A DNA stretch of 64,000 bases from Microbacterium enclense (lineage in GTDB: Bacteria; Actinomycetota; Actinomycetes; Actinomycetales; Microbacteriaceae): contig NZ_KQ758467.1 in the NCBI RefSeq assembly GCF_001456955.1, positions 292,662 through 356,661 of the forward strand. Direction: 5' to 3'. Shown here one piece after another: positions 1-64,000 of this stretch. The notes beneath the pieces are model-generated. The model worked only from the letters and a program-made list of their open reading frames with translations, did no database searches and was not told where the DNA came from. The first letter of the stretch is position 1; each line of letters begins with the position of its first letter. Position numbers and translations under genes: made by a program.

Positions 1-119
1 ATCTTGCTGCGCTGACAGCGGGGCCCGTCCGTGGGCGGGCGACGACGGGCGGACTGCTCGTGGCCCCGGGCCGCGCGATCGCGGCGAATAGACTGGGGAA
101 GACCCCGAGGAGCTTCACG

Positions 120-1640
120 ATGACCGACGCGCCCGCGAACGACGCCGCCGAACCCACCGAAGACGAGGTCTTCGAGCAGAAGGCGGTACGCCTGGCCAAG
201 CGCGAGCGACTGCTCGCCGAGCGCACGGACGCGGCCGGTGGACCGTACCCCGTGGCCGTGCCCGTCACGGTGACCATCCCCGAGCTGCGCGCGCGCTTCG
301 GGGCGCTCGAAGCCGGCGACGAGACCGGCGAGACCGCGGGCGTCGCGGGACGCGTGGTGTTCAGCCGCAACACCGGCAAGCTGTGCTTCGCCTCGCTGCA
401 GGCGGGCGACGGCAGCCGCATCCAGGCCATGGTCTCGCTGGCGAACGTCGGCGAGGAATCGCTGCAGGCGTGGAAGGAGCTCGTCGACCTGGGCGACCAC
501 GTCTTCGTCTCGGGCGAGGTCATCTCCAGCCGCCGCGGCGAGCTGTCGATCATGGTCGCCGAGTGGCGCATCGCCGCGAAGGCCGTGCTGCCCCTGCCCA
601 ACCTGCACACCGAGCTGAGCGAGGAGAGCAGGGTTCGCAGCCGCTTCCTCGACCTCATCGTGCGCGACCGCGCCCGCGCGACGGTGCTCGCCCGGGCCAA
701 GGTCAACCAGAGCCTGCGTCGCACGTTCACCGAGCGCGACTTCGTCGAGGTCGAGACGCCCATGCTGCAGGTGCAGCACGGCGGCGCGAGCGCCCGGCCC
801 TTCACGACGCACTCCAACGCCTTCGACACGGAGCTCTTCCTGCGCATCGCGCCGGAGCTCTACCTGAAGCGCGCCGTGGTCGGCGGCATCGACCGCGTCT
901 ACGAGATCAACCGCAACTTCCGCAATGAGGGCGCCGACACCACGCACAGCCCCGAGTTCGCGATGCTCGAGGCCTACCAGGCCTATACCGACTACAACGG
1001 CATCGCCGACCTCACGCAGACCCTGATCCAGGATGCCGCCGTCGCGGTCGCCGGCTCCACCACGGTGACGTGGGCCGACGGCACCGAGTACGACCTCGGC
1101 GGCGAGTGGGACCGCATCTCGATGTACGACTCGCTGTCGGAGGCCGCGGGCCGCTCGATCACGCCCGACACCCCCCTCGAGGAGCTTCGGGCCCTCGGTG
1201 CCGAGAACGAGGTCGATGCCCCGCCGCACGAGACGCACGGCAAGTGGGTCGAAGAGCTGTGGGAGCACTTCGTGAAGCCCGGCCTCACCCGTCCGACCTT
1301 CGTCATGGACTTCCCCGTCGACACCAGCCCGCTCGTGCGCGAGCATCGCTCGATCGCCGGAGTCGTGGAGAAGTGGGACCTGTACGTGCGCGGCTTCGAG
1401 CTGGCCACCGGTTACTCGGAGCTCGTCGACCCGGTCATCCAGCGTCACCGCTTCACCGAGCAGGCGAAGCTCGCCGCCCGCGGTGATGCGGAGGCCATGC
1501 CCATCGACGAGGAGTTCCTCCGCGCGCTCGAACACGGCATGCCGCCCACCGGGGGGATGGGCATGGGGATCGACCGACTGCTCATGGCCATCACGGGACT
1601 CGGGATCCGCGAGACGATCCTGTTCCCGCTGGTGAAGTAG
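120..1640 (+). CDS. lysS: Lysine--tRNA ligase (class II)
   Basis: Charges tRNA-Lys with lysine in the cytoplasm. The 506-residue product has the usual class II layout: a charged N-terminal helix, an OB-fold anticodon-binding domain around residues 75-180, and the catalytic core with motif 2 (FRNEGADTTHSPEF, about residue 266) and motif 3 (GMGMGIDRLLM, near residue 480). Length is typical for the family. I chose the ATG at 120 because GAGGAG lies just upstream; the frame is open further back to 60, but those 20 residues look non-coding. A TAGACT -10-like element sits at 89-94. The last 50 bases overlap, tail to tail, the 3' end of the DUF4192 gene on the other strand. Confidence 0.97.
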   Translation: MTDAPANDAAEPTEDEVFEQKAVRLAKRERLLAERTDAAGGPYPVAVPVTVTIPELRARFGALEAGDETGETAGVAGRVVFSRNTGKLCFASLQAGDGSRIQAMVSLANVGEESLQAWKELVDLGDHVFVSGEVISSRRGELSIMVAEWRIAAKAVLPLPNLHTELSEESRVRSRFLDLIVRDRARATVLARAKVNQSLRRTFTERDFVEVETPMLQVQHGGASARPFTTHSNAFDTELFLRIAPELYLKRAVVGGIDRVYEINRNFRNEGADTTHSPEFAMLEAYQAYTDYNGIADLTQTLIQDAAVAVAGSTTVTWADGTEYDLGGEWDRISMYDSLSEAAGRSITPDTPLEELRALGAENEVDAPPHETHGKWVEELWEHFVKPGLTRPTFVMDFPVDTSPLVREHRSIAGVVEKWDLYVRGFELATGYSELVDPVIQRHRFTEQAKLAARGDAEAMPIDEEFLRALEHGMPPTGGMGMGIDRLLMAITGLGIRETILFPLVK

Positions 1641-2748
1641 GACGCTCGAACACCCACTCGGGAAGGCGTCCGGCGTCGATCATGGTGCGCATGATGTCGC
1701 TGAGACCGTGCCGGCCGTCGATCTCGAGGGCGGCCTCGGCGTAAGCGGCGGCGTGCGTCGAGCGCCCCGTCGCCCACGCGAGCCACGCGCACGCCGCGAG
1801 GGGCCCCGGTCGCCGTTCCCGGACCACGAGTGACGCGACCCGGCGGCAGAGCTCCAGCCCGATGCGTAGCCGCGCCGGATCGGGGCACGCGCCCTCGCCC
1901 CACATCGGGCGGGCGAGATCTTCCGGCACGGACTCGCCGCCGCGGAACGCGGTCTGGGCACGGAACACGGCGTCGCCGGTCGCCAGGTCTCCGGTCCACT
2001 GCATGAGGGCGACGTCGCGCAGCGCCGGTCGCTCGAGGCAGAAGGCCAGCGCTGCCAGCTGAGACAGCTCGACGTGCTCTCCAGGCAGGGTGACGACGTT
2101 CTCGAACAGGGCCGGCGGGTCGGCGATCTCGGCCGCGACCGCTTCGGCGGCTGCCCGCCGAGCGGGGGAGAGCCGGCGACGGTCGCGCGAGCGTCTCAGG
2201 GAGTGCTCCACGTCGATCAGAAGCTGCTCCACGCGCTCGGCGTCGGCGACGGATGACGCGGGCAGCCCGGCGGCGGCGAGGTGGTCGCCGCTGACGTCGC
2301 CCGCGAGCTCCGGGCGCGCGGCATCCTGGATCTCGCTCAGGGGACGCGTCTCCGCCGACGGATCGAGGTAGCTCGTCCATCCGTCGGCGCCCACGGCGAG
2401 CGCGTCGACGACGCGCAGTCCGCAGATGTCGGCCCGGGCGCGCACCGCATCCACGATCCCGGTGTGGGGAGCGTGGGCCCCGCCGGTCAAGACGTCGTCG
2501 GTGTACACGGCGATGGCGACGGCGTCGGTGCGGGCGACCTTGCAGGCCATCCCGATGACGGTCGAGGCCACGCCGTCTTCGGTCGATGCGTCACCGGCCG
2601 GCGGGAGATCGACGCGCATCGCCCCGAGCGAGCGGCCCCGGCCGAAGGGGACGACGACGAGGCTCTCGCGCGGCGTGCATTCGAGCAGGTGCGGGACGAG
2701 GGCGAGGAAAGCGGGCGACGAGGTGGCCCGAACGACGGTGGTTGTCAT
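1591..2748 (-). CDS. DUF4192 domain-containing protein
   Basis: A 385-residue protein matching the actinobacterial DUF4192 family by its opening (VRATSSPAFLALVPHLLECTP, followed by a VVPF-GR segment). The biochemical role of the family is unknown. No signal peptide or membrane segment is visible, so it is probably cytoplasmic. The start is the ATG read from 2748; CACTCT lies 6 bases upstream, matching the leaderless pattern seen at many genes here. The frame is open about 100 residues further upstream, but that stretch is Arg/Ser/Pro-rich and unlike the protein. Its stop lies inside the lysS 3' end, giving a 50-base convergent overlap. Confidence 0.85.
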   Translation of the reverse strand: MTTTVVRATSSPAFLALVPHLLECTPRESLVVVPFGRGRSLGAMRVDLPPAGDASTEDGVASTVIGMACKVARTDAVAIAVYTDDVLTGGAHAPHTGIVDAVRARADICGLRVVDALAVGADGWTSYLDPSAETRPLSEIQDAARPELAGDVSGDHLAAAGLPASSVADAERVEQLLIDVEHSLRRSRDRRRLSPARRAAAEAVAAEIADPPALFENVVTLPGEHVELSQLAALAFCLERPALRDVALMQWTGDLATGDAVFRAQTAFRGGESVPEDLARPMWGEGACPDPARLRIGLELCRRVASLVVRERRPGPLAACAWLAWATGRSTHAAAYAEAALEIDGRHGLSDIMRTMIDAGRLPEWVFERPTSPAGTGSSRGSRVP

Positions 2749-2881
2749 GCGTCGAGAGTGGCGCGCGGGGGTCGTCCGGCGCGGGGCGGAATCGCTCGAT
2801 CGTGGATCATTCCGCGCATCGGTGCCGTGGGGAGAAGGCCTGCACGGGCGTTCGCCCAGCCGCCGCGGGTATCCTCGGAGC

Positions 2882-3079
2882 ATGGATGCCACCTGGACCG
2901 CGATGCTGTGGGCGATCCTGCCGACCCTCGTCGTCTCGGTCGTCTTCTTCTTCATCCTGCGCGGTGCCATCCGCCTCGACCGCACGGAGCGCAAGGTGTA
3001 CTCCCGGATCGAGGCGGAGGAACGGGCCAAGCGCGGGCTGCCGCCGGTCGCCCCCACCGGCGACGCTTCGGCGAACTGA
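2882..3079 (+). CDS. Small single-span membrane protein, hypothetical
   Basis: A 65-residue protein with one strong transmembrane helix (about residues 8-28) followed by a charged, helix-forming tail rich in Arg, Glu and Lys and a Pro-rich end. It is probably anchored in the membrane with the tail in the cytoplasm. A TATCCT -10-like element ends 6 bases before the ATG and there is no Shine-Dalgarno, so the message may be leaderless. It lies 64 bases upstream of the cardiolipin synthase start and is co-oriented with it. I do not recognise the family. Confidence 0.75.
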   Translation: MDATWTAMLWAILPTLVVSVVFFFILRGAIRLDRTERKVYSRIEAEERAKRGLPPVAPTGDASAN

Positions 3080-3143
3080 CGATCGCGCCACCGCTGTCGG
3101 GGGCCATCGCTACGCTGGGTCCACGACCTGTCCAGGAGGACCC

Positions 3144-4610
3144 GTGATCAATGCCACGTTCGACGCGAGCTGGCTCGTCATCACGCTGTTCGTCGTCGAC
3201 CTGGTGGTGCGCATCGCGGCGGTCATCATCGTTCCGCGCAACCGTCGTCCCACCGCCGCCATGGCGTGGCTGCTGGCGATCTACTTCATCCCCTTCGTGG
3301 GGGTCTTCCTCTTCCTGCTGATCGGCAACCCGCGGCTGCCGCGGAAGCGGCGGCGCAAGCAGACGGCGATCAACCACTACATCCACGACACCAGCGAGTC
3401 CCTCGACTTCGGCACGCTCCGGCCGAACGCGCCGCAGTGGTTCCGGGCGCTGGTGCGGCTGAACCGCAATCTCGGCGCCATGCCGATCGCGGGCGACAAC
3501 GCCGCGACCCTCATCGCCGACTATCAGCAGAGCCTCGATGCGATGGCCGAGGCGATCCGTCAGGCCACCCGCTACGTGCACGTCGAGTTCTACATCCTGC
3601 AGTCCGACGACTCCACCGACAACTTCTTCCGCGCGCTCGAAGAGGCGTCGGAGCGCGGTGTGGTGGTGCGCGTGCTGCTCGACCACTGGGCCAACCGCGG
3701 CAAGCCGTTCTATCGGCAGACGCTGCGTCGTCTCGACGCGATGGGCGCCCACTGGCACCTGATGCTGCCGGTGCAGCCGTTGCGAGGCCGTTACCAGCGG
3801 CCCGACCTGCGCAACCACCGCAAGCTCCTCGTCATCGACGGCGACGTGGCGTACATGGGCTCGCAGAACATCACCGACTCCTCCTACAACCTGCGCAAGA
3901 ACATCCGCCGCGGTCTGCACTGGGTCGATCTGATGGTGCGCGTGGAGGGGCCGGTGGTTGCCAGCGTCAACGCGGTGTTCCTCTCCGACTGGTACAGCGA
4001 GACCGACGAGACGCTCCGCGACGAGATCGACCTGTTCAGCGTCACCACCGGGCCGGGCGACCTCGACTGCCAGGTCGTCCCCTCGGGTCCGGGCTTCGAC
4101 TTCCAGAACAATCTGAAGCTGTTCCTCGGGCTGCTCTTCGCCGCTCAGGAGCGCATCATCATCGTCAGCCCGTACTTCGTGCCCGACGAGGCCCTGCTGC
4201 TCGCCATCACCACGGCCTGTCAGCGGGGCGTGCACGTGGAGTTGTTCGTGTCGGAAGAGGGCGACCAGGCCATGGTCTACCACGCGCAGCGCAGCTACTA
4301 CGAGGCGCTCCTGCGCGCCGGGGTCGTCATCTGGATGTATCGCAAGCCCTACATCCTGCACAGCAAGAGCGTGACGATCGACGACGAGGTCGCGGTCATC
4401 GGCTCGAGCAACATGGACATGCGTTCGTTCGGTCTCAACCTGGAAGTCTCGATGCTCGTGCGCGGCGAGGAGTTCGTGCGCGACATGCGCGCCGTCGAAG
4501 ACCACTACCGCCGTCTCAGCCGTCAGCTCACCATCGAGGAGTGGCGACGCCAGCCCCTGCGCTCGACGATCCTCGACAACCTCGCCCGCCTCACCTCCGC
4601 CCTGCAGTGA
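3144..4610 (+). CDS. cls: Cardiolipin synthase (phospholipase D family)
   Basis: Makes cardiolipin from two phosphatidylglycerol molecules, or a related phosphatidyl transfer, at the cytoplasmic membrane. The 488-residue product starts with two transmembrane helices (about 8-27 and 33-55), then has two phospholipase D domains, each with an HKD motif: NHRKLLVIDGD near residue 224 and LHSKSVTIDDE near residue 404, each followed by a GSQN/GSSN motif. Length and order match bacterial Cls. The start is the GTG at 3144, preceded by AGGAGGA with good spacing; a TACGCT element lies upstream, so this gene has a leader. Confidence 0.95.
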   Translation: MINATFDASWLVITLFVVDLVVRIAAVIIVPRNRRPTAAMAWLLAIYFIPFVGVFLFLLIGNPRLPRKRRRKQTAINHYIHDTSESLDFGTLRPNAPQWFRALVRLNRNLGAMPIAGDNAATLIADYQQSLDAMAEAIRQATRYVHVEFYILQSDDSTDNFFRALEEASERGVVVRVLLDHWANRGKPFYRQTLRRLDAMGAHWHLMLPVQPLRGRYQRPDLRNHRKLLVIDGDVAYMGSQNITDSSYNLRKNIRRGLHWVDLMVRVEGPVVASVNAVFLSDWYSETDETLRDEIDLFSVTTGPGDLDCQVVPSGPGFDFQNNLKLFLGLLFAAQERIIIVSPYFVPDEALLLAITTACQRGVHVELFVSEEGDQAMVYHAQRSYYEALLRAGVVIWMYRKPYILHSKSVTIDDEVAVIGSSNMDMRSFGLNLEVSMLVRGEEFVRDMRAVEDHYRRLSRQLTIEEWRRQPLRSTILDNLARLTSALQ

Positions 4611-4687
4611 GGTGTCGCGGCATTCGCCGCCGGCATCCAGGAATCTCCGCCATCATGGGGCGGAACCGACCCCCCCCGGAGGTTTGC

Positions 4688-5413
4688 ATGTCCCGTCACC
4701 GTCTGACCTTGATCGGCCTGCTCGGAGCGGGCCTGCTCGCCGCCGGTGCGCTCACCGGGTGCGCCTCCGGCGCCGCCTCGTCGTCGCCGACGTCCTCCTC
4801 GTCTTCGGATGCCGTGTCGCCCGAGCCCGCAGGCGGGGTCGAGGCCGCCTGGGTCGACGCGGGCCGCGCCATCGCGGTCGTCACCTCGGGCAGCTCGTCG
4901 TGCGTGCCGTCGGTGAACGGCGAGCCGCAGGTCGTCGACGGAGCGCTCGTGGTGGACCTCGTCGAACCGGCCCAGGAGCCCTGCACGCGCGATATGGCGC
5001 CGCGCGCCACCCTCGTGACGCTCCCCGCCGGGACCGGCGCGACCGCCGACCTCGCGGTGCGCGTGAGCGGAGCGGTCGAGGGTGAGACGACGCTCGCCGC
5101 GCTGGGTGACGTGTCGTCGGCATCCGAAGACCTCGCCCCGAGTGCGGGATGGGTGACGTCCTCGCTCGTCGCGATCGTCACCTACGGTAGCTCCAGCTGC
5201 GTGCCCGTCGTCGAGTCGGTGACGGCGGACGGCGATCGGGTCGCCGTGCAATTCGCCGCACCCCCGGCCGATCAGGTCTGCACGATGGACTACGCCCCGC
5301 GCGTGACCCTGGCCGACGTCGGCGCCGAGGCGGGCCAGGGTGAGGTGTCGCTGGTCCTGTCCGGCGGCAACGTGCAGGCGCCCGACCCGATCCCCGTGCT
5401 CGGAACCCGCTGA
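4688..5413 (+). CDS. Lipoprotein with a duplicated Cys-containing domain
   Basis: A 241-residue predicted lipoprotein. A hydrophobic signal ends in the lipobox LTGC, with Cys25 as the lipidated residue, then comes a Ser-rich linker to about residue 48. The rest is two tandem copies of one module of about 85 residues: both contain a GSSSCVP core, a later Cys followed by a short acidic/Met-Asp segment, and an APR-TL strand. The two Cys in each copy could form a disulfide. The protein should sit on the outer face of the membrane. GGAGG lies just before the ATG. Function unknown; no neighbour suggests one. Confidence 0.85.
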   Translation: MSRHRLTLIGLLGAGLLAAGALTGCASGAASSSPTSSSSSDAVSPEPAGGVEAAWVDAGRAIAVVTSGSSSCVPSVNGEPQVVDGALVVDLVEPAQEPCTRDMAPRATLVTLPAGTGATADLAVRVSGAVEGETTLAALGDVSSASEDLAPSAGWVTSSLVAIVTYGSSSCVPVVESVTADGDRVAVQFAAPPADQVCTMDYAPRVTLADVGAEAGQGEVSLVLSGGNVQAPDPIPVLGTR

Positions 5414-5493
5414 CCCTCCTCCCCAGGGCGGGGTTTGTCCCCGTCGCCCGCCCGTGTCACTCGGTGCGGGCGGTGAGAGGGCATGTTGGGGTG

Positions 5494-6428
5494 ATGCGCC
5501 CCCGTCCCCTCCCACCCGCACTCGGCGCTTGTTTCTCCGTGGGTGAGGCCCGCGACAGCGGGGTCACGGATCGGCGGCTTCGCGCCGGGGATCTCGCGCG
5601 GCCGTATCACGGGGTTCGGGCTGTGGTGCTGCCAGCCGGTGACCCCGCCTCCGCGCATCGTGGGCTGGTTCACGCGTACTCCCGGCGGATGCCGCCGCAC
5701 GCATTCTTCAGCCACATCAGTGCCGCGGTGATCTGGGGTCTGCCGCTGCCCGCTCGGCTCCTTGCCGATGACCGGATCGACGTCTCCGTTCTCACGCCGC
5801 GTCGGCATCCCGTGGCACGCGGGGTGCGTGGCCACGAGGTGCTCGGCGCCGGCGTCATCGTCGAGAGGCATCCCGAGCTCGACCTGCCCGTCTCGTCCCC
5901 CGCGTCGACGTGGGCGCAGCGGGCGCGGTGGTCCGGCATCCATACGACCTCGTCGCGATCGCCGACGCCGCAGTCCTCACTCCGCGACATGACGACGACC
6001 CGCCCGCGCTCACAACCATTGCCCGCCTCGAACGCGCCGTCGCAGCCGCGCGCCGGGTGGGCGGGCCGGCTCTGCGTGATGCCCTTCCGCGTGTTCGTGA
6101 CGGCTCCGCGTCGCGACCGGAGACCTGGCTGCGGCTGACACTGGTCGACGCCGGCCTGCCGGAACCCGAGATGCAGGTCGAGGTGCGCGCGGGCGGAAGG
6201 CTGATTGCGCGCCTCGACACCGCCTATGTCGCGGCGCGCGTTGCCGTGGAGTACGAGGGGCGGCATCACTTGACCGATGCGCGCCAGTGGCGGCGTGACA
6301 TCCAGCGTTACGAGGACCTCACTCGGGTGGGATGGATTGTCATCCGGGTCACGTCCGACGACCTGTTCCGTCACCCTGCGACGTTGGTTTCACGCGTGCG
6401 CTCGGCGGTCGCTTCCCGCCTCGCTTGA
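5494..6428 (+). pseudogene. AbiEi/DUF559-type protein, frameshifted
   Basis: Two reading frames together form one protein of about 311 residues from the actinobacterial family that joins an AbiEi-like winged-helix N-terminus (VTDRRLRAGDLARPYHGV-type segment) to a DUF559/Vsr-like nuclease-fold C-terminus (AVEYEGRHHL, QRYEDLTRVGW, VTSDDL). The N-terminal part reads in the frame of 5494 up to STWAQ near 5915. The continuation, GAVVRHPYDLVA, is in the next frame to the stop at 6428. One missing base in CAGC-GGGC (expected CAG CTG GGC) explains the break, and the total length is one base short of a codon multiple. Either a recent mutation or a sequencing error. The family is common in Microbacteriaceae; its role is unclear. 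Confidence 0.8.
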
Positions 6429-6450
6429 CGCAACGTTCCCTGGGTCCGGT

Positions 6451-6592
6451 GGTTCCCCCGCGCCGAAGTCGCGCAGTGGCGGTGATGCGGCAGTTCGCTG
6501 CGGGGAAACACGGCGTGCGTGGTGAGGGGGCGGTTCCCCCGCGCTGAAGTGTCGCCGGGCTGGTGGTGATGCGGCAGTTTGCTGCGGGGGAA
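6451..6592. repeat. Tandem direct repeat, period about 81 bases
   Basis: Two imperfect copies begin at 6451 and 6532. Both start GGTTCCCCCGCGC-GAAGT and end GATGCGGCAGTT-GCTGCGGGG. The end motif can fold as GCAG-TTCG-CTGC, a tetraloop hairpin. It fills most of the gap between the broken AbiEi-type gene and the Xre regulator gene (198 bases in all). No gene is supported here. Confidence 0.7.
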
Positions 6593-6626
6593 GCTCCCGG
6601 GGGCGTGGAGGGGGCGAGCGCTGGCG

Positions 6627-6860
6627 TCAACGCTCGACCACGAGCAGGTCGCCCACCTCGCACTCGAGCACGCGGCAGACCGCCGCGAGCGTGGAGTAGC
6701 GGATGGCGCGAGCGCGATCGTTCTTCAGCACCGACAGGTTCACGACCGAGACGCCGACCAGCTCGCTCAGGCGGGTGAGTGTCATGCCGCGCGCCTCGAG
6801 CAGCTCGTCGAGACGGCAATGGATGCCGGTGGGCCCGTCATCCGTGACCGCCGGCGTCAT
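6627..6860 (-). CDS. Xre/Cro-type helix-turn-helix regulator
   Basis: A 77-residue DNA-binding protein with a single HTH_3 domain: LDELLEARGMTLTRLSELVG, then VSVVNLSVLKN, then a C-terminal CRVLECEVGDLL segment typical of YozG-like regulators. Its ATG overlaps the stop of the upstream DUF2975 gene by 4 bases, so the two are translationally coupled. Small Xre proteins of this type are commonly paired with DUF2975 membrane proteins, and the pair is probably autoregulated through the palindromic site upstream of the operon (7492-7526). Target genes are unknown. Confidence 0.9.
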   Translation of the reverse strand: MTPAVTDDGPTGIHCRLDELLEARGMTLTRLSELVGVSVVNLSVLKNDRARAIRYSTLAAVCRVLECEVGDLLVVER

Positions 6861-7483
6861 ACGAGGCCCTCGGTGTCGCGCTGCAGGCGATCGCCGACGG
6901 CGAAGACCGTGCTGGACAGACCCGCCACGAACCCGATGACGATGAGGACCGGCAGATCGATCTGCTGGGTCAGCCCGCGGTCGTAGGTTCGTTCCGACAG
7001 CCAGGCCAGGGCGCCGTTCGCGACCATGTTGTGCAAGAACGGCACCCCGATCGCGCCGATGAGCGAGACGACGCCGACGGCCGCGACGAGGCGGGTGTGT
7101 CGAGGGCTGAAGATCTGCCCGCGCAGGATGCCGACGCACAGCACGAGCAGTAGGGCCACCACCGTCACGACCGCGGCCGCGAAGAGCGCCTCCGACAGGA
7201 AGAGTGCCCAGAGGGACGCCAGCGGCAGTGAGGGTGCGGTGACGACCGCGCCGGTCAGTTCGACCGGGACGGACGCGCCGTCGGGGCCGATGGGTGCCTG
7301 AGCCACGGTGTCGAGGAACTCCACCGGCACGCGCACGTCGCTGTTTCCGGCCGCCTGGACGATGTTGCCGATGCTGCGTGCAACGGCCCATGCGGCGATG
7401 GCGATGCCCGCCACCATGAACAGCAGGAAGCTTCCGGTGTCACCGCGGGAGAGGGTGCGAGAGGTGGATCGGGGGGATGCCAT
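6857..7483 (-). CDS. DUF2975-type membrane protein
   Basis: A 208-residue integral membrane protein with four predicted transmembrane helices (about 20-42, 82-112, 130-152 and 180-200) and an extracytoplasmic loop between the first two. The layout and its partnership with a small Xre regulator match the DUF2975 group. Function is unknown; regulation of the partner by membrane state is a plausible guess only. AAGGAG lies 5-6 bases before the ATG. The start region is unusual because one half of the operator-like repeat overlaps this ribosome-binding site. Confidence 0.85.
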   Translation of the reverse strand: MASPRSTSRTLSRGDTGSFLLFMVAGIAIAAWAVARSIGNIVQAAGNSDVRVPVEFLDTVAQAPIGPDGASVPVELTGAVVTAPSLPLASLWALFLSEALFAAAVVTVVALLLVLCVGILRGQIFSPRHTRLVAAVGVVSLIGAIGVPFLHNMVANGALAWLSERTYDRGLTQQIDLPVLIVIGFVAGLSSTVFAVGDRLQRDTEGLV

Positions 7484-7491
7484 GATCGCTC

Positions 7492-7526
7492 CTTATCGAT
7501 GATCGTTGTTATTGCTTATCGATAAG
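7492..7526. promoter_or_regulatory. Palindromic operator upstream of the Xre/DUF2975 pair
   Basis: CTTATCGATAAG at 7515-7526 is a perfect 12-base palindrome, and its half CTTATCGAT recurs at 7492-7500, 23 bases away on the same strand (about two helical turns). The second copy abuts the AAGGAG ribosome-binding site of the DUF2975 gene. The area is clearly AT-richer than the surroundings. It is probably the binding site of the Xre protein; this is inferred from position and symmetry. Confidence 0.55.
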
Positions 7527-7672
7527 TTAACGACAGTCGATATGTTTCGCAAGGCCCGCCGCCGTGACGGTATGCCCACGGCGAACACGCGTCCCCGGCC
7601 ACCGGCCGCTGGTTACTCTCGATGTACGGCGCGCGGAGGCGTGCCTGTCAGCCCATTTCTGGAGGGACTGAG

Positions 7673-10198
7673 ATGTTCGAGAGATTCACCGACCGTGCCC
7701 GTCGTGTGGTCGTCCTCGCCCAAGAAGAGGCGAAGATGCTCAACCACAACTACATCGGCACCGAGCACATCCTGCTCGGCCTGATCCACGAGGGCGAGGG
7801 TGTCGCTGCCAAGGCGCTCGAGTCGCTCGGCATCTCGCTCGACGCCGTCCGCGAGCAGGTGCAGGACATCATCGGCCAGGGTCAGCAGCAGCCGACCGGC
7901 CACATCCCCTTCACGCCGCGCGCGAAGAAGGTGCTCGAGCTGTCGCTGCGCGAAGCGCTCCAGCTCGGCCACAACTACATCGGCACCGAGCACATCCTGC
8001 TCGGCCTCATCCGCGAGGGCGAGGGCGTCGCCGCCCAGGTGCTCGTCAAGCTCGGCGCCGACCTGAACAAGGTGCGCCAGCAGGTCATCCAGCTGCTCTC
8101 GGGCTACCAGGGCAAGGAGCCCGCGGGCGTCGCCACCGGTGCCGGCGAGCAGCAGACCTCCGGTGCCCAGGGCGGCTCGGCCGTGCTCGACCAGTTCGGC
8201 CGCAACCTCACGCAGGCCGCGCGCGACAACAAGCTCGACCCCGTCATCGGGCGCGAGAAGGAGATCGAGCGCGTCATGCAGATCCTGTCGCGCCGCTCCA
8301 AGAACAACCCCGTCCTCATCGGCGAGCCCGGTGTCGGAAAGACGGCGGTCGTCGAAGGTCTCGCGCAGGCCATCGTCAAGGGCGACGTGCCCGAGACGCT
8401 CAAGGACAAGCAGGTCTACTCGCTCGACCTCGGCTCGCTCATCGCCGGTTCCCGCTACCGCGGTGACTTCGAAGAGCGTCTGAAGAAGGTCACGAAAGAG
8501 ATCCGCACCCGCGGCGACATCATCGTCTTCATCGACGAGATCCACACCCTCGTGGGTGCGGGTGCCGCCGAGGGCGCGATCGACGCGGCATCCATCCTCA
8601 AGCCCCTCCTCGCCCGTGGCGAGCTCCAGACCATCGGTGCCACGACGCTCGACGAGTACCGCAAGCACTTCGAGAAGGATGCCGCGCTCGAGCGCCGCTT
8701 CCAGCCGATCCAGGTGGCCGAGCCGAGCCTTCCCCACGCGATCAACATCTTGAAGGGGCTGCGCGACCGTTACGAGGCGCACCACAAGGTGCAGATCACC
8801 GACGGCGCGATCGTCGCCGCGGCGAACCTCGCCGACCGGTACATCAGCGACCGGTTCCTGCCCGACAAGGCCATCGACCTGATCGACGAGGCCGGCGCTC
8901 GCCTGCGCCTGTCGATCCTGTCGTCGCCGCCCGAGCTGCGCGAGTTCGACGAGAAGATCGCGAAGGTCCGCGAGCAGAAGGAGCTGGCTTCCGAGGAGCA
9001 GGACTTCGAGAAGGCCGCGGCCCTGCGCGACGAGGAGAAGTCGCTCCTCGCCGAGCGTCTGCGCCTCGAGAAGCAGTGGCGTTCGGGCGACGTCGCCTCG
9101 CACGCGGTCGTCGACGAGGGCCTGATCGCCGAGGTGCTCGCCCAGGCGACCGGCATCCCGGTGTTCAAGCTCACCGAGGAGGAGTCCAGCCGCCTCATGT
9201 TCATGGAGAAGGCGCTGCACCAGCGCGTCATCGGCCAGGAAGAGGCGATCGCGGCCCTGTCGCGCACGATCCGTCGTCAGCGCGCCGGCCTGAAGGACCC
9301 CAAGCGTCCGAGCGGTTCGTTCATCTTCGCCGGCCCAACGGGCGTCGGAAAGACCGAGCTCGCCAAGGCGCTCGCCGAGTTCCTCTTCGACGACGAGGGT
9401 GCGCTGATCTCGCTCGACATGTCGGAGTTCGGTGAGAAGCACACCGTCTCGCGTCTGTTCGGTGCCCCTCCCGGATTCGTCGGGTTCGAAGAGGGCGGCC
9501 AGCTCACCGAGAAGGTGCGTCGCAAGCCGTTCTCGGTCGTGCTCTTCGACGAGATCGAGAAGGCCCACCCCGACATCTTCAACTCGCTGCTGCAGATCCT
9601 CGAAGAGGGTCGCCTGACCGACGGTCAGGGTCGCGTCATCGACTTCAAGAACACCGTGATCATCATGACGACGAACCTCGGTTCGTCGGCGATCGCCGGT
9701 GGTCCGGTGGGCTTCCAGGTCGAGGGCAGCGCGCAGACCTCGTACGAGCGGATGAAGGGCAAGGTCGACGAAGAGCTCAAGCGCCACTTCAAGCCCGAGT
9801 TCCTCAACCGCGTCGACGACGTCATCGTCTTCCCGCAGCTGAACAAGGACGAACTGCGTCAGATCGTCGGTCTGTTCGTCAAGCGACTGGCCGACCGTCT
9901 GCTCGACCGCGACATGACCGTGGAGCTGTCGGACGACGCGAAGGACAAGCTCATCGAGATCGGCTTCGACCCGACCCTCGGTGCCCGGCCCCTCCGCCGC
10001 GCCATGCAGCGCGAGGTCGAGGACCGGCTCAGCGAGAAGATCCTGCACGGTGAGCTCGAGTCGGGCGACCACGTGAAGGTCGGCGTCGAGAACGGACGCT
10101 TCACCTTCGACACCGCCCCCCGCGGCGAGAAGGTCGCGCTCGGTGTCGGCACGGCGGGTGAGATCGCCGCCACTCCCGACACTCTCGCCGGTAACTGA
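7673..10198 (+). CDS. clpC: ATP-dependent Clp protease ATP-binding subunit ClpC
   Basis: AAA+ unfoldase that feeds proteins to ClpP in the cytoplasm; essential in many actinobacteria. The 841-residue product has the full layout: two Clp_N repeats (about 1-145; [15 protein letters not shown] occurs in each), first AAA+ domain with Walker A GEPGVGKT near residue 217 and Walker B VFIDEIH, a UVR coiled-coil segment (about 425-460), second AAA+ domain with Walker A GPTGVGKT near residue 553 and Walker [13 protein letters not shown], and a ClpB_D2 C-terminus. The ATG at 7673 follows GGAGGGACTGAG. A TACTCT -10-like element lies at 7614-7619, giving a leader of about 50 bases. Confidence 0.98.
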
Positions 10199-10206
10199 CG
10201 CGACAA

Positions 10207-10249
10207 CAGACAGGACCCGGATGCCATGGCATCCGGGTCCTTCTGTCTG
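10207..10249 (+). terminator. Strong terminator after clpC
   Basis: A perfect 13-base inverted repeat (GGACCCGGATGCC at 10213-10225 and its complement ending at 10240) with a 2-base centre, extended by CAGACA/TGTCTG after a TTC bulge. It starts 14 bases after the clpC stop. The stem contains GGATGCC on both arms, the heptamer over-represented across this window. Confidence 0.85.
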
Positions 10250-10373
10250 CGCTCGGGGCGAGACGACCGGTCTTCGCCGAGCGGACCGGCGATTCACGGC
10301 AAGGACGCGGCGATCTCGTCAACCGGGAGTGATCTCGGCGGGGCGCGGGAGCCCCTCGGCGTACGCTGGGACG

Positions 10374-10883
10374 ATGACTTCTTCCGCGCCGTTCGTCGTC
10401 CGCTCCGCCGGAACCGCCGACGTGCGACGTATCCACGAGCTGCTCGAGCCGTTCGTGCAGAAGCGCATCCTTCTCGGCAAAGACCTCGTCGTGCTCTACG
10501 GCTCGGTGCAGCAGTTCGTCGTGGCCGAGGTCGACGGTGTCGTGGTCGGCTGTGGCGCGTTGCACATCATGTGGGAAGACCTGGGTGAGATCCGCACCCT
10601 CATCGTGCACGACGACTGGCTGCACCACGGCGTCGGGAAGGCGATCGTCGAGACGCTCGAAGAACGCGCTCGCGAGCTGGGGGTGTCGCGGTTGTTCTGC
10701 CTCACGTTCGAGGTCGACTTCTTCACCCGCCGCGGGTTCTCGGAGATCGGCGAGCAGGTCGTGCCGCCCGACGTGTACTCGCAGCTCGTGCGGAGCCCCG
10801 ACGAGGGCGTCGCGGAGTTCCTCGACCTCGCGCACGTGAAGCCCAACACCCTGGGCAACACGCGCATGCTCAAAGTCCTCTGA
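10374..10883 (+). CDS. argA: Amino-acid N-acetyltransferase (N-acetylglutamate synthase)
   Basis: Catalyses acetylation of glutamate, the first step of arginine synthesis. The 169-residue single-domain GNAT protein matches the short actinobacterial form (as in mycobacteria), not the long kinase-fused enterobacterial form. Visible features: the LLEPFVQKRILLGK substrate segment, a GCGALHIMWEDLGEIRTLIV strand pair, the acetyl-CoA loop H-HGVGKAIVE, and FEVDFFTRRGF. A TACGCT element ends 6 bases before the ATG, which suggests a leaderless message. It stands alone, without other arg genes nearby. Confidence 0.88.
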   Translation: MTSSAPFVVRSAGTADVRRIHELLEPFVQKRILLGKDLVVLYGSVQQFVVAEVDGVVVGCGALHIMWEDLGEIRTLIVHDDWLHHGVGKAIVETLEERARELGVSRLFCLTFEVDFFTRRGFSEIGEQVVPPDVYSQLVRSPDEGVAEFLDLAHVKPNTLGNTRMLKVL

Positions 10884-10961
10884 GCGCAGCGCTGGATTAC
10901 CCCGGCGGGCCGCACCCGTGCCGTGGAGAATCGTCACGGCCGGGACGCCTACCCTGGAAGC

Positions 10962-11630
10962 ATGACCGATGCCCCCCGTAGGCGGAGGCAGTCCCCGGCG
11001 GTCTATCGTCGACGTCGTCTTGCGGCAGGGCTGCTCGCCCTGCTCGTGATCGGCCTCGTCGTGTGGCTCGTCGCGGCTCCGCCGTGGCGTGTCGCCCCGA
11101 CCGCCGCCCCGACCTCCTCGCCGTCCTCGCCCGCTCCCTCGACGTCATCGACCGCGAGCGCGGCGACCCCCACATCGTCGGCCGCGCCCACGGCGACGCC
11201 GACGCCGAGCGTCCCGTCGGGACCCGTCGAGTGCACCGCGGGCAGCATCGCCGTGGAGGCGCTCTCCGACAAGGCGGAGTACGCGCAGGGCGAGAATCCG
11301 CAGCTGTCGATCCGCCTGACGAACTCGTCGTCCAATCCCTGCACGATGAACGTCGGCACGAGCGCTCAGTCGTTCACCGTCACCAGCGGTACGGACGTGT
11401 GGTGGCGCTCGACCGACTGCCAGTCGGAGCCGAGCGACATGGAGGTGACCCTCGCCGCGGGCCAGGTCGTCACCAGCTCGTCACCCCTCGTCTGGGACCG
11501 GACGCGGTCGTCGGTGAGCACATGCGACGGCGAACGCCCGTACGCCCCGGGCGGCGGGGCCACGTACCACTTGAGCGTCTCGATCGGCGGCATCCCGTCG
11601 GCGGGAACCGCGTCGTTCGTGCTGCAGTGA
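10962..11630 (+). CDS. Membrane-anchored secreted protein, DUF4232-like
   Basis: A 222-residue protein with a basic N-terminus, one transmembrane helix (about 22-42), a long Ser/Thr/Pro/Ala linker to about residue 92, and a C-terminal beta-rich extracellular domain with four Cys (near ECTAG, NPCTMN, TDCQS and STCDG) that could form two disulfides. The arrangement resembles anchored DUF4232-type domains of actinobacteria. TACCCT ends 6 bases before the ATG, fitting leaderless transcription. Function unknown. Confidence 0.8.
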   Translation: MTDAPRRRRQSPAVYRRRRLAAGLLALLVIGLVVWLVAAPPWRVAPTAAPTSSPSSPAPSTSSTASAATPTSSAAPTATPTPSVPSGPVECTAGSIAVEALSDKAEYAQGENPQLSIRLTNSSSNPCTMNVGTSAQSFTVTSGTDVWWRSTDCQSEPSDMEVTLAAGQVVTSSSPLVWDRTRSSVSTCDGERPYAPGGGATYHLSVSIGGIPSAGTASFVLQ

Positions 11631-11999
11631 CACCTCGCCGTTGACGCGTCGCCCCTGACGCCGGGCTCGTGGCCGGGGGAGGGGTTGGGGCGTTCGGGTG
11701 CGTTTGTGTCCTCTCGTCCACCTATCCCCTCCCGTCCTCGTATCTCCTCCCTTCGGCGCCGGCGCGCCGTAGCCGGGGGAGGAGATGGGGTGGGCGGAGG
11801 ATGTTCCCGCGCGTTTGCATCCTCCCCTCCCGGCATTTCCTCCCGTCGGCACCGGCGCGCCGTCGCTGCTCCAGCTGCGAAGCCGGACGGCCGCCACAGT
11901 CGCATCCCCCTCGCTAGGTCGCCGCAGCCTCCATACGACGCCGGACGGCCGCCGCAGCACCCAGCGGCGCCGGAGCGGCCTCGCGATTAGGCTCGGGGG
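11631..11999. repeat. Intergenic region with degenerate CT-rich tandem repeats
   Basis: No gene is supported in this stretch. It holds two degenerate copies of a unit GCGTTTG-TCCTC...CCTCCC...CGGCGC-GGCGCGCCGT (about 11700-11772 and about 11811-11866), plus a repeated GACGCCGGACGGCCGCC-type segment near 11883-11955. TAGGCT at 11988-11993 is the -10-like element of the next gene. Confidence 0.5.
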
Positions 12000-12410
12000 A
12001 TGGCCGCAGGCAAGAAGCGCAAGGGGAAGAAGCTCGACGTGGACTTCAAGAACACCGCCCTCACCGACGCGCTGCAGACGCAGGACATGGCCGCCATCGC
12101 CTTCGCTTTGCGTCACGGCCCCACCGTCGTCCCCCTGATGACCCCGGGTGACGCCGACAACCCACTGAGCGTCGGCGAGGTCTGGACCTACCGCGACCCG
12201 AACAACGGACAGGTCGCGCTGTTGCTCTTCAGCGACGCGGCGCACAAGCCCGAGACGCTCCCCCCGCACGTGGCGCTGCAGTCGCCGCAGTGGCTACGCG
12301 CGTTCCTCGGGGCGCACGAGGATGCCATCACCACGGTCTTCATGGACATCGCGGGGCCGCACCCCATTCAGGCTTCGCCGGCCGATCTGATCGCTGCGCT
12401 CGACGCCTGA
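12000..12410 (+). CDS. SseB-like small protein
   Basis: A 136-residue soluble protein with a Lys-rich N-terminus. The body (DALQTQDMAAIAFALRHGPTVVPLM, WTYRDPNNGQVALLLFSD and SPQWLRAFLG) resembles the SseB N-terminal domain seen in many short actinobacterial proteins; I am moderately sure of that match. No catalytic motif is visible. TAGGCT ends 6 bases before the ATG and there is no convincing ribosome-binding site. Conserved hypothetical protein is the alternative label. Confidence 0.7.
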   Translation: MAAGKKRKGKKLDVDFKNTALTDALQTQDMAAIAFALRHGPTVVPLMTPGDADNPLSVGEVWTYRDPNNGQVALLLFSDAAHKPETLPPHVALQSPQWLRAFLGAHEDAITTVFMDIAGPHPIQASPADLIAALDA

Positions 12411-12441
12411 CCTGCGGGCCCCTCGGGCCTGCGCCTGCTGG

Positions 12442-12480
12442 CCTCGGCGCATGACCGCGGCCTCGCGCATGCGGCCGAGG
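12442..12480 (+). terminator. Hairpin terminator after the SseB-like gene
   Basis: CCTCGGC at 12442-12448 pairs with GCCGAGG at 12474-12480, with further CATG/CATG pairing inside. It is followed by TCTTTC. It begins about 30 bases after the stop codon. Confidence 0.5.
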
Positions 12481-12540
12481 TCTTTCGCGGGTGAGGGGAG
12501 AAAGTCGCGCGGGTGAAGTTCGCGTGCAAGACTCGGGGAC

Positions 12541-12651
12541 ATGGAGTACCTGATCGCCGGTGCCGTGTGCGCCGCCGGACTTGTCATCCCCGCCGTTCTG
12601 GGCATGACCTCGCCCCACCGCCGTCGCCGGTCGGCTCCTCCCGGCCGTTGA
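12541..12651 (+). CDS. Very small putative membrane peptide
   Basis: A 36-residue open frame: MEYLIAGAVCAAGLVIPAVL forms a plausible single transmembrane helix, followed by an Arg-rich tail. This layout is common in real small membrane proteins. The ribosome-binding site (CGGGGAC) is weak and no homologue is recognised, so the call rests on composition only. Confidence 0.35.
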   Translation: MEYLIAGAVCAAGLVIPAVLGMTSPHRRRRSAPPGR

Positions 12652-12749
12652 TCTCCCGGCTGCGTCGCCCGGCTGTCGAACGCCCGGCTGCGTCGCACGG
12701 CCGCTGACACGGCCGCGCCGCACGACCCTTCCGCCGTCGGCCCCGGTGG

Positions 12750-14117
12750 TCAGAACCCGGGCTCGCTGTCGTCGCGGGGCAGGCCGCGCACCTGCAGTTC
12801 GTTCAGCGCCTGCGCGAGCTTGCGGGATGAGGCGTCGAGCACCGTGTGATACCCGAGGCGCTTGGCCTCGGACGCGCGTTGTGCGGCCTGCGTGACGTTG
12901 CGGATCTCGCCGGTGAGCGTGAGCTCGCCGATCGCAGCCAGTCGCTTCGACACCTTGCGGTTCTTCACCGCGTTGGCCACCGCGATCGCGATCGCCAGGT
13001 CGGCGGCCGGCTCGACCAGGCGCACCCCGCCCACGGTCGAGACGTAGACGTCGCGATCGGAGAGCGTCAGCCCCATGCGGCTCTCGAGCACGGCGAGCAC
13101 CATCGCGACCCGTGAGGAGTCGACGCCGTTCACGATGCGCCGGGGGTTGGGCGCGGTCTGCCGCACCGCGAGCGCCTGGATCTCGACCGGCAGCGCACGG
13201 CGACCCTCCATCGCGATGGTCACGCACGTGCCCGGCTCGGGTTCGCCATGACCGAGGAACAGGGCGCTCGGGTCGGCGACCTCGGCGATGCCGGTGCCGG
13301 TCATGTCGAAGCAGCCCACCTCGTCGGTGGGCCCGAAGCGGTTCTTGAGGGCGCGCACAAATCTCAGCGAGGTCTGCCGATCGCCCTCGAAGTGGCAGAC
13401 CACGTCGACGAGGTGCTCGAGGATGCGGGGACCGGCGATCGAGCCGTCTTTCGTGACGTGACCGACGATGATGACGGGCAGGCCGCGTTCTTTCGCCACG
13501 CGGATCAGCGCCGACGCCACCTCGCGCACCTGCGCGGGCTGCCCCGCCGCGCCGTCGCTGTGGGCCGACGACACCGTCTGCACCGAGTCGACGATGAGAA
13601 GGCCCGGCTCGACCTGATCGATGTGACCGAGGATCGTGGCGAGATCGGTTTCGGCCGCGAGGAAGAGCTCGTCATGCAGCGCTCCGGTGCGCTCGGCGCG
13701 CAGGCGCACCTGGGCCGCGGACTCCTCGCCGCTGGCGTAGAGCACCCGGCGGCCGGCACGCGCGCTCTGTGCCGCGACCTCGAGCAGCAGTGTGGACTTG
13801 CCCACGCCCGGTTCGCCGCTCAGCAGGATGGCGGCCCCCGGCACGATGCCGCCGCCCAGCACGCGGTCGAACTCGCCCACACCGCTCGTGCGACGAGGGG
13901 CGTCTTGCGTGTCGATCTCGGTGATGCGGCGGGCGGCGCGCGCGGCTCCGGGCGCCACCGGCACGATCGAGCGCACGATGCCGGTCTGCTCCGCGGCCTC
14001 GACCACGGTGCCCCACGACTGGCACTCGCCGCAGCGCCCGACCCACTTCAGCGTCGTCCATCCGCACTCGGTGCAGCGGTAGGGAGCGGGGGCCGCAGCG
14101 GGACGTCGGGATGCCAT
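12750..14117 (-). CDS. radA: DNA repair protein RadA
   Basis: RecA-related ATPase/helicase that promotes branch migration in recombination repair. The 455-residue product has the full RadA layout: an N-terminal C4 zinc finger (YRCTECGW and GRCGECQSWG), a RecA-like ATPase with Walker A GEPGVGKST (near residue 103) and LLIVDSVQT, the RadA-specific KNRFGPTDEVG motif (about residue 258), and a Lon-like C-terminal domain. The start is the ATG read from 14117. Three copies of a short repeat lie upstream (14175-14279). The ldh gene lies behind it in the same direction, about 280 bases away. Confidence 0.97.
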   Translation of the reverse strand: MASRRPAAAPAPYRCTECGWTTLKWVGRCGECQSWGTVVEAAEQTGIVRSIVPVAPGAARAARRITEIDTQDAPRRTSGVGEFDRVLGGGIVPGAAILLSGEPGVGKSTLLLEVAAQSARAGRRVLYASGEESAAQVRLRAERTGALHDELFLAAETDLATILGHIDQVEPGLLIVDSVQTVSSAHSDGAAGQPAQVREVASALIRVAKERGLPVIIVGHVTKDGSIAGPRILEHLVDVVCHFEGDRQTSLRFVRALKNRFGPTDEVGCFDMTGTGIAEVADPSALFLGHGEPEPGTCVTIAMEGRRALPVEIQALAVRQTAPNPRRIVNGVDSSRVAMVLAVLESRMGLTLSDRDVYVSTVGGVRLVEPAADLAIAIAVANAVKNRKVSKRLAAIGELTLTGEIRNVTQAAQRASEAKRLGYHTVLDASSRKLAQALNELQVRGLPRDDSEPGF

Positions 14118-14174
14118 GGATTCAGGCTACGCGGGGCCTCCGACATCGCCCGAGCCGGGCTCCCGGCATCCACG

Positions 14175-14279
14175 ATCTGCGTCGAGAAACAAAAGCGGGG
14201 CGAGCGGCGGGGCGACGGCATCTGCGTCGGGAAACGGCACCGACTTGGGCCCCGGGCACCGGCATCTGCGTCGAGAAAC
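14175..14279. repeat. Three short direct repeats upstream of radA
   Basis: ATCTGCGTCGAGAAAC at 14175-14190, with near-identical copies at 14220-14235 (one G for A change) and 14264-14279. Spacing is 45 and 44 bases. They lie in the 282-base gap between ldh and radA, in the radA promoter region. There are no cas genes and only three copies, so this is not a CRISPR array. Confidence 0.65.
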
Positions 14280-14399
14280 GGCAGCGGCGCGGGCAAACGC
14301 CGCGTCACAGCGTTTCCGAATGCGGGAAGCGTTTATCGCGCACCGTGAGCCCCCTCCGCGGCGTCGAGCCGCACGCACGGCCGGCCGACGTCAGGCCGC

Positions 14400-15353
14400 T
14401 CAGTCGCGCAACGAGCTCGCGACCTCGGTCAACGCGTCGGCGGAGCGGCGCAGCTGCGACACCTCGTGGTCGGAGAACGGCGTGCCGGCCACGGGGACGG
14501 CGCCCGCCGCACTCACGATCGACGGCACCGACAGGGCCGTGCCGTCGATGCCGTGGAAGCCGTGCAGCACGGTGCTGACGGGTAGGATCGCGTGCTCGTC
14601 GCGCAGGATCGCCTCGACGATGCGAGCGCTCGACAGGCCGATGGCGTAGTTCGTCGCGCCCTTGCCCTTGATCACCTTGTAGGCCGCGTCGCGGACGTCG
14701 ACGGCGATGGCATCCAATTCGTCCTGATCGAAGCGCGAACCGTCGGGCAGCTCGAACTCCGTGATCGGCACCGAGCCGATGGTCGCGGTCGACCAGAGCG
14801 GGAACTCGGTGTCGCCGTGCTCGCCGACGATCCAGGCGTGCACGCTGGAGGTGGCGACGCCGGCCCGCTGCGCGATCTTCCAGCGCAGGCGCGAGGTGTC
14901 GAGCACGGTGCCCGAGGCGAAGATGCGGCGGGTGGGCAGGCCGGTCGCCTCCTGCGCCAGCACGGTCAGCACGTCGCACGGGTTCGTGACGATGACGTAG
15001 ACGGCGTTCGGGGCGACCTCGAGCAGCTTGGGCATCATGTCGCCGATGATGCGGGCATTGGTCGCCGCCAGCTCGGTGCGGGTCTGGCCGGGGTTCTGCT
15101 TGGCGCCGGCGGTGATGACGACGACGTGCGAGCCCTCGGCCACCGACACGTCGCTGCCGCCGATGATGTCGCTCGACCCGGTGAACTGCGTGCCGTGGGC
15201 GAGATCGAGCACCTCGGCCTCGACCTTGTCGGTCGCGATGTCGTAGAGCGCGACGTGGCGCGCCGAGCCGCGGATGAGCGCGGCATACGCGACGCTCGCT
15301 CCCACGCTTCCCGCTCCCACGACCGTCAGCTTGGAGTTCTCGATCACGCTCAT
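14400..15353 (-). CDS. ldh: L-lactate dehydrogenase
   Basis: Interconverts pyruvate and L-lactate with NAD(H) in the cytoplasm. The 317-residue protein has the Rossmann NAD-binding motif VVGAGSVGASVAYA near residue 10, the active-site loop GAKQNPGQTRTEL, the substrate-binding TNPCDVLT, and the catalytic WIVGEHGDTEFPLWS with its His. Length is normal for the LDH/MDH family, and the Gln in the loop favours lactate over malate. A TACGCT -10-like element lies further upstream, so this message has a leader of about 35 bases. Confidence 0.95.
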   Translation of the reverse strand: MSVIENSKLTVVGAGSVGASVAYAALIRGSARHVALYDIATDKVEAEVLDLAHGTQFTGSSDIIGGSDVSVAEGSHVVVITAGAKQNPGQTRTELAATNARIIGDMMPKLLEVAPNAVYVIVTNPCDVLTVLAQEATGLPTRRIFASGTVLDTSRLRWKIAQRAGVATSSVHAWIVGEHGDTEFPLWSTATIGSVPITEFELPDGSRFDQDELDAIAVDVRDAAYKVIKGKGATNYAIGLSSARIVEAILRDEHAILPVSTVLHGFHGIDGTALSVPSIVSAAGAVPVAGTPFSDHEVSQLRRSADALTEVASSLRD

Positions 15354-15612
15354 GGCTCGATCCTGGCAGTGGCCGCGAGCGCCCTCCAGCGTAGTGGTTC
15401 GACGGTGGACGAATGGATGCCGCGGCCTCACGGATGGCGTGGGCGGGGCCGCGCCGGGCTCCGGAGATCCCCGACGCGGGCGGCCGTGAGGCCGGGCTGC
15501 GATGCCCTCGCCGCGCGGTTTCTCCGGAGTCCGGAACGCCTCACGGCGCCGGAGCACGCCGTGCGGGGGCGCGGATTCGCGGCATCCGCCGATCTGTCGT
15601 AAGCTTCTCGGC

Positions 15613-15699
15613 GGTGACGTGTCCGAGCGGCCGAAGGTGCAACACTCGAAATGTTGTGTAGGTTCACCCCTACCGTGGGTTCAAATCCCACCGTCACCG
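15613..15699 (+). tRNA. tRNA-Ser (anticodon CGA)
   Basis: The 7-base acceptor stem GGTGACG/CGTCACC, discriminator G at 15699 and encoded CCA at 15700-15702 frame the gene. The anticodon stem is CAACA/TGTTG with loop CTCGAAA, giving anticodon CGA (15647-15649), which reads the serine codon UCG. A long variable arm (GTAGG-TTCAC-CCCTAC type) is typical of tRNA-Ser. The T loop is GTTCAAATC. A perfect-stem terminator follows 3 bases after the CCA. Confidence 0.96.
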
Positions 15700-15705
15700 C
15701 CACCA

Positions 15706-15741
15706 CGAAGGCCCCGGATCCTCACGGATCCGGGGCCTTCG
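15706..15741. terminator. Bidirectional terminator between tRNA-Ser and the PH-domain gene
   Basis: A perfect 16-base stem (15706-15721 with 15726-15741; core GGCCCCGGATCC) with a TCAC loop. It serves the tRNA from the left and the convergent PH-domain gene, whose stop is at 15759, from the right. Confidence 0.85.
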
Positions 15742-15758
15742 ATCTGCGCGATGGGCCG

Positions 15759-16136
15759 TCAGTGCTTGTGGAGCACGGCCCACGCGATCAAGCTGTCGAG
15801 GCGGCGGATGTCGGCGCCCTTGGTCACCTTGACCTTGATGTGTCCGACCTTCGTCCACAGCTCGATCTCCGCGTCGCGATCGAGGAGACCGCCGGCGTTC
15901 TCGGACGACCACATCTCGATGGCCGAATAGGGCAGCGAGTAGATCTCGACCTTGCGCCCCGTGAGGCCCTGGGCGTCGCGCACGATGAGCCGCTTCGTCG
16001 TGAAGGTGGCGGAGTCGCGGAAGGTCTGGAACGACGCGACGGCCTGCTCGCCCTCGACCAGGAGCGACGAGATGTCGGCCGGTGTCGGGATCTCGCGCTG
16101 CAGGGTCCACGACAGGATCTGACTGGTTTCGACCAT
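15759..16136 (-). CDS. PH domain-containing protein
   Basis: A 125-residue soluble protein that is essentially one bacterial PH domain (bPH_1/YvbH-like): LVEGEQAVASFQTFRDSATFTTKRLIVRD, then the strand run KVEIYSLPYSAIEMWSSE, then IELWTKVGHIKVKV and a C-terminal helix. Such stand-alone PH proteins form ring-like oligomers, but their role is not known. It converges on the tRNA-Ser gene across a shared terminator. No partner gene is evident. Confidence 0.9.
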   Translation of the reverse strand: MVETSQILSWTLQREIPTPADISSLLVEGEQAVASFQTFRDSATFTTKRLIVRDAQGLTGRKVEIYSLPYSAIEMWSSENAGGLLDRDAEIELWTKVGHIKVKVTKGADIRRLDSLIAWAVLHKH

Positions 16137-16306
16137 GGGAATGCTCCTTCGTCCGGCGCCCGTGCTGGCGCGTCGCTCTCACCGTAGCGGCGACGTACCG
16201 CGGTCGTCCGGTTCCGATGACGCGGTCGGCGCCGGGTGCAGGGAGTACTCGAGCCATGCGCGGCAAGCGCTGGCACCGATGCGCTCCGACCTGCGACGAT
16301 TCGCGG

Positions 16307-16987
16307 ATGGATGCCACGACCGACGACACGACCCTGCTCCCCGATCGGCCGCTCACCGATCCGCGCCGGCCGGTCGCGCTCGTGGTCGGTGTCATCGCGA
16401 CGGTGCTGTTCGTGGGCCTGCGGTTCGCGGTCGAGCTGAGCGGTTCCGCCCCCTTGCCGATCGATCAGGCGTGGGATGACGCGATGTCGGCGCTCGCGAA
16501 CCCCGTGGGCGTGATCGTGGCGTGGGTGCCCGCGATCGTCGGCGGCACGATCGGCATGATCGTCATCGGCGTCGCGACGACCATCGTGTTCCTCGTCGTG
16601 CGTCGCCCCTGGGACGCGCTCAACGTCGCGGCATCCATCGCGCTCGTCGTGCTGATCGGTGCGCCCCTGGCCGCGGTGATCGCGCGCAGTCGGCCCGCCG
16701 ACTCCCTCGCCGAGACCGTGGCGACCTCGTTCCCCTCGGGGCACACGGCCGTGGCGACCACCATCGCCGTCACCCTCGCCCTCATCCTCCGTCGTCGCTG
16801 GGTGTGGGTCGTGGGGGCGGCGTGGGTGGTGCTCATGATGTGGAGCCGCACGTACCTGCACGCGCACTGGCTGTCGGATGTGGTGGCCGGCTTCCTCGAG
16901 GGGGTCGCCGTCGCCACCCTCGTCTGGGCCTTGGTCGAGGTATGGCGCGTGCGGCGCGCGCAACGCCTTACCCGCGCGTCGGACTGA
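16307..16987 (+). CDS. PAP2-family membrane phosphatase
   Basis: A 226-residue membrane protein of the phosphatidic acid phosphatase type 2 family, likely acting on lipid or isoprenoid phosphates. Five to six transmembrane helices surround the phosphatase motifs: motif 2 SFPSGHTAVA and motif 3 SRTYLHAHWLSD are intact. Motif 1 is shortened to ARSRPADS, without the usual Lys seven residues before Arg-Pro. I prefer the ATG at 16307, where GACGAT lies 6 bases upstream; an in-frame ATG at 16256 would add 17 residues. The DUF1206 gene follows after 16 bases in the same direction. Confidence 0.87.
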   Translation: MDATTDDTTLLPDRPLTDPRRPVALVVGVIATVLFVGLRFAVELSGSAPLPIDQAWDDAMSALANPVGVIVAWVPAIVGGTIGMIVIGVATTIVFLVVRRPWDALNVAASIALVVLIGAPLAAVIARSRPADSLAETVATSFPSGHTAVATTIAVTLALILRRRWVWVVGAAWVVLMMWSRTYLHAHWLSDVVAGFLEGVAVATLVWALVEVWRVRRAQRLTRASD

Positions 16988-17003
16988 GCGCTATGGTTCG
17001 CGG

Positions 17004-17807
17004 ATGACTTCTGCATCCGCCGCCGCCGACAAGGTCCAGGACTCGCGCGCCTTCGAGGCCGTCGCCCGCGCCGGCTACGTCGTGCTCGGCCTGCTCCATC
17101 TGCTCATCGGACTGATCGCGATCGGCATCGCCACCGGCGGCGGGGGCGACAGCGCCGACCAGAGCGGAGCGCTGCAGCAGGTGCGGGACACGCCTCTCGG
17201 CCTGCCCTTGCTCTGGGTCATCGTGGTGGGCCTCACCGCCCTGGCCGTCTGGCAGATCGCCGAGGCGATCGTCGAGCGCGACCCGGATGCCGAGAAGCGC
17301 TGGGCGCACCGCGCCAAGTTCGTCGGCACCGCCGTCGCTTACGTCGCGATCGCCGCCACGGCGTTCACCCTCGCCGTGGGCGGGACGTCGGAATCGGCGG
17401 AGTCATCGAAGACGCTGACGGCTCAGGTGCTCGCGATGCCGGGCGGCGTCGCCCTGCTCGTGGTCGTGGGTCTCGGAGTCGCGGCGATCGGCGCCGCGTT
17501 CGTGTTCCGCGGGGTGACCCGGGCCTTCGAGAAGCACATGTCGATCCCGAGCGGCACCGCCGGCCGGGGCATCCGCACCTTCGGCACCGTCGGGTACGTC
17601 GCGAAGGGCATCGCGGTCGGGGTGGCCGGCATCCTGTTCGTGGTGGCGGCCGTCACGCACGACCCGAACACGGCCGGCGGGATCGACTCGGCGTTGCGTT
17701 CCCTCGCGGGCCTGCCGTTCGGCCAGGTCGTGCTGTGGCTCGTGGGTGCAGGGCTCGTCGTCTACGGCGTGTTCTGCTTCGCGCGGGCCCGCTACGCGCA
17801 CATGTGA
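17004..17807 (+). CDS. DUF1206 domain-containing membrane protein
   Basis: A 267-residue integral membrane protein with six predicted helices arranged as three repeated two-helix units, each introduced by a G-Y/A-KG-type stretch (ARAGYVVLGLLHLLIG, RAKFVGTAVAYVAIA, TVGYVAKGIAVGVAG). This threefold repeat defines DUF1206. Function unknown. TATGGT ends exactly 6 bases before the ATG, so the transcript is probably leaderless even though the PAP2 gene is only 16 bases upstream. It converges on the SipW-LamG gene. Confidence 0.9.
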   Translation: MTSASAAADKVQDSRAFEAVARAGYVVLGLLHLLIGLIAIGIATGGGGDSADQSGALQQVRDTPLGLPLLWVIVVGLTALAVWQIAEAIVERDPDAEKRWAHRAKFVGTAVAYVAIAATAFTLAVGGTSESAESSKTLTAQVLAMPGGVALLVVVGLGVAAIGAAFVFRGVTRAFEKHMSIPSGTAGRGIRTFGTVGYVAKGIAVGVAGILFVVAAVTHDPNTAGGIDSALRSLAGLPFGQVVLWLVGAGLVVYGVFCFARARYAHM

Positions 17808-17834
17808 CGACGAGGCACGCCGGCCGCGCTCCGA

Positions 17835-19541
17835 TCACCGACCGGCGAAGTAGTGCGCTCGCACCTGGGCGGCGGTGAGGGCCGACGTGAAGATGGCGGC
17901 GTACTGGATGCGACCGGTGAAGTGGTCGGGGCCGTTGTAGTCGGATACGCCGATGTTGCGCCCGTTCGTCCAGTAGGTGAGTCGACCGCACCCGATCTTC
18001 CAGGTGCCGGTGTAGTTCTGGCCTGTCGTGTAGCCGGTCCGCGAGTCCACGAGTTCTCCGTCGACGTACAACGCCATTCCGCCGCTCGACAGAGTCGCGA
18101 CGACGTGGTGCCACGCGCCGTCGGCATAGTCGGACCCGGCGGGGCTCGCGACCGTCACGCTGGTCCCCGGGAAGACGCCGAACACGACCCGTCCCGCGGC
18201 GTCGAGATAGACCAATCGATCCCACCGGCCCTCGGACGACCAGGATGCGCCGTCGCCGAACCCGATGATGCGGCCATTGCTGGTGGAGGACGTCTGGAAC
18301 CACGCCTCGAGGGAGAACGTGTTCGGATTCCTCTGCGAGCCGGCGACGTAGACGCACTGGGAACCGTCGAAGGTGACCGACGCCTTCGGAGTGTCGCGCA
18401 CGCAGCCCACGCTGCTCGTCGTCGTCCGGGGCTTCTCGAAGACTCCGGTGCGTCCGTTCCCCGAGAAATCGGCCTCGGTGAGGCTACCGGTGCCGGACAG
18501 GGCGAACGCCGCCCACGTCGACGGCGCCCCGACCGCGGCTTCGGCCAGTCGGCAGGAGAAGAAGGGGTTGGTCCCCGCGGTGTCGGTGCCGTTGCGGATG
18601 CTCGCGGCGAAGGCCGACATCGACGTCGAGACGGTGACGAGAACGACCACGGCGAGCACCGTGAGGGCGGACAGGGGCAGCACCACGCGACCCGCGCGGC
18701 GGTCGGGACGCGGACGCAGACCGGTCGTCGACAGCATGTCGGGAGGGCGCACGAGCAGCGCGACCAGGAACGGGAGAAGACAGACCGCGACCAGCAGCAG
18801 TCGCACCGGCCACGAAGGATCGGGGGTCGGCGCCAGAGTGTATGCGCCGTTGGCCAAGCGGGTGGTCGTGAGCACGGCGGCATCCTGTCCGCTCCCGAGC
18901 CGCGTCGTATCGGCTATCAGGGGGAGGATCCCGGTGTTAACGACGTGCATCACCACGCCGTCGCCGCTCTCGGCTGGCCGCCAATCGAGCAGGCGCACGT
19001 TGAACCACGGTCTCAGGATGAGCGATATCAGCGTCGTGGAGAGCGACCACCCCAGCAGGCGAACACTCCATACCCACGGTTGCGCCCGACGAAGGGAGGA
19101 CACCGCCTCCGTGATGATCGCTCCCACCAGCAACCACGGAGCCGCAGTGAGCGCGAAACCCCATCCCGGAGCGATCGCGACGGCGCGGCCGAGGATGGCG
19201 TCGGGGGAGAGGGACCACCCGTCGGGCGAGCCGTTCAGGTCGCCCTTCGTCGTGAAGGTGCTGCCCGAGCTCCCGACGAGCCGGTGCGTGATCGTTCGAT
19301 CATCGATGGTGAAGGTGACGATGTCGCCGATGTCGTACCGCGATTGCGCGTGCGCGACGATCAGGGAACCCACCGGTGCGGTCTGGCCCATGCTGGGCGT
19401 CTGGATGGCGAAGAGTCGCACGCCCAGCACGGAGAAGGCCGCGGCGATCGCGACGGCCACGAGAGCTGTCGCGATCGCCGCGGTGAAGAGAGCGTGACGA
19501 GCGCGCGCGCGGAGAACCGGTGCGGGGGCGTCGCCGCTCAC
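17835..19541 (-). CDS. SipW-type signal peptidase I fused to a LamG domain
   Basis: A 568-residue fusion. Residues 18-42 form a transmembrane helix, then comes an ER/SipW-type (S26B) signal peptidase: TPSM with Ser50, THRL with His86 in place of the usual Lys, and TKGDLNG at 98-104. Further helices follow (about 127-148, 158-178, 247-264, 287-306). Residues 308-323 (MSAFAASIRNGTDTAG) mimic the cleavage region of SipW substrates. The rest (about 385-568) is a LamG/concanavalin-like domain (LEAWFQTSS, GAWHHVVATL, LYVDGELVDS) containing Cys. The start is the GTG at 19541, 16 bases after the TasA-like gene's stop, so the two form an operon. Such a peptidase-LamG fusion is unusual; the extracellular domain could be self-released. 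Confidence 0.85.
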   Translation of the reverse strand: MSGDAPAPVLRARARHALFTAAIATALVAVAIAAAFSVLGVRLFAIQTPSMGQTAPVGSLIVAHAQSRYDIGDIVTFTIDDRTITHRLVGSSGSTFTTKGDLNGSPDGWSLSPDAILGRAVAIAPGWGFALTAAPWLLVGAIITEAVSSLRRAQPWVWSVRLLGWSLSTTLISLILRPWFNVRLLDWRPAESGDGVVMHVVNTGILPLIADTTRLGSGQDAAVLTTTRLANGAYTLAPTPDPSWPVRLLLVAVCLLPFLVALLVRPPDMLSTTGLRPRPDRRAGRVVLPLSALTVLAVVVLVTVSTSMSAFAASIRNGTDTAGTNPFFSCRLAEAAVGAPSTWAAFALSGTGSLTEADFSGNGRTGVFEKPRTTTSSVGCVRDTPKASVTFDGSQCVYVAGSQRNPNTFSLEAWFQTSSTSNGRIIGFGDGASWSSEGRWDRLVYLDAAGRVVFGVFPGTSVTVASPAGSDYADGAWHHVVATLSSGGMALYVDGELVDSRTGYTTGQNYTGTWKIGCGRLTYWTNGRNIGVSDYNGPDHFTGRIQYAAIFTSALTAAQVRAHYFAGR

Positions 19542-19557
19542 GTCGAGGAACGTCGGC

Positions 19558-20205
19558 TCAGGAGCCGGCGCTGGAGTTCCAGGTCAGCGGCTGCGAGACC
19601 TGAAGCCCGGCGTAGGCGTTGCCGAGTCCGGACGGCAGAGTCACGGCGAACGAGAAAGGGACTGTGGCGCTCGGGGCGACGGACGTCGTTCCGAGCTTCG
19701 AGAGGATGTCGACGCCCGAGGCGAAGGCGGAAAGACTGCCGGAGTAGATCGTCGTCGAACCCGATGTGACGACGAGCGTCATCTTGGAGCACATGTCAGT
19801 CGCGGACCCGGTGGGGGTGCCGTTCGCGGACTGCGTGCATGATCCCGGGGTCAGGGTGAACGAACTCGCGCTGGCCGTGCCGATGTTCTTGATGGAGATG
19901 CTCGTGGTGACGGTCTGCCCGGGTGTCATGGTGAGCGTTCCGCCGTACTTGTTGATCGTGGAGCACGTGGCGCTGTTGCTGCTGCTGTCGGTGCTCTCGC
20001 AGATGACGTTGCCCGTGCTGTCGCTCTCTTGCATGATGAGCGTTCCGCTGCCGGCGGTGTTCACGGTGTTCTCGATCCGTGCGGTGAAGGCCGCGACGGT
20101 GGGTGAGAGGCCCAGGGCGAGGATGAGCGAGGCCACGCTCCCCGCCAGCACGACGGGCAGGGCGAGTCGACGACGACGCGACGGCGGAGGGGACTGGGTG
20201 GACAC
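19558..20205 (-). CDS. SipW-dependent TasA/camelysin-like secreted protein
   Basis: A 215-residue exported protein. A basic start and hydrophobic helix (about 15-38) lead into AAFTARIENTVNTAGSGTL, which matches the SipW-dependent signal/cleavage pattern of TasA and camelysin relatives. The mature part is Ser/Thr/Gly-rich and beta-stranded with a few Cys, as in fibre-forming or surface proteins. The start is GTG with GAGGAG upstream. It is the first gene of a two-gene operon with the SipW-LamG peptidase, which very probably processes it. The family is known; the exact role here is inferred. Confidence 0.82.
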   Translation of the reverse strand: MSTQSPPPSRRRRLALPVVLAGSVASLILALGLSPTVAAFTARIENTVNTAGSGTLIMQESDSTGNVICESTDSSSNSATCSTINKYGGTLTMTPGQTVTTSISIKNIGTASASSFTLTPGSCTQSANGTPTGSATDMCSKMTLVVTSGSTTIYSGSLSAFASGVDILSKLGTTSVAPSATVPFSFAVTLPSGLGNAYAGLQVSQPLTWNSSAGS

Positions 20206-20529
20206 GTGAGCTCCTCAGACAGGGTGACAGAAGGGGTAAGGCGCTTCCTCGGTCTATCGGACGGCCTACACGGAGGGCCCGGTGCGGCACGTCGCCGCGA
20301 CAGGGTGAACCGGGTCGGCCGGGTTGGTGCGCGGCTCGCCGCACTCGGGACCCGAACGAGACGAGGCGGGCTTCACCCGGCTTCTCGCCCCGGAGGTGAG
20401 TTTCCGCGTCGCGCGGAGCGTCGACCACCCGCGGCTCCGGGGGCGTTGTCCACCGCGGGCCCTGCGGTTCTGCCGTGGAGCGTCGTCCTCAGGCGACGTC
20501 GTCCGGTGACGTCCACTCAGACCGGGTGA
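20206..20529. other. Intergenic region upstream of the SipW operon
   Basis: 324 bases between the 3' end of the FUSC gene and the start of the TasA-like gene. I see no convincing gene. It must hold the operon promoter; GATAGACC and GTAGGCC near 20255-20270 (minus strand) are weak -10 candidates. No terminator-like hairpin stands out. Confidence 0.4.
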
Positions 20530-21633
20530 TCACCGCGTCGACGTGTCGGCATCCGGGTCGGAGAACGGGCCGCAGGCGGCGATCACCCGGCGCAGGCTCA
20601 CCGCGGCCTCCCACGCGTCGAGCGGTTCCTCGTGCGCCTCGAGTGCGCGCAGGCGGTCGGTGTAACGGGTGAGGGCCCGCTCCGCGTCGCGGAGTTGGGC
20701 GGCGGTCGCGTCGGGCTCGGGCGGCGTGGTCACGAGATGCGACACCGCCTCGACCGCCTCGGCCAGCGCCCGGCGCGCTTCCTCGGGCAGGTGGGTGTCG
20801 ACATCCGGACCGGCGGTGAGGCGGGCGAGCGCAGCCGACAGCTCGCGCGTCGCGTCGGCGGTGCCGGTGAGGGCGTCGAGGCGACGGCGGTTGAGGTCGC
20901 GCGGGGCGTGCACGCGACGGCCACGCGGGTTGTAGCGACGGCTCTCGTCGGCCAATTCGACCTCTTCCCGCACGTCGGCGAGCGTGCCCATCAGGTCGGC
21001 CGTCGCCGCATCGGCGGCCCGCGGGTCGAAGGCGCGGCCGGCGAGGGCGTCGGCGATGCGGTGCAGTGCTTCGCCGAGGTCGTCGCGCAGCCGGGAGAGA
21101 CGGTTCTCGGCGCGCTGCACCCGCAGGGGCGGCACCACGACGAGGTTGACGACGACGCCCATGAGCACACCGAACGCCATCGTGATGAGGTACGACGACG
21201 AGTAGCCGTCGGGGTCCGCCCCGCCGAGCAGGAGGACGAAGAGCGCCGCGATCGCCACCCAATCCCGGCCGACGCCGAGGGCGCGGACCCCCGCCAGGAG
21301 CACGCCGAACAGGATGACGATGGCCACCGCGACGATGCGTGGCATCCCGAGTCCGACCACCGCCAGACTGGCAAGACCCAGGCCGATGCCGAGCGCCAGC
21401 CCGATCACCGCCTGCACGCCGCTGGAGGCTGACCGGGCGACGGTGGGGTACATGCTCACCAGCACGCCGAGCGGCGCGTAGTACGAGTACTCGCTCTGGG
21501 CGAAGGGCACGAGCGGCGCGAGGTACCAGGCGAGGGCAGCGGCTGCGGCGGTTTTGGCTGCGAGCACCAGGCGATCTGCGCTTACGGCATCGGCCCACCA
21601 CCGCCTGGGGTCGAGCGAGGAGGGCAGCTTCAT
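20530..21633 (-). CDS. FUSC/aromatic acid exporter family membrane protein
   Basis: A 367-residue protein with an N-terminal membrane domain of about six helices (residues 24-170; LVLAAKTAAAAALAWYLAP, ALGIGLGLAS, VAIAALFVLLLGG) and a long cytoplasmic alpha-helical C-terminus (about 180-350). This is the half-size FUSC/ArAE layout found in actinobacteria. Such proteins are linked to efflux of aromatic acids or similar compounds, but no substrate can be read from the sequence. No clear ribosome-binding site precedes the ATG. It stands alone. Confidence 0.88.
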   Translation of the reverse strand: MKLPSSLDPRRWWADAVSADRLVLAAKTAAAAALAWYLAPLVPFAQSEYSYYAPLGVLVSMYPTVARSASSGVQAVIGLALGIGLGLASLAVVGLGMPRIVAVAIVILFGVLLAGVRALGVGRDWVAIAALFVLLLGGADPDGYSSSYLITMAFGVLMGVVVNLVVVPPLRVQRAENRLSRLRDDLGEALHRIADALAGRAFDPRAADAATADLMGTLADVREEVELADESRRYNPRGRRVHAPRDLNRRRLDALTGTADATRELSAALARLTAGPDVDTHLPEEARRALAEAVEAVSHLVTTPPEPDATAAQLRDAERALTRYTDRLRALEAHEEPLDAWEAAVSLRRVIAACGPFSDPDADTSTR

Positions 21634-21731
21634 GGGCGGGAGGTGCGGGGACGAGTCGGCACCCCCTCATGCTGAACGTCGACGGCGCCACCGTCTCGGG
21701 GGTTGCCCACCCGGAGCCGGCGGGGTACCGC

Positions 21732-22697
21732 TCACCGCGAGGGGCGGTAGGCGTCCCACAGCACCCGCGCGTGACGCGCCTTCGCGCGCTCCACGCCGTC
21801 CTCGTCCTTTCGGGCGGCGCTGATCCACTCGGCCACCCGGCTCGCCATCGCCCCGAGCACCATGCGCACGTCGGCGTGGGCGGCGGGCGGAACGACCGCG
21901 TCGGCCGCTGGCATCCGCCCCTTCGGTGCGAGCTCGTCACGGACGTGCCGCATCGTCAGACGCGCGACACCCACGGCGTGACTGTTGACGACGCAGTGCG
22001 CCGCGCCCTCGATCTCCCACCGCCGGGCGGCGTGCGCGCGGGCGACGAGCCGCGAGTGCAGACGGCGAGGGGAGGGGCGGTCGTACTCGCCGCGCACGAG
22101 CAGCACGGTGGTGCGACCCAGGGCGATGCGCTCCGAGATGCGGTATCGCAGCATGTGCGGGAGAGCCTCGAAGAAATAGAGGAAACCGCAGAGGAGGTAC
22201 GCCGACACCGCCAGCAGGGCGATGTGCATCGATTCGCGCACGGTGGACTGCACGAAGCGCACGGCCTGCAGCGGGGCGGTCGCCTCGGACTCGTCGACCA
22301 CCGGACTCACCAGCACGGCGTGCGACAGGCCGTGACGTCGGGCCAGCACCTCGGTGACGACTTGCGTCCCCATCGAGTGGCCGATGAGCACGGGGTCGGT
22401 GAGGCCGTAATGGTCGAGGACTCCCTCCACCTGATCGGCGAAGAACTCCGCGGTCGGATGCTCTCCGGATGCCGGGACGCCGCCGAAGCCGGGAAGGTCG
22501 AGGGCGTAGACCTCGCCCTTCTCGGCCAGCAGGGGAGCGAGGAACTCGAAGTACGTCGATGCGACCCCGATCCCGGCGACGAGCACGAACGACCGGCCCG
22601 TGTTCGCGCCCGTCGTCACACGAGTGACGCGGGTGCGCGCCGGGCCCCGGCGGTACGTGTCGACCTGCACTTCGGCGGGACGTGAATCTCCGGGCAT
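21732..22697 (-). CDS. Alpha/beta hydrolase
   Basis: A 321-residue cytoplasmic alpha/beta-hydrolase. The nucleophile elbow GHSMGTQ, a DLPGFGG loop, the acid in GEYDRPSP and the His in GAAHCVVNSHA make a complete Ser-Asp-His triad. There is no signal peptide, and the lid region (about 150-190) is hydrophobic. Substrate unknown. I chose the ATG at 22697, where CATCCT lies 6 bases upstream; the open frame continues far upstream but is not protein-like. The DUF3072 gene is divergent. Confidence 0.87.
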   Translation of the reverse strand: MPGDSRPAEVQVDTYRRGPARTRVTRVTTGANTGRSFVLVAGIGVASTYFEFLAPLLAEKGEVYALDLPGFGGVPASGEHPTAEFFADQVEGVLDHYGLTDPVLIGHSMGTQVVTEVLARRHGLSHAVLVSPVVDESEATAPLQAVRFVQSTVRESMHIALLAVSAYLLCGFLYFFEALPHMLRYRISERIALGRTTVLLVRGEYDRPSPRRLHSRLVARAHAARRWEIEGAAHCVVNSHAVGVARLTMRHVRDELAPKGRMPAADAVVPPAAHADVRMVLGAMASRVAEWISAARKDEDGVERAKARHARVLWDAYRPSR

Positions 22698-22775
22698 CCG
22701 ACCAGGATGCCGTACCCACCTGGACGCCCTGTCAATCCCGGGGTCGGTGTCGTAGGTCGCGCCTAGCCTCGGGCC

Positions 22776-23015
22776 ATGAGCGATTCCTCCCGTGATGAAG
22801 AAACCCTCGGCGCCGTCCGTGAAGGCGAGAACCCCGCCGAGAAGGACCCGTCCGACTGGGTCACCGGCGACGAGCCGATGACCGCCCCCCAGCGCAGCTA
22901 CCTCGACACCCTCGCGCGCGAAGCCGGCGAGGAGATCCCCGCCGATCTGACGAAGGCCGAGGCGTCCGAGCAGATCGAGCGTCTGCAGTCCGAGACCGGC
23001 CGCTCCACCGAGTGA
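22776..23015 (+). CDS. DUF3072 domain-containing protein
   Basis: A 79-residue acidic protein. The C-terminal half (DWVTGDEPMTAPQRSYLDTL, AREAGEEIPADLTKAEASEQI) matches DUF3072, a small helical domain frequent in actinobacteria. Function unknown. TAGCCT ends 6 bases before the ATG, and there is no ribosome-binding site. It shares a terminator with the convergent MarR gene. Confidence 0.92.
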   Translation: MSDSSRDEETLGAVREGENPAEKDPSDWVTGDEPMTAPQRSYLDTLAREAGEEIPADLTKAEASEQIERLQSETGRSTE

Positions 23016-23028
23016 CCCCGAGCGCGGG

Positions 23029-23061
23029 CGCCCCGGCATCCCTTTCAGGGGGTCCGGGGCG
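23029..23061. terminator. Shared terminator between DUF3072 and MarR genes
   Basis: CGCCCCGG (23029-23036) pairs with CCGGGGCG (23054-23061), with inner pairing of ATCCC and GGGGT; TTTCGTC follows on the plus strand. The stop codon of the minus-strand MarR gene (23045-23047) lies in the loop. Confidence 0.7.
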
Positions 23062-23533
23062 TTTCGTCGTTCGGGCACATCTCGCCCATGTCCTCCGTCT
23101 CGCCACGCGCGATGTCATCGAGGAAGTCGGCGACGATGCGTCGCTCCTCGGGCCCGAGGCGCTCGGCGGCTGCAACGGCGGACGCGCGGCGAACCGAGAG
23201 GATGCGTCGGGCGGGCGAGGAATCTTCGACGGTCTCGCGCACGACGATCGAGCGCCGGTCGCCCGGGTAGGGCTCGCGAGCGACCCAACCGGCCTCGGCG
23301 AGACGGTCGATCAGGGCCGTGGTGGCGGCCGACGAGATTCCCAGCATCGCCGCGAGCATGCGCGGCGTGACGGGCTCGTCATCCGGCCCGCGCTGGAGGA
23401 GGAACCGCAACACCTTGGCGTCGTTGGGTCCGATGCCCAGCGACTGCAAAGCGGTGCGTTCGGAGGCGATACCCGAGTCGGTGAGGTCGTTGAGCGCCTT
23501 CACCACGTCTTCCGTCGTCGCGCGGTCTCGCAT
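23045..23533 (-). CDS. MarR-family transcriptional regulator
   Basis: A 162-residue winged-helix regulator: PNDAKVLRFLL, VTPRMLAAMLGISSAATTALIDRLAEAGWV (recognition helix) and the wing REPYPGDRRSIVV, with dimerising helices at both ends. A perfect GAGGAGG ribosome-binding site precedes the ATG. It is divergent from a second MarR gene at 23669, with 135 bases between them; the two are paralogues with about the same wing sequence. They probably bind the shared promoter region; ligand and targets are unknown. Confidence 0.92.
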   Translation of the reverse strand: MRDRATTEDVVKALNDLTDSGIASERTALQSLGIGPNDAKVLRFLLQRGPDDEPVTPRMLAAMLGISSAATTALIDRLAEAGWVAREPYPGDRRSIVVRETVEDSSPARRILSVRRASAVAAAERLGPEERRIVADFLDDIARGETEDMGEMCPNDETPRTP

Positions 23534-23668
23534 CTCGCCTCCTCAGGTGTCTCGATAGGTGAGTGTTTTGTGATCCGATCAAGTAGCCAACCGTTCTAAT
23601 CGATGGTACCCGCCCCCGGCGCGCGTCGGCAGGGGGCTGGACGAGCTCCCCTGGCATAAGATGCCCTG

Positions 23669-24223
23669 GTGGAACTCGGGTCTGACACGTCGCGCTACTG
23701 GTACGGCGCGAGCGAAGAGGATCGCCGCCGACGGGCGGTCGACGTGCTCCAGGCCTTCCGTGTCTACCGAGCGGCCGAGGTGGCCATGCGCCGCCGGACT
23801 CGCGAGTCGATGTCGATGGGCGAGAACGAGCTGCTCGTTCTGCGCTATCTGTTGAAGGCAGCGGGCCAGAATCGCCAGGTCTCGCCCAGCGAGCTGACGC
23901 GGTACCTCGGGGTCTCGACGGCCTCGACGACGGCGATCGTCGATCGCCTCGAGAAGACCGGGCATGTGGTGCGCGAGCCGCACCCGACCGATCGCCGCAG
24001 CATCTTCATCGTCGCCACGGCCGAGAGCGACGCCGAGGTGCGCGCGACGCTCGGGTCGATGCACTCGCGCATGATGGCGGCCGTCGTCGACATGACGCCG
24101 GAAGAGAGCGCCGCGGTCATCGCCTGCCTGAGCCGACTGCAGGATGCCGTCGACCAGGTCGACCCGCACCCGGTCGGCGCCGGAGCGGCGAACGGCTCGC
24201 GTGGCGAGTCCGGAAACGACTGA
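23669..24223 (+). CDS. MarR-family transcriptional regulator
   Basis: A 184-residue MarR protein with ENELLVLRYLL, VSPSELTRYLGVSTASTTAIVDRLEKTGHV and the wing REPHPTDRRSIFI, plus a 20-residue Gly/Ala/Asn-rich C-terminal tail. It is clearly a paralogue of the divergent MarR at 23045. The start is the GTG at 23669 with no good Shine-Dalgarno; TAAGAT lies 8 bases upstream. Ligand unknown. Confidence 0.9.
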   Translation: MELGSDTSRYWYGASEEDRRRRAVDVLQAFRVYRAAEVAMRRRTRESMSMGENELLVLRYLLKAAGQNRQVSPSELTRYLGVSTASTTAIVDRLEKTGHVVREPHPTDRRSIFIVATAESDAEVRATLGSMHSRMMAAVVDMTPEESAAVIACLSRLQDAVDQVDPHPVGAGAANGSRGESGND

Positions 24224-24289
24224 GAAAGTCGCCGAAGGACTTTCCCCGCAGCATTAGGCGCGCGTTCCGCGGCGTGAAACCATGGGGGC

Positions 24290-24544
24290 ATGGACGAGCG
24301 CGACATCGAGACGAGTTCGTCCGCTCACGCGCATGACGTCGTCCTCTCCGTGGACGGTGTGCCCGTGGCGTCGTTCCGCGAGGTGGTGGCGCGTCTGCGA
24401 GCCGACTACCCCGGTGAAGACCCCGCGCACGTCGAGGGGATCGTCCTGCGCGAGTGGGAGGCGTTCTCGGCCGGACGCCCGCTCGTCGTACCGGCTGCCG
24501 TCGAAGAGGGTGCGCGCGAGATCCTCGACCTCGCGCGCGACTGA
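24290..24544 (+). CDS. Small helical protein, three-helix-bundle dimerisation type
   Basis: An 84-residue acidic protein. VVARLRADYPGEDPAHVEGIVLREWEAF, followed by GRPLVVPAAVEEGAREIL, resembles the small actinobacterial three-helix-bundle dimerisation domain. I am only moderately sure of that match. No catalytic residues are evident. Function unknown. Its stop is 2 bases from the convergent DUF7882 stop at 24546, so the transcripts must overlap. Confidence 0.75.
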   Translation: MDERDIETSSSAHAHDVVLSVDGVPVASFREVVARLRADYPGEDPAHVEGIVLREWEAFSAGRPLVVPAAVEEGAREILDLARD

Positions 24545-24545
24545 G

Positions 24546-24857
24546 TCAGGAGCCTTCGGCGGCGGGTTCGTCGACGAGGAGCAGTCCGCCCGACGAGTTG
24601 GCCGAGTTCGCCAGTGCTTCGATCCACGCGCGGCTGAGCAGGGCGGGTTCGGGCTCGTCGAAGACGAAGCGCAGGGGAATGGACGGGTGCAGCCAGACCG
24701 TGCTGCGTCCCACCTCCTGGCCGGGGCCGTGCGTCCACGACAGGGTGAAGCTCTCGCCGCGGCGCAGCTTGGTGGCGATGACGACCTTGACGTGCGCCAG
24801 CGCCCGGTCTTCGATGTCGATCGGCGTCGCGACGTCGCCGTAGTAAAGCGTTCCCAC
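24546..24857 (-). CDS. DUF7882 family protein (copy 1 of 3)
   Basis: A 103-residue protein starting MGTLYYGD, with DIEDRALAHVKVVIATKLRRGESF, RSTVWLHPSIPLRFVF and an acidic Ser/Gly-rich tail. This family is widespread in Microbacteriaceae and often mislabelled as DNA ligase; no ligase motif is present. The start is GTG at 24857; TAACGT ends 6 bases upstream, so it is probably leaderless. Copies 2 and 3 lie at 24972 and 25393 in alternating orientation. Copy 1 and copy 3 are closest to each other. Function unknown. Confidence 0.85.
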   Translation of the reverse strand: MGTLYYGDVATPIDIEDRALAHVKVVIATKLRRGESFTLSWTHGPGQEVGRSTVWLHPSIPLRFVFDEPEPALLSRAWIEALANSANSSGGLLLVDEPAAEGS

Positions 24858-24971
24858 ACCGGCACGTTAGTCGCGCTCCGCGAGACGTGCTCGAGGGGTT
24901 GATTCGAGTGGGCCGACGTGGCATCTCGGAAAGCGGATGACGTCGTGCGTTCCTCGACTAGGCTCGTCGGT

Positions 24972-25289
24972 ATGGGCAGATTCATCTACGACACCGTGGC
25001 CAATGCGGTCGACATCGATGACCGCACGTTGGCGCACCTGCGCATCGTCGTGATGAACAAGCTGCGCCGCTCGGAGTCGTTCATGTTCGACGTCGAGGTG
25101 GGCGACGGCAGCGGTCGCCGCAGCTTCTGGATGCACCCGTCGGTGCCCATCCAGTTCCACTTCTACGGCAGCCGCCAGCCGCGCATCAACCGTGTCTGGG
25201 TCGAAGACCTCATGCTGGCCGCCTCGGGACCGAACGGCCTCGCCATCACGCCCGAGCCCAGCGAGGACGCGCACGTCGAAGAGGGCTGA
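24972..25289 (+). CDS. DUF7882 family protein (copy 2 of 3)
   Basis: A 105-residue divergent paralogue of the neighbours at 24546 and 25393: MGRFIYDTVANAVDIDDRTLAHLRIVVMNKLRRSESF, RRSFWMHPSVPIQFHF. It keeps the shared DDR-LAHL, KLRR-ESF and WMHPS-P core but differs in the rest. TAGGCT ends 7 bases before the ATG. It is divergent from copy 1, with 114 bases between starts. Function unknown. Confidence 0.85.
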   Translation: MGRFIYDTVANAVDIDDRTLAHLRIVVMNKLRRSESFMFDVEVGDGSGRRSFWMHPSVPIQFHFYGSRQPRINRVWVEDLMLAASGPNGLAITPEPSEDAHVEEG

Positions 25290-25392
25290 GCCCTCCGCGT
25301 CGTAAACCCCGATCGGGTGATCCCGCTCGCGAGTCGACGGTAGGTCAGTCTGTTCGTCGACGGGCTGGTCGGCTCGCGCGGTGACGGGTGGG

Positions 25393-25719
25393 TCAGCTCG
25401 TGGGCGAGTGCTCCGCCGGGGTCATGTCCTCGGGGACCAGCATGATGCCGCCCGACGAGTTGGCGGAGTCGGCCAGGCGCTCGATCCACTCACGGCTCAG
25501 CGTGGCGGGTTCGGCCTCGTCGAAGACGAAACGCAGCGGGATCGCGGGGTGCAGCCACAGCGTGCTGCGGCCGCGCTCTTCGTCGTCGCGATGGCGCCAC
25601 GACAGCGTGAAGCTCTCGCCTCGACGGAGCTTGGTCGAGATCACGACCTTCAGATGAGCCAGGGCTCGGTCTTCGATGTGGACGGTCGTGCCGCTTCCGC
25701 CGTAGTGAATGGTCCCCAT
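25393..25719 (-). CDS. DUF7882 family protein (copy 3 of 3)
   Basis: A 108-residue paralogue: MGTIHYGGSGTTVHIEDRALAHLKVVISTKLRRGESF, RSTLWLHPAIPLRFVF, NSSGGIMLVPED. It is much closer to copy 1 than to copy 2, suggesting that copy 1 and copy 3 duplicated later. The open frame extends upstream to 25818, but the ATG at 25719 matches the other copies and has TATCGT 6 bases upstream. Function unknown. Confidence 0.85.
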   Translation of the reverse strand: MGTIHYGGSGTTVHIEDRALAHLKVVISTKLRRGESFTLSWRHRDDEERGRSTLWLHPAIPLRFVFDEAEPATLSREWIERLADSANSSGGIMLVPEDMTPAEHSPTS

Positions 25720-25767
25720 ACGGCCACGATACGCCAGTGGCAGCGGCGACGATGTGGGTGATCCGGA

Positions 25768-25808
25768 GATGTCAAGACCGCCCGTCTGCGAGGCGGTCGT
25801 TTGACATC
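25768..25808. repeat. Long inverted repeat upstream of a small gene
   Basis: GATGTCAAGACCGCC (25768-25782) pairs with GGCGGTC-GT-TTGACATC (25792-25808), a 15-base stem with a 2-base bulge and a 9-base loop. TTGACA occurs on both arms. It could be a terminator between divergent units or a protein-binding operator for the gene at 25837. Confidence 0.6.
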
Positions 25809-25836
25809 GTTGACTCATCTACGGAAGGAGAGCGCC

Positions 25837-25977
25837 GTGGCATATCCCCCGATCCCCGGTCATCCTGAGCCGGCGAACGACCCCGACGACCTGCCGGACG
25901 TGTTCCGCGGTCTGATCGGCATCGACGTCATCGACGGCGAACTCGTTCCGCGCGCGTCCGAACCGCCGCGAGACTGA
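25837..25977 (+). CDS. 46-residue hypothetical protein
   Basis: A small GTG-start gene encoding an acidic, Pro-rich peptide (begins MAYPPIPGHPEPANDPDDLP; later GLIGIDVIDGEL). GGAAGGAG sits 6 bases before the start, a far better ribosome-binding site than most genes here, which is the main support. It lies between the inverted repeat at 25768 and the alarmone synthetase gene, 43 bases upstream of the latter. No domain is recognised. Confidence 0.6.
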   Translation: MAYPPIPGHPEPANDPDDLPDVFRGLIGIDVIDGELVPRASEPPRD

Positions 25978-26020
25978 CGCTCTCAGCGCCCTCGTAGTGA
26001 TCGCCGCTAGCGTCGAGGGC

Positions 26021-26698
26021 ATGTCGGACCCGCTGGACGATCAGCAGATCACCGTCTCCGGTGCTGCGCTGCGCGCGTTGCGCGACGAGTTCCAACGCTT
26101 CCTCATGGAGTACCGCTTCGGCCTCGCCGAGGTCGAGACGAAGATCTCGATCCTGCGCGAAGAGTTCCAGGAGATGCACGCGTACAACCCGATCGAGCAC
26201 GTGTCGAGCCGTGTGAAGTCTCCCGACAGCCTGGTCGACAAGGTGCGACGGAAGGGCATCGAGGCCGACTTCGACTCGATCCGCTCCGCCATCACCGACA
26301 TCGCCGGCATCCGCATCACGTGCAGCTTCGTCGACGACGCCTATCGGCTGTCCGACCTGCTCACCCGGCAGGACGACATCACCGTCCGCGACGTCAAGGA
26401 CTACATCGCCGAGCCCAAGGCCAACGGGTACAAGAGCCTCCACGTCATCGTCGAGGTGCCGGTCTACCTGTCGACGGGGCGGGTCGACGTGCCGGTCGAG
26501 GTGCAGTTCCGCACCATCGCGATGGATTTCTGGGCCAGCCTCGAGCACAAGATCTACTACAAGTACGACCGCCTCGTGCCGGCGGAGCTGCTGGCCGAGT
26601 TGAAGAACGCCGCCGATACGGCGTCGGAGCTCGATGCGCGGATGGAGCGGCTGCACCGCGAGATCCGCGGTCCGCGTCCGGGGGTCGTCTCGCTCTGA
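26021..26698 (+). CDS. Small alarmone synthetase ((p)ppGpp synthetase, RelA/SpoT domain)
   Basis: Makes (p)ppGpp from ATP and GTP/GDP. The 225-residue protein has only the synthetase domain, without hydrolase, TGS or ACT domains, so it is a YjbM/YwaC-type small alarmone synthetase. Motifs: VRRKGIEADFDSI (substrate Arg/Lys), DIAGIRITCSFVDDAY, EPKANGYKSLHVIVEVPV and VEVQFRTIAMDFWASLEHKI, with the catalytic Glu in EVQFRT. TAGCGT ends 7 bases before the ATG. It acts as an extra stress-responsive source of alarmone beside the long Rel enzyme. Confidence 0.93.
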   Translation: MSDPLDDQQITVSGAALRALRDEFQRFLMEYRFGLAEVETKISILREEFQEMHAYNPIEHVSSRVKSPDSLVDKVRRKGIEADFDSIRSAITDIAGIRITCSFVDDAYRLSDLLTRQDDITVRDVKDYIAEPKANGYKSLHVIVEVPVYLSTGRVDVPVEVQFRTIAMDFWASLEHKIYYKYDRLVPAELLAELKNAADTASELDARMERLHREIRGPRPGVVSL

Positions 26699-26748
26699 GC
26701 GGGCGGCGGTCGCTGGCCCGTTCCCGCTCGGGCGGAGACAATGGATGG

Positions 26749-27597
26749 ATGAGCGACGACGACGCCCGCCTCGACGAGGTCGCCGCCGAGCTGCTCGCCC
26801 TGCCGCCCGCGCGTTTCACCGCCGCGCGCAACGAGCGTGCCGCCGACCTCGGCGGTGTCGTCGGGCGCCGCGTCGCGAAGCTGCGCAAGCCCACCGTCGC
26901 CGCGTGGGCGCTGAACCTCCTCGTTCGCGACGGGCAGCTCGGCGAGGCCGTCGAGCTCTCGCGCGCGCTGCACGAGGCGCAGGACGATCGGGATGCCGCC
27001 GAGCTCGCGCGACTGGGCCGCCAACGGCGGCAGCTTGTCGCGGCGCTCGCCCGTCGCGCGGGGGAGCTCGCAGCCGACGCGGGGACACCGCTGAGCCCGG
27101 CGATGGCGGACGCCGTGGAGAAGGGCGTCAACGCCGCGATCGTCGACGAGACAGCGGCGGCGGCGATCCTGACCGGGCGCCTGGTCGCGGCGGTCGATCT
27201 GGCGGCCCTGGACGGCGACACCCTCGGGCAGGCCGTCGCGGGTTCGGTTCCCGACGCGCTCCCCGCGCCTCCGCCGCGTGACGACCTCGCGGCCCGCCGT
27301 GCCCGCAAGGCCGCCGAACGCGCGGTCCGCGAGGCCGAGCGGGCGCGCGCCGACGCCGAGCGCGAGCAGGCCTCGATCGAGAGGAAGCTCGATGCGGCGC
27401 GCGAGAAGGCCGACCGGGCGCACGAGCGGGTCGACGCCCTCCGGGCCGACCTCGTCCGGGCCGAGAACGACGCCTCCGAGGCCGACGCGGCGGTGCAGCA
27501 GCGCGAGGGCGAGCGAACGGATGCCGCAGACGCGGTGCGCGCGGCCGTCCGCGCCCTCGCGCGTGCCCAGGCCGAGCGGGATGGAGTCGAGGAATGA
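26749..27597 (+). CDS. Coiled-coil hypothetical protein
   Basis: A 282-residue Ala/Arg/Glu/Asp-rich soluble protein. The N-terminal half is helical with a conserved-looking segment (LPPARFTAARNERAADLGG, RKPTVAAWALNLLVR). From about residue 180 onward it is a continuous coiled coil. I do not recognise a family with a known function, although similar proteins seem to occur in relatives. GACAAT ends 6 bases before the ATG. Its stop overlaps the next gene's start by 4 bases (ATGA), so the two are coupled. Confidence 0.8.
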   Translation: MSDDDARLDEVAAELLALPPARFTAARNERAADLGGVVGRRVAKLRKPTVAAWALNLLVRDGQLGEAVELSRALHEAQDDRDAAELARLGRQRRQLVAALARRAGELAADAGTPLSPAMADAVEKGVNAAIVDETAAAAILTGRLVAAVDLAALDGDTLGQAVAGSVPDALPAPPPRDDLAARRARKAAERAVREAERARADAEREQASIERKLDAAREKADRAHERVDALRADLVRAENDASEADAAVQQREGERTDAADAVRAAVRALARAQAERDGVEE

Positions 27598-28082
27598 ACG
27601 GTGCCCTCACGGAGCAGCTCCTGTCAGCCGCTCGCGCGCGCTTGGGGGAGACACCGCGCGAGCGTATCGGCGAGCTGCAGGAGGGGCGCCGGCTGCTCGG
27701 CATCCCGCGCCCTGCCCGCATCGTCGCCCGTGGGACGGCGTGGCACCTGGGCGTGCTGCTGCTCACCGACGACGGCGTGCTCGCCACCGGCGACATCGTG
27801 CGCTCCCGGGCGGAGGTGCGCCGCGGTTTCGCCGCGGAGTCCCAGCGGCGTCGCGCCGAGCTCGCGGCAGCGGCCGCGCGCGGCGGCGTCCCCGAGGGGG
27901 AGACGGTGCACATCGGCTGGCATCCGATCGATCCCGCCCGCCTGGATGCGGCGTCGAGCCCACTCGCCGTGCGCGGGGACGACGCGCTCGTGCGCTGGAG
28001 CGCGGCCGGCGGGTACATGCCGCTCGAGCGCTACCTCGACGAGCGGATCGACTTGTTACGGCATCCCCCGGAGCGCGCATAG
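27594..28082 (+). CDS. Hypothetical protein coupled to the coiled-coil gene
   Basis: A 162-residue protein with a compact predicted alpha/beta body (ARIVARGTAWHLGVLLLTDDGVLATGDIVRS, VHIGWHPIDPARLD, YMPLERYLDERIDLLRHP). No signal peptide or membrane helix. It starts at the ATG overlapping the stop of the coiled-coil gene, so the two are cotranslated and probably act together. Family and function not recognised. Confidence 0.8.
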   Translation: MNGALTEQLLSAARARLGETPRERIGELQEGRRLLGIPRPARIVARGTAWHLGVLLLTDDGVLATGDIVRSRAEVRRGFAAESQRRRAELAAAAARGGVPEGETVHIGWHPIDPARLDAASSPLAVRGDDALVRWSAAGGYMPLERYLDERIDLLRHPPERA

Positions 28083-28163
28083 AGACCCGCGCGCATAGTC
28101 GGGGCGGTGGTGACTGTCAACAGCGATGACTGCGGCCCGAGACGGCAACAACGCTGGTCTATC

Positions 28164-30386
<2,223 letters not shown>

Positions 30387-30391
30387 TCCTG

Positions 30392-32796
30392 ATGCGGCAT
30401 CCGCTTTCGACCTACCGCCTGCAGATCCGCGAATCGTTCACGCTCGACGAGACCCCGAGGTCACGGACTACCTCCGTGACCTCGGGGTCTCGTGGGCGTA
30501 CCTCTCGCCGATCCTCGAGGCCACCCCGGGCTCCGACCATGGATACGACGTCGTCGATGTCACGCGCGTCGACCCGGCCCGCGGCGGCGCCGAGGGGCTC
30601 TCGCGCTTCGTCGAGGCCGCACGCGCCCAGGAGCTCGGCATCCTGATCGACATCGTGCCCAACCACATGGGCGTCTCGGAGCCGCGCACGAACGCGTGGT
30701 GGTGGGACGTGCTGCGGCAGGGCCGTGCCTCGGCGTACGCGGACTCGTTCGACATCGACTGGGAGTTCGGCGAGGGCAAGCTGCGCGTGCCGGTACTGGG
30801 CGACCACCTCGACGCCGTGATCGACGAGATCTCGTACGATCCGACGCCGGCGGCCGACGCGCCCGACGGGCTGATCCGCTACTACGACAACGTCTTCCCG
30901 GTGGCGCCGGGGACGGGGACGGATGCCGCGGCCTCGGGCTCGCGCGATGCCCTGATCGCGCTGCTCGACGCGCAGAACTTCGAGCTGCGCTTCTGGCAGG
31001 ACGAGGCGGCCGACCTCAACTACCGCCGCTTCTTCGCCGTCACCACCCTTGCGGGCGTGCGCGTCGAGCTGCCCGAGGTGTTCCAGGCGACGCACGCCGA
31101 GATCCTGCGGTGGGTGCGCGAGGGGCTCGCCGACGGCCTGCGCGTGGACCACCCCGACGGGCTCGTCGACCCGGGCGGTTATTTCGACCAGCTCGCCGTC
31201 GCGCTCGAAGAAGCGGGTGAGGGCGAAGTCGGGTACGTGCTCGGCGAGAAGATCCTCGAGCACGGTGAGGCGCTGCCGTCGTGGTGGAAGACCGCCGGTA
31301 CGACCGGCTACGACGCGCTCGCCGAGATCGACCGCGTGCTCACCGACCCCGCGGGGGAGGCGGCGCTCGATGCCCTCGACGCGCGGCTGCGCACCGACAG
31401 CGATCTGCCCGCGCTCACCGGCTGGCACGACCTCATCCACGACACGAAGCGCAAGATCGCCGACTCCATCCAGGTGTCGGAGATCCGGCGCCTGGTGCGC
31501 GGCCTGCCCTCAGGGCTCCGAGAGGAGTTCGAGGCCGAGGTGCTGCAGGATGCGCTCGCCGAGCTGCTCGCGTGCTTCCCCGTGTACCGCTCCTACCTCC
31601 CCGCCGGTCGTCGGCACCTCGACGCCGCCGCGGGCGAGGCCGAGGTGCGTCGCCCCGAGCTCGGCGATGTGATCGAGAAGCTCGTGCCGGTGCTCGCCGA
31701 CACGAGTCTCGAGGTCGCCTGGCGCTTCCAGCAGACGACCGGTCCCGTGATGGCGAAGGGCGTCGAGGACACGGCGTTCTACCGCTACACGCGGCTGGGC
31801 TCGCTCACCGAGGTGGGCGGCGACCCGGGGCAGTTCTCGCTCGACGTCGCCGGTTTCCACACCGCTCAGGCGCTGCGTCACGCGTCGTGGCCGACGGCGA
31901 TGACCACGCTTTCGACGCACGACACCAAGCGCGGAGAAGACACGCGCGCCCGCATCGCGGTGCTGGCGGAGATCCCGGCGCGCTGGGCCGAGGTGCTGGG
32001 CGAGTTCCGGGAGATCGCCTCGACCGGGCACGGACCCTTCGACGCGCTGCTGTGGCAGGCGATCGTCGGCGCCTGGCCGGAGTCGGCATCCACTCCCGAG
32101 GGCTTGAAGGTGTATCGCGAGCGCCTGCACGCATACGCCGAGAAGGCCGCGCGCGAGGCGAGCGAGGTCACCGGCTGGTGGGAGCAGGACGAGGCCTTCG
32201 AGGAGCGCATGCACGCGGTCGTCGACGCGGCCACCGGGCCCGCCGCCGAGCGCGTGCGCGCCTTCGTCGACGAGATCTCGCCGGCGGGGTGGTCGAACGG
32301 CCTGGCGGCCAAGCTGCTGCAGATCATGGGCCCCGGCGTCCCCGACGTCTACCAGGGCTCGGAGCTGTGGGAGCAGTCGCTCGTCGATCCCGACAACCGT
32401 CGCGCGGTCGACTTCGCCGAGCGTCGCCGCATGCTCGCCTCGCTCGACACGCCGGGCGCGACTCTTCCCGCGGTGGATGCCACGGGCGCGGCGAAGCTGC
32501 TCGTCACCTCGCGCGCGCTGCGCCTGCGCCGCGAGCACCCGCTCGAGATCTACCGTCCGCTGGAGGCCGCGGGGGCGGCATCCGATCACGTCGTCGCCTT
32601 CGACCGCGGGGGCGTGTTCGCGGTCGCGACCCGTCTGCCGCACGGTCTGGAGGCCGCCGGCGGATGGCGCGACACGGTCGTGCTGCTGCCCGACACCCCC
32701 GTCATCGACGTGCTCACCGGTCGCTCGTTCGCCGGCGGCCCCACGCCCCTGGCCGACCTGCTCTCGGTCTACCCGGTGGCGCTTCTGATCTTCTGA
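30392..32796 (+). pseudogene. treY: Malto-oligosyltrehalose synthase TreY, frameshifted near its start
   Basis: TreY rearranges the reducing end of maltodextrin into a trehalosyl unit. The N-terminus (MRHPLSTYRLQIRESFTLDE) reads from the ATG at 30392, but after about residue 20 the family continuation (EVTDYLRDLGVSWAYLSPIL) is in the next frame from 30457 onward. A single missing base in the CCCC at 30453-30456 explains it. From there the frame is open to 32796 with all GH13 regions: DIVPNHMG, DGLRVDHPDGLVDPG, VLGEKILE and STHDTKRGEDTRAR. Full length would be about 801 residues. A slipped C-tract, a true mutation or a sequencing error are all possible. Without the repaired frame the first usable ATG is 30655, which would remove strand 1 of the barrel. 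Confidence 0.9.
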
Positions 32797-32804
32797 CCCC
32801 CAAG

Positions 32805-32871
32805 GCGCGTGAGTCGCCAAGAATTGTCGCCTCACGCGCCCCCGAAGCGACAATTCCTGGCACCTCACGCG
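32805..32871. repeat. Inverted repeat between treY and treZ
   Basis: Left arm 32806-32830 and right arm 32847-32871 match at 22 of 25 bases (core GAATTGTCGC / GCGACAATTC, ends CGCGTGAG / CTCACGCG). A second CTCACGCGC at 32831-32839 can pair instead with 32805-32813, so two mutually exclusive hairpins are possible. The right arm ends just before the GAAGGA ribosome-binding site of treZ. It may tune treZ expression or be a dispersed palindromic repeat. Confidence 0.7.
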
Positions 32872-32884
32872 AGAAGGACACACC

Positions 32885-34636
32885 ATGAGCATCGACGTCT
32901 GGGCACCCAAAGCAGAACGGGTGCGGTTGCGCCGGCTGGATGACAGCGGCGACGCCGTCATCGAGGACATCGAGATGGAAAGCACCACCGACGGTTGGTG
33001 GACGGCGCCGATCGACCTCGCCGACGGCGAGCGGTACGGCTTCGTGCTCGGCGACGGCGACGACCTGCGCCCCGACCCGCGCTCGCGCCGGCAGCCGGGG
33101 GGCGTGCACGAGGCGTCGGCGTGGTTCGACCCCGCGGTGTACACGTGGAACGACGCCGCGTGGACGGGCAAGCAGCTCGCCGGTGGCCTGATCTACGAAC
33201 TGCACCTCGGCACCTTCACGCCCGAGGGGACCCTGGATGCCGCGATCGGCCGCCTCGAGCACCTGGTCGACCTGGGCGTGACCCACGTCGAACTGCTGCC
33301 GGTGAACGGCTTCAACGGCACGTGGAACTGGGGCTACGACGGGGTGCTCTGGTACACCGTGCACGAGGCCTACGGCGGCCCCGAGGCCTACCAGCGCTTC
33401 GTCGACGCGGCGCACGCCGCCGGACTCGCCGTCATCCAGGACGTCGTCTACAACCACCTCGGCCCGTCGGGCAACTACCTGCCCGAGTTCGGCGAGTACC
33501 TGCGCGAGGGCAGCCGCAACACGTGGGGCGACTCGGTCAACCTCGACGAAGACGCCGTGCGCGCCTACATCGTCGAGAACGCCCTGATGTGGATGAGCGA
33601 CTACCACGTCGACGGTCTTCGCCTGGATGCCGTGCACGCGCTGCTCGACCACCGCGACCCGCACGTGCTGCAGGAGATCGCCGAGCGCACCGACGCCCTG
33701 TCGGCGCACCGCGGCATCCCGCTCACGACGATCGCCGAGAGCGACATGAACGACCCGAAGCTGATCCTGCCCCGTGAGGCCGGCGGCTACGGCCTGACGG
33801 CGCAGTGGTCGGACGACTGGCACCACACCGCGCACGTCGCCCTGACCGGCGAGACGATCGGGTACTACGAGGACTTCGCCGACCTCGACGCCTTCCGCAA
33901 GGTCAGCGAGGGCGGTTTCTACCACGACGGCACCTACTCGTCGTTCCGCGAAGAGAAGCACGGCAAGCCGATTCCGAAGGACGTGCCGAACTGGCGCCTC
34001 GTGACCTTCGCGCAGGATCACGACCAGATCGGCAACCGCGCCGCCGGCGACCGCCTGTCGCAGACGCTCGGCTACGACCGCCTCGCCGCGGCCGCCGTGC
34101 TGACGCTCACCGCCCCGGGGACGCCCATGCTGTTCATGGGGGAGGAGTGGGGGGCTACCACGCCGTGGCAGTTCTTCACCTCGCACCCCGAACCCGAGCT
34201 CGGCAAGGCCACCGCCGAGGGTCGCATCGCCGAGTTCGAGAAGATGGGGTGGGACGAATCGACCGTCCCCGACCCGCAGGACCCGTCGACCTTCGAGAAC
34301 TCCAAGCTCGACTGGGACGAAGCCGGCGAGGGCGACCACGCGCAGCTTCTCGGGCTCTACCGCGAGCTGGCGAAGCTGCGCCGCGAGCGCCCCGAGCTCA
34401 CCGATCCCTCCCGCGATGGTCTCTCGGCCGTGGCGCGCGAGGCGACCGGTGGCCGGGTGTACGAGCTTCGGCGCGGTGATCTCGTGGTCGTGGTGAACCT
34501 CTCGGATGCCGAGGCCTCGGCATCCGTCGTCTCCGGCGCCCGCGTGCTGCTGGCGACGGCCGAGGGCGTCGTGCTCGACGGAACCGAGCTCACCGTCCCG
34601 GCGGGCGCGAGCGCGATCGCGGGTCCGGTCCTCTGA
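32885..34636 (+). CDS. treZ: Malto-oligosyltrehalose trehalohydrolase TreZ
   Basis: Releases free trehalose from the TreY product. The 583-residue GH13 enzyme has an N-terminal CBM48-like domain (residues 1-90), the barrel with [22 protein letters not shown] with the Asp nucleophile, IAESDMND with the acid/base Glu, and [11 protein letters not shown], and a C-terminal beta domain. Length is typical. GAGAAGGA precedes the ATG. It is the last gene of glgX-treY-treZ, which converts glycogen to trehalose as an osmolyte and stress protectant. Confidence 0.96.
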
Positions 34637-34647
34637 TCCTGGTGTCG

Positions 34648-34734
34648 GTGCCGCGCTCCGGCGCTCCTGTGCGTCAGCCACGTCCGATGGATGCGGCACA
34701 CGGCCAGGGGGACGGATGTTCCGGAGCGCGGCAC
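34648..34734. repeat. Spaced inverted repeat between convergent genes
   Basis: GTGCCGCGCTCCGG (34648-34661) and its exact complement (34721-34734) are 59 bases apart, inside the 157-base gap between treZ and the convergent exchanger gene. It could act as a loose bidirectional terminator. I see no gene here. Confidence 0.5.
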
Positions 34735-34793
34735 GGCGACCATGGCTTCGTGGCGCGCGGCGACGCAGCCCGGCGGCGAGGAGGCCCCGGTGA

Positions 34794-35834
34794 TCAGGCC
34801 GAGATCGCGAAGAGGCCGCCGATGCCGACCGCGTACAGAGCGAGCACCGTCAGCGAGTCGACGCCCATCCCGAGGAGGCGGCGCTGCGGCCGGAAGATCA
34901 AGCCGACCACGTACACGAGCGTCAGCAGCGCCGCCAGGGCGGTGAGGTAGATGTCCGCCGCGTTCGCGCGCGGGAGCACCGCCGAACCCGAGATCACCGT
35001 CGCGAGCAGGAACAGCACCGGCAGGAAGGCGTTGCCGCCGAAGATGTCGCTGATGGCGAGCTCGTCGTCACCCTGACGGATCGCCTGCAGGCCCGTGGAG
35101 ATCTCGGGGAGCGAGGTCGCCAGCGCCAGCACCGTCGCGCCGAACAGCACGCCCGAGAGTCCGATCTGAGAGGATGCCGCGTCGCCCGCGCGCTCGAGCA
35201 CGACGCCGGCGACGAGCGTGGCCAGCGCCGAGATCGAGAAGACGACCGCCGCCTTCTTGGTGCTCATCGATCGTTTCGGCTTCTGCGGCTTCGGACTCCG
35301 ATCGGGAGCGCGCCCGTCTTCGTGCCACGGCAGGTGCGAGCCCGCGCGCTGGACGAGAAGCAGCCCCACGATCCACAGTGCGGAGATGAGCACGACGTCG
35401 GGCGTGAGCCGGAGGACTTCGAGACCGTCCGGGAGCTGGCTGCCGGCGATCACCACCGCCAGCACGGCGACCACGACGAGCCCTTCGAGCACGAGAGTGA
35501 GGGATGCCGCGCGGTAGGTGAGGGGTTTCACACCGCGCCCGCGCTTGCCGAACGCATCGAGGATCACCAGCACGACGGTCTGCAGGGCGATCCCGCCGAG
35601 GATGTTGCCGACCGCGACATCGAGGTTGCCCGAGACCGCTGCGGAGACGGTGATGGCGATCTCCGGCAGGTTGGTCGCCACCGCCAGCACGATCAGGCCG
35701 CCGAGCGCGCTCCCCAGGTGCAGACGGGCATCGAGCACGTCGGTGGCTTTGGACAGCTGGATGCCGGCGACCCACACGACCGCTGCGGCAGCGACGAAGA
35801 TACCGACGAGGAGGGCGAAGGGGAGGGAGTCCAC
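34794..35834 (-). CDS. Sodium/calcium exchanger family (CaCA) transporter
   Basis: A 346-residue cation antiporter with about ten transmembrane helices in two homologous halves. Each half carries the alpha-repeat signature: LAVATNLPEIAITVSA with NLDVAVGNILGG, and LALATSLPEISTGL with DELAISDIFGGNAF. The halves are joined by a charged cytoplasmic loop (about 170-195). Substrate is Ca2+ or Na+/H+ by family; it cannot be fixed from sequence. The start is GTG at 35834 with TGTAAT 6 bases upstream. It converges on treZ. Confidence 0.92.
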   Translation of the reverse strand: MDSLPFALLVGIFVAAAAVVWVAGIQLSKATDVLDARLHLGSALGGLIVLAVATNLPEIAITVSAAVSGNLDVAVGNILGGIALQTVVLVILDAFGKRGRGVKPLTYRAASLTLVLEGLVVVAVLAVVIAGSQLPDGLEVLRLTPDVVLISALWIVGLLLVQRAGSHLPWHEDGRAPDRSPKPQKPKRSMSTKKAAVVFSISALATLVAGVVLERAGDAASSQIGLSGVLFGATVLALATSLPEISTGLQAIRQGDDELAISDIFGGNAFLPVLFLLATVISGSAVLPRANAADIYLTALAALLTLVYVVGLIFRPQRRLLGMGVDSLTVLALYAVGIGGLFAISA

Positions 35835-35903
35835 GTGCTGATTACAGCGCGCGCCCCCGCGGTGCCCGACCCGCTTGCGGGCGGGATGCCGAGGGTCTAA
35901 CGG

Positions 35904-36719
35904 TCAGTCGACGGTGGGGCGGATCAGGCGCAGCACCCGCACGATGGCCGGGGGCAGCAGCACCACCGCCGCGACGACGAGCGCGGTCGCACCGATGGGT
36001 CCGCTCTGCGGTTCGCCGGTGAAGCGCTCGACGGCCAGCCAGCTCAGGCCCCACGCGAGAGCGAGCGCCGGCGTGATGCGCCAGCCGCTGCGCCACGCGA
36101 TGGCGAGACCGATGACGGCGACCACGACCAGGACGGCGATGCCGATGGCATCCGCTGCCTCCTCCCAGCTCGGCGGAACGACGGTGGTGAGGAAGGCGGC
36201 GGTGTTCGCCACGGTGGCGAGGGTGACCCAGCCGAGGTGCAGGCCGGTCACGCCGTCGATGAGGACGGAGTCGGCGACGCCGCCGCGTGCGTCGCGGGTG
36301 GCGACGGCGACCTCGAACGTCCAGCCGAGGGCCGCGAGCAGCAGCACGATGTCGAGGACCGTGAGCAACAGGGTGCCGAAGCGCGCGGCCACCAGCCAGA
36401 GCCCGTTGAGGGTCATGGTGAGGGCGATGAGCCACCCGAGCGACCGCTGGCGGGGGGCGGTGCGCTGGCCCGGCAGGGCCTGCCACACGCCGTACGCGAT
36501 GAGGCCGAGGTAGATGACCGACCAGATCGAGAAGGCGGGCCCGGCGGGCGCGAGGTAGGAGCCGTCGGTGTCGAGGGCTCCGCCCTGCTGATCCTGCACG
36601 GCGGAGTTGCCGAACGCCCCCGCTCCGATCACGGCCGCGATCAGCATGAACGACAGCGCGGAGAGGACGACGATCTGACGCGCGAGGTCGGAGCCTCGCC
36701 AGGTGCGTGAAGCGTTCAT
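35904..36719 (-). CDS. TspO/MBR-like membrane protein
   Basis: A 271-residue membrane protein with about eight helices. The N-terminal part (YLAPAGPAFSIWSVIYLGLIAYGVWQALPGQR) carries the PAGPAFSIWS-IY-G motif of TspO/MBR-related proteins, but the length is about 100 residues beyond classical TspO, as in the actinobacterial 'tryptophan-rich sensory protein-like' group. Ligand unknown. TAGTGT ends 7 bases before the ATG. CTAG-AAAAG-CTAG at 36730-36742 overlaps this element and could be an operator. Confidence 0.82.
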   Translation of the reverse strand: MNASRTWRGSDLARQIVVLSALSFMLIAAVIGAGAFGNSAVQDQQGGALDTDGSYLAPAGPAFSIWSVIYLGLIAYGVWQALPGQRTAPRQRSLGWLIALTMTLNGLWLVAARFGTLLLTVLDIVLLLAALGWTFEVAVATRDARGGVADSVLIDGVTGLHLGWVTLATVANTAAFLTTVVPPSWEEAADAIGIAVLVVVAVIGLAIAWRSGWRITPALALAWGLSWLAVERFTGEPQSGPIGATALVVAAVVLLPPAIVRVLRLIRPTVD

Positions 36720-36799
36720 ACCGAGAACACTAGAAAAGCTAGGTAAATCTATGAGGTGGGCTTGACAGGGAGAGCCCGGGTCGTCCAGCCGGCCGACGT

Positions 36800-37528
36800 T
36801 CAGGCGGCGACGGCGCGCGCCGCGAACGAGCGCAGCAGGCGTGTCGGCTGCTCGATCGAGGCGGTTCGCACGTGAGCGGAGACCTCGTCGAACGCATCGG
36901 CGTCGAAGTACCCCGCGTCGCGGTACACCCGCATGCGGGCGACGAACGCATCGGTGGTGGGTTCGGGATGGAACTGCGTCGCCCACAGACCCCGGCCCGC
37001 GCGATACGCCTGGACGGGGCACGCGTCGTTCTGCGCAAGCAGGGTCGCGCCGGGGGGCACGCTGTCGGTCCCCTCCTTGTGCGCCGTGAGCGCCTCGAAG
37101 CGGGGGCTCAGGATGCCGAACAGCTCGTCGTCGCGGCCGGCGTCGGTCAGCACGATGTCAGCGGGACCCGTGCCCTCGGGGTGCTGCAGCGTCACCACCC
37201 CGCCCAGCAGACGGGTGACGACGCCGATGCCGAAACAGGTGAACAGGGCGGCGGTGCGGCCCTCGATCGCGGTGGCGGCCAGCCGCTCCAGGTCGCGTTC
37301 CAGGCGACGCTGCCCGTCGGTCTTCTCGTTGTCGGTGACGTTGAAGGGGCTCCCGCCCACGACCACGGCCGCGAACCGCTCGATGTCGTCGGGAAGCGGC
37401 TCGCGCACCAGATCGTGGTGCACCAGGTCGTCGTCGCCGACCCCCAGGCCGTCGCGGAAGGACGCCCACTCGGCCACGGCCGCATCGCGCTGCGGGCGGA
37501 CGCAGACATAGAGCAGGGGCGCGGTCAC
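36800..37528 (-). CDS. Class I glutamine amidotransferase-like protein
   Basis: A 242-residue stand-alone GATase-fold protein. The nucleophile motif is FTCFGIGVV (normally G-x-C-x-G) and the His/Glu motif is QFHPEPTTDAF, so the triad is present. Such proteins include GMP-synthase-like amidotransferases and gamma-glutamyl hydrolases; the partner or substrate is not evident. The start is GTG at 37528 with TAGAAT 6 bases upstream, which fits a leaderless message. It stands alone on the minus strand. Confidence 0.87.
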   Translation of the reverse strand: MTAPLLYVCVRPQRDAAVAEWASFRDGLGVGDDDLVHHDLVREPLPDDIERFAAVVVGGSPFNVTDNEKTDGQRRLERDLERLAATAIEGRTAALFTCFGIGVVTRLLGGVVTLQHPEGTGPADIVLTDAGRDDELFGILSPRFEALTAHKEGTDSVPPGATLLAQNDACPVQAYRAGRGLWATQFHPEPTTDAFVARMRVYRDAGYFDADAFDEVSAHVRTASIEQPTRLLRSFAARAVAA

Positions 37529-37606
37529 TCAGGGATTCTATGCAGGTCGATGCATCCTTCGGCGAGGCCGGGAAACCTGGCGAAACGTTCGGGGGTCGGG
37601 GTCACG

Positions 37607-38323
37607 TCACCGCGACGAGCGGGCCGTGCGTCCGCGGACGACGCCGACGAAGGCCTCGACGTCGGCGCTGGTGCGCTCTCGCACCCACGCGAGGGCGACC
37701 GTCGATGTCGGCCCGTCGCGCAGCACCCGGTACTCCACATCGCGCCGCTGATGTGCGCGTGCGAGCGACATCGGCATGATCACGACCCCCACCCCCGCGG
37801 CGACGGTCGCGACTGCCTCGGCGGTGTCGCTGGGAGCCGCGAACGCCGGGGCGGTGGCATCCGGGATCTCCGCGTTCAGCACATCGTCGAGGGGCACGAT
37901 CACGACCTCGCCCGCCAGGTCGGCCGCATCGAGCTCTTCGGCGGCGGTCAGATCGGAGTCGGCGGACATCACGACGACCGGCCGTTCCTCGTACAGCGCG
38001 ATGATGTGCAGGTCGTCGGGATCGTGGACCGGCAGACGCACCAGGGCGGCATCCACGTCGTCGAGGGCAGCGCGCTGATCGGCCACAGCGATCTCGCGCA
38101 GGACGAGGGCCACGTGCGGCATCCGTTCGCGCCATACGTCGATCCACTTGCCGGGGGTCGCTCCGGGAATCGCCCCGAGCACGAAGTCGCGCGGAGGCTC
38201 GGGGGGCGCGGGGGCGGCCCGCTGGCTCTTGGGTGTGTTCGTGCGGGGCCGCGGCGCCGATCTCGCGCCGCCGGCGCGGCGGGGAGCACCGGAACGTCCA
38301 CGGGATCCGCCGCTGTTCGCCAT
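37607..38323 (-). CDS. LysR-type substrate-binding domain protein lacking a DNA-binding domain
   Basis: A 238-residue protein. Residues 1-45 are a disordered Arg/Pro/Ser/Gly-rich basic tail. From about residue 46 (FVLGAIPGATPGKWIDVWRERMPHVAL) to about 228 it reads like the periplasmic-binding-type effector domain of LysR regulators (DLHIIALYEERPVVVMSADS, GVGVVIMPMSLARAH). The usual N-terminal helix-turn-helix is absent, and the start is well placed: TAGCCT ends 6 bases before the ATG. It may be a ligand sensor acting through a partner. Divergent from DUF1304 with only 35 bases between starts. Confidence 0.8.
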   Translation of the reverse strand: MANSGGSRGRSGAPRRAGGARSAPRPRTNTPKSQRAAPAPPEPPRDFVLGAIPGATPGKWIDVWRERMPHVALVLREIAVADQRAALDDVDAALVRLPVHDPDDLHIIALYEERPVVVMSADSDLTAAEELDAADLAGEVVIVPLDDVLNAEIPDATAPAFAAPSDTAEAVATVAAGVGVVIMPMSLARAHQRRDVEYRVLRDGPTSTVALAWVRERTSADVEAFVGVVRGRTARSSR

Positions 38324-38329
38324 GGTCCC

Positions 38330-38352
38330 AGGCTAGTCGTCGGCGGTAGCGT
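38330..38352. promoter_or_regulatory. Back-to-back promoters of two divergent leaderless genes
   Basis: On the minus strand TAGCCT (38335 to 38330) lies 6 bases before the ATG at 38323; on the plus strand TAGCGT (38347-38352) lies 6 bases before the ATG at 38359. The -10 elements are 11 bases apart, so polymerase binding on one strand should exclude the other. Confidence 0.5.
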
Positions 38353-38358
38353 GGACCC

Positions 38359-38748
38359 ATGATCGGCACCCCGGCCCTCGTCTTCGCCGGCCTCGCAGCC
38401 CTGCTGCACGTGTACATCTTCGTGCTCGAGAGCGTGCGGTGGACGCAGCCGAAGACGTGGAAGGTCTTCGGGATCGCCGACCAGCAGACGGCCGATGCGA
38501 CCCGGCCGATGGCCTACAACCAGGGCTTCTACAACCTCTTCCTCGCGGTCGGCGCCGCCATCGGCATCGTGCTGTGGATCGTGAACGGCACCGGTGACGT
38601 CGCCGGGCGCACGCTGCTGCTCTTCTCGCTCGGCTCCATGCTGGCCGCCGCCCTCGTGCTCGTCACGTCGGGGCGCAAGTACCTGCGCCCCGCGAGCATC
38701 CAGGGCACACTGCCGCTCGTCGGGCTGGTGCTCACGCTGCTCGCCTGA
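38359..38748 (+). CDS. DUF1304 family membrane protein
   Basis: A 129-residue protein with four transmembrane helices. The N-terminal ALLHVYIFVLESVRW and the AYNQGFYNLFLAVGA segment are diagnostic of DUF1304. Function unknown. The message appears to be leaderless (TAGCGT 6 bases before the ATG). It is divergent from the orphan LysR-type effector domain gene; joint control is possible. Confidence 0.93.
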   Translation: MIGTPALVFAGLAALLHVYIFVLESVRWTQPKTWKVFGIADQQTADATRPMAYNQGFYNLFLAVGAAIGIVLWIVNGTGDVAGRTLLLFSLGSMLAAALVLVTSGRKYLRPASIQGTLPLVGLVLTLLA

Positions 38749-39063
38749 GATCGACCCCTCCGGTTCGTGGCACGTCTCGGTGGTAGGGCTTCGCGCCGGG
38801 GAGGGGCGCGCGATGCACGGGCGGCGTTCGTGACGAGATCACCCGGGGGAGCGGGCGTGCTCGCGCGGGCGATGTGCCCGCGGTGTTCGTGACGAGATCG
38901 CCCGGGGAGTCGAGGTGCCCGCGCGAGTGATGCGGTCGCGGCGTTCGCGGCTGGACCTCCCGGAAGAGCGGTCGCCGCGCGGGGGCGGGAGCCGCGCGGG
39001 GCAGACGAAAACCCGCACGCTCCGAAGAGTCGTGCGGGTCGTGGATGCCGTGCGTGCGGTGGC
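38749..39063. repeat. Intergenic region with about 59-base tandem repeats
   Basis: No gene seen. Three degenerate copies of GCGGCGTTCGTGACGAGATC-CCCGGG start at 38821, 38880 and 38938 (the third diverged). The first two copies agree over about 28 bases. The right end holds the terminator of the hexapeptide-repeat gene. Confidence 0.6.
39011..39039 (-). terminator. Terminator of the hexapeptide-repeat gene
   Basis: ACCCGCACG (39011-39019) pairs with CGTGCGGGT (39031-39039). Read on the minus strand, the stem is followed by TTTCGTC, the expected U-rich side. It lies about 25 bases after the stop codon at 39064. Confidence 0.75.
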
Positions 39064-39471
39064 TCAAGCGGCCAGGCGCAACCCCCGGCGGTCGGTGGCG
39101 ACGGCTTCGCCGTCGTTGATGATCTCGTCGTCGCCGATCAGCGAGCCGACCGCGATGCGGGCGTTGTGGCCCACCTGCGTGCGAACGCCGATGTGAGCCC
39201 CCGCACCGATGACGGCACCGGCGCAGATGTGCGCGTGAGGCTCGATGTGAGCCTCGGGTCCGATCACGGCGTCGGACTCGATCCAGGCGCCACGGCCGAC
39301 ACGAACACCCGCGGCGATCTGCACGCCGGGTTCGACGTAGGCGCCGTTCTCGACCAGCGCCGACGGGTGGACCTTCGCGCCGTGCGCGACGAGTCCGCGA
39401 CCATTGACGTGCTTGCGGTAACGCAGCGTCTCGCCGTGGTCGTTCTCGATGTCGATGTAGTTCTTTCCCAC
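39064..39471 (-). CDS. Left-handed beta-helix (hexapeptide-repeat) protein
   Basis: A 135-residue protein built from about eight hexapeptide repeats (I/V/A-G-x-x-A-x type: VHPSALVENGAYVEPGVQIAAG, VRVGRGAWIESDAVIG, AHICAGAVIGAGAHIG), preceded by the conserved start GKNYIDIENDHGETLRYRK. The fold is that of LpxA/gamma-carbonic-anhydrase transferases, but no catalytic partner domain exists, so activity is uncertain. The start is GTG at 39471 with GGAGGGG upstream. The frame stays open to 39948 only as an artefact of GC-rich sequence. Confidence 0.85.
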   Translation of the reverse strand: MGKNYIDIENDHGETLRYRKHVNGRGLVAHGAKVHPSALVENGAYVEPGVQIAAGVRVGRGAWIESDAVIGPEAHIEPHAHICAGAVIGAGAHIGVRTQVGHNARIAVGSLIGDDEIINDGEAVATDRRGLRLAA

Positions 39472-39848
<377 letters not shown>

Positions 39849-40625
39849 TCAGCCGGGCTGGCAGGTCGGGCACCAGTAGACGTTGCGCTCGCTCGTCGCC
39901 GACGCGCCGAGGCTGGTGGCGCGGATGGGCGTGCCGCACCGCCGGCACGGCGCGCCCTCGCGGCCGTAGACCCAGAAGCGGCGACCGGGCCTGCTGTCGC
40001 CGGTGAACGTGCGCTCGGGCCGCGGCAGGTTCGCCCGGATCATGCGCTCGCCGAGGGCGATCGTCGCCTGCGCGTCGATCTCGGTCGCGGGCGTGGTCGG
40101 CGCGATGCCGCGCACGAAGAGCAGCTCATTGGCGTAGACGTTGCCGAAGCCCGCGACGTTGCGCTGGTCGAGCAGTGCGACGTGGGCGGCGCGGTCGTCG
40201 GCGGAGACACGGCGCACGGCCTCGGCCTCGTCCCAGTCGTCGGCGAGCAGGTCGGGGCCGAGGTGGCCGATGACGGTGTGCTCGTCGGTCGTGCGCAGCA
40301 CCTCGACCATGGCGAGGTCGAAGCCGATGGCATCCGCTCCCGCGACGCCGACGATCGCGCGCGCCTTGAAGGCGGGTCGTCGCCACCGCTCACCGGATCG
40401 GTAGACGTCCCACCGGCCCTCCATCTTGAGGTGCGAGTGCAGGGTGTACCCGCCGATCCGGTGCAGGAGGTGTTTCCCGCGGGCGGCGACCTCGTGCACC
40501 GTCTCGCCGCGCAGATCGGCCGTCGCGCTGCCCGGTACGCGGATGTCGAAGCGTGTCACGACCTTGCCGGCGAGGGCGGCGTGAAGCTTGGCCGCGGCGC
40601 GGTACACGGTGTCGCCCTCAGGCAC
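39849..40625 (-). CDS. nei2: Endonuclease VIII-type DNA glycosylase Nei2
   Basis: Removes oxidised bases and nicks the strand in base-excision repair. The 258-residue Fpg/Nei protein begins MPEGDTVYR: Pro2 is the nucleophile and Glu3 the acid. It has the H2TH region (LDQRNVAGFGNVYANELLF) and a C-terminal C4 zinc finger (CRRCGTP and WCPTC). The MPEGDT start marks the Nei rather than the Fpg branch. It follows lhr by 71 bases in the same direction; the same neighbours occur in mycobacteria, which supports a joint repair role. Confidence 0.93.
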   Translation of the reverse strand: MPEGDTVYRAAAKLHAALAGKVVTRFDIRVPGSATADLRGETVHEVAARGKHLLHRIGGYTLHSHLKMEGRWDVYRSGERWRRPAFKARAIVGVAGADAIGFDLAMVEVLRTTDEHTVIGHLGPDLLADDWDEAEAVRRVSADDRAAHVALLDQRNVAGFGNVYANELLFVRGIAPTTPATEIDAQATIALGERMIRANLPRPERTFTGDSRPGRRFWVYGREGAPCRRCGTPIRATSLGASATSERNVYWCPTCQPG

Positions 40626-40696
40626 GTGCAGCCTCCGTCCGGCGCGCGACGGCGCGCGCGCACGACGACCGGGCCCGCACGGGCGAGACCGACGGC

Positions 40697-43600
40697 TCAG
40701 GCACGGGCGGCCTCTCGCAGAGTGTCGCCCGCGGTGAGTTTGCGAAGCGTCAGCCCCTTCGGCGACTCGACGAACCCCGCCTCGCGCAGGGCCCGGCCGA
40801 CCGCCGTGCCGTAGACAAACTCGCCGTTGACCTGTTCGACGGTCAAGGTCTCGAGGCGCCGCTTCTTCGCCGTCTCGGCGAGGTGGCGCGCGGCCGCCTG
40901 CAGGGGCGCCTCGGCGTCGGTGAAGGCGAGGGCGCTGCGACCCCCGCGCTCGAGGTAGAGGGTCAGCTCACCGTCGACGAGCACCACGAGTCCGCCGGCT
41001 TTGCGGCCCGGCCGATGGGTGACGCCCTCGAGGGCGGGCCATCCGAGGGCCGCCCCGTAGGGGTTGGCGGGGTCGGTCGCGGCGAGGGTGACCGTGCGCA
41101 GGGGTGGCGGGTCGGCCACCGCGGCGAATTCTCGGAGGCGGTCGACGGTCGACGATGCGGCGAACTGCGCCGCGCCGAGCTTCTCGATGACGTAGCCGCG
41201 TCGGCAATGGCCCGCCTCCTCGAACCCGGCGAGGATGCGGTACACCTGCGCGAAGCCGCCGGGCACACCCTCGGACTGCACCGCGCCGCGGGTGACGACC
41301 CCGTACCGGTCGAGCAGCAGGCTCGCCGTCGCGGTGGCGCGGGCTGCGGCATCCGGTTCGCGCTCGGGCAGGAGCGACCATCGACCACCGAGCGAGGGAG
41401 GTCGAGGGGCCGACGTCGCGCGAGGCATCGTCGCGCCGCGGTACATGCGGGCGCGCGGTGCCCGACGGGCGACGCGGTGCGACTGCCCGCCGCCGCTCAG
41501 CAGGGTGCGGACGGGGGCGAAGGTGTCGTTGGTGACCCGTCCCGCCCAGGTGAGCGCCCAGAGGGCGTCGTTGACCGACTGCTCGTTGTCGGCGCCCGCG
41601 AGCTGCTTCAATTGCGCGGCGAAGTAGGCTCCGCCGCCGGCGAGGGCGGCGAGAATGCGCGCTTCGAGCGAGTCGGGTGCGGGATCGTCGGCGTCTTCGG
41701 GATCTTGCAGCGTGAACGGTGCTGCTTCGGCCGGGTGCAGAGCGATCCAGCCGTCGCGTCCGGGGAGCGTGCCGTGGCCCGACCAGACCACCTCGCCGGT
41801 GGCCGTCAATTCGTCGAGCAGGGCGGGGGAGTAATCGGAGACGCGCGATGGGAGCACCAGGGACTCCCACGCGCTCGCCGGGATGGGCACGCCCGCCAAC
41901 TGCTCGATGACGGCGAGCACCCCGTCGATGCCCTCGAGCGGGCGGCCGAGATGCTGCCAGACCGGCAGGAAGCGCGCATAGGCGGCCGGCGGCACCGGCT
42001 CGACGCTGCCGCGGATCGCGGCGAGGGAGCGCATGCGCAGACGTCGGAGCACCTCGACGTCGCACCACTCGGTGTCGTCACCACGCGCGGGGTCGCCGGT
42101 CCCCGAGCCGGTCGAAGGGGCGGGGAGGAAGAAGCCGCTCGCCAGACGCCCCTGCGACTCGAGCCGTTGCAGGGTGAGGCGCGCGACGGCGGTCCCGACG
42201 CCCAGCCGTTGCGCCACCGCCTCGGTGGTGAAGGGCGCGTGCGTGCGGGCGAAGCGCGCGACGAGGTCTCCGAGCGGGTCTGCGAGGGGTTCGAGGAAGG
42301 CGTTCGGGATGCCGACGGGCAGGGCCGCACCGAGGGCGTCGCGCAGGCGCCCGGCGTCTTCGATGCCGGCCACGCGCGAGACGCCGCCGATCGTGACGCG
42401 GATCGCGCGCCGGTCGTCGACGAGGGTCGCCAGGTGCCGCTCCGCCTCGGCGAGGGCGTCGGTCTCGGCATCGAGGCGCTCGGCGACCTCGGCGGCATCG
42501 AGCGGGCCGAGGATGCGCAGCAGATCGGCCACGCCTTCGACGCCTCGCGCGCGCCTGTCGGGGTCGAGGCGCTGGGCTTCGCGCTCGAACTGCGCGATGA
42601 CGTCGGGGTCGAGCAGCTCGCGCATCTCGACCTTGCCGAGGAGTTCGCTCAGCAGGGCGGGGTCGACCGACAGGGCGGCCGCGCGCCGCTCGGCGAGTGG
42701 CGAATCGCCCTCGTACATGAACGCGCCGACATAACCGAACAGCAGATCGCGGGCGTACGGCGAGGGCTGAGACGTCGTGATCTCGACCAGGCGGATGCGG
42801 CGCTCGCCGATCTGCCGGGTCACCCGCAGCAGGGCGGGCAGGTCGTAGACGTCTTGCAGCACCTCGCGCAGCGTCTCGAGGATGATCGGGAAGGCGGGAT
42901 GCCGCTTGGCGACCTCGAGCAATTGGGCGGAGCGCTGGCGCTGCTGCCAGAGCGGCGAGCGGCGGTTGGGGTTGAGCCGCGGCAGGAGCAGGGCACGGGC
43001 GGCGCACTCGCGGAAGCGCGAGGCGAACAGCGCCGAGCCACCGACCTCGTCGGTGACGATCTGCTCGAGCTCGTCGGGTTCGAAGACGAAGAGGTCGGCG
43101 CCGGGGGGTTCGGCCGCGGCATCCGGAACCCGGGCGATGATGCCGTCGTCGCTCGCGACGGCGGCGCCCTCGACCCCGAGCCGTTCGCGGATGCGCGCGT
43201 TGACCGCCAGCGCCCACGGGGAGTGCACCTGCATGCCGTAGGGCGAGTGCAGGATGATGCGCCAGTCGCCCACCTCGTCGCGGCTGCGTTCGACCGTGAG
43301 GCTGCGGTCGGTCGGCAGGCTGCCGGTGGCCTCGCGCTGCTCGGCGAGGTAGGACAGCAGGTTGGTGATGGCGTAGTCGTCGAGTCCGGACTCGCGCAGG
43401 CGTTCTTCGGCCTTGGCGCGCTCCGCTCCGGAGATGTCGCGCGAGAATTTGCCGAGCGCCTCGCCCAGCTCGGCGGGGCGGCCGATGCCGTCGCCGTGCC
43501 AGAACGGCAGCTTGCCGGGCTGACCGAAGGCGGGCACGACGTTGACGCGGTCGTGGGTGATCTCGACGATGCGCCAGCTCGTCGTGCCGAGCGTGAACAC

Positions 43601-45388
43601 GTCGTTGACGCGCGATTCGTACACCATCTCTTCGTCGAGCTCGCCGACACGGGCGTTCTGGGTCTCGCCGGCCACGAACACCCCGAAGAGACCGCGGTCG
43701 GGGATGGTGCCGCCGCTGGTGACGGCGACGCGCTGGGCACCCGGTCGTCCCGTGAGCGTGCCCGCGTCGCGGTCCCACACCAGGCGGGGGCGCAGCTCGG
43801 CGAACTCGTCGGACGGGTAGCGGCCCGCGAGCAGATCGAGGGTGGCCTCGTAGGCCGAGCGGGGGAGCGAACGGAACGGCGCGCTGCGCTTCACCGTCTC
43901 GAACCACTCCTCGACGTCGATCGAGCCGAGCGCCGACGCGGCGACCGTCTGCTGGGCCAGGATGTCGAGCGGGTTCTGCGGCACCGAGATGGCCTCGATG
44001 CGTCCGGCGAGCATGCGCTCGGTCACCACGGCGGTGTGCAGCACGTCGCTGCGGTGCTTGGGGAACAGGGCCGCGCGGCTGACCTCGCCGACCTGGTGTC
44101 CGGCGCGCCCGACGCGCTGGAGTCCGGAGGCCGCGCTCGGCGGCGCCTCGACCTGGATGACGAGGTCGACCGAGCCCATGTCGATGCCGAGCTCGAGGCT
44201 GCTGGTCGCCACGACGCACCGGAGGGCGCCCGACTTCAGCTCGTCTTCGACCTGGGCGCGCTGCTCTTTCGAGACCGAGCCGTGATGGGCCTTGGCGAGG
44301 ATCGCGGAGACGCCCGCGGACGATCCGGCCTGGGCCATCACACTCGCCGGCACCGTCGGCTCGGGCACGTCGATCCCGACGCGCTCGGCGTAGATCTCGT
44401 TGAGGCGCCCGGTGAGGCGTTCGGCGAGGCGTCGGGAGTTCGAGAACACGATGGTCGAGCGGCGTTCGAGAATGCGGTCGACGATCGCCGCTTCGACGTG
44501 CGGCCACACCGACCCCGCCATCTCGGTGCTCTCGGGTCGCTCGGAGAACCATTCGCCGTCGGCCGCCTCGTCGGGCGCGGGCGAACCCGGCGGAGGGGGC
44601 GGATTGAGCATGTCTTCGATGGGGACCACGACCGACAGGTCGAACGCCTTCGTCGCCTTGGGGGCCACGATGTCGACGGGCTGAGCGCCGCCGAGGAAGC
44701 GGGCGACCTCGTCGATCGGCCGCACGGTCGCCGACAGCCCGATGCGCTGCGCGGGCTCGTCGAGCAGCGCGTCGAGGCGCTCGAGGCTCACCGCCAGGTG
44801 GGCACCGCGCTTGGTCGCGGCGACCGCGTGCACCTCGTCGATGATGACCGTGTGCACACCGCGCAGGGTCTCGGCGGCCTGGCTCGTGAGCATGAGGTAG
44901 AGCGACTCGGGCGTCGTGATGAGGATGTCGGGCGGATCGGTGACCAGCTTGCGCCGGTCGCTCGAACTCGTGTCGCCCGAGCGCACGCCGACCGTCACCC
45001 CGGGGACCTGGATGCCGAGACGTCGGGCCGACTGCCCGATTCCGACGAGCGGCGAGCGGAGGTTGCGCTCCACGTCGACGCCGAGCGCCTTCAGGGGTGA
45101 GATGTAGAGGACGCGGGTGTTGGTCGGTGGGGCTTTCGGCGCTGCTTTCTTGCCGCGGCGCGGGGGCTCGGCATCCGGAGTCTCGGGCGCCTTCTCGCGG
45201 AAGATGCGGTCGATCGCGAAGAGGAACGCCGACAGCGTCTTGCCCGAACCGGTGGGCGCGACGACGAGTGCGTTGCGCCCCGAGGACACGGACTCCCACG
45301 CGCCCTTCTGCGCGTTGGTGGGAGCGCTGAAGGCGCCACGGAACCAGTCCTGCGTCGCAGGACCGAATCTCTCCAACACGTCGGCCAT
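40697..45388 (-). CDS. lhr: Lhr-type ATP-dependent helicase
   Basis: Large SF2 3'-5' DNA/RNA-DNA helicase involved in repair. The 1563-residue product has the Lhr layout: Walker A APTGSGKT (residues 44-51), DEVH box IIDEVHAVAATKRG, helicase C domain (RSTIVFSNSRRLAERL ... QVEAPPSAASGLQRVGRAGHQVG), then winged-helix and Lhr core/CTD domains. Length matches mycobacterial Lhr. The start is the ATG at 45388. A 23-base dispersed repeat lies in the coding sequence at 42098-42120 (PAPSTGSGTGDP). Downstream is nei2. Confidence 0.95.
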   Translation of the reverse strand: MADVLERFGPATQDWFRGAFSAPTNAQKGAWESVSSGRNALVVAPTGSGKTLSAFLFAIDRIFREKAPETPDAEPPRRGKKAAPKAPPTNTRVLYISPLKALGVDVERNLRSPLVGIGQSARRLGIQVPGVTVGVRSGDTSSSDRRKLVTDPPDILITTPESLYLMLTSQAAETLRGVHTVIIDEVHAVAATKRGAHLAVSLERLDALLDEPAQRIGLSATVRPIDEVARFLGGAQPVDIVAPKATKAFDLSVVVPIEDMLNPPPPPGSPAPDEAADGEWFSERPESTEMAGSVWPHVEAAIVDRILERRSTIVFSNSRRLAERLTGRLNEIYAERVGIDVPEPTVPASVMAQAGSSAGVSAILAKAHHGSVSKEQRAQVEDELKSGALRCVVATSSLELGIDMGSVDLVIQVEAPPSAASGLQRVGRAGHQVGEVSRAALFPKHRSDVLHTAVVTERMLAGRIEAISVPQNPLDILAQQTVAASALGSIDVEEWFETVKRSAPFRSLPRSAYEATLDLLAGRYPSDEFAELRPRLVWDRDAGTLTGRPGAQRVAVTSGGTIPDRGLFGVFVAGETQNARVGELDEEMVYESRVNDVFTLGTTSWRIVEITHDRVNVVPAFGQPGKLPFWHGDGIGRPAELGEALGKFSRDISGAERAKAEERLRESGLDDYAITNLLSYLAEQREATGSLPTDRSLTVERSRDEVGDWRIILHSPYGMQVHSPWALAVNARIRERLGVEGAAVASDDGIIARVPDAAAEPPGADLFVFEPDELEQIVTDEVGGSALFASRFRECAARALLLPRLNPNRRSPLWQQRQRSAQLLEVAKRHPAFPIILETLREVLQDVYDLPALLRVTRQIGERRIRLVEITTSQPSPYARDLLFGYVGAFMYEGDSPLAERRAAALSVDPALLSELLGKVEMRELLDPDVIAQFEREAQRLDPDRRARGVEGVADLLRILGPLDAAEVAERLDAETDALAEAERHLATLVDDRRAIRVTIGGVSRVAGIEDAGRLRDALGAALPVGIPNAFLEPLADPLGDLVARFARTHAPFTTEAVAQRLGVGTAVARLTLQRLESQGRLASGFFLPAPSTGSGTGDPARGDDTEWCDVEVLRRLRMRSLAAIRGSVEPVPPAAYARFLPVWQHLGRPLEGIDGVLAVIEQLAGVPIPASAWESLVLPSRVSDYSPALLDELTATGEVVWSGHGTLPGRDGWIALHPAEAAPFTLQDPEDADDPAPDSLEARILAALAGGGAYFAAQLKQLAGADNEQSVNDALWALTWAGRVTNDTFAPVRTLLSGGGQSHRVARRAPRARMYRGATMPRATSAPRPPSLGGRWSLLPEREPDAAARATATASLLLDRYGVVTRGAVQSEGVPGGFAQVYRILAGFEEAGHCRRGYVIEKLGAAQFAASSTVDRLREFAAVADPPPLRTVTLAATDPANPYGAALGWPALEGVTHRPGRKAGGLVVLVDGELTLYLERGGRSALAFTDAEAPLQAAARHLAETAKKRRLETLTVEQVNGEFVYGTAVGRALREAGFVESPKGLTLRKLTAGDTLREAARA

Positions 45389-45547
45389 GCCGACATCCTC
45401 TCCCGGACCTCCGACATCGGGTCGGGGTTGACGTTCGCCGGTCGCGGAACGCACCTCTCGTCGGGCACCGGCGGCGGCGCTGCGAGCCGGCCTCGGGGCA
45501 CCTTCCCTCAGGCGCTGGGCCAACGGCGGCGGCGACGGGAGCTGACC

Positions 45548-47143
45548 TCACGGCACCTTTCGCAGACCTCCGTCCGCCAGCTCGACCCGCAGATCGAGGT
45601 CGAGCCGCTCGAGGAACGCGTCGTCGTGACTCACCACGAGAACGGCGCCCCGGTACGCCCGCACGGCCGTGACCAGTTGCTCGACGGTGTCGAGGTCGAG
45701 GTTGTTCGTCGGCTCGTCGAGTACCAGCAGCTGCGGCGGCGGATCGGCCAGGAGCACCCGCGCCAGGGCGACGCGGAAGCGCTCGCCGCCCGAGAGGGTG
45801 CCGACGGGACGGGTCACGGCATGCCCCCGCACGAGGAAGCGTGCGAGCCGATCCCGGAGCTGCGCGACCGGGACCGACGGCGCTGCGGCGGCGACGGCGT
45901 CGAGAACGGATGCCGTGTCGTCGAGACCGTCGAGCCGCTGCGGGAGATAGCCGATGCGATTCACGCTCGCCGTCGCTCGAACGGATGCCGAGTGCTCGGT
46001 GTCGCCGAGGACGAGACGTCGCAGCAGCGTCGTCTTCCCCACCCCGTTCCGCCCCACCAGTGCGACGCGCTCGCGGCCGGTGACGATCCACTCGCGCTCG
46101 TCGTCGCCGAGCGTCAGGATCCGCCGCCCGGCCGCGTTCTGCGGGTCGGGCAGGTCGATGCGCACCACGTCGTCGTCGCGCACCCGTGCCGATGCCTCGC
46201 TCAGCGCCGCCCGCGCGGCATCCTCCTTCCCCCTCATCTCGGCGCTGAGCCGACCGGCGCTCACCTGCGCCGCGTTGGCCCGCCCGCCCGCGATGATCTT
46301 CGGGACCCGCTTCTCGACCTGCGCCTTGTGCGCGACGCGCGACCGGGCGGCGAGCTTGTCGGACGACTCGATGCGCTGCCGGCGCTCGCGCCGAAGCGAT
46401 CGCTCCGCGTCGCGCTCGGCGCGCACGGCGGCCTCCTGCTCCGCGTCGCGATGCTCCCGCCACGCGCTGTAGGGGCCGCCGACGACGCTGAGGGTCCGGC
46501 CGTACAGCTCGGCGGTGGCATCCATCACCTCGAGCAGGGCGACGTCGTGGCTGACGACGACCAGAGTCCCGGGCCAGGACCGCACGAGCTCGTACACGCG
46601 CGCCCGCGCGTCGCGGTCGAGATCGTTGGTCGGTTCGTCGAGGAGCGTGATGTCGGCCGCACCGGCCCGCAGCCCGACGAGCGCGGCCAGCATGGTCTCA
46701 CCGCCCGACAGCTCCCCGATCGTGCGGTCGAGGGCATCGGATGCCAGACCCGCCTCGGCGAGCAGCGTCTGCGCGCGCGCCTCGACGTCCCAGTCCTCGC
46801 CCACGGCGTCGAAGTGGTGCGGCGCGACATCGCCCGACTCGATCGCGCGCACGGCGGTGAGCGCCCTCTCGACGCCGAGGAGCGCGGAGACGGGGCGACG
46901 CGGATCGGCGGCGAGACGCTGCGGGAGCAGGGCGACGTCACCGGATGCCGAGACGGTGCCGGACGTCGGGGCGATCCGTCGCGCAGCGAGGCGCAGGAGC
47001 GTGGACTTGCCGGCGCCGTTACGGCCGACGAGGCCGGTGCGTCCTCGGCCGAGGGCGCCAGAGACGTCGTCGAGGGCGACGGTCCCGTCGGGCCAGACGA
47101 GGCGGACGTGGTCGAAGACGAGGGACGGGGAGACGGCTGACAT
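45548..47143 (-). CDS. ABC-F family ATPase (ribosome-associated)
   Basis: A 531-residue protein with two ABC ATPase domains and no membrane part. Each has Walker A (GRNGAGKST near residue 40, GRNGVGKTT in the second half), the LSGGE signature and a LDEPTN Walker B. A long charged helical linker (about 225-310; ARVAHKAQVEKR) joins them, as in ABC-F proteins that act on the ribosome. Whether it gives antibiotic resistance or is a housekeeping factor cannot be told. CGGAG precedes the ATG at 47143; the upstream region has hairpins (47168-47190) that could form an attenuator. The lhr gene follows in the same direction. Confidence 0.92.
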   Translation of the reverse strand: MSAVSPSLVFDHVRLVWPDGTVALDDVSGALGRGRTGLVGRNGAGKSTLLRLAARRIAPTSGTVSASGDVALLPQRLAADPRRPVSALLGVERALTAVRAIESGDVAPHHFDAVGEDWDVEARAQTLLAEAGLASDALDRTIGELSGGETMLAALVGLRAGAADITLLDEPTNDLDRDARARVYELVRSWPGTLVVVSHDVALLEVMDATAELYGRTLSVVGGPYSAWREHRDAEQEAAVRAERDAERSLRRERRQRIESSDKLAARSRVAHKAQVEKRVPKIIAGGRANAAQVSAGRLSAEMRGKEDAARAALSEASARVRDDDVVRIDLPDPQNAAGRRILTLGDDEREWIVTGRERVALVGRNGVGKTTLLRRLVLGDTEHSASVRATASVNRIGYLPQRLDGLDDTASVLDAVAAAAPSVPVAQLRDRLARFLVRGHAVTRPVGTLSGGERFRVALARVLLADPPPQLLVLDEPTNNLDLDTVEQLVTAVRAYRGAVLVVSHDDAFLERLDLDLRVELADGGLRKVP

Positions 47144-47167
47144 GGGGAACTCCGGGAACGCGGGATG

Positions 47168-47190
47168 CGCGGACACCGGACCCGTCCGCG
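47168..47190 (-). promoter_or_regulatory. Hairpin in the ABC-F leader
   Basis: CGCGGAC (47168-47174) pairs with GTCCGCG (47184-47190), 25-47 bases before the ABC-F start. The leader region reaches back to about 47310, where a TACCGT -10-like element lies (minus strand). Actinobacterial ABC-F genes are often attenuated; here that is inference. Confidence 0.35.
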
Positions 47191-47398
47191 TCAGCGGAGG
47201 GCGGCCGAGAAAACGGCGGGTCGACGGGTCAGCGCGCGGACAGGGGCGCGGAAGCGTCGACGATCTTCACCGGAGGGGACCTCGTTCTCGGGGACAGGGC
47301 TGTCTACGGTAGCCGATGACCGGCAGTGACGGAACCCCTCTGCGCCGCGGGCGCCCCGGTTCGGTCTCCGTCGGGGTGCGATCCCCCGTCGCTCCCGC

Positions 47399-48067
47399 TC
47401 ACGTCGTGGCCTGTGCGGCCATCTCGCCGAGCCGCGCGTCGAGGAACGCCCGGACGTCGTCGAGCTCGTCCTGCGAGATCGAGTGGGTGAGTCCGGGGTA
47501 GACGCGCCCGCTCAGTTCGCTGTGCACGGGGAGCCACTGCGCCGTCGCGTCGACGAGGGCCGGTGGGATGACGTCGTCGGCGGCGCCGCGACCCCAGAAC
47601 ACCGGGGGGCGCCGCTCGGCCAGGACGATGTCGCCGGGGAGCTCCCCGCCCGCCGCATAGCCGGCGAGCACCACCGCGAACGAGACGGCGTAGGGCGCCG
47701 CCCGCAGGGTCTGCAGCGCGACCGCACCGCCCTGCGAGAACCCGAGCAGGCCCACGGGCGCCTCGCCCACGGCATCCTGGATCCACGACAGCAGCGCCCG
47801 CGCAGCGAGGGTGACGGCGTCGGGGTCGCGGCCGTCGAGCCCCTCGATCGGGTACCACGACGCACCGGGCATGGGCCAGGGCGGGGCCAGCGGCGCACGC
47901 ACGCTCGCCACGACGAAAGCCGGGGGCAGGGAGGGCACGAGACCGAACAGGTCGTGCTCATCGGAGCCGTAGCCGTGCAGGAGCAGCAGCACGGGCCGGT
48001 CGCCGCGCTCGTGCGCGGGGACCGACCAGCGCACGACGGACGGGTCGAGAGAGGGATGCGCGCTCAT
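47399..48067 (-). CDS. Phospholipase/carboxylesterase family hydrolase
   Basis: A 222-residue alpha/beta-hydrolase of the carboxylesterase/thioesterase (YpfH/EstB-like) family. Catalytic motifs: oxyanion HGYGSDEHDLF, nucleophile GFSQGGAVAL, acid ADDVIPP and His LTHSIS. It is cytoplasmic, with no signal peptide, and probably acts on short-chain esters. The start is the ATG at 48067; CACAAT ends 6 bases upstream. Upstream is a divergent NUDIX-like gene. Confidence 0.9.
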   Translation of the reverse strand: MSAHPSLDPSVVRWSVPAHERGDRPVLLLLHGYGSDEHDLFGLVPSLPPAFVVASVRAPLAPPWPMPGASWYPIEGLDGRDPDAVTLAARALLSWIQDAVGEAPVGLLGFSQGGAVALQTLRAAPYAVSFAVVLAGYAAGGELPGDIVLAERRPPVFWGRGAADDVIPPALVDATAQWLPVHSELSGRVYPGLTHSISQDELDDVRAFLDARLGEMAAQATT

Positions 48068-48289
48068 GCGGCCATTGTGGCAAAGGCCTCCGACACCGGC
48101 GCCGTGGTCGCTGAAGGGAGGGGATTGCGGCGGCGGAGGAGTGCCGGCGAGGGGTGCGCCCTCCCGTGCCCGGATCTCCTCCGCTCGCCCGGTGACGGGC
48201 GTCCGCGCGCTCCGGAGCAGCCGCCCGCGACCGCGTCCGCTCGCGGCGGACACGCGGCACACGCGGCGGACGGTTGATATACAGGGAGC

Positions 48290-48904
48290 ATGCCCGTGCG
48301 TACCCCCGATCCCGAACCCGGCGACAACGGCGACGAGCGCGAACCGCTCGCCGCGTCCTTCTCGGGCGCGCCCGGCACCCCCAACCCGAATCCGGGATGG
48401 CTCAGCGAGGTCGAGCTCGCCGAGGCGCGGCGCCGCCTGCCGATGCTCTACGTCGAGGCGCTGCCCGTGCGCACCGACGGCATGGGCGCGGTCACCCAGG
48501 TCGGCATCCTGCTGCGCGCGACGCCCCTGGGCGAGATGACCCGCACGCTCGTGTCGGGTCGCGTGCGCTACGGCGAGACCGTGCGCGACGCCCTCTTCCG
48601 TCACCTCGAGAACGATCTCGGGCCGATGGCCTTCCCGCTGCTGCCGCCCCAGCCGACGCCGTTCACGGTCGCCGAGTACTTCCCCCTGCCGGGCGTGAGC
48701 GCGTTCCACGACGACCGCCAGCACGCGGTGTCGCTCGCGTACGTCGTGCCGGTCACGGGCACCTGCGAGCCGCGTCAGGACGCGCTCGAAGTGACGTGGC
48801 TCTCGCCGCAGGAGGCGGCATCCGACGCCCTCTCCGACGAGATGGAGGGCGGTCGCGGAACGCTCATCCGCCTGGCGCTCGCGTCGGTGGGCGCCCTGCG
48901 CTGA
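48290..48904 (+). CDS. NUDIX-like protein (DUF4916 type)
   Basis: A 204-residue protein. The first 50 residues are acidic and disordered; then a NUDIX fold follows. The box reads GRVRYGETVRDALFRHLENDLG: the first Gly and Glu are in place, but the REUxEE core is changed to RHLEND, so metal binding may be lost or altered. This matches the DUF4916 group. A TATACA element ends 6 bases before the ATG. Substrate unknown. Confidence 0.83.
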   Translation: MPVRTPDPEPGDNGDEREPLAASFSGAPGTPNPNPGWLSEVELAEARRRLPMLYVEALPVRTDGMGAVTQVGILLRATPLGEMTRTLVSGRVRYGETVRDALFRHLENDLGPMAFPLLPPQPTPFTVAEYFPLPGVSAFHDDRQHAVSLAYVVPVTGTCEPRQDALEVTWLSPQEAASDALSDEMEGGRGTLIRLALASVGALR

Positions 48905-49017
48905 CCGTCGACACCGGATGCCGTCCCCCCGGCGTCCCGGGTGGGCCGGCGCCGCCGCGCCGGCCCGCGCCGTCAGGGGCCGTTGCCGGTGTCGGAGGCG
49001 CTGTCTAGGGTCGGAGG

Positions 49018-50940
<1,923 letters not shown>

Positions 50941-50948
50941 GCGGCGAC

Positions 50949-50979
50949 GCCGCGGCATCCTGCATCCGGATGCCGCGGC
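50949..50979. terminator. Terminator between M3 peptidase and threonine aldolase genes
   Basis: A perfect 12-base stem (GCCGCGGCATCC at 50949-50960 with its complement at 50968-50979) and a 7-base loop, 9 bases after the peptidase stop. It probably works in both directions for the convergent genes. The arms again contain GGCATCC/GGATGCC. Confidence 0.75.
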
Positions 50980-51081
50980 CCCCTTCGGTGTCCGGTCGCC
51001 GGGTACGGGATCGGGGACCGAGGGCCGGTGCGTGCGGGCGACCGGGTGGTCGGCGCCCGTCCGGGGCGCGGCCCAGACTCC

Positions 51082-52149
51082 TCAGGCCGTCGTCTCGCGC
51101 GCGATCGCCGCGACGAAGGCGTCGATGTCGGCCTCGGTCGTGTCGAACGAGCACATCCACCGCACCTCGCGGCGCAGCTCGTCCCAGTCGTAGAACCGGA
51201 AGCTGTGGCGCAGGCGATCGGCGACCCCGGCCGGCAGGGTCGCGAACACGCCGTTGGCCTGCGTCGGCTGGGTGAACTCCACGCCCCGGATCGAGCCGTC
51301 GGCGAGCCCCGCCTCCACACCGGCGCGCAGGCGCTGCGCCATCGCGTTCGAGTGCCGGGCGTTGCGCAGCCACAGGTCGTCCTCGAGCAGGGCGACGAGC
51401 TGCGCCGAGACGAAGCGCATCTTGCTCGAGAGCTGCATGTCGAGCTTGCGGAGGTAGGTGAGTCCGGTGGATGCCGCAGGGTCGAGCACGACGATGGCCT
51501 CGCCGATCATGGCGCCGTTCTTCGTCCCTCCGAAGCTCAGCACGTCGACGCCCGCATCGCGGGTGAAGGCCCGCAGCGGCACGTCGAGCGCCGCCGCGGC
51601 GTTGGCGATGCGGGCACCGTCCATGTGCAGGCGCATGCCGTGGCCGTGCGCGTGCGCCGCGAGCTCGCGGATCTCGTCGACCGTGTAGAGGGTGCCGAGC
51701 TCGGTCGACTGCGTGATCGAGACGACGAGCGGCTGCGCGCGGTGCTCGTCACCCCAGCCCCACGCCTCGCGGTCGACGAGCTCGGGGGTGAGCTTGCCGT
51801 CGTCGGTGGGCACGGTGAGCAGCTTGATGCCGCCGACCCGCTCGGGGGCACCCCCCTCGTCGACGTTGATGTGCGCGGTGGAGGCCGAGATCACGGCGCC
51901 CCAGCGGGGGAGCATCGACTGCAGTCCCACCACGTTGGCGCCCGTGCCGTTGAAGACCGGGTAGACCTCGACGCCGTCGCCGAGCAGGCCCGTGAAGAGC
52001 TCCTGCAGGCGGGCGGTGTAGACGTCTTCGCCGTACGCGACCTGGTGACCCTCGTTGGCCGCGGCGATCGCGGCGAGGACGTCGGGGTGGATGCCGGAAT
52101 AGTTGTCGGAGGCGAAGCCGCGCACCGATGTGTCGTGGAGGGAAGTCAC
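51082..52149 (-). CDS. Low-specificity threonine aldolase-type PLP enzyme
   Basis: Cleaves L-threonine or allo-threonine to glycine and acetaldehyde, or acts on a related beta-hydroxy amino acid. The 355-residue fold-type I protein has FASDNYSGIHPDVL at the start, the PLP Asp/Arg segment LHMDGARIANA, and the PLP Lys in SFGGTKNGAM. Length is typical. The start is GTG at 52149 with GGACAG upstream. It stands alone, divergent from the SNF2 helicase. Confidence 0.92.
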   Translation of the reverse strand: MTSLHDTSVRGFASDNYSGIHPDVLAAIAAANEGHQVAYGEDVYTARLQELFTGLLGDGVEVYPVFNGTGANVVGLQSMLPRWGAVISASTAHINVDEGGAPERVGGIKLLTVPTDDGKLTPELVDREAWGWGDEHRAQPLVVSITQSTELGTLYTVDEIRELAAHAHGHGMRLHMDGARIANAAAALDVPLRAFTRDAGVDVLSFGGTKNGAMIGEAIVVLDPAASTGLTYLRKLDMQLSSKMRFVSAQLVALLEDDLWLRNARHSNAMAQRLRAGVEAGLADGSIRGVEFTQPTQANGVFATLPAGVADRLRHSFRFYDWDELRREVRWMCSFDTTEADIDAFVAAIARETTA

Positions 52150-52249
52150 CTGTCCAGCGTAACTTTTCCCGGCTCCTCCCCAACGGGACTCTTTCCCCGG
52201 TTCCGCCCGGGCGGGGCGCGGTGTCGGGGGTCCCCGCGACAATGGAGGG

Positions 52250-55200
52250 ATGCGGTTGGATCCCGAAGCCCTCAGCATCGCCGGCGAGATGTTCTCCGCC
52301 TCGGCGATGATGCGAGCCGACCGTCTGCTCGTCTACGGCTCGGTCGAGGTCGGCGACGCACGGTCGATCAGCGGGGTCATCGTGGTCTCGGCGCAGTCGT
52401 TCGGGGCCGCGGGGTACGAGCACCTCGAGCTGCGGGTGCCCGCGGACTTCTCGCGGCTGTCGGGGTGGTGCTCGTGCGGGCGCGGTCCCGAGTGCGAGCA
52501 CTCGTGCGCGGCCGCACTCGTGCTGTTCGACCGCATGATCTCGGCGGGTCGTCCGCCCCGCCCCGAGTGGCAGCGCTCGCTCGATGAGTTGTTCTCCGCG
52601 GCGCCCGTCGTCGACGACGAACCGCCCTTCGAACTCTGCCTCTTCCTCGCGATCCGCCGTGGCGGAGGCTACGGCCGCAGCACCGCTCTCACCCTCACCG
52701 CGCGACCCGGGGTGCGCGGCACCCGCGGCACGTGGATCAAGGGCCGGGCCGGGTGGTCGGCTCTGGCGACCCTGCCCGCCGATCCGCGGGCTCGAGCCGC
52801 ACTCGACAGCCTCGGGCGACTGGGGCGCTCCGGCTCCGGCGCATACATGTCCGACGAATGGATGCCGCTCTCCGCGGTTCCCCCGCACTCGCTGTGGCTG
52901 CAGCTGGAGGCCGTGATCGCCGCCGGGGTCCCGCTCGTGTCGGGAGCCGGGGCCCACCACCCCGTGCGTATCGCCGACACGCCCGCGACCGTCGCGGTCG
53001 CGCTCGACCGTCGCGGTTCGAGCCTGCACGTGCGCGGTGTCGTTCAGGGCGTCGACGAGGAGACGGCCGCCCTTCCGTCGTGGGTGGTGGGCGACCCGGC
53101 GGTCGCGGTGGCCTTCGTGGCCGACCGCGACGGTGACGACGAACGCCTGACGCTCGCCCGGTTGTCGACGCCCGCCGTGGGGCCCGTGCGCGGGCTGCTC
53201 GCCCGATCAGGGGCGCTCACGGTCGACGAGGGCGGTTCCGACACCTTCCTCCGCGAGTACCTGCCGCGGCTGCAGCTCGACGCACCGGTGGTGTCGCCGC
53301 GAGGCACGGTGGAGGTGCCGACCGCACCGCGTCCGGTGCTGGAGGTGCGCGTCGAGCACGGCGACGGAGCGACGACCGTGGCGACGCGCTGGGACCGCTC
53401 GCCCACGCACGGTCGACGCCATGACGACCATGAGCGAGAGGTCTGGGCCGCCGTCGCTGCGATCGCCGACGAGCTGCGGATCGACATCCCGGGGCCGTTC
53501 TCGACGGGCAGGGCGCCGGCTCGCGCGTTGGCTCCCGCGGCGGCCGCGCTGTTCGTGGTCGAGGCGCTGCCGCGTCTGCAGTCTCTCGACCACGTGCGGG
53601 TCGAGCGCATCGGCGACGATCCCGCCTACCGGGCATCGCCCGAGGCGCCCGTCGTGCACCTGAGCACCGGTGACGACGACGGCAGCGACTGGTTCGACCT
53701 CCATGCGCGGGTGAGCGTGGGCGAGGTCGAGGTCGACTTCACCGCGCTCTACACCGCCCTGGCGCTCGGCGACCGGGTGCTCTTCCTCGGCGAGGGCGAG
53801 TACGTCCGGCTCGACACCCCCGAGTTCGACCGTCTGCGCGCGGTGATCGACGAGGCCCGGACCCTCGCCGACCGACCCGTCGACGAGCTCAAGCTCAACC
53901 GCTACAACGTGGGCCTGTGGGACGACCTGTCCGAGCTCGGCATGCTCGCCGCGCACGAGGCCGAATGGTGGCTGCGCGTCCGCGGCCTGACCGACGAGGC
54001 CGCCCTGACCCCGGTCGACCCGCCGGCGTGCCTGCGGGCGACGCTCCGCGACTACCAGCGCACCGGTCTCGACTGGCTGCACTTCCTGCGCACGCAGGGA
54101 CTCGGCGGCATCCTCGCCGACGACATGGGACTCGGCAAGACCGTCCAGGCCATCGCGATGATGGAGGCCGCGCGCGCCGACGAACCCACGATGGCCCCGT
54201 TCCTCATCGTCGCGCCCACCAGCGTCGTGGGCAACTGGGCCCGCGAGTGCGCCCAGTTCGCCCCCGAGCTCGACGTGCGCGTGATCACGGCGACGCGGGC
54301 GCGACGCGCGACGAGCATCGCCGACGCGGCAGCGGGAGCGCACGTCGTGGTCACCAGCTACGCGCTCTTCCGGCTCGAGCAGGAGCAGTACGCCGAGATC
54401 TCGTGGTCGGGACTGGTGCTCGACGAGGCGCAGCAGATCAAGAACCCGTCGTCGAGGGGGTACCGCGCCGCCCGTGCGCTGGCCGTGCCGTTCACTCTCG
54501 TCATCACCGGCACCCCCATGGAGAACAACCTCCTCGAACTCTGGGCTCTCGTCTCGCTGGTGGCGCCGGGCCTGCTCGGCACCCGCGAGTCGTTCACCGA
54601 GCTGTACCGCACGCCCATCGAGAAGCGCTCCGACGGTGAGCGCCTCGATCTGCTCCGTCGGCGCATCCGCCCGTTCCTGCTGCGGCGCACCAAAGAGCTC
54701 GTGGCCTCCGAGCTGCCGCCCAAGCAGGAGACCGTCCTCGAGGTGACCCTGCATCCGGCGCACCGCAAGCTGTACGACCGGCGCTTCCACCGGGAGCGCC
54801 AGCGCCTGCTGGGGCTGCTCGACGCCGACGCCGACGGCAACCGCTTCGCGATCTTCCGCTCGCTGACGATGCTGCGGCAGCTGGCGCTCGACCCTGCGCT
54901 CGTCGATGAGGGCGAGGCGCCGTCAGCGAAGCTGGACGCTCTCGAAGAACTGCTCGTCGAAGCCGCCGCCGAGGGGCACCGCGTGCTCGTCCTCAGCCAG
55001 TTCACGCGCTTCCTGCGTGCGGCGCGACAGCGATGCACCGACGCGGGGGTCGCGTCAGGATATCTCGATGGCGCGACCACCGACCGGCAGACCGAGATCG
55101 ATCGGTTCCGCGACGGCGACGACCCCGCCTTCTTCGTCTCGCTCAAGGCCGGCGGAGTGGGCCTCAATCTCGTCGAGGCCGACTACGTGGTGCTGCTCGA

Positions 55201-55444
55201 CCCCTGGTGGAACCCCGCCGTCGAAGATCAGGCGATCGACCGGGCGCACCGCATCGGGCAGACGCGTCCCGTCATCGTCTACCGGCTGGTGTCGGCCGAC
55301 ACGGTCGAGCAGAAGGTCGTCGCCCTGCGCGAGGCGAAGGCCGACCTGTTCGCCCGTGTCCTCGACGGCGGTGACGGCAGCGGTGAGACGTTCGCGGGCG
55401 GGCCGCGGTTGACCGCCGACGACATCCGCAGCCTGCTCGACTGA
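52250..55444 (+). CDS. SNF2-family helicase with SWIM zinc finger
   Basis: A 1064-residue DEAD/DEAH-like helicase. Residues 70-90 carry a SWIM zinc finger (WCSCGRGPECEHSC: C-x-C-x5-C-x-H). A long helical/beta middle region follows. The SNF2 ATPase begins near 600: Walker A DDMGLGKT (about 623), LVLDEAQQIKN, and helicase C motif with GGVGLNLVEADYVVLLDPWWNP and DRAHRIGQ. The bacterial SNF2-SWIM layout is well known, yet its targets are not. GACAAT ends 6 bases before the ATG. Confidence 0.94.
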   Translation: MRLDPEALSIAGEMFSASAMMRADRLLVYGSVEVGDARSISGVIVVSAQSFGAAGYEHLELRVPADFSRLSGWCSCGRGPECEHSCAAALVLFDRMISAGRPPRPEWQRSLDELFSAAPVVDDEPPFELCLFLAIRRGGGYGRSTALTLTARPGVRGTRGTWIKGRAGWSALATLPADPRARAALDSLGRLGRSGSGAYMSDEWMPLSAVPPHSLWLQLEAVIAAGVPLVSGAGAHHPVRIADTPATVAVALDRRGSSLHVRGVVQGVDEETAALPSWVVGDPAVAVAFVADRDGDDERLTLARLSTPAVGPVRGLLARSGALTVDEGGSDTFLREYLPRLQLDAPVVSPRGTVEVPTAPRPVLEVRVEHGDGATTVATRWDRSPTHGRRHDDHEREVWAAVAAIADELRIDIPGPFSTGRAPARALAPAAAALFVVEALPRLQSLDHVRVERIGDDPAYRASPEAPVVHLSTGDDDGSDWFDLHARVSVGEVEVDFTALYTALALGDRVLFLGEGEYVRLDTPEFDRLRAVIDEARTLADRPVDELKLNRYNVGLWDDLSELGMLAAHEAEWWLRVRGLTDEAALTPVDPPACLRATLRDYQRTGLDWLHFLRTQGLGGILADDMGLGKTVQAIAMMEAARADEPTMAPFLIVAPTSVVGNWARECAQFAPELDVRVITATRARRATSIADAAAGAHVVVTSYALFRLEQEQYAEISWSGLVLDEAQQIKNPSSRGYRAARALAVPFTLVITGTPMENNLLELWALVSLVAPGLLGTRESFTELYRTPIEKRSDGERLDLLRRRIRPFLLRRTKELVASELPPKQETVLEVTLHPAHRKLYDRRFHRERQRLLGLLDADADGNRFAIFRSLTMLRQLALDPALVDEGEAPSAKLDALEELLVEAAAEGHRVLVLSQFTRFLRAARQRCTDAGVASGYLDGATTDRQTEIDRFRDGDDPAFFVSLKAGGVGLNLVEADYVVLLDPWWNPAVEDQAIDRAHRIGQTRPVIVYRLVSADTVEQKVVALREAKADLFARVLDGGDGSGETFAGGPRLTADDIRSLLD

Positions 55445-55745
55445 GGCATTCTGTTGAGACATCTCGTAGGGCGGGACGCTGCCCGACCGAGGCGTCCGGG
55501 CCGAGGGCTTCCGCCCGGCGGGACACCGCTCGCCTGCGGCCTCCTGGCCGAGAGGTTCGCACAGCGGGACGCTGCCCGACTGAGGCGTCCGGGCCGAGGG
55601 CTTCCGCCCGGCGGGACACCGTTCGACCATGGCGGATTGATCGTCCGGAGCGACCGGTAGGAGAACGCGTCCCGCCCGGGGCCTCCGGCGCTCGCCGCAG
55701 CACAGGCTCTGGCCGATGTCGGAGGTCGGGTCTAGCGTGATGGCC
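55445..55745. repeat. Intergenic region with a 93-base-period direct repeat
   Basis: Two nearly identical 60-base copies at 55471-55531 and 55564-55623 (GCGGGACGCTGCCCGAC-GAGGCGTCCGGGCCGAGGGC...), differing at about two bases. Each contains an internal GGACGC/GCGTCC inverted repeat. No gene is supported; all six frames are low-complexity here. The end holds the leaderless promoter of the MFS gene. Confidence 0.7.
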
Positions 55746-57281
55746 ATGTCCGACGCCCAGCCCTCGCCCACCCCCGCCGGGTCGATCGTCGCGCCAGTCG
55801 GCGGCAACCGCACCTTCCTCGCGGTGCTGATCAACACCGCCGCGGCCAACGTGACCACCAGCTTCCTGTGGTTCGCGCTGACCTTCTGGGTCTATCTCGA
55901 GACGCGCTCGGTGCTCGCGACGGGCATCGTCGGGGGCGCCTACATGCTGCTGCTCGCCCTCTTCGCGATGGTGTTCGGCTCCATCGTCGATCGGCACCGC
56001 AAGCACCGCGTGATGGTGTTCTCCGGCCTCGTCACCCTCACCGCGTTCCTCGTGGCGGGCGCGCTGTGGCTGGCTTTTCCCGAGGCCGCCCTGCTCGATC
56101 TGGGCGGGCCGTGGTTCTGGCTGTTCTCGGGCGTCATCCTCGCGGGCGCCGTCATCGAGAACATGCGCAACATCGCCCTGTCGACCACCGTCACGCTGCT
56201 CGTGCCGGTCGAGCGCCACGCGAACGCGAACGGTCTCGTCGGCACCGTGCAGGGCTTGGCCTTCGTCGTCACCAGCGTGTTCAGCGGACTGTCAGTGGGC
56301 TTCCTCGGCATGGGGTGGACCCTCGCGATCGCGATCGTGCTGACCCTCGTCGCCCTCGTCCACCTGCTGACGATCCGCTTCGCCGAAGAACGTCCGGCGG
56401 CCGGTGCCGAACGCAGCCCGATGGTCGACCTCGGGGGAGCCGTCCGCGCTGTCCGCGCGGCTCCCGGGCTCTTCGCGCTCATCGTCTTCTCGACCTTCAA
56501 CAACCTCATCGGCGGCGTCTACATGGCGCTCATGGATCCCTATGGGCTCGAGCTCTTCAGCGTGCAGGTGTGGGGTCTGGTCCTGGGGGTCACCGCGACG
56601 GGCTTCATCATCGGTGGTGGGCTGGTGGCGAAGTTCGGCCTCGGCAAGAACCCCATCCGCACGATGCTGTGGATCGTCATGGGAATGGGGGTACTCGGCG
56701 CGGTCTTCGTGATCCGCGATTGGTGGTGGCTCTACGCCGCGGGCATCTGGGTCTACATGGCGCTCATCCCACCCGTCGAGGCCGCGGAGCAGACCGTCAT
56801 CCAGAAGGTGGTCCCCTTCGCCACCCAGGGACGCGTGTTCGGTTTCGCCGCCGCGTTCGAGTCCGCCGCGGCGCCGGTGACGTCGTTCCTCATCGCCCCG
56901 ATCGCCCAGTTCGCGATCATTCCCTACATGGAGGGCTCCGACGGCCGTGCCACGTGGGGCTGGCTGCTCGGCGACGGTGAGTCGCGCGGCATCGCTCTCG
57001 TCTTCGTGTTCGCCGGTCTCGTGATGGTGGTTGCGGCCTCGCTCGCCTTCTTGACCCGGTCGTACCGCATTCTGTCGCAGCAGTACCGCACGGCCGAGGT
57101 CAACGCCGACGTCGTCCAGGCAGCGGGCGACACCGCCCCGACCGGCGACGCGGCGGAAACGCCCGCTCCGGGCGCGCGCGAGCCCCTCGCCGGTTCCGGG
57201 CGCGCCAAAGAGTCGAGCGCGACCGTGCCGGAGCCGGCATCGCGGGGTCTGCACGGCGAACCGCCTCGCGACGAGAGCTGA
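55746..57281 (+). CDS. MFS transporter
   Basis: A 511-residue major facilitator with 12 predicted helices, a cytoplasmic loop after helix 6 and a 70-residue Ala/Pro/Gly-rich C-terminal tail. The helix 2-3 loop FGSIVDRHRKHRVM matches the MFS motif A (G-x3-DR-x-R/K). It resembles actinobacterial drug/proton antiporters, but the substrate is unknown. I chose ATG 55746 over 55740 because the TAGCGT element (55733-55738) sits 7 bases upstream, as at other leaderless genes. Confidence 0.9.
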   Translation: MSDAQPSPTPAGSIVAPVGGNRTFLAVLINTAAANVTTSFLWFALTFWVYLETRSVLATGIVGGAYMLLLALFAMVFGSIVDRHRKHRVMVFSGLVTLTAFLVAGALWLAFPEAALLDLGGPWFWLFSGVILAGAVIENMRNIALSTTVTLLVPVERHANANGLVGTVQGLAFVVTSVFSGLSVGFLGMGWTLAIAIVLTLVALVHLLTIRFAEERPAAGAERSPMVDLGGAVRAVRAAPGLFALIVFSTFNNLIGGVYMALMDPYGLELFSVQVWGLVLGVTATGFIIGGGLVAKFGLGKNPIRTMLWIVMGMGVLGAVFVIRDWWWLYAAGIWVYMALIPPVEAAEQTVIQKVVPFATQGRVFGFAAAFESAAAPVTSFLIAPIAQFAIIPYMEGSDGRATWGWLLGDGESRGIALVFVFAGLVMVVAASLAFLTRSYRILSQQYRTAEVNADVVQAAGDTAPTGDAAETPAPGAREPLAGSGRAKESSATVPEPASRGLHGEPPRDES

Positions 57282-57333
57282 GACCTACCGACATCGCGCG
57301 CACGAGCTGAACACCGGCGAAGCTCGAGCGGCG

Positions 57334-58020
57334 TCAGCCCGGCGGCTCGATGTCGATCACGACGTCGTTCCACGCCGTGGCGTCGTCGTCCCAGAGCGCC
57401 ACGACCGACGCCGCGAGAGCGTCCTCGAGCCCCTCGAGGGACGTGACGCGGAAGATGACGGCCGCGGCCGTCGCGCTCCGCCCCGCGTCGCGCGCGTGCT
57501 TCGTGTACCCCTGGGCGACCGCGCGCACCCACGCCTCCGACGCGGCCTTCACCGCCGCATAGTTGGCGCCGCCGGCGAGGGGCCGCTCGACCGCCGTCGA
57601 TGACACGATCGCGAGTCGCCCGGCATCCGACGCACGCAGGTCGGCGTCGAACGCGCGACTCACGTGCCGCAACGCCGTCAGCGAGCGCAGAAGGAAGGCG
57701 AAGTCGTCGTCGCTCTGCCCGGCGAGACCGCCGCCGCCCCGCCACCCCCCGACGAGGTGCAGGATGCCGTCGACCCCGCCGCGAGCGCTGTGGACGCGGT
57801 CGCGCAGCGCGTCGACCTCGTCCGCAGCGGTGAGATCGCAGCGCTCGATCGCGAGGTCGGGCATCTCCGCAGCGAGTCGCGCGAGACGTTGGCGGTTGCT
57901 TCCCACGACCACGACGTGCGCCCCGGCGGCCGTCAGCGCCCGCGTACTCGCGCGACCCGCCGCGCTCGTTCCGCCGGCGAGCAGCACCGTCCGCCCGCGC
58001 ACTCCTTCGTCGATGATCAT
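57334..58020 (-). CDS. SDR-family oxidoreductase
   Basis: A 228-residue short-chain dehydrogenase/reductase. The nucleotide-binding motif is GGTSAAGRAST, a variant of TGxxxGxG, followed by VVVGSNRQRL. The active site has a Ser in VSSTAVERP and a YAAVK (Y-x3-K) segment. Substrate unknown. It lies just behind the DUF6421 gene, 11 bases apart on the same strand, so the two form an operon. It converges on the MFS gene with 52 bases between stops. Confidence 0.9.
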   Translation of the reverse strand: MIIDEGVRGRTVLLAGGTSAAGRASTRALTAAGAHVVVVGSNRQRLARLAAEMPDLAIERCDLTAADEVDALRDRVHSARGGVDGILHLVGGWRGGGGLAGQSDDDFAFLLRSLTALRHVSRAFDADLRASDAGRLAIVSSTAVERPLAGGANYAAVKAASEAWVRAVAQGYTKHARDAGRSATAAAVIFRVTSLEGLEDALAASVVALWDDDATAWNDVVIDIEPPG

Positions 58021-58031
58021 CTCGTCCGCCG

Positions 58032-59441
58032 TCAGTCGGTCGCGCGGATCCCCTCGGTCGACGCGATCACGGGTCGCATCTTCTTCTCCAGTGCCTCGAA
58101 GAACATCGACAGGGGGAACTCGTCGTCGAGCACCGCGTCGGTGTACCCCTTCGGGAGCCCCGCGAGCACGTCATCCGGCAGCCCCCGCGCCCACACCGAC
58201 GCCGGGTGCGGCGTGACGACCGACCGCACGAGGTCGTAGGCGGCGAGCCAGTGCGCCGTCTTGGGACGGTCGATCGAGCGCCAGTAGAGCTCGTCGATCG
58301 CGTCGGCCAACGCCACGACGGCCGCGGGGACCTCGGCCCAGTCGAAGGCGAGCGAGGTGTCGGTCCAATGCAACACGCGACGCTGGTGCAACCACGCGAA
58401 CAGCAGCTGGCCGCCGAGACCGTCGTAATTGCGCACGCGCGAGCCGGTGATGGCGAAGCGGAAGATGCGGTCGAAGATCACCGCGTACTGCACGAGCTCG
58501 GCGTGCTCGAGCATCGCCCGCTCGGCAGCATCCAAGTCCGGTTCCTTAGCCTGTCGAAGAGACAGGCGCGCCTGCAGCGCGACGCTCTCGCGGAACGCGG
58601 TGAGGTCGCACCGCAGCTCTTCGAGCGAATAGAGGAAGAACGGCATCCGCTGCTTGATCATGAACGGGTCGAAGGGCAGGTCTCCGCGCATGTGCGTGCG
58701 GTCGTGGATCAGATCCCACATGACGAAGGTGCGCTCGGCCAGTTCCTGGTCGTCGAGCAGGCGGGCGGCGGCCTCCGGCAGGTCGAGCTTGGTGATCTCG
58801 GCGGCGGCGCGGGTGACGCGGCGGTAGCGGGCGGCCTCGCGGTCCTGGAAGATCGCGCCCCACGTGAAGGCGGGCACTTCGCGCATGGCGACCGTCTCGG
58901 GGAAGAGCACCGCCGAGTTGGTGTCGTAACCCGAGGTGAAGTCGATCAGGCGCAGCGAGACGAACAGCCGGTTGGTGTACTCCGTCTCGAGGCGCGCGAT
59001 GAACTCGGGCCAGATCGCCTCGACGAGGAGTGCCTCGACGTGCCGGTCGCTGGAGCCGTTCTGCGTGTACATGGGGAACACGACGAGGTGGCGGATGCCG
59101 TCGACGCGGTGCTCTTGCGGCTGGAACGCCACCAGGGAGTCGAGGAAGTCGGGAACGCCGAGCCCCTCCTCGCGCCAGCGGCGGAAGTCGTCGACCGAGG
59201 CGGCGAGGTACGCGGTGTCGTGGGGGAACAGCGGTGCGAGCGCCTCGATGGCGGTGATGACGTCGTCGATGAGCGGTGCGGCGGCGGCGCCGTCGTCGAT
59301 CGAGCCGTCTTTCGCCTGCAGCGTTTGAAGGGCTGCGGCGGCGCTCTTGAGGCGGCGCCAGGCGGGGGTGCGTTCGACGGCGTCGACGCCGAGACCGGCG
59401 ATCAGATCGGCGTCGTCACGGGTGGGCGTGGCGATGGTCAT
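58032..59441 (-). CDS. DUF6421 family protein
   Basis: A 469-residue soluble protein matching DUF6421 (WDLIHDRTHMRGDLPFDPFMIKQRMPFFLYSLEELRCDL; HRVDGIRHLVVFPMYTQNGS). The His/Asp/Arg-rich block suggests a metal- or ligand-binding site, but function is unknown. GGAGG precedes the ATG. It is divergent from an Lrp-type regulator, 108 bases apart, and drives the SDR gene behind it. At 58540-58562 its coding sequence contains a copy of the dispersed GGTTCCTTAGCCTGTCGAAG-type repeat. Confidence 0.9.
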   Translation of the reverse strand: MTIATPTRDDADLIAGLGVDAVERTPAWRRLKSAAAALQTLQAKDGSIDDGAAAAPLIDDVITAIEALAPLFPHDTAYLAASVDDFRRWREEGLGVPDFLDSLVAFQPQEHRVDGIRHLVVFPMYTQNGSSDRHVEALLVEAIWPEFIARLETEYTNRLFVSLRLIDFTSGYDTNSAVLFPETVAMREVPAFTWGAIFQDREAARYRRVTRAAAEITKLDLPEAAARLLDDQELAERTFVMWDLIHDRTHMRGDLPFDPFMIKQRMPFFLYSLEELRCDLTAFRESVALQARLSLRQAKEPDLDAAERAMLEHAELVQYAVIFDRIFRFAITGSRVRNYDGLGGQLLFAWLHQRRVLHWTDTSLAFDWAEVPAAVVALADAIDELYWRSIDRPKTAHWLAAYDLVRSVVTPHPASVWARGLPDDVLAGLPKGYTDAVLDDEFPLSMFFEALEKKMRPVIASTEGIRATD

Positions 59442-59444
59442 GGC

Positions 59445-59520
59445 ATCCTCCGCTCATGTCTGTAAATATTCCTGCGTCAGTGCGATGCTAACGGAAAAAC
59501 TACGGATGCCGCCAGGGGCG
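59445..59520. promoter_or_regulatory. AT-rich divergent regulatory region, probable Lrp site
   Basis: Between the DUF6421 and Lrp genes. TGTAAATATTCCTG and GCTAACGGAAAAAC are AT-rich islands in an otherwise GC-rich window, and resemble degenerate Lrp/AsnC sites. The Lrp-type protein encoded next door probably binds here and controls the DUF6421-SDR operon. Inference from position and composition. Confidence 0.45.
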
Positions 59521-59549
59521 CGGTGGGCGGTCCTGCTACTGTCGAGCCC

Positions 59550-60041
59550 ATGACCGAGGCTCCCGCGCCCCGCGCCCCGCGTCTCGACGACGCCGTCGAC
59601 GCCGCGATCGTGCGCGAGATCTCGCTCGACGCCCGGGCCACGCTTTCGCACCTGTCGGACCGGGTGGGGCTGTCGGTCTCGGCCGTGCAGTCGCGCCTGC
59701 GCCGTCTGGAGTCCCGCGGCATCGTGAAGGGGTACCGCCCGGTGCTCGACGCCGAGGCCCTGGGTCGGCCGCTCGCCGCGCTCGTCGAGATCACCCCGCT
59801 CGACCCCGCCCAGCCCGACAACGCCCCCGAGCTCCTCGCCCACCTCAGCGCGATCGAGGCCTGCCACTCGATCGCCGGGGAAGCCGCCTACATGCTGTTC
59901 GTCCGCGTGCCCACCCCGCGCGACCTCGAGGCCCTGATCCGCGACATCCGCGCGGCCGCGCAGGTCAACACCCGCACCACGGTGGTGCTGCAGACCTTCT
60001 TCGAGGCGCGCCCGATCGAGCCGGCCGATTTCCCCGCCTGA
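59550..60041 (+). CDS. Lrp/AsnC-family transcriptional regulator
   Basis: A 163-residue protein: N-terminal helix-turn-helix (DDAVDAAIVREISLDARATLSHLSDRVGLSVSAVQSRLRRLESRGIV) and a C-terminal RAM ligand-binding domain (AALVEITPLDP, CHSIAGEAAYMLFVRV, NTRTTVVLQT). TACTGT ends 7 bases before the ATG. Divergent from DUF6421; the intergenic region is the likely operator. The ligand is probably an amino acid. Confidence 0.93.
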   Translation: MTEAPAPRAPRLDDAVDAAIVREISLDARATLSHLSDRVGLSVSAVQSRLRRLESRGIVKGYRPVLDAEALGRPLAALVEITPLDPAQPDNAPELLAHLSAIEACHSIAGEAAYMLFVRVPTPRDLEALIRDIRAAAQVNTRTTVVLQTFFEARPIEPADFPA

Positions 60042-60106
60042 GGGAGCGCCGGGATACATCGCGAGACGGATGCCACGGCCGTGCGGCCCCGCGTAGCGTG
60101 AACGCG

Positions 60107-61270
60107 ATGCTCTCCTTCCGCACTCTCGCGCGCTACCAGCTGATCACCGACCTGGTGATCGCCGGGGCGTTCGGGCTCCTCGCGATCGTCATCGAACTGG
60201 TCGGCTCCGCCCAGACCACGTCCTTCGCGGGTGCGACGCTGATGGTGATCGCGTACACGGCCGCCCTCGCCGTGCGGCGCCTGCACCCCGGGCTGGCCCT
60301 GTGCCTGGCGTGGGTGGGGGCCGCGCTGCAGATGGGCTTCGGCATGACGCCCTCTCCGACGAACCTGGCCATCTTCGCCGTTCTCTACGCCACGGCCGCC
60401 TACGGCAGCACGCGCGTGTTCTGGAGCGGCTTCGGCTCGGCCATCGCCGGTGCCGTCATCGTGCCGGTGTACCTGGTGGGCCGCGGCATGTCGGAACCTC
60501 CGACCGCGGAGGTCTGGTTCGTCGCGGGAGCCCTGCTGCTGGCGGCCGGCTTCGCGCTCATGCTCTCGTGGGTGACGGGCGCCCTCGTGCGAACCGCGAT
60601 GCGGGCGGCGGCGAACAGTCGCGCCCAGCGCGCCGCCGAGGCGGAGACCATCGCCGAGCAGCAGCGCGTGCGCATCGCGCGCGACATGCACGACGTGGTC
60701 GCCCATTCGCTCGCCGTGGTGATCGCTCAGGCCGACGGGGCGCGGTACGCCGCCGCGAAAGACCCGGCAGCGACCTCCGACGCCCTGGCCACCATCTCGA
60801 CGACGGCGCGTTCCGCGCTCACCGACGTGCGCCTCCTCCTCACGCAGCTGCGGCACAGCCAAGCCGAAGGACCCCAGCCGACGCTCGCCGACCTCGACGA
60901 GCTCTTCGACCGCATGCGCGCGGCCGGCATCGTGCTCGACGTCGTCAGCGATCCGGAGCCGCCGGGTGTACCGCCCGCGTCGATCCAGCTCGCCGTGTAC
61001 CGCATCATGCAGGAGGCGCTGACGAACGCGCTGCGCCACGGTGTCGACCCGCGCGTTCGGGTGCACCTCGGGTGGTATCCCGATCGCGTCGTGCTCGGGG
61101 TGCGCAATGCCCGGTCCACGGCATCCTCCGGGTCGACGCCACCGGCCGGCGGCCACGGTGTCATCGGCATGCGCGAGCGCGCGCAACTCGTCGGCGGCAG
61201 TCTCACCGCGGGGCCGGAGTACGGCGAGTTCGTCGTCAAGGCGAGCCTGCCGATCGGGGCACCCGGGTGA
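60107..61270 (+). CDS. Two-component sensor histidine kinase (NarL/DesK type)
   Basis: A 387-residue kinase. Four to five transmembrane helices (about 12-175) form the sensor, then a HisKA_3 dimerisation domain with the phospho-accepting His in RDMHDVVAHS (about residue 195), and a short HATPase with NALRHG and GHGVIGMRERA. TAGCGT ends 7 bases before the ATG at 60107; a GTG at 60098 would overlap that element, so I reject it. It is followed by its response regulator after 97 bases. Signal unknown. Confidence 0.93.
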   Translation: MLSFRTLARYQLITDLVIAGAFGLLAIVIELVGSAQTTSFAGATLMVIAYTAALAVRRLHPGLALCLAWVGAALQMGFGMTPSPTNLAIFAVLYATAAYGSTRVFWSGFGSAIAGAVIVPVYLVGRGMSEPPTAEVWFVAGALLLAAGFALMLSWVTGALVRTAMRAAANSRAQRAAEAETIAEQQRVRIARDMHDVVAHSLAVVIAQADGARYAAAKDPAATSDALATISTTARSALTDVRLLLTQLRHSQAEGPQPTLADLDELFDRMRAAGIVLDVVSDPEPPGVPPASIQLAVYRIMQEALTNALRHGVDPRVRVHLGWYPDRVVLGVRNARSTASSGSTPPAGGHGVIGMRERAQLVGGSLTAGPEYGEFVVKASLPIGAPG

Positions 61271-61367
61271 AACCCTCGCGTGTCGACCGACCGCCGCACC
61301 GGCGCCGCGGCCGCCCTCGGGCACAGTGGATGCCGGATAGCCCCGACCCGAGAGAGGAACCGACGTC

Positions 61368-62018
61368 ATGAGCGCGGTCGTCCGCATCGTCCTCGTCGAC
61401 GACCAAGCCCTGTTCCGCGCCGGCATCAAGATGGTGCTGGACTCGCAGCCCGACCTCGAGGTCGTGGGCGAGGCGTCCGACGGCCGCGAGGGCATCGACG
61501 TCGTTCGCGCGACGCGTCCCGACCTCGTGCTGATGGACGTGCGCATGCCGGTGATGGACGGCCTCGCCGCGACCGCGGAGATCCTGCGCGAACCCGACGC
61601 CCCGCGCGTGGTGGTGCTGACCACCTTCGACCTCGACGAAGCGGCGGCCCGCGCCATCCAGGGTGGGGCGAGCGGTTTCCTGCTCAAGGACTCCGAGCCG
61701 GAATTCCTCCTGTCGGCTGTGCGGACCGTGCACGCCGGCTCCGCGGTGATCGCCGCTTCGGCCACCCGGGAGCTGTTCGCGCACATCGCCGAGGGTGGCG
61801 CGACGGAGCCCGTGCCGGCGGCCTACGCCGACCTCACCGATCGCGAGCGCGAGATCTTCGCGCTGGCCGCGAGCGGGCTGAGCAACGCCGAGATCGCCGA
61901 GCGCGAGTTCCTCTCCGAGGCCACGGTCAAGACGCACATCAGCCGCATCCTCACCAAGCTCGCCCTGCGCGATCGTGTGCAGTTGGTCGTGTTCGCCTAT
62001 CGGCACGGGCTCGTCTGA
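61368..62018 (+). CDS. LuxR/NarL-family response regulator
   Basis: A 216-residue regulator: receiver domain with phosphorylated Asp57 (LVLMDVRMP) and Lys in LLKDSEP, then a LuxR helix-turn-helix (DLTDREREIFALAASGLSNAEIA, VKTHISRILTKLAL). GAGAGGA precedes the ATG. Cognate partner of the histidine kinase at 60107. Targets unknown. Its 3' end overlaps the convergent GNAT gene by 22 bases. Confidence 0.94.
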   Translation: MSAVVRIVLVDDQALFRAGIKMVLDSQPDLEVVGEASDGREGIDVVRATRPDLVLMDVRMPVMDGLAATAEILREPDAPRVVVLTTFDLDEAAARAIQGGASGFLLKDSEPEFLLSAVRTVHAGSAVIAASATRELFAHIAEGGATEPVPAAYADLTDREREIFALAASGLSNAEIAEREFLSEATVKTHISRILTKLALRDRVQLVVFAYRHGLV

Positions 62019-62545
62019 CCGCGGCGCGGTCGGTCCTCCCGCCTCAGCCGCACTTCGTGGAGCGGACCGCCCCACCGGTCGTCTCGACGCGTCACGCCGT
62101 CGGGCACGAACCCGTGCTTGCCGTAGAACGCGCGGGCGCGCGGGTTGTCGGCCAACACCCACAGACTGGCCGCGCCTGAGCCCAGGGCGGCGTCCAACAG
62201 CGCTGCACCCACCCCGGTGCCGTGATGCGCTGCGATCACATAGAGGGCGTACAGCTCGCTGACCTTTCCGGCGAGGTCGGCATCGCGCGCGGGCCCGGCC
62301 GATGAGAACCCGACGATGCGGTTCGCGCGTAAAGCCACCCACGCGTCTCCCAGCCGCTCGGCGTCGGGCGGCGTCTCACCCCGCAGTCGGGCGGCCCACC
62401 GCGACGCGGCGAGCTCGACGTCGAGCAGGTCCGACAACGCGTCGGGGACGTGACCCGCGTGCGACTCCCGCCAGCTGATCACGTGCACGTTCGCGATGCA
62501 CCTGCTGTCGTCGGGCGTCGCGGCACGCACGAGCACGGGGCTCAC
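61997..62545 (-). CDS. GNAT-family N-acetyltransferase
   Basis: A 182-residue acetyltransferase: VRAATPDDSRCIANVH at the start, the acetyl-CoA loop HHGTGVGAALLDAAL, and NPRARAFYGKHGFVPDG near the end. The start is GTG at 62545, overlapping the stop of the upstream SRPBCC gene by 4 bases, so the two are coupled. The last seven or so codons run into the response-regulator 3' end. Substrate unknown. Confidence 0.9.
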   Translation of the reverse strand: MSPVLVRAATPDDSRCIANVHVISWRESHAGHVPDALSDLLDVELAASRWAARLRGETPPDAERLGDAWVALRANRIVGFSSAGPARDADLAGKVSELYALYVIAAHHGTGVGAALLDAALGSGAASLWVLADNPRARAFYGKHGFVPDGVTRRDDRWGGPLHEVRLRREDRPRRGQTSPCR

Positions 62546-63057
62546 GGCGCGGCGTCGGCGTCGGCGGGGGATTCGGGGTCGTAGGCCCAGGTCGGTGCGA
62601 GTGCGCGAATGCGGCCCGCGCGCCACTGCCATGTCGCCCACAGGGCGGGCCACAGGGCGGGAGCGGCCGCGCCGCCGATGGTCAGGCGCTCCCGCCACAG
62701 CGTCCGGGTGGGATCGCCCGGAGCGGCCGAGACGGCCATCTGGTGATCCCACACGTCGAGCACCGACAGCGGGCCGGTGAGCGGCACGCCCCAGTCGCGG
62801 AACACGCGGACCCGGCCGTTGTCGTCGGTGGTCTCGCGGTCGGCGACCGAGATGAGTTGGCGACCCACGGGGACGACCCCGGCCACGCTCATCTGCACCG
62901 GCACGTCGTCGCCGGAGGCGAACGACGTCGGCATGGTGCCCAGCGCGTCGACCTCGAGAAGGGGGCCGTACAGCTCGGCGACCGCGCGCGGTGAATGCAG
63001 GGCACGCCAGGCGGCATCCGGGTCGCAGTCGATGACGAACTTCAGCAGGATGCGCAT
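62542..63057 (-). CDS. SRPBCC/START-like domain protein
   Basis: A 171-residue protein whose start (MRILLKFVIDCDPDAAWRALHSPRAVAELYGPLLEV) and alternating strands with a long C-terminal helix (PALWPALWATWQWRAGRIRAL) fit the SRPBCC ligand-binding fold. I am moderately sure. The frame is open to 63126, but the ATG at 63057 fits the fold and the CACGAT-like element 6 bases upstream. Translationally coupled to the GNAT gene. Confidence 0.78.
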   Translation of the reverse strand: MRILLKFVIDCDPDAAWRALHSPRAVAELYGPLLEVDALGTMPTSFASGDDVPVQMSVAGVVPVGRQLISVADRETTDDNGRVRVFRDWGVPLTGPLSVLDVWDHQMAVSAAPGDPTRTLWRERLTIGGAAAPALWPALWATWQWRAGRIRALAPTWAYDPESPADADAAP

Positions 63058-63299
63058 GGGTCGATCGTGCCCGACCGCGCCCCGCGGCGCGCACACCTTG
63101 ACGCGGATGCCGTCGGATGGTCGCAACGCGTCGGAGGTGGCCGCGCATGCCGAACGGTCCGACCCCCGCGGCGCCCGGGAGGCCCCTCCGCTCCTCGATG
63201 GGTCGCGACGCGAGCGGCTTGTCGATGGTCGGATGCGCGACGCCCGGGACGCCCCGGGGCTGGTCGAAGGGCCCGGTCGAGCGGTTCTAGGCTCGAAGG

Positions 63300-64000
<701 letters not shown>

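Follow-up and report, generated by a model that had tools for sequence, protein, structure and literature searches.

A conserved fusion of an S26B-type signal peptidase and a LamG domain with a predicted cleavage site, encoded next to a TasA-like gene in Microbacterium enclense

Signal peptidases normally act in trans on many proteins. At this locus of Microbacterium enclense a peptidase and a site of the substrate type are encoded in one polypeptide, next to a gene for a TasA-like protein. The window, i.e. the whole stretch of 64,000 nucleotides that was analysed, comes from a genome of 3.67 Mb in 15 contigs. Analysis of the minus strand indicated that positions 17835..19541 form a single open frame of 568 codons with zero internal stops, coding for a 568 aa fusion of an S26B peptidase, membrane helices, a signal-peptide-like segment and a LamG domain; a frameshift or two separate genes were looked for and not seen, and the fusion put forward in the original prediction is one intact gene. 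Sixteen bases upstream on the same strand lies the gene of the TasA-like (camelysin-like) exported protein of 215 aa with a predicted signal peptide at residues 1-38 (19558..20205, read from 20205 to 19558). Ser50, His86, the TKGD motif (residues 98-101) and the segment MSAFAASIRNGTDTAG (residues 308-323) were all located at the positions assigned to them. Since split relatives exist, an artefact of sequencing or gene calling that ran two genes together was considered; it is refuted by independent assemblies and can practically be discounted, as the genome itself carries two fusion copies and fusions were found in 31 loci of named records, with which the 120 aligned fusion sequences described below overlap.

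The S26B-type peptidase domain covers residues 40-126 (19164..19424, minus strand), with the catalytic codons of Ser50 at 19394-19392, His86 at 19286-19284, Asp101 at 19241-19239 and Asp107 at 19223-19221, all on the minus strand. Alignment of 120 fusion sequences (the window protein and P0004-P0122; P0003, identical to the window protein, was left out) revealed that Ser50 was kept in 113/113 covering rows and His86, Asp101 and Asp107 in 117/117, and that the set Ser50-His86-Asp107 was complete in 113 of the 120 fusions while the other seven were gapped at the N-terminal side. The catalytic residues are thus of the Ser-His(-Asp) and not of the Ser-Lys kind. A profile of the fusion family found human SEC11A (E 1.4e-6) and SEC11C (E 5e-6), both part of the signal peptidase complex, with the catalytic blocks aligned. 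The human proteins (7p2p, 7p2q) share the blocks SM, HR and GD..N..D but are eukaryotic and carry no fused substrate. The single sequence missed the curated peptidase cut-offs, scoring 20.5 bits against 22.9 for Pfam S26 and 39.6 against 51.85 for TIGR02228, and did not reach the SipW model NF046067 (28.4 against 190 bits). Because of these missed cut-offs the peptidase was not filed as a SipW equivalog, and the predicted S26B type is retained on the strength of the Ser-His-Asp residues and the SEC11A profile match, although not of the curated S26 and SipW models.

Several membrane helices had been expected, and the AF2 model of the fusion (pLDDT 89.4, pTM 0.56) predicts five long ones, at residues 10-39, 127-148, 151-176, 244-263 and 281-303, helices 3 and 4 being separated by a beta-rich piece, with the LamG domain at the C-terminal end; at this pTM, and with pLDDT below 50 at the linker 315-323, the geometry of the site relative to the active site is unusable. 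The predicted cytoplasmic loops have a median Lys/Arg share of 0.20-0.27 (the first loop being covered by only 45 rows), and the predicted outer parts are poor in these residues (0.06-0.08). From this positive-inside distribution the peptidase, the middle domain, the site and the LamG domain are therefore all predicted to lie outside. The beta-rich middle domain, delimited by AF2 and alignment at residues 182-236 (18834..18998, minus strand) and predicted to be extracytoplasmic, is common to fused and split members of this first family, with Gly204 and Gly218 invariant, and was not detected in a second S26B-LamG family described below or in the outgroup peptidases. It is followed, beyond helix 4, by an arginine-rich loop of residues 264-285 (18687..18752, minus strand), which is predicted to be cytoplasmic from its Lys/Arg content, is poorly conserved as judged by entropy, and would be the point where the peptidase and the product of a former LamG gene were joined. 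The last helix, residues 281-303 (18633..18701, minus strand), is the counterpart of the hydrophobic stretch in the signal peptide of the LamG protein.

The LamG concanavalin-like domain, residues 330-568 (17838..18554, minus strand), was delimited by Pfam, fold and alignment; Laminin_G_3 (PF13385) matched at residues 393-560 with 70.2 bits (cut-off 27.6), and the four LamG cysteines 330, 380, 396 and 518 are invariant. Domain 4 of the arabinanase AbnA (5hon) is similar in fold, but fold alone is not evidence of sugar binding, and binding of glycans or surfaces by the LamG domain is a possible function. The fold list also included many rows of toxin-binding domains; since these reflect the common concanavalin-like fold, a toxin-type function was set aside.

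The substrate-type segment between the last helix and the LamG domain was identified by alignment at residues 307-324 (SMSAFAASIRNGTDTAGT; 18570..18623, minus strand), and the predicted bond Ser309|Ala310 falls between window bases 18615 and 18614. Counted with no motif filter, residues 307 (-3) and 309 (-1) were A, G, S or T in 120/120 fusions while residue 308 (-2) varied, which answers the question of conservation raised for this segment. Residue 310 was small in 119/120, and residue 311 (+2) was F or Y in 94/120 and Leu in 19 (F, Y or W in 95/120). The window protein has Ser at P1, as have 7/120 of the alignment. An alternative cut at 312|313 was less well kept, residue 312 being small in 106/120. 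Of the columns filled in 100 rows or more, just 28 were small throughout, 307 and 309 among them; the other 26 comprised 18 glycine positions and several more flanking Ser50. Among 11 regions compared by mean column entropy the loop 264-285 was highest (2.79 bits), and the pre-site helix and the first helix reached 2.52 and 2.51 bits versus 1.73 bits for the site. Residues 264-311 thus present the features of a SipW-type substrate, i.e. a positive n-region, a hydrophobic stretch, small residues at -3 and -1 and an aromatic residue at +2. The last of these is described as a feature of TasA that E. coli LepB handles poorly and the ER-type SipW handles (excerpt of PMC10269814). In TasA the donor strand starts at residue 28 with Phe29 second (excerpt of PMC9674648), and this start agrees with cleavage ahead of Ala28 and, at the aligned position of the fusion, ahead of Ala310; the free -2 residue agrees with it as well.

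To place the fusion among its relatives, proteins with S26B and LamG domains were searched for, as had been suggested, and 189 matches were found at E <= 1e-3 by a search that scores only candidates sharing most words; the best 120 of the 189 all carried PF13385 and were mostly 540-620 aa long. The nearest named relatives belong to Microbacterium. Loss of the LamG domain was examined in the closest relatives, and among these best 120 the fusion was kept. Other genera carry LamG as a separate overlapping gene that opens with the same segment, which accounts for the segment and does not speak against the prediction. One row, P0113 (576 aa, 36% identical), represents 805 member sequences, far above the other rows listed. 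Of 78 loci from named genomes 77 had the peptidase, 31 as fusions and 44 in split form, with L013 broken and L048 running off its contig. L013 is a frame-broken fusion of Microbacterium sp. SORGH_AS_1204, and an intact copy is present elsewhere in that genome (L005).

In all split loci (44/44) the stop of the peptidase gene and the start of the LamG gene share a 4-base RTGA overlap, as they do in 9/9 further split loci, at least one of which is from a species already counted (the overlap was counted without L092-L094); the 53/53 overlapping split operons include those of Curtobacterium, Frondihabitans, Subtercola, Clavibacter and others. The separate LamG proteins open with an N-terminal signal peptide that carries the same motif, for example ...APTRS-AFSATVANGGNTAATAPYFTC in L034. 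The split alignment, from which L013 (broken frame) and L071 (a longer LamG frame whose N-terminus carries the motif) were left out, has a small residue at both -3 and -1 in 43/43 rows, and F or Y at +2 in the same 43. This count is anchored in the alignment and free of a motif filter, because motif-anchored counts for the split LamG and TasA-like rows are circular at -3, -1 and +1. The segment in the fusion is explained by these split genes, which start with the same segment as their signal peptide; the original view of it as a mimic of SipW substrates is therefore right as to the substrate-type pattern, which is kept, but the segment is not mere mimicry, since it corresponds to the LamG protein's own signal peptide. 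Since the separate LamG protein has its own signal peptide, the fusion joins the enzyme to the protein that it would process. Enzyme and substrate-type site had been proposed to share one polypeptide next to the TasA-like gene, and this is borne out at the level of sequence, with enzyme residues and site conserved across the family.

A second S26B-LamG fusion family was found in six loci of five genomes of the bacterial family (L102-L104, L117-L119). It has a different S26B peptidase, is devoid of the middle domain and formed a clade apart from the first (SH-aLRT 100, six rows, long branch). A search from one member gave 243 matches, and among the best 120 of these the Ser-His-Asp residues were complete in 116/120 and small -3 and -1 residues with an aromatic +2 were present in 110/120, with ten exceptions. 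A TasA-type frame lies upstream of all six loci; four of these frames match the first-family TasA-like profile weakly (15-19 bits), and the remaining two were found by the N-terminal motif only. L127, from an actinobacterium that is more distantly related, has consecutive frames for a TasA-like protein, a peptidase and LamG (31, 70 and 30 bits).

These observations bear on two other readings of the segment. The last helix is predicted to be long and hydrophobic and could stay uncut as an anchor; LamG, still tied to the peptidase, would then keep the enzyme in place at the cell wall or at a glycan, and the segment would be a leftover. A leftover should drift, yet -3 and -1 are small in 120/120 fusions beside a helix and a loop that are among the least conserved regions, the second fusion family keeps the same site pattern, and in sister genera the segment is an N-terminal signal peptide. 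Because -3 and -1 do not drift while the pre-site helix and the loop do, the leftover reading is disfavoured, and two peptidase families each with a LamG partner and a kept site likewise argue against a relic; we regard uncut anchoring as improbable. Still less credit is given to the view that the cut in the segment is made by a different cellular peptidase, the fused one serving the TasA-like protein only or being regulatory. Against this very unlikely arrangement stand the match of the segment to the TasA-like protein's own site, the poor handling of an aromatic +2 by the LepB type (excerpt of PMC10269814) and the catalytic residues, invariant in the fusion family where covered.

The distribution of fused and split forms was surveyed in three genome samples, in which at most 14 (genus), 9 (family) and 8 (phylum) candidates per genome were scored at strict E-values and the counts are therefore lower bounds. 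Full-length fusions were present in at least four of 99 genomes of the genus, including that of the window; G083, a further genome of this sample, had a split pair. Among the matches listed for 150 genomes of the family, the first-family fusion was found only in the window's own genome and split pairs in at least 11. In 296 genomes of the phylum (E <= 1e-20) the peptidase with the middle domain was found only in the window's own genome, and at least 11 others showed the peptidase domain alone (75-87 bits). Another genome of the genus carries a frame (L115, G007:C1:2082829-2083845) in which a TasA-like protein continues after its N-terminal half directly into LamG and the peptidase is missing, the arrangement that a deletion between the two ends of the operon would leave.

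Among the named loci, fusions also occur in Propionibacteriaceae, Sinomonas and Actinomycetospora, and in five records with Saccharibacteria or TM7 in the title. These latter bacteria are ultra-small and known as epibionts of Actinobacteria. The five records (L019, L021, L024, L028 and L032) are mostly metagenome bins, for which mis-binning is possible; their fusions group with those of Propionibacteriaceae and Microbacterium, which suggests transfer between phyla. In the phylogenetic tree one group held 35 fusion rows and a second group every one of the 56 split rows, with moderate support; the fusions L025, L026, L030 and L033 branched at the base of the split group or close to it. The tree was a quick one, made without L083 (part of the fusion of the window itself, cut short) and the duplicates L084, L087 and L088; 39 of 113 inner branches were open, long branches were flagged, and the outgroup, made up of 21 S26B rows that are distant or peptidase-only, did not separate cleanly, as the six second-family rows came to lie within it, so that the direction, fusion or fission, is not settled by it.

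The TasA-like gene adjoins the peptidase in 74 of 77 loci; of the three others, L035 and L055 have a contig edge as their start, and in L032 no such gene is present in the stretch examined. Cleavage of the protein is predicted at Ala38|Ala39 (20091..20092, minus strand) from the motif shared with the fusion family, giving the mature N-terminus AFTARIENTVNTAGSG. Residues -3 and -1 were small in 33/33 aligned rows, and the segment of the fusion matches this site. In the fold comparison the TasA fibre ranked first of the 990 Foldseek-preselected chains that were aligned with the model, which has a predicted jelly-roll fold. A sequence-profile search of the PDB with the TasA-like family found no TasA chain, and the camelysin/Peptidase_M73 model PF12389 had zero matches in the window's genome and none in the Pfam scan. 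The protein is a match to TasA in predicted fold and not in sequence, and is here called TasA-like only.

Comparison of LamG positions +3 to +15 with the mature TasA-like start gave, for the first family, a mean BLOSUM62 score of 30.0 against its own TasA-like proteins (33 hand-picked rows), 10.7 against those of the other family and about 3 after shuffling. The corresponding scores of the second family, where 119/120 database rows and 4/6 TasA-like N-termini were scored, were 14.3, 6.2 and 2-3; its six loci scored 13.2 with their own family, the best shuffle being not much lower at 9.1. Not nearer to their own-family TasA-like protein were 23/119 second-family database rows and 1/6 second-family loci. 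The likeness represents two lineages only, in which counts are not independent. LamG could simply be released and work on its own as a secreted lectin or adhesin, with the common N-terminal motif serving the peptidase as an extended recognition stretch, as LamG and the TasA-like protein presumably meet the same enzyme and each family has its own enzyme and motif. This is a rival to the fibre step only, and we judge it a genuine though rather unlikely alternative: the likeness reaches +15, beyond the P3-P4' residues that are reported to be important when LepB acts on TasA (excerpt of PMC10269814), and the N-terminal stretch in the TasA fibre is a donor strand, which TapA resembles (excerpt of PMC9674648).

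Beside the features that are established from sequence, namely the intact fusion, the Ser-His-Asp residues, the cleavage pattern, the LamG of sister genera as a separate gene and the TasA-like neighbour, we consider it fairly probable that the fusion unites an S26B peptidase with its own likely substrate and that cutting frees a LamG head for the TasA-like fibre. The signal peptide of LamG would survive as the last membrane helix of the fusion, and a cut at Ser309|Ala310, in cis or by a neighbouring copy, would release LamG outside the cell. The same enzyme would also process the TasA-like protein, and the fusion would supply the two, enzyme and substrate, in equal numbers. The freed LamG N-terminus (AFxAxIxN...TAG), resembling the start of the mature TasA-like protein, might act as a donor strand, and LamG would become the cap or head of a TasA-like fibre in the manner of B. 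subtilis TapA, which starts TasA fibres. A bolder version, offered tentatively and with the balance somewhat against it, is that self-cleavage exposes the LamG donor strand right at the fibre-maturing enzyme, that every copy of the enzyme initiates one and only one TasA-like fibre, which bears a sugar-binding head, and that such a single-use starter arose twice in Actinobacteria and occurs in Saccharibacteria as well. Since a single cut at a single bond is predicted, the proposal is directly testable.

Peptidase-fibre operons of such kind are already known from Bacillus. As described in excerpts of PMC9674648 and PMC10151520, the B. subtilis tapA-sipW-tasA operon likewise has a dedicated ER-type peptidase beside a jelly-roll fibre protein with an N-terminal donor strand, a third exported protein, TapA, with a similar N-terminal strand, and overlapping stop and start codons of tapA and sipW, as in the split loci here. 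Here, by contrast, the third protein is LamG, its gene follows that of the peptidase and is fused to it in the window, and the C-terminal domain is LamG; an Ig-type domain is a feature of TapA. The B. cereus sipW-tasA/calY locus is alike in joining SipW with camelysin-type fibre proteins and an exported factor, CapP, but there sipW is a gene of its own, and the term LamG is absent from the main text of PMC13082335.

In the open-access library searched, no paper on a peptidase-LamG fusion turned up, in agreement with the claim that none has been described. The fusion sequences are already in databases, as 'signal peptidase I', 'LamG-like jellyroll fold domain-containing protein', 'LamG domain-containing protein' or 'hypothetical protein', and the arrangement seems undescribed. 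Among the matches listed, the TasA-like fibre protein is named 'hypothetical', 'uncharacterized' and once a TIGR01451-type repeat protein. If true, a conserved enzyme-substrate fusion with a kept site in two families would amount to a self-limiting export enzyme. It would also point to an unnamed TasA-like fibre system in Actinobacteria and Saccharibacteria, with LamG as a candidate fibre starter or tip, the role of TapA in B. subtilis. Many of the Actinobacteria genera concerned are known from plants and soil.

Variations of the gene order were also recorded. An extra separate LamG gene lies directly behind the fusion in L011 (9783-10595), L090 and L120 (2838-3749), and those of L090 and L120 have their own signal-type segment. 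The Propionibacteriaceae loci L017, L020 and L023 carry three TasA-like genes followed by two tandem fusion genes. The second complete unit of TasA-like and peptidase-LamG genes in the M. enclense genome is at C3:260812-263167 (L080, L116), and about 27-53 kb from it, at C3:207935-234057, lie the genes of four giant LamG proteins, whose open frames are 1111-1354 codons long. Within the window, three adjacent short frames on mixed strands (24546-24857, 24918-25289 and 25393-25818) have translations that are alike (MGTLYYGD..., MGRFIYDT... and MGTIHYGG...) and form a small paralogue cluster.
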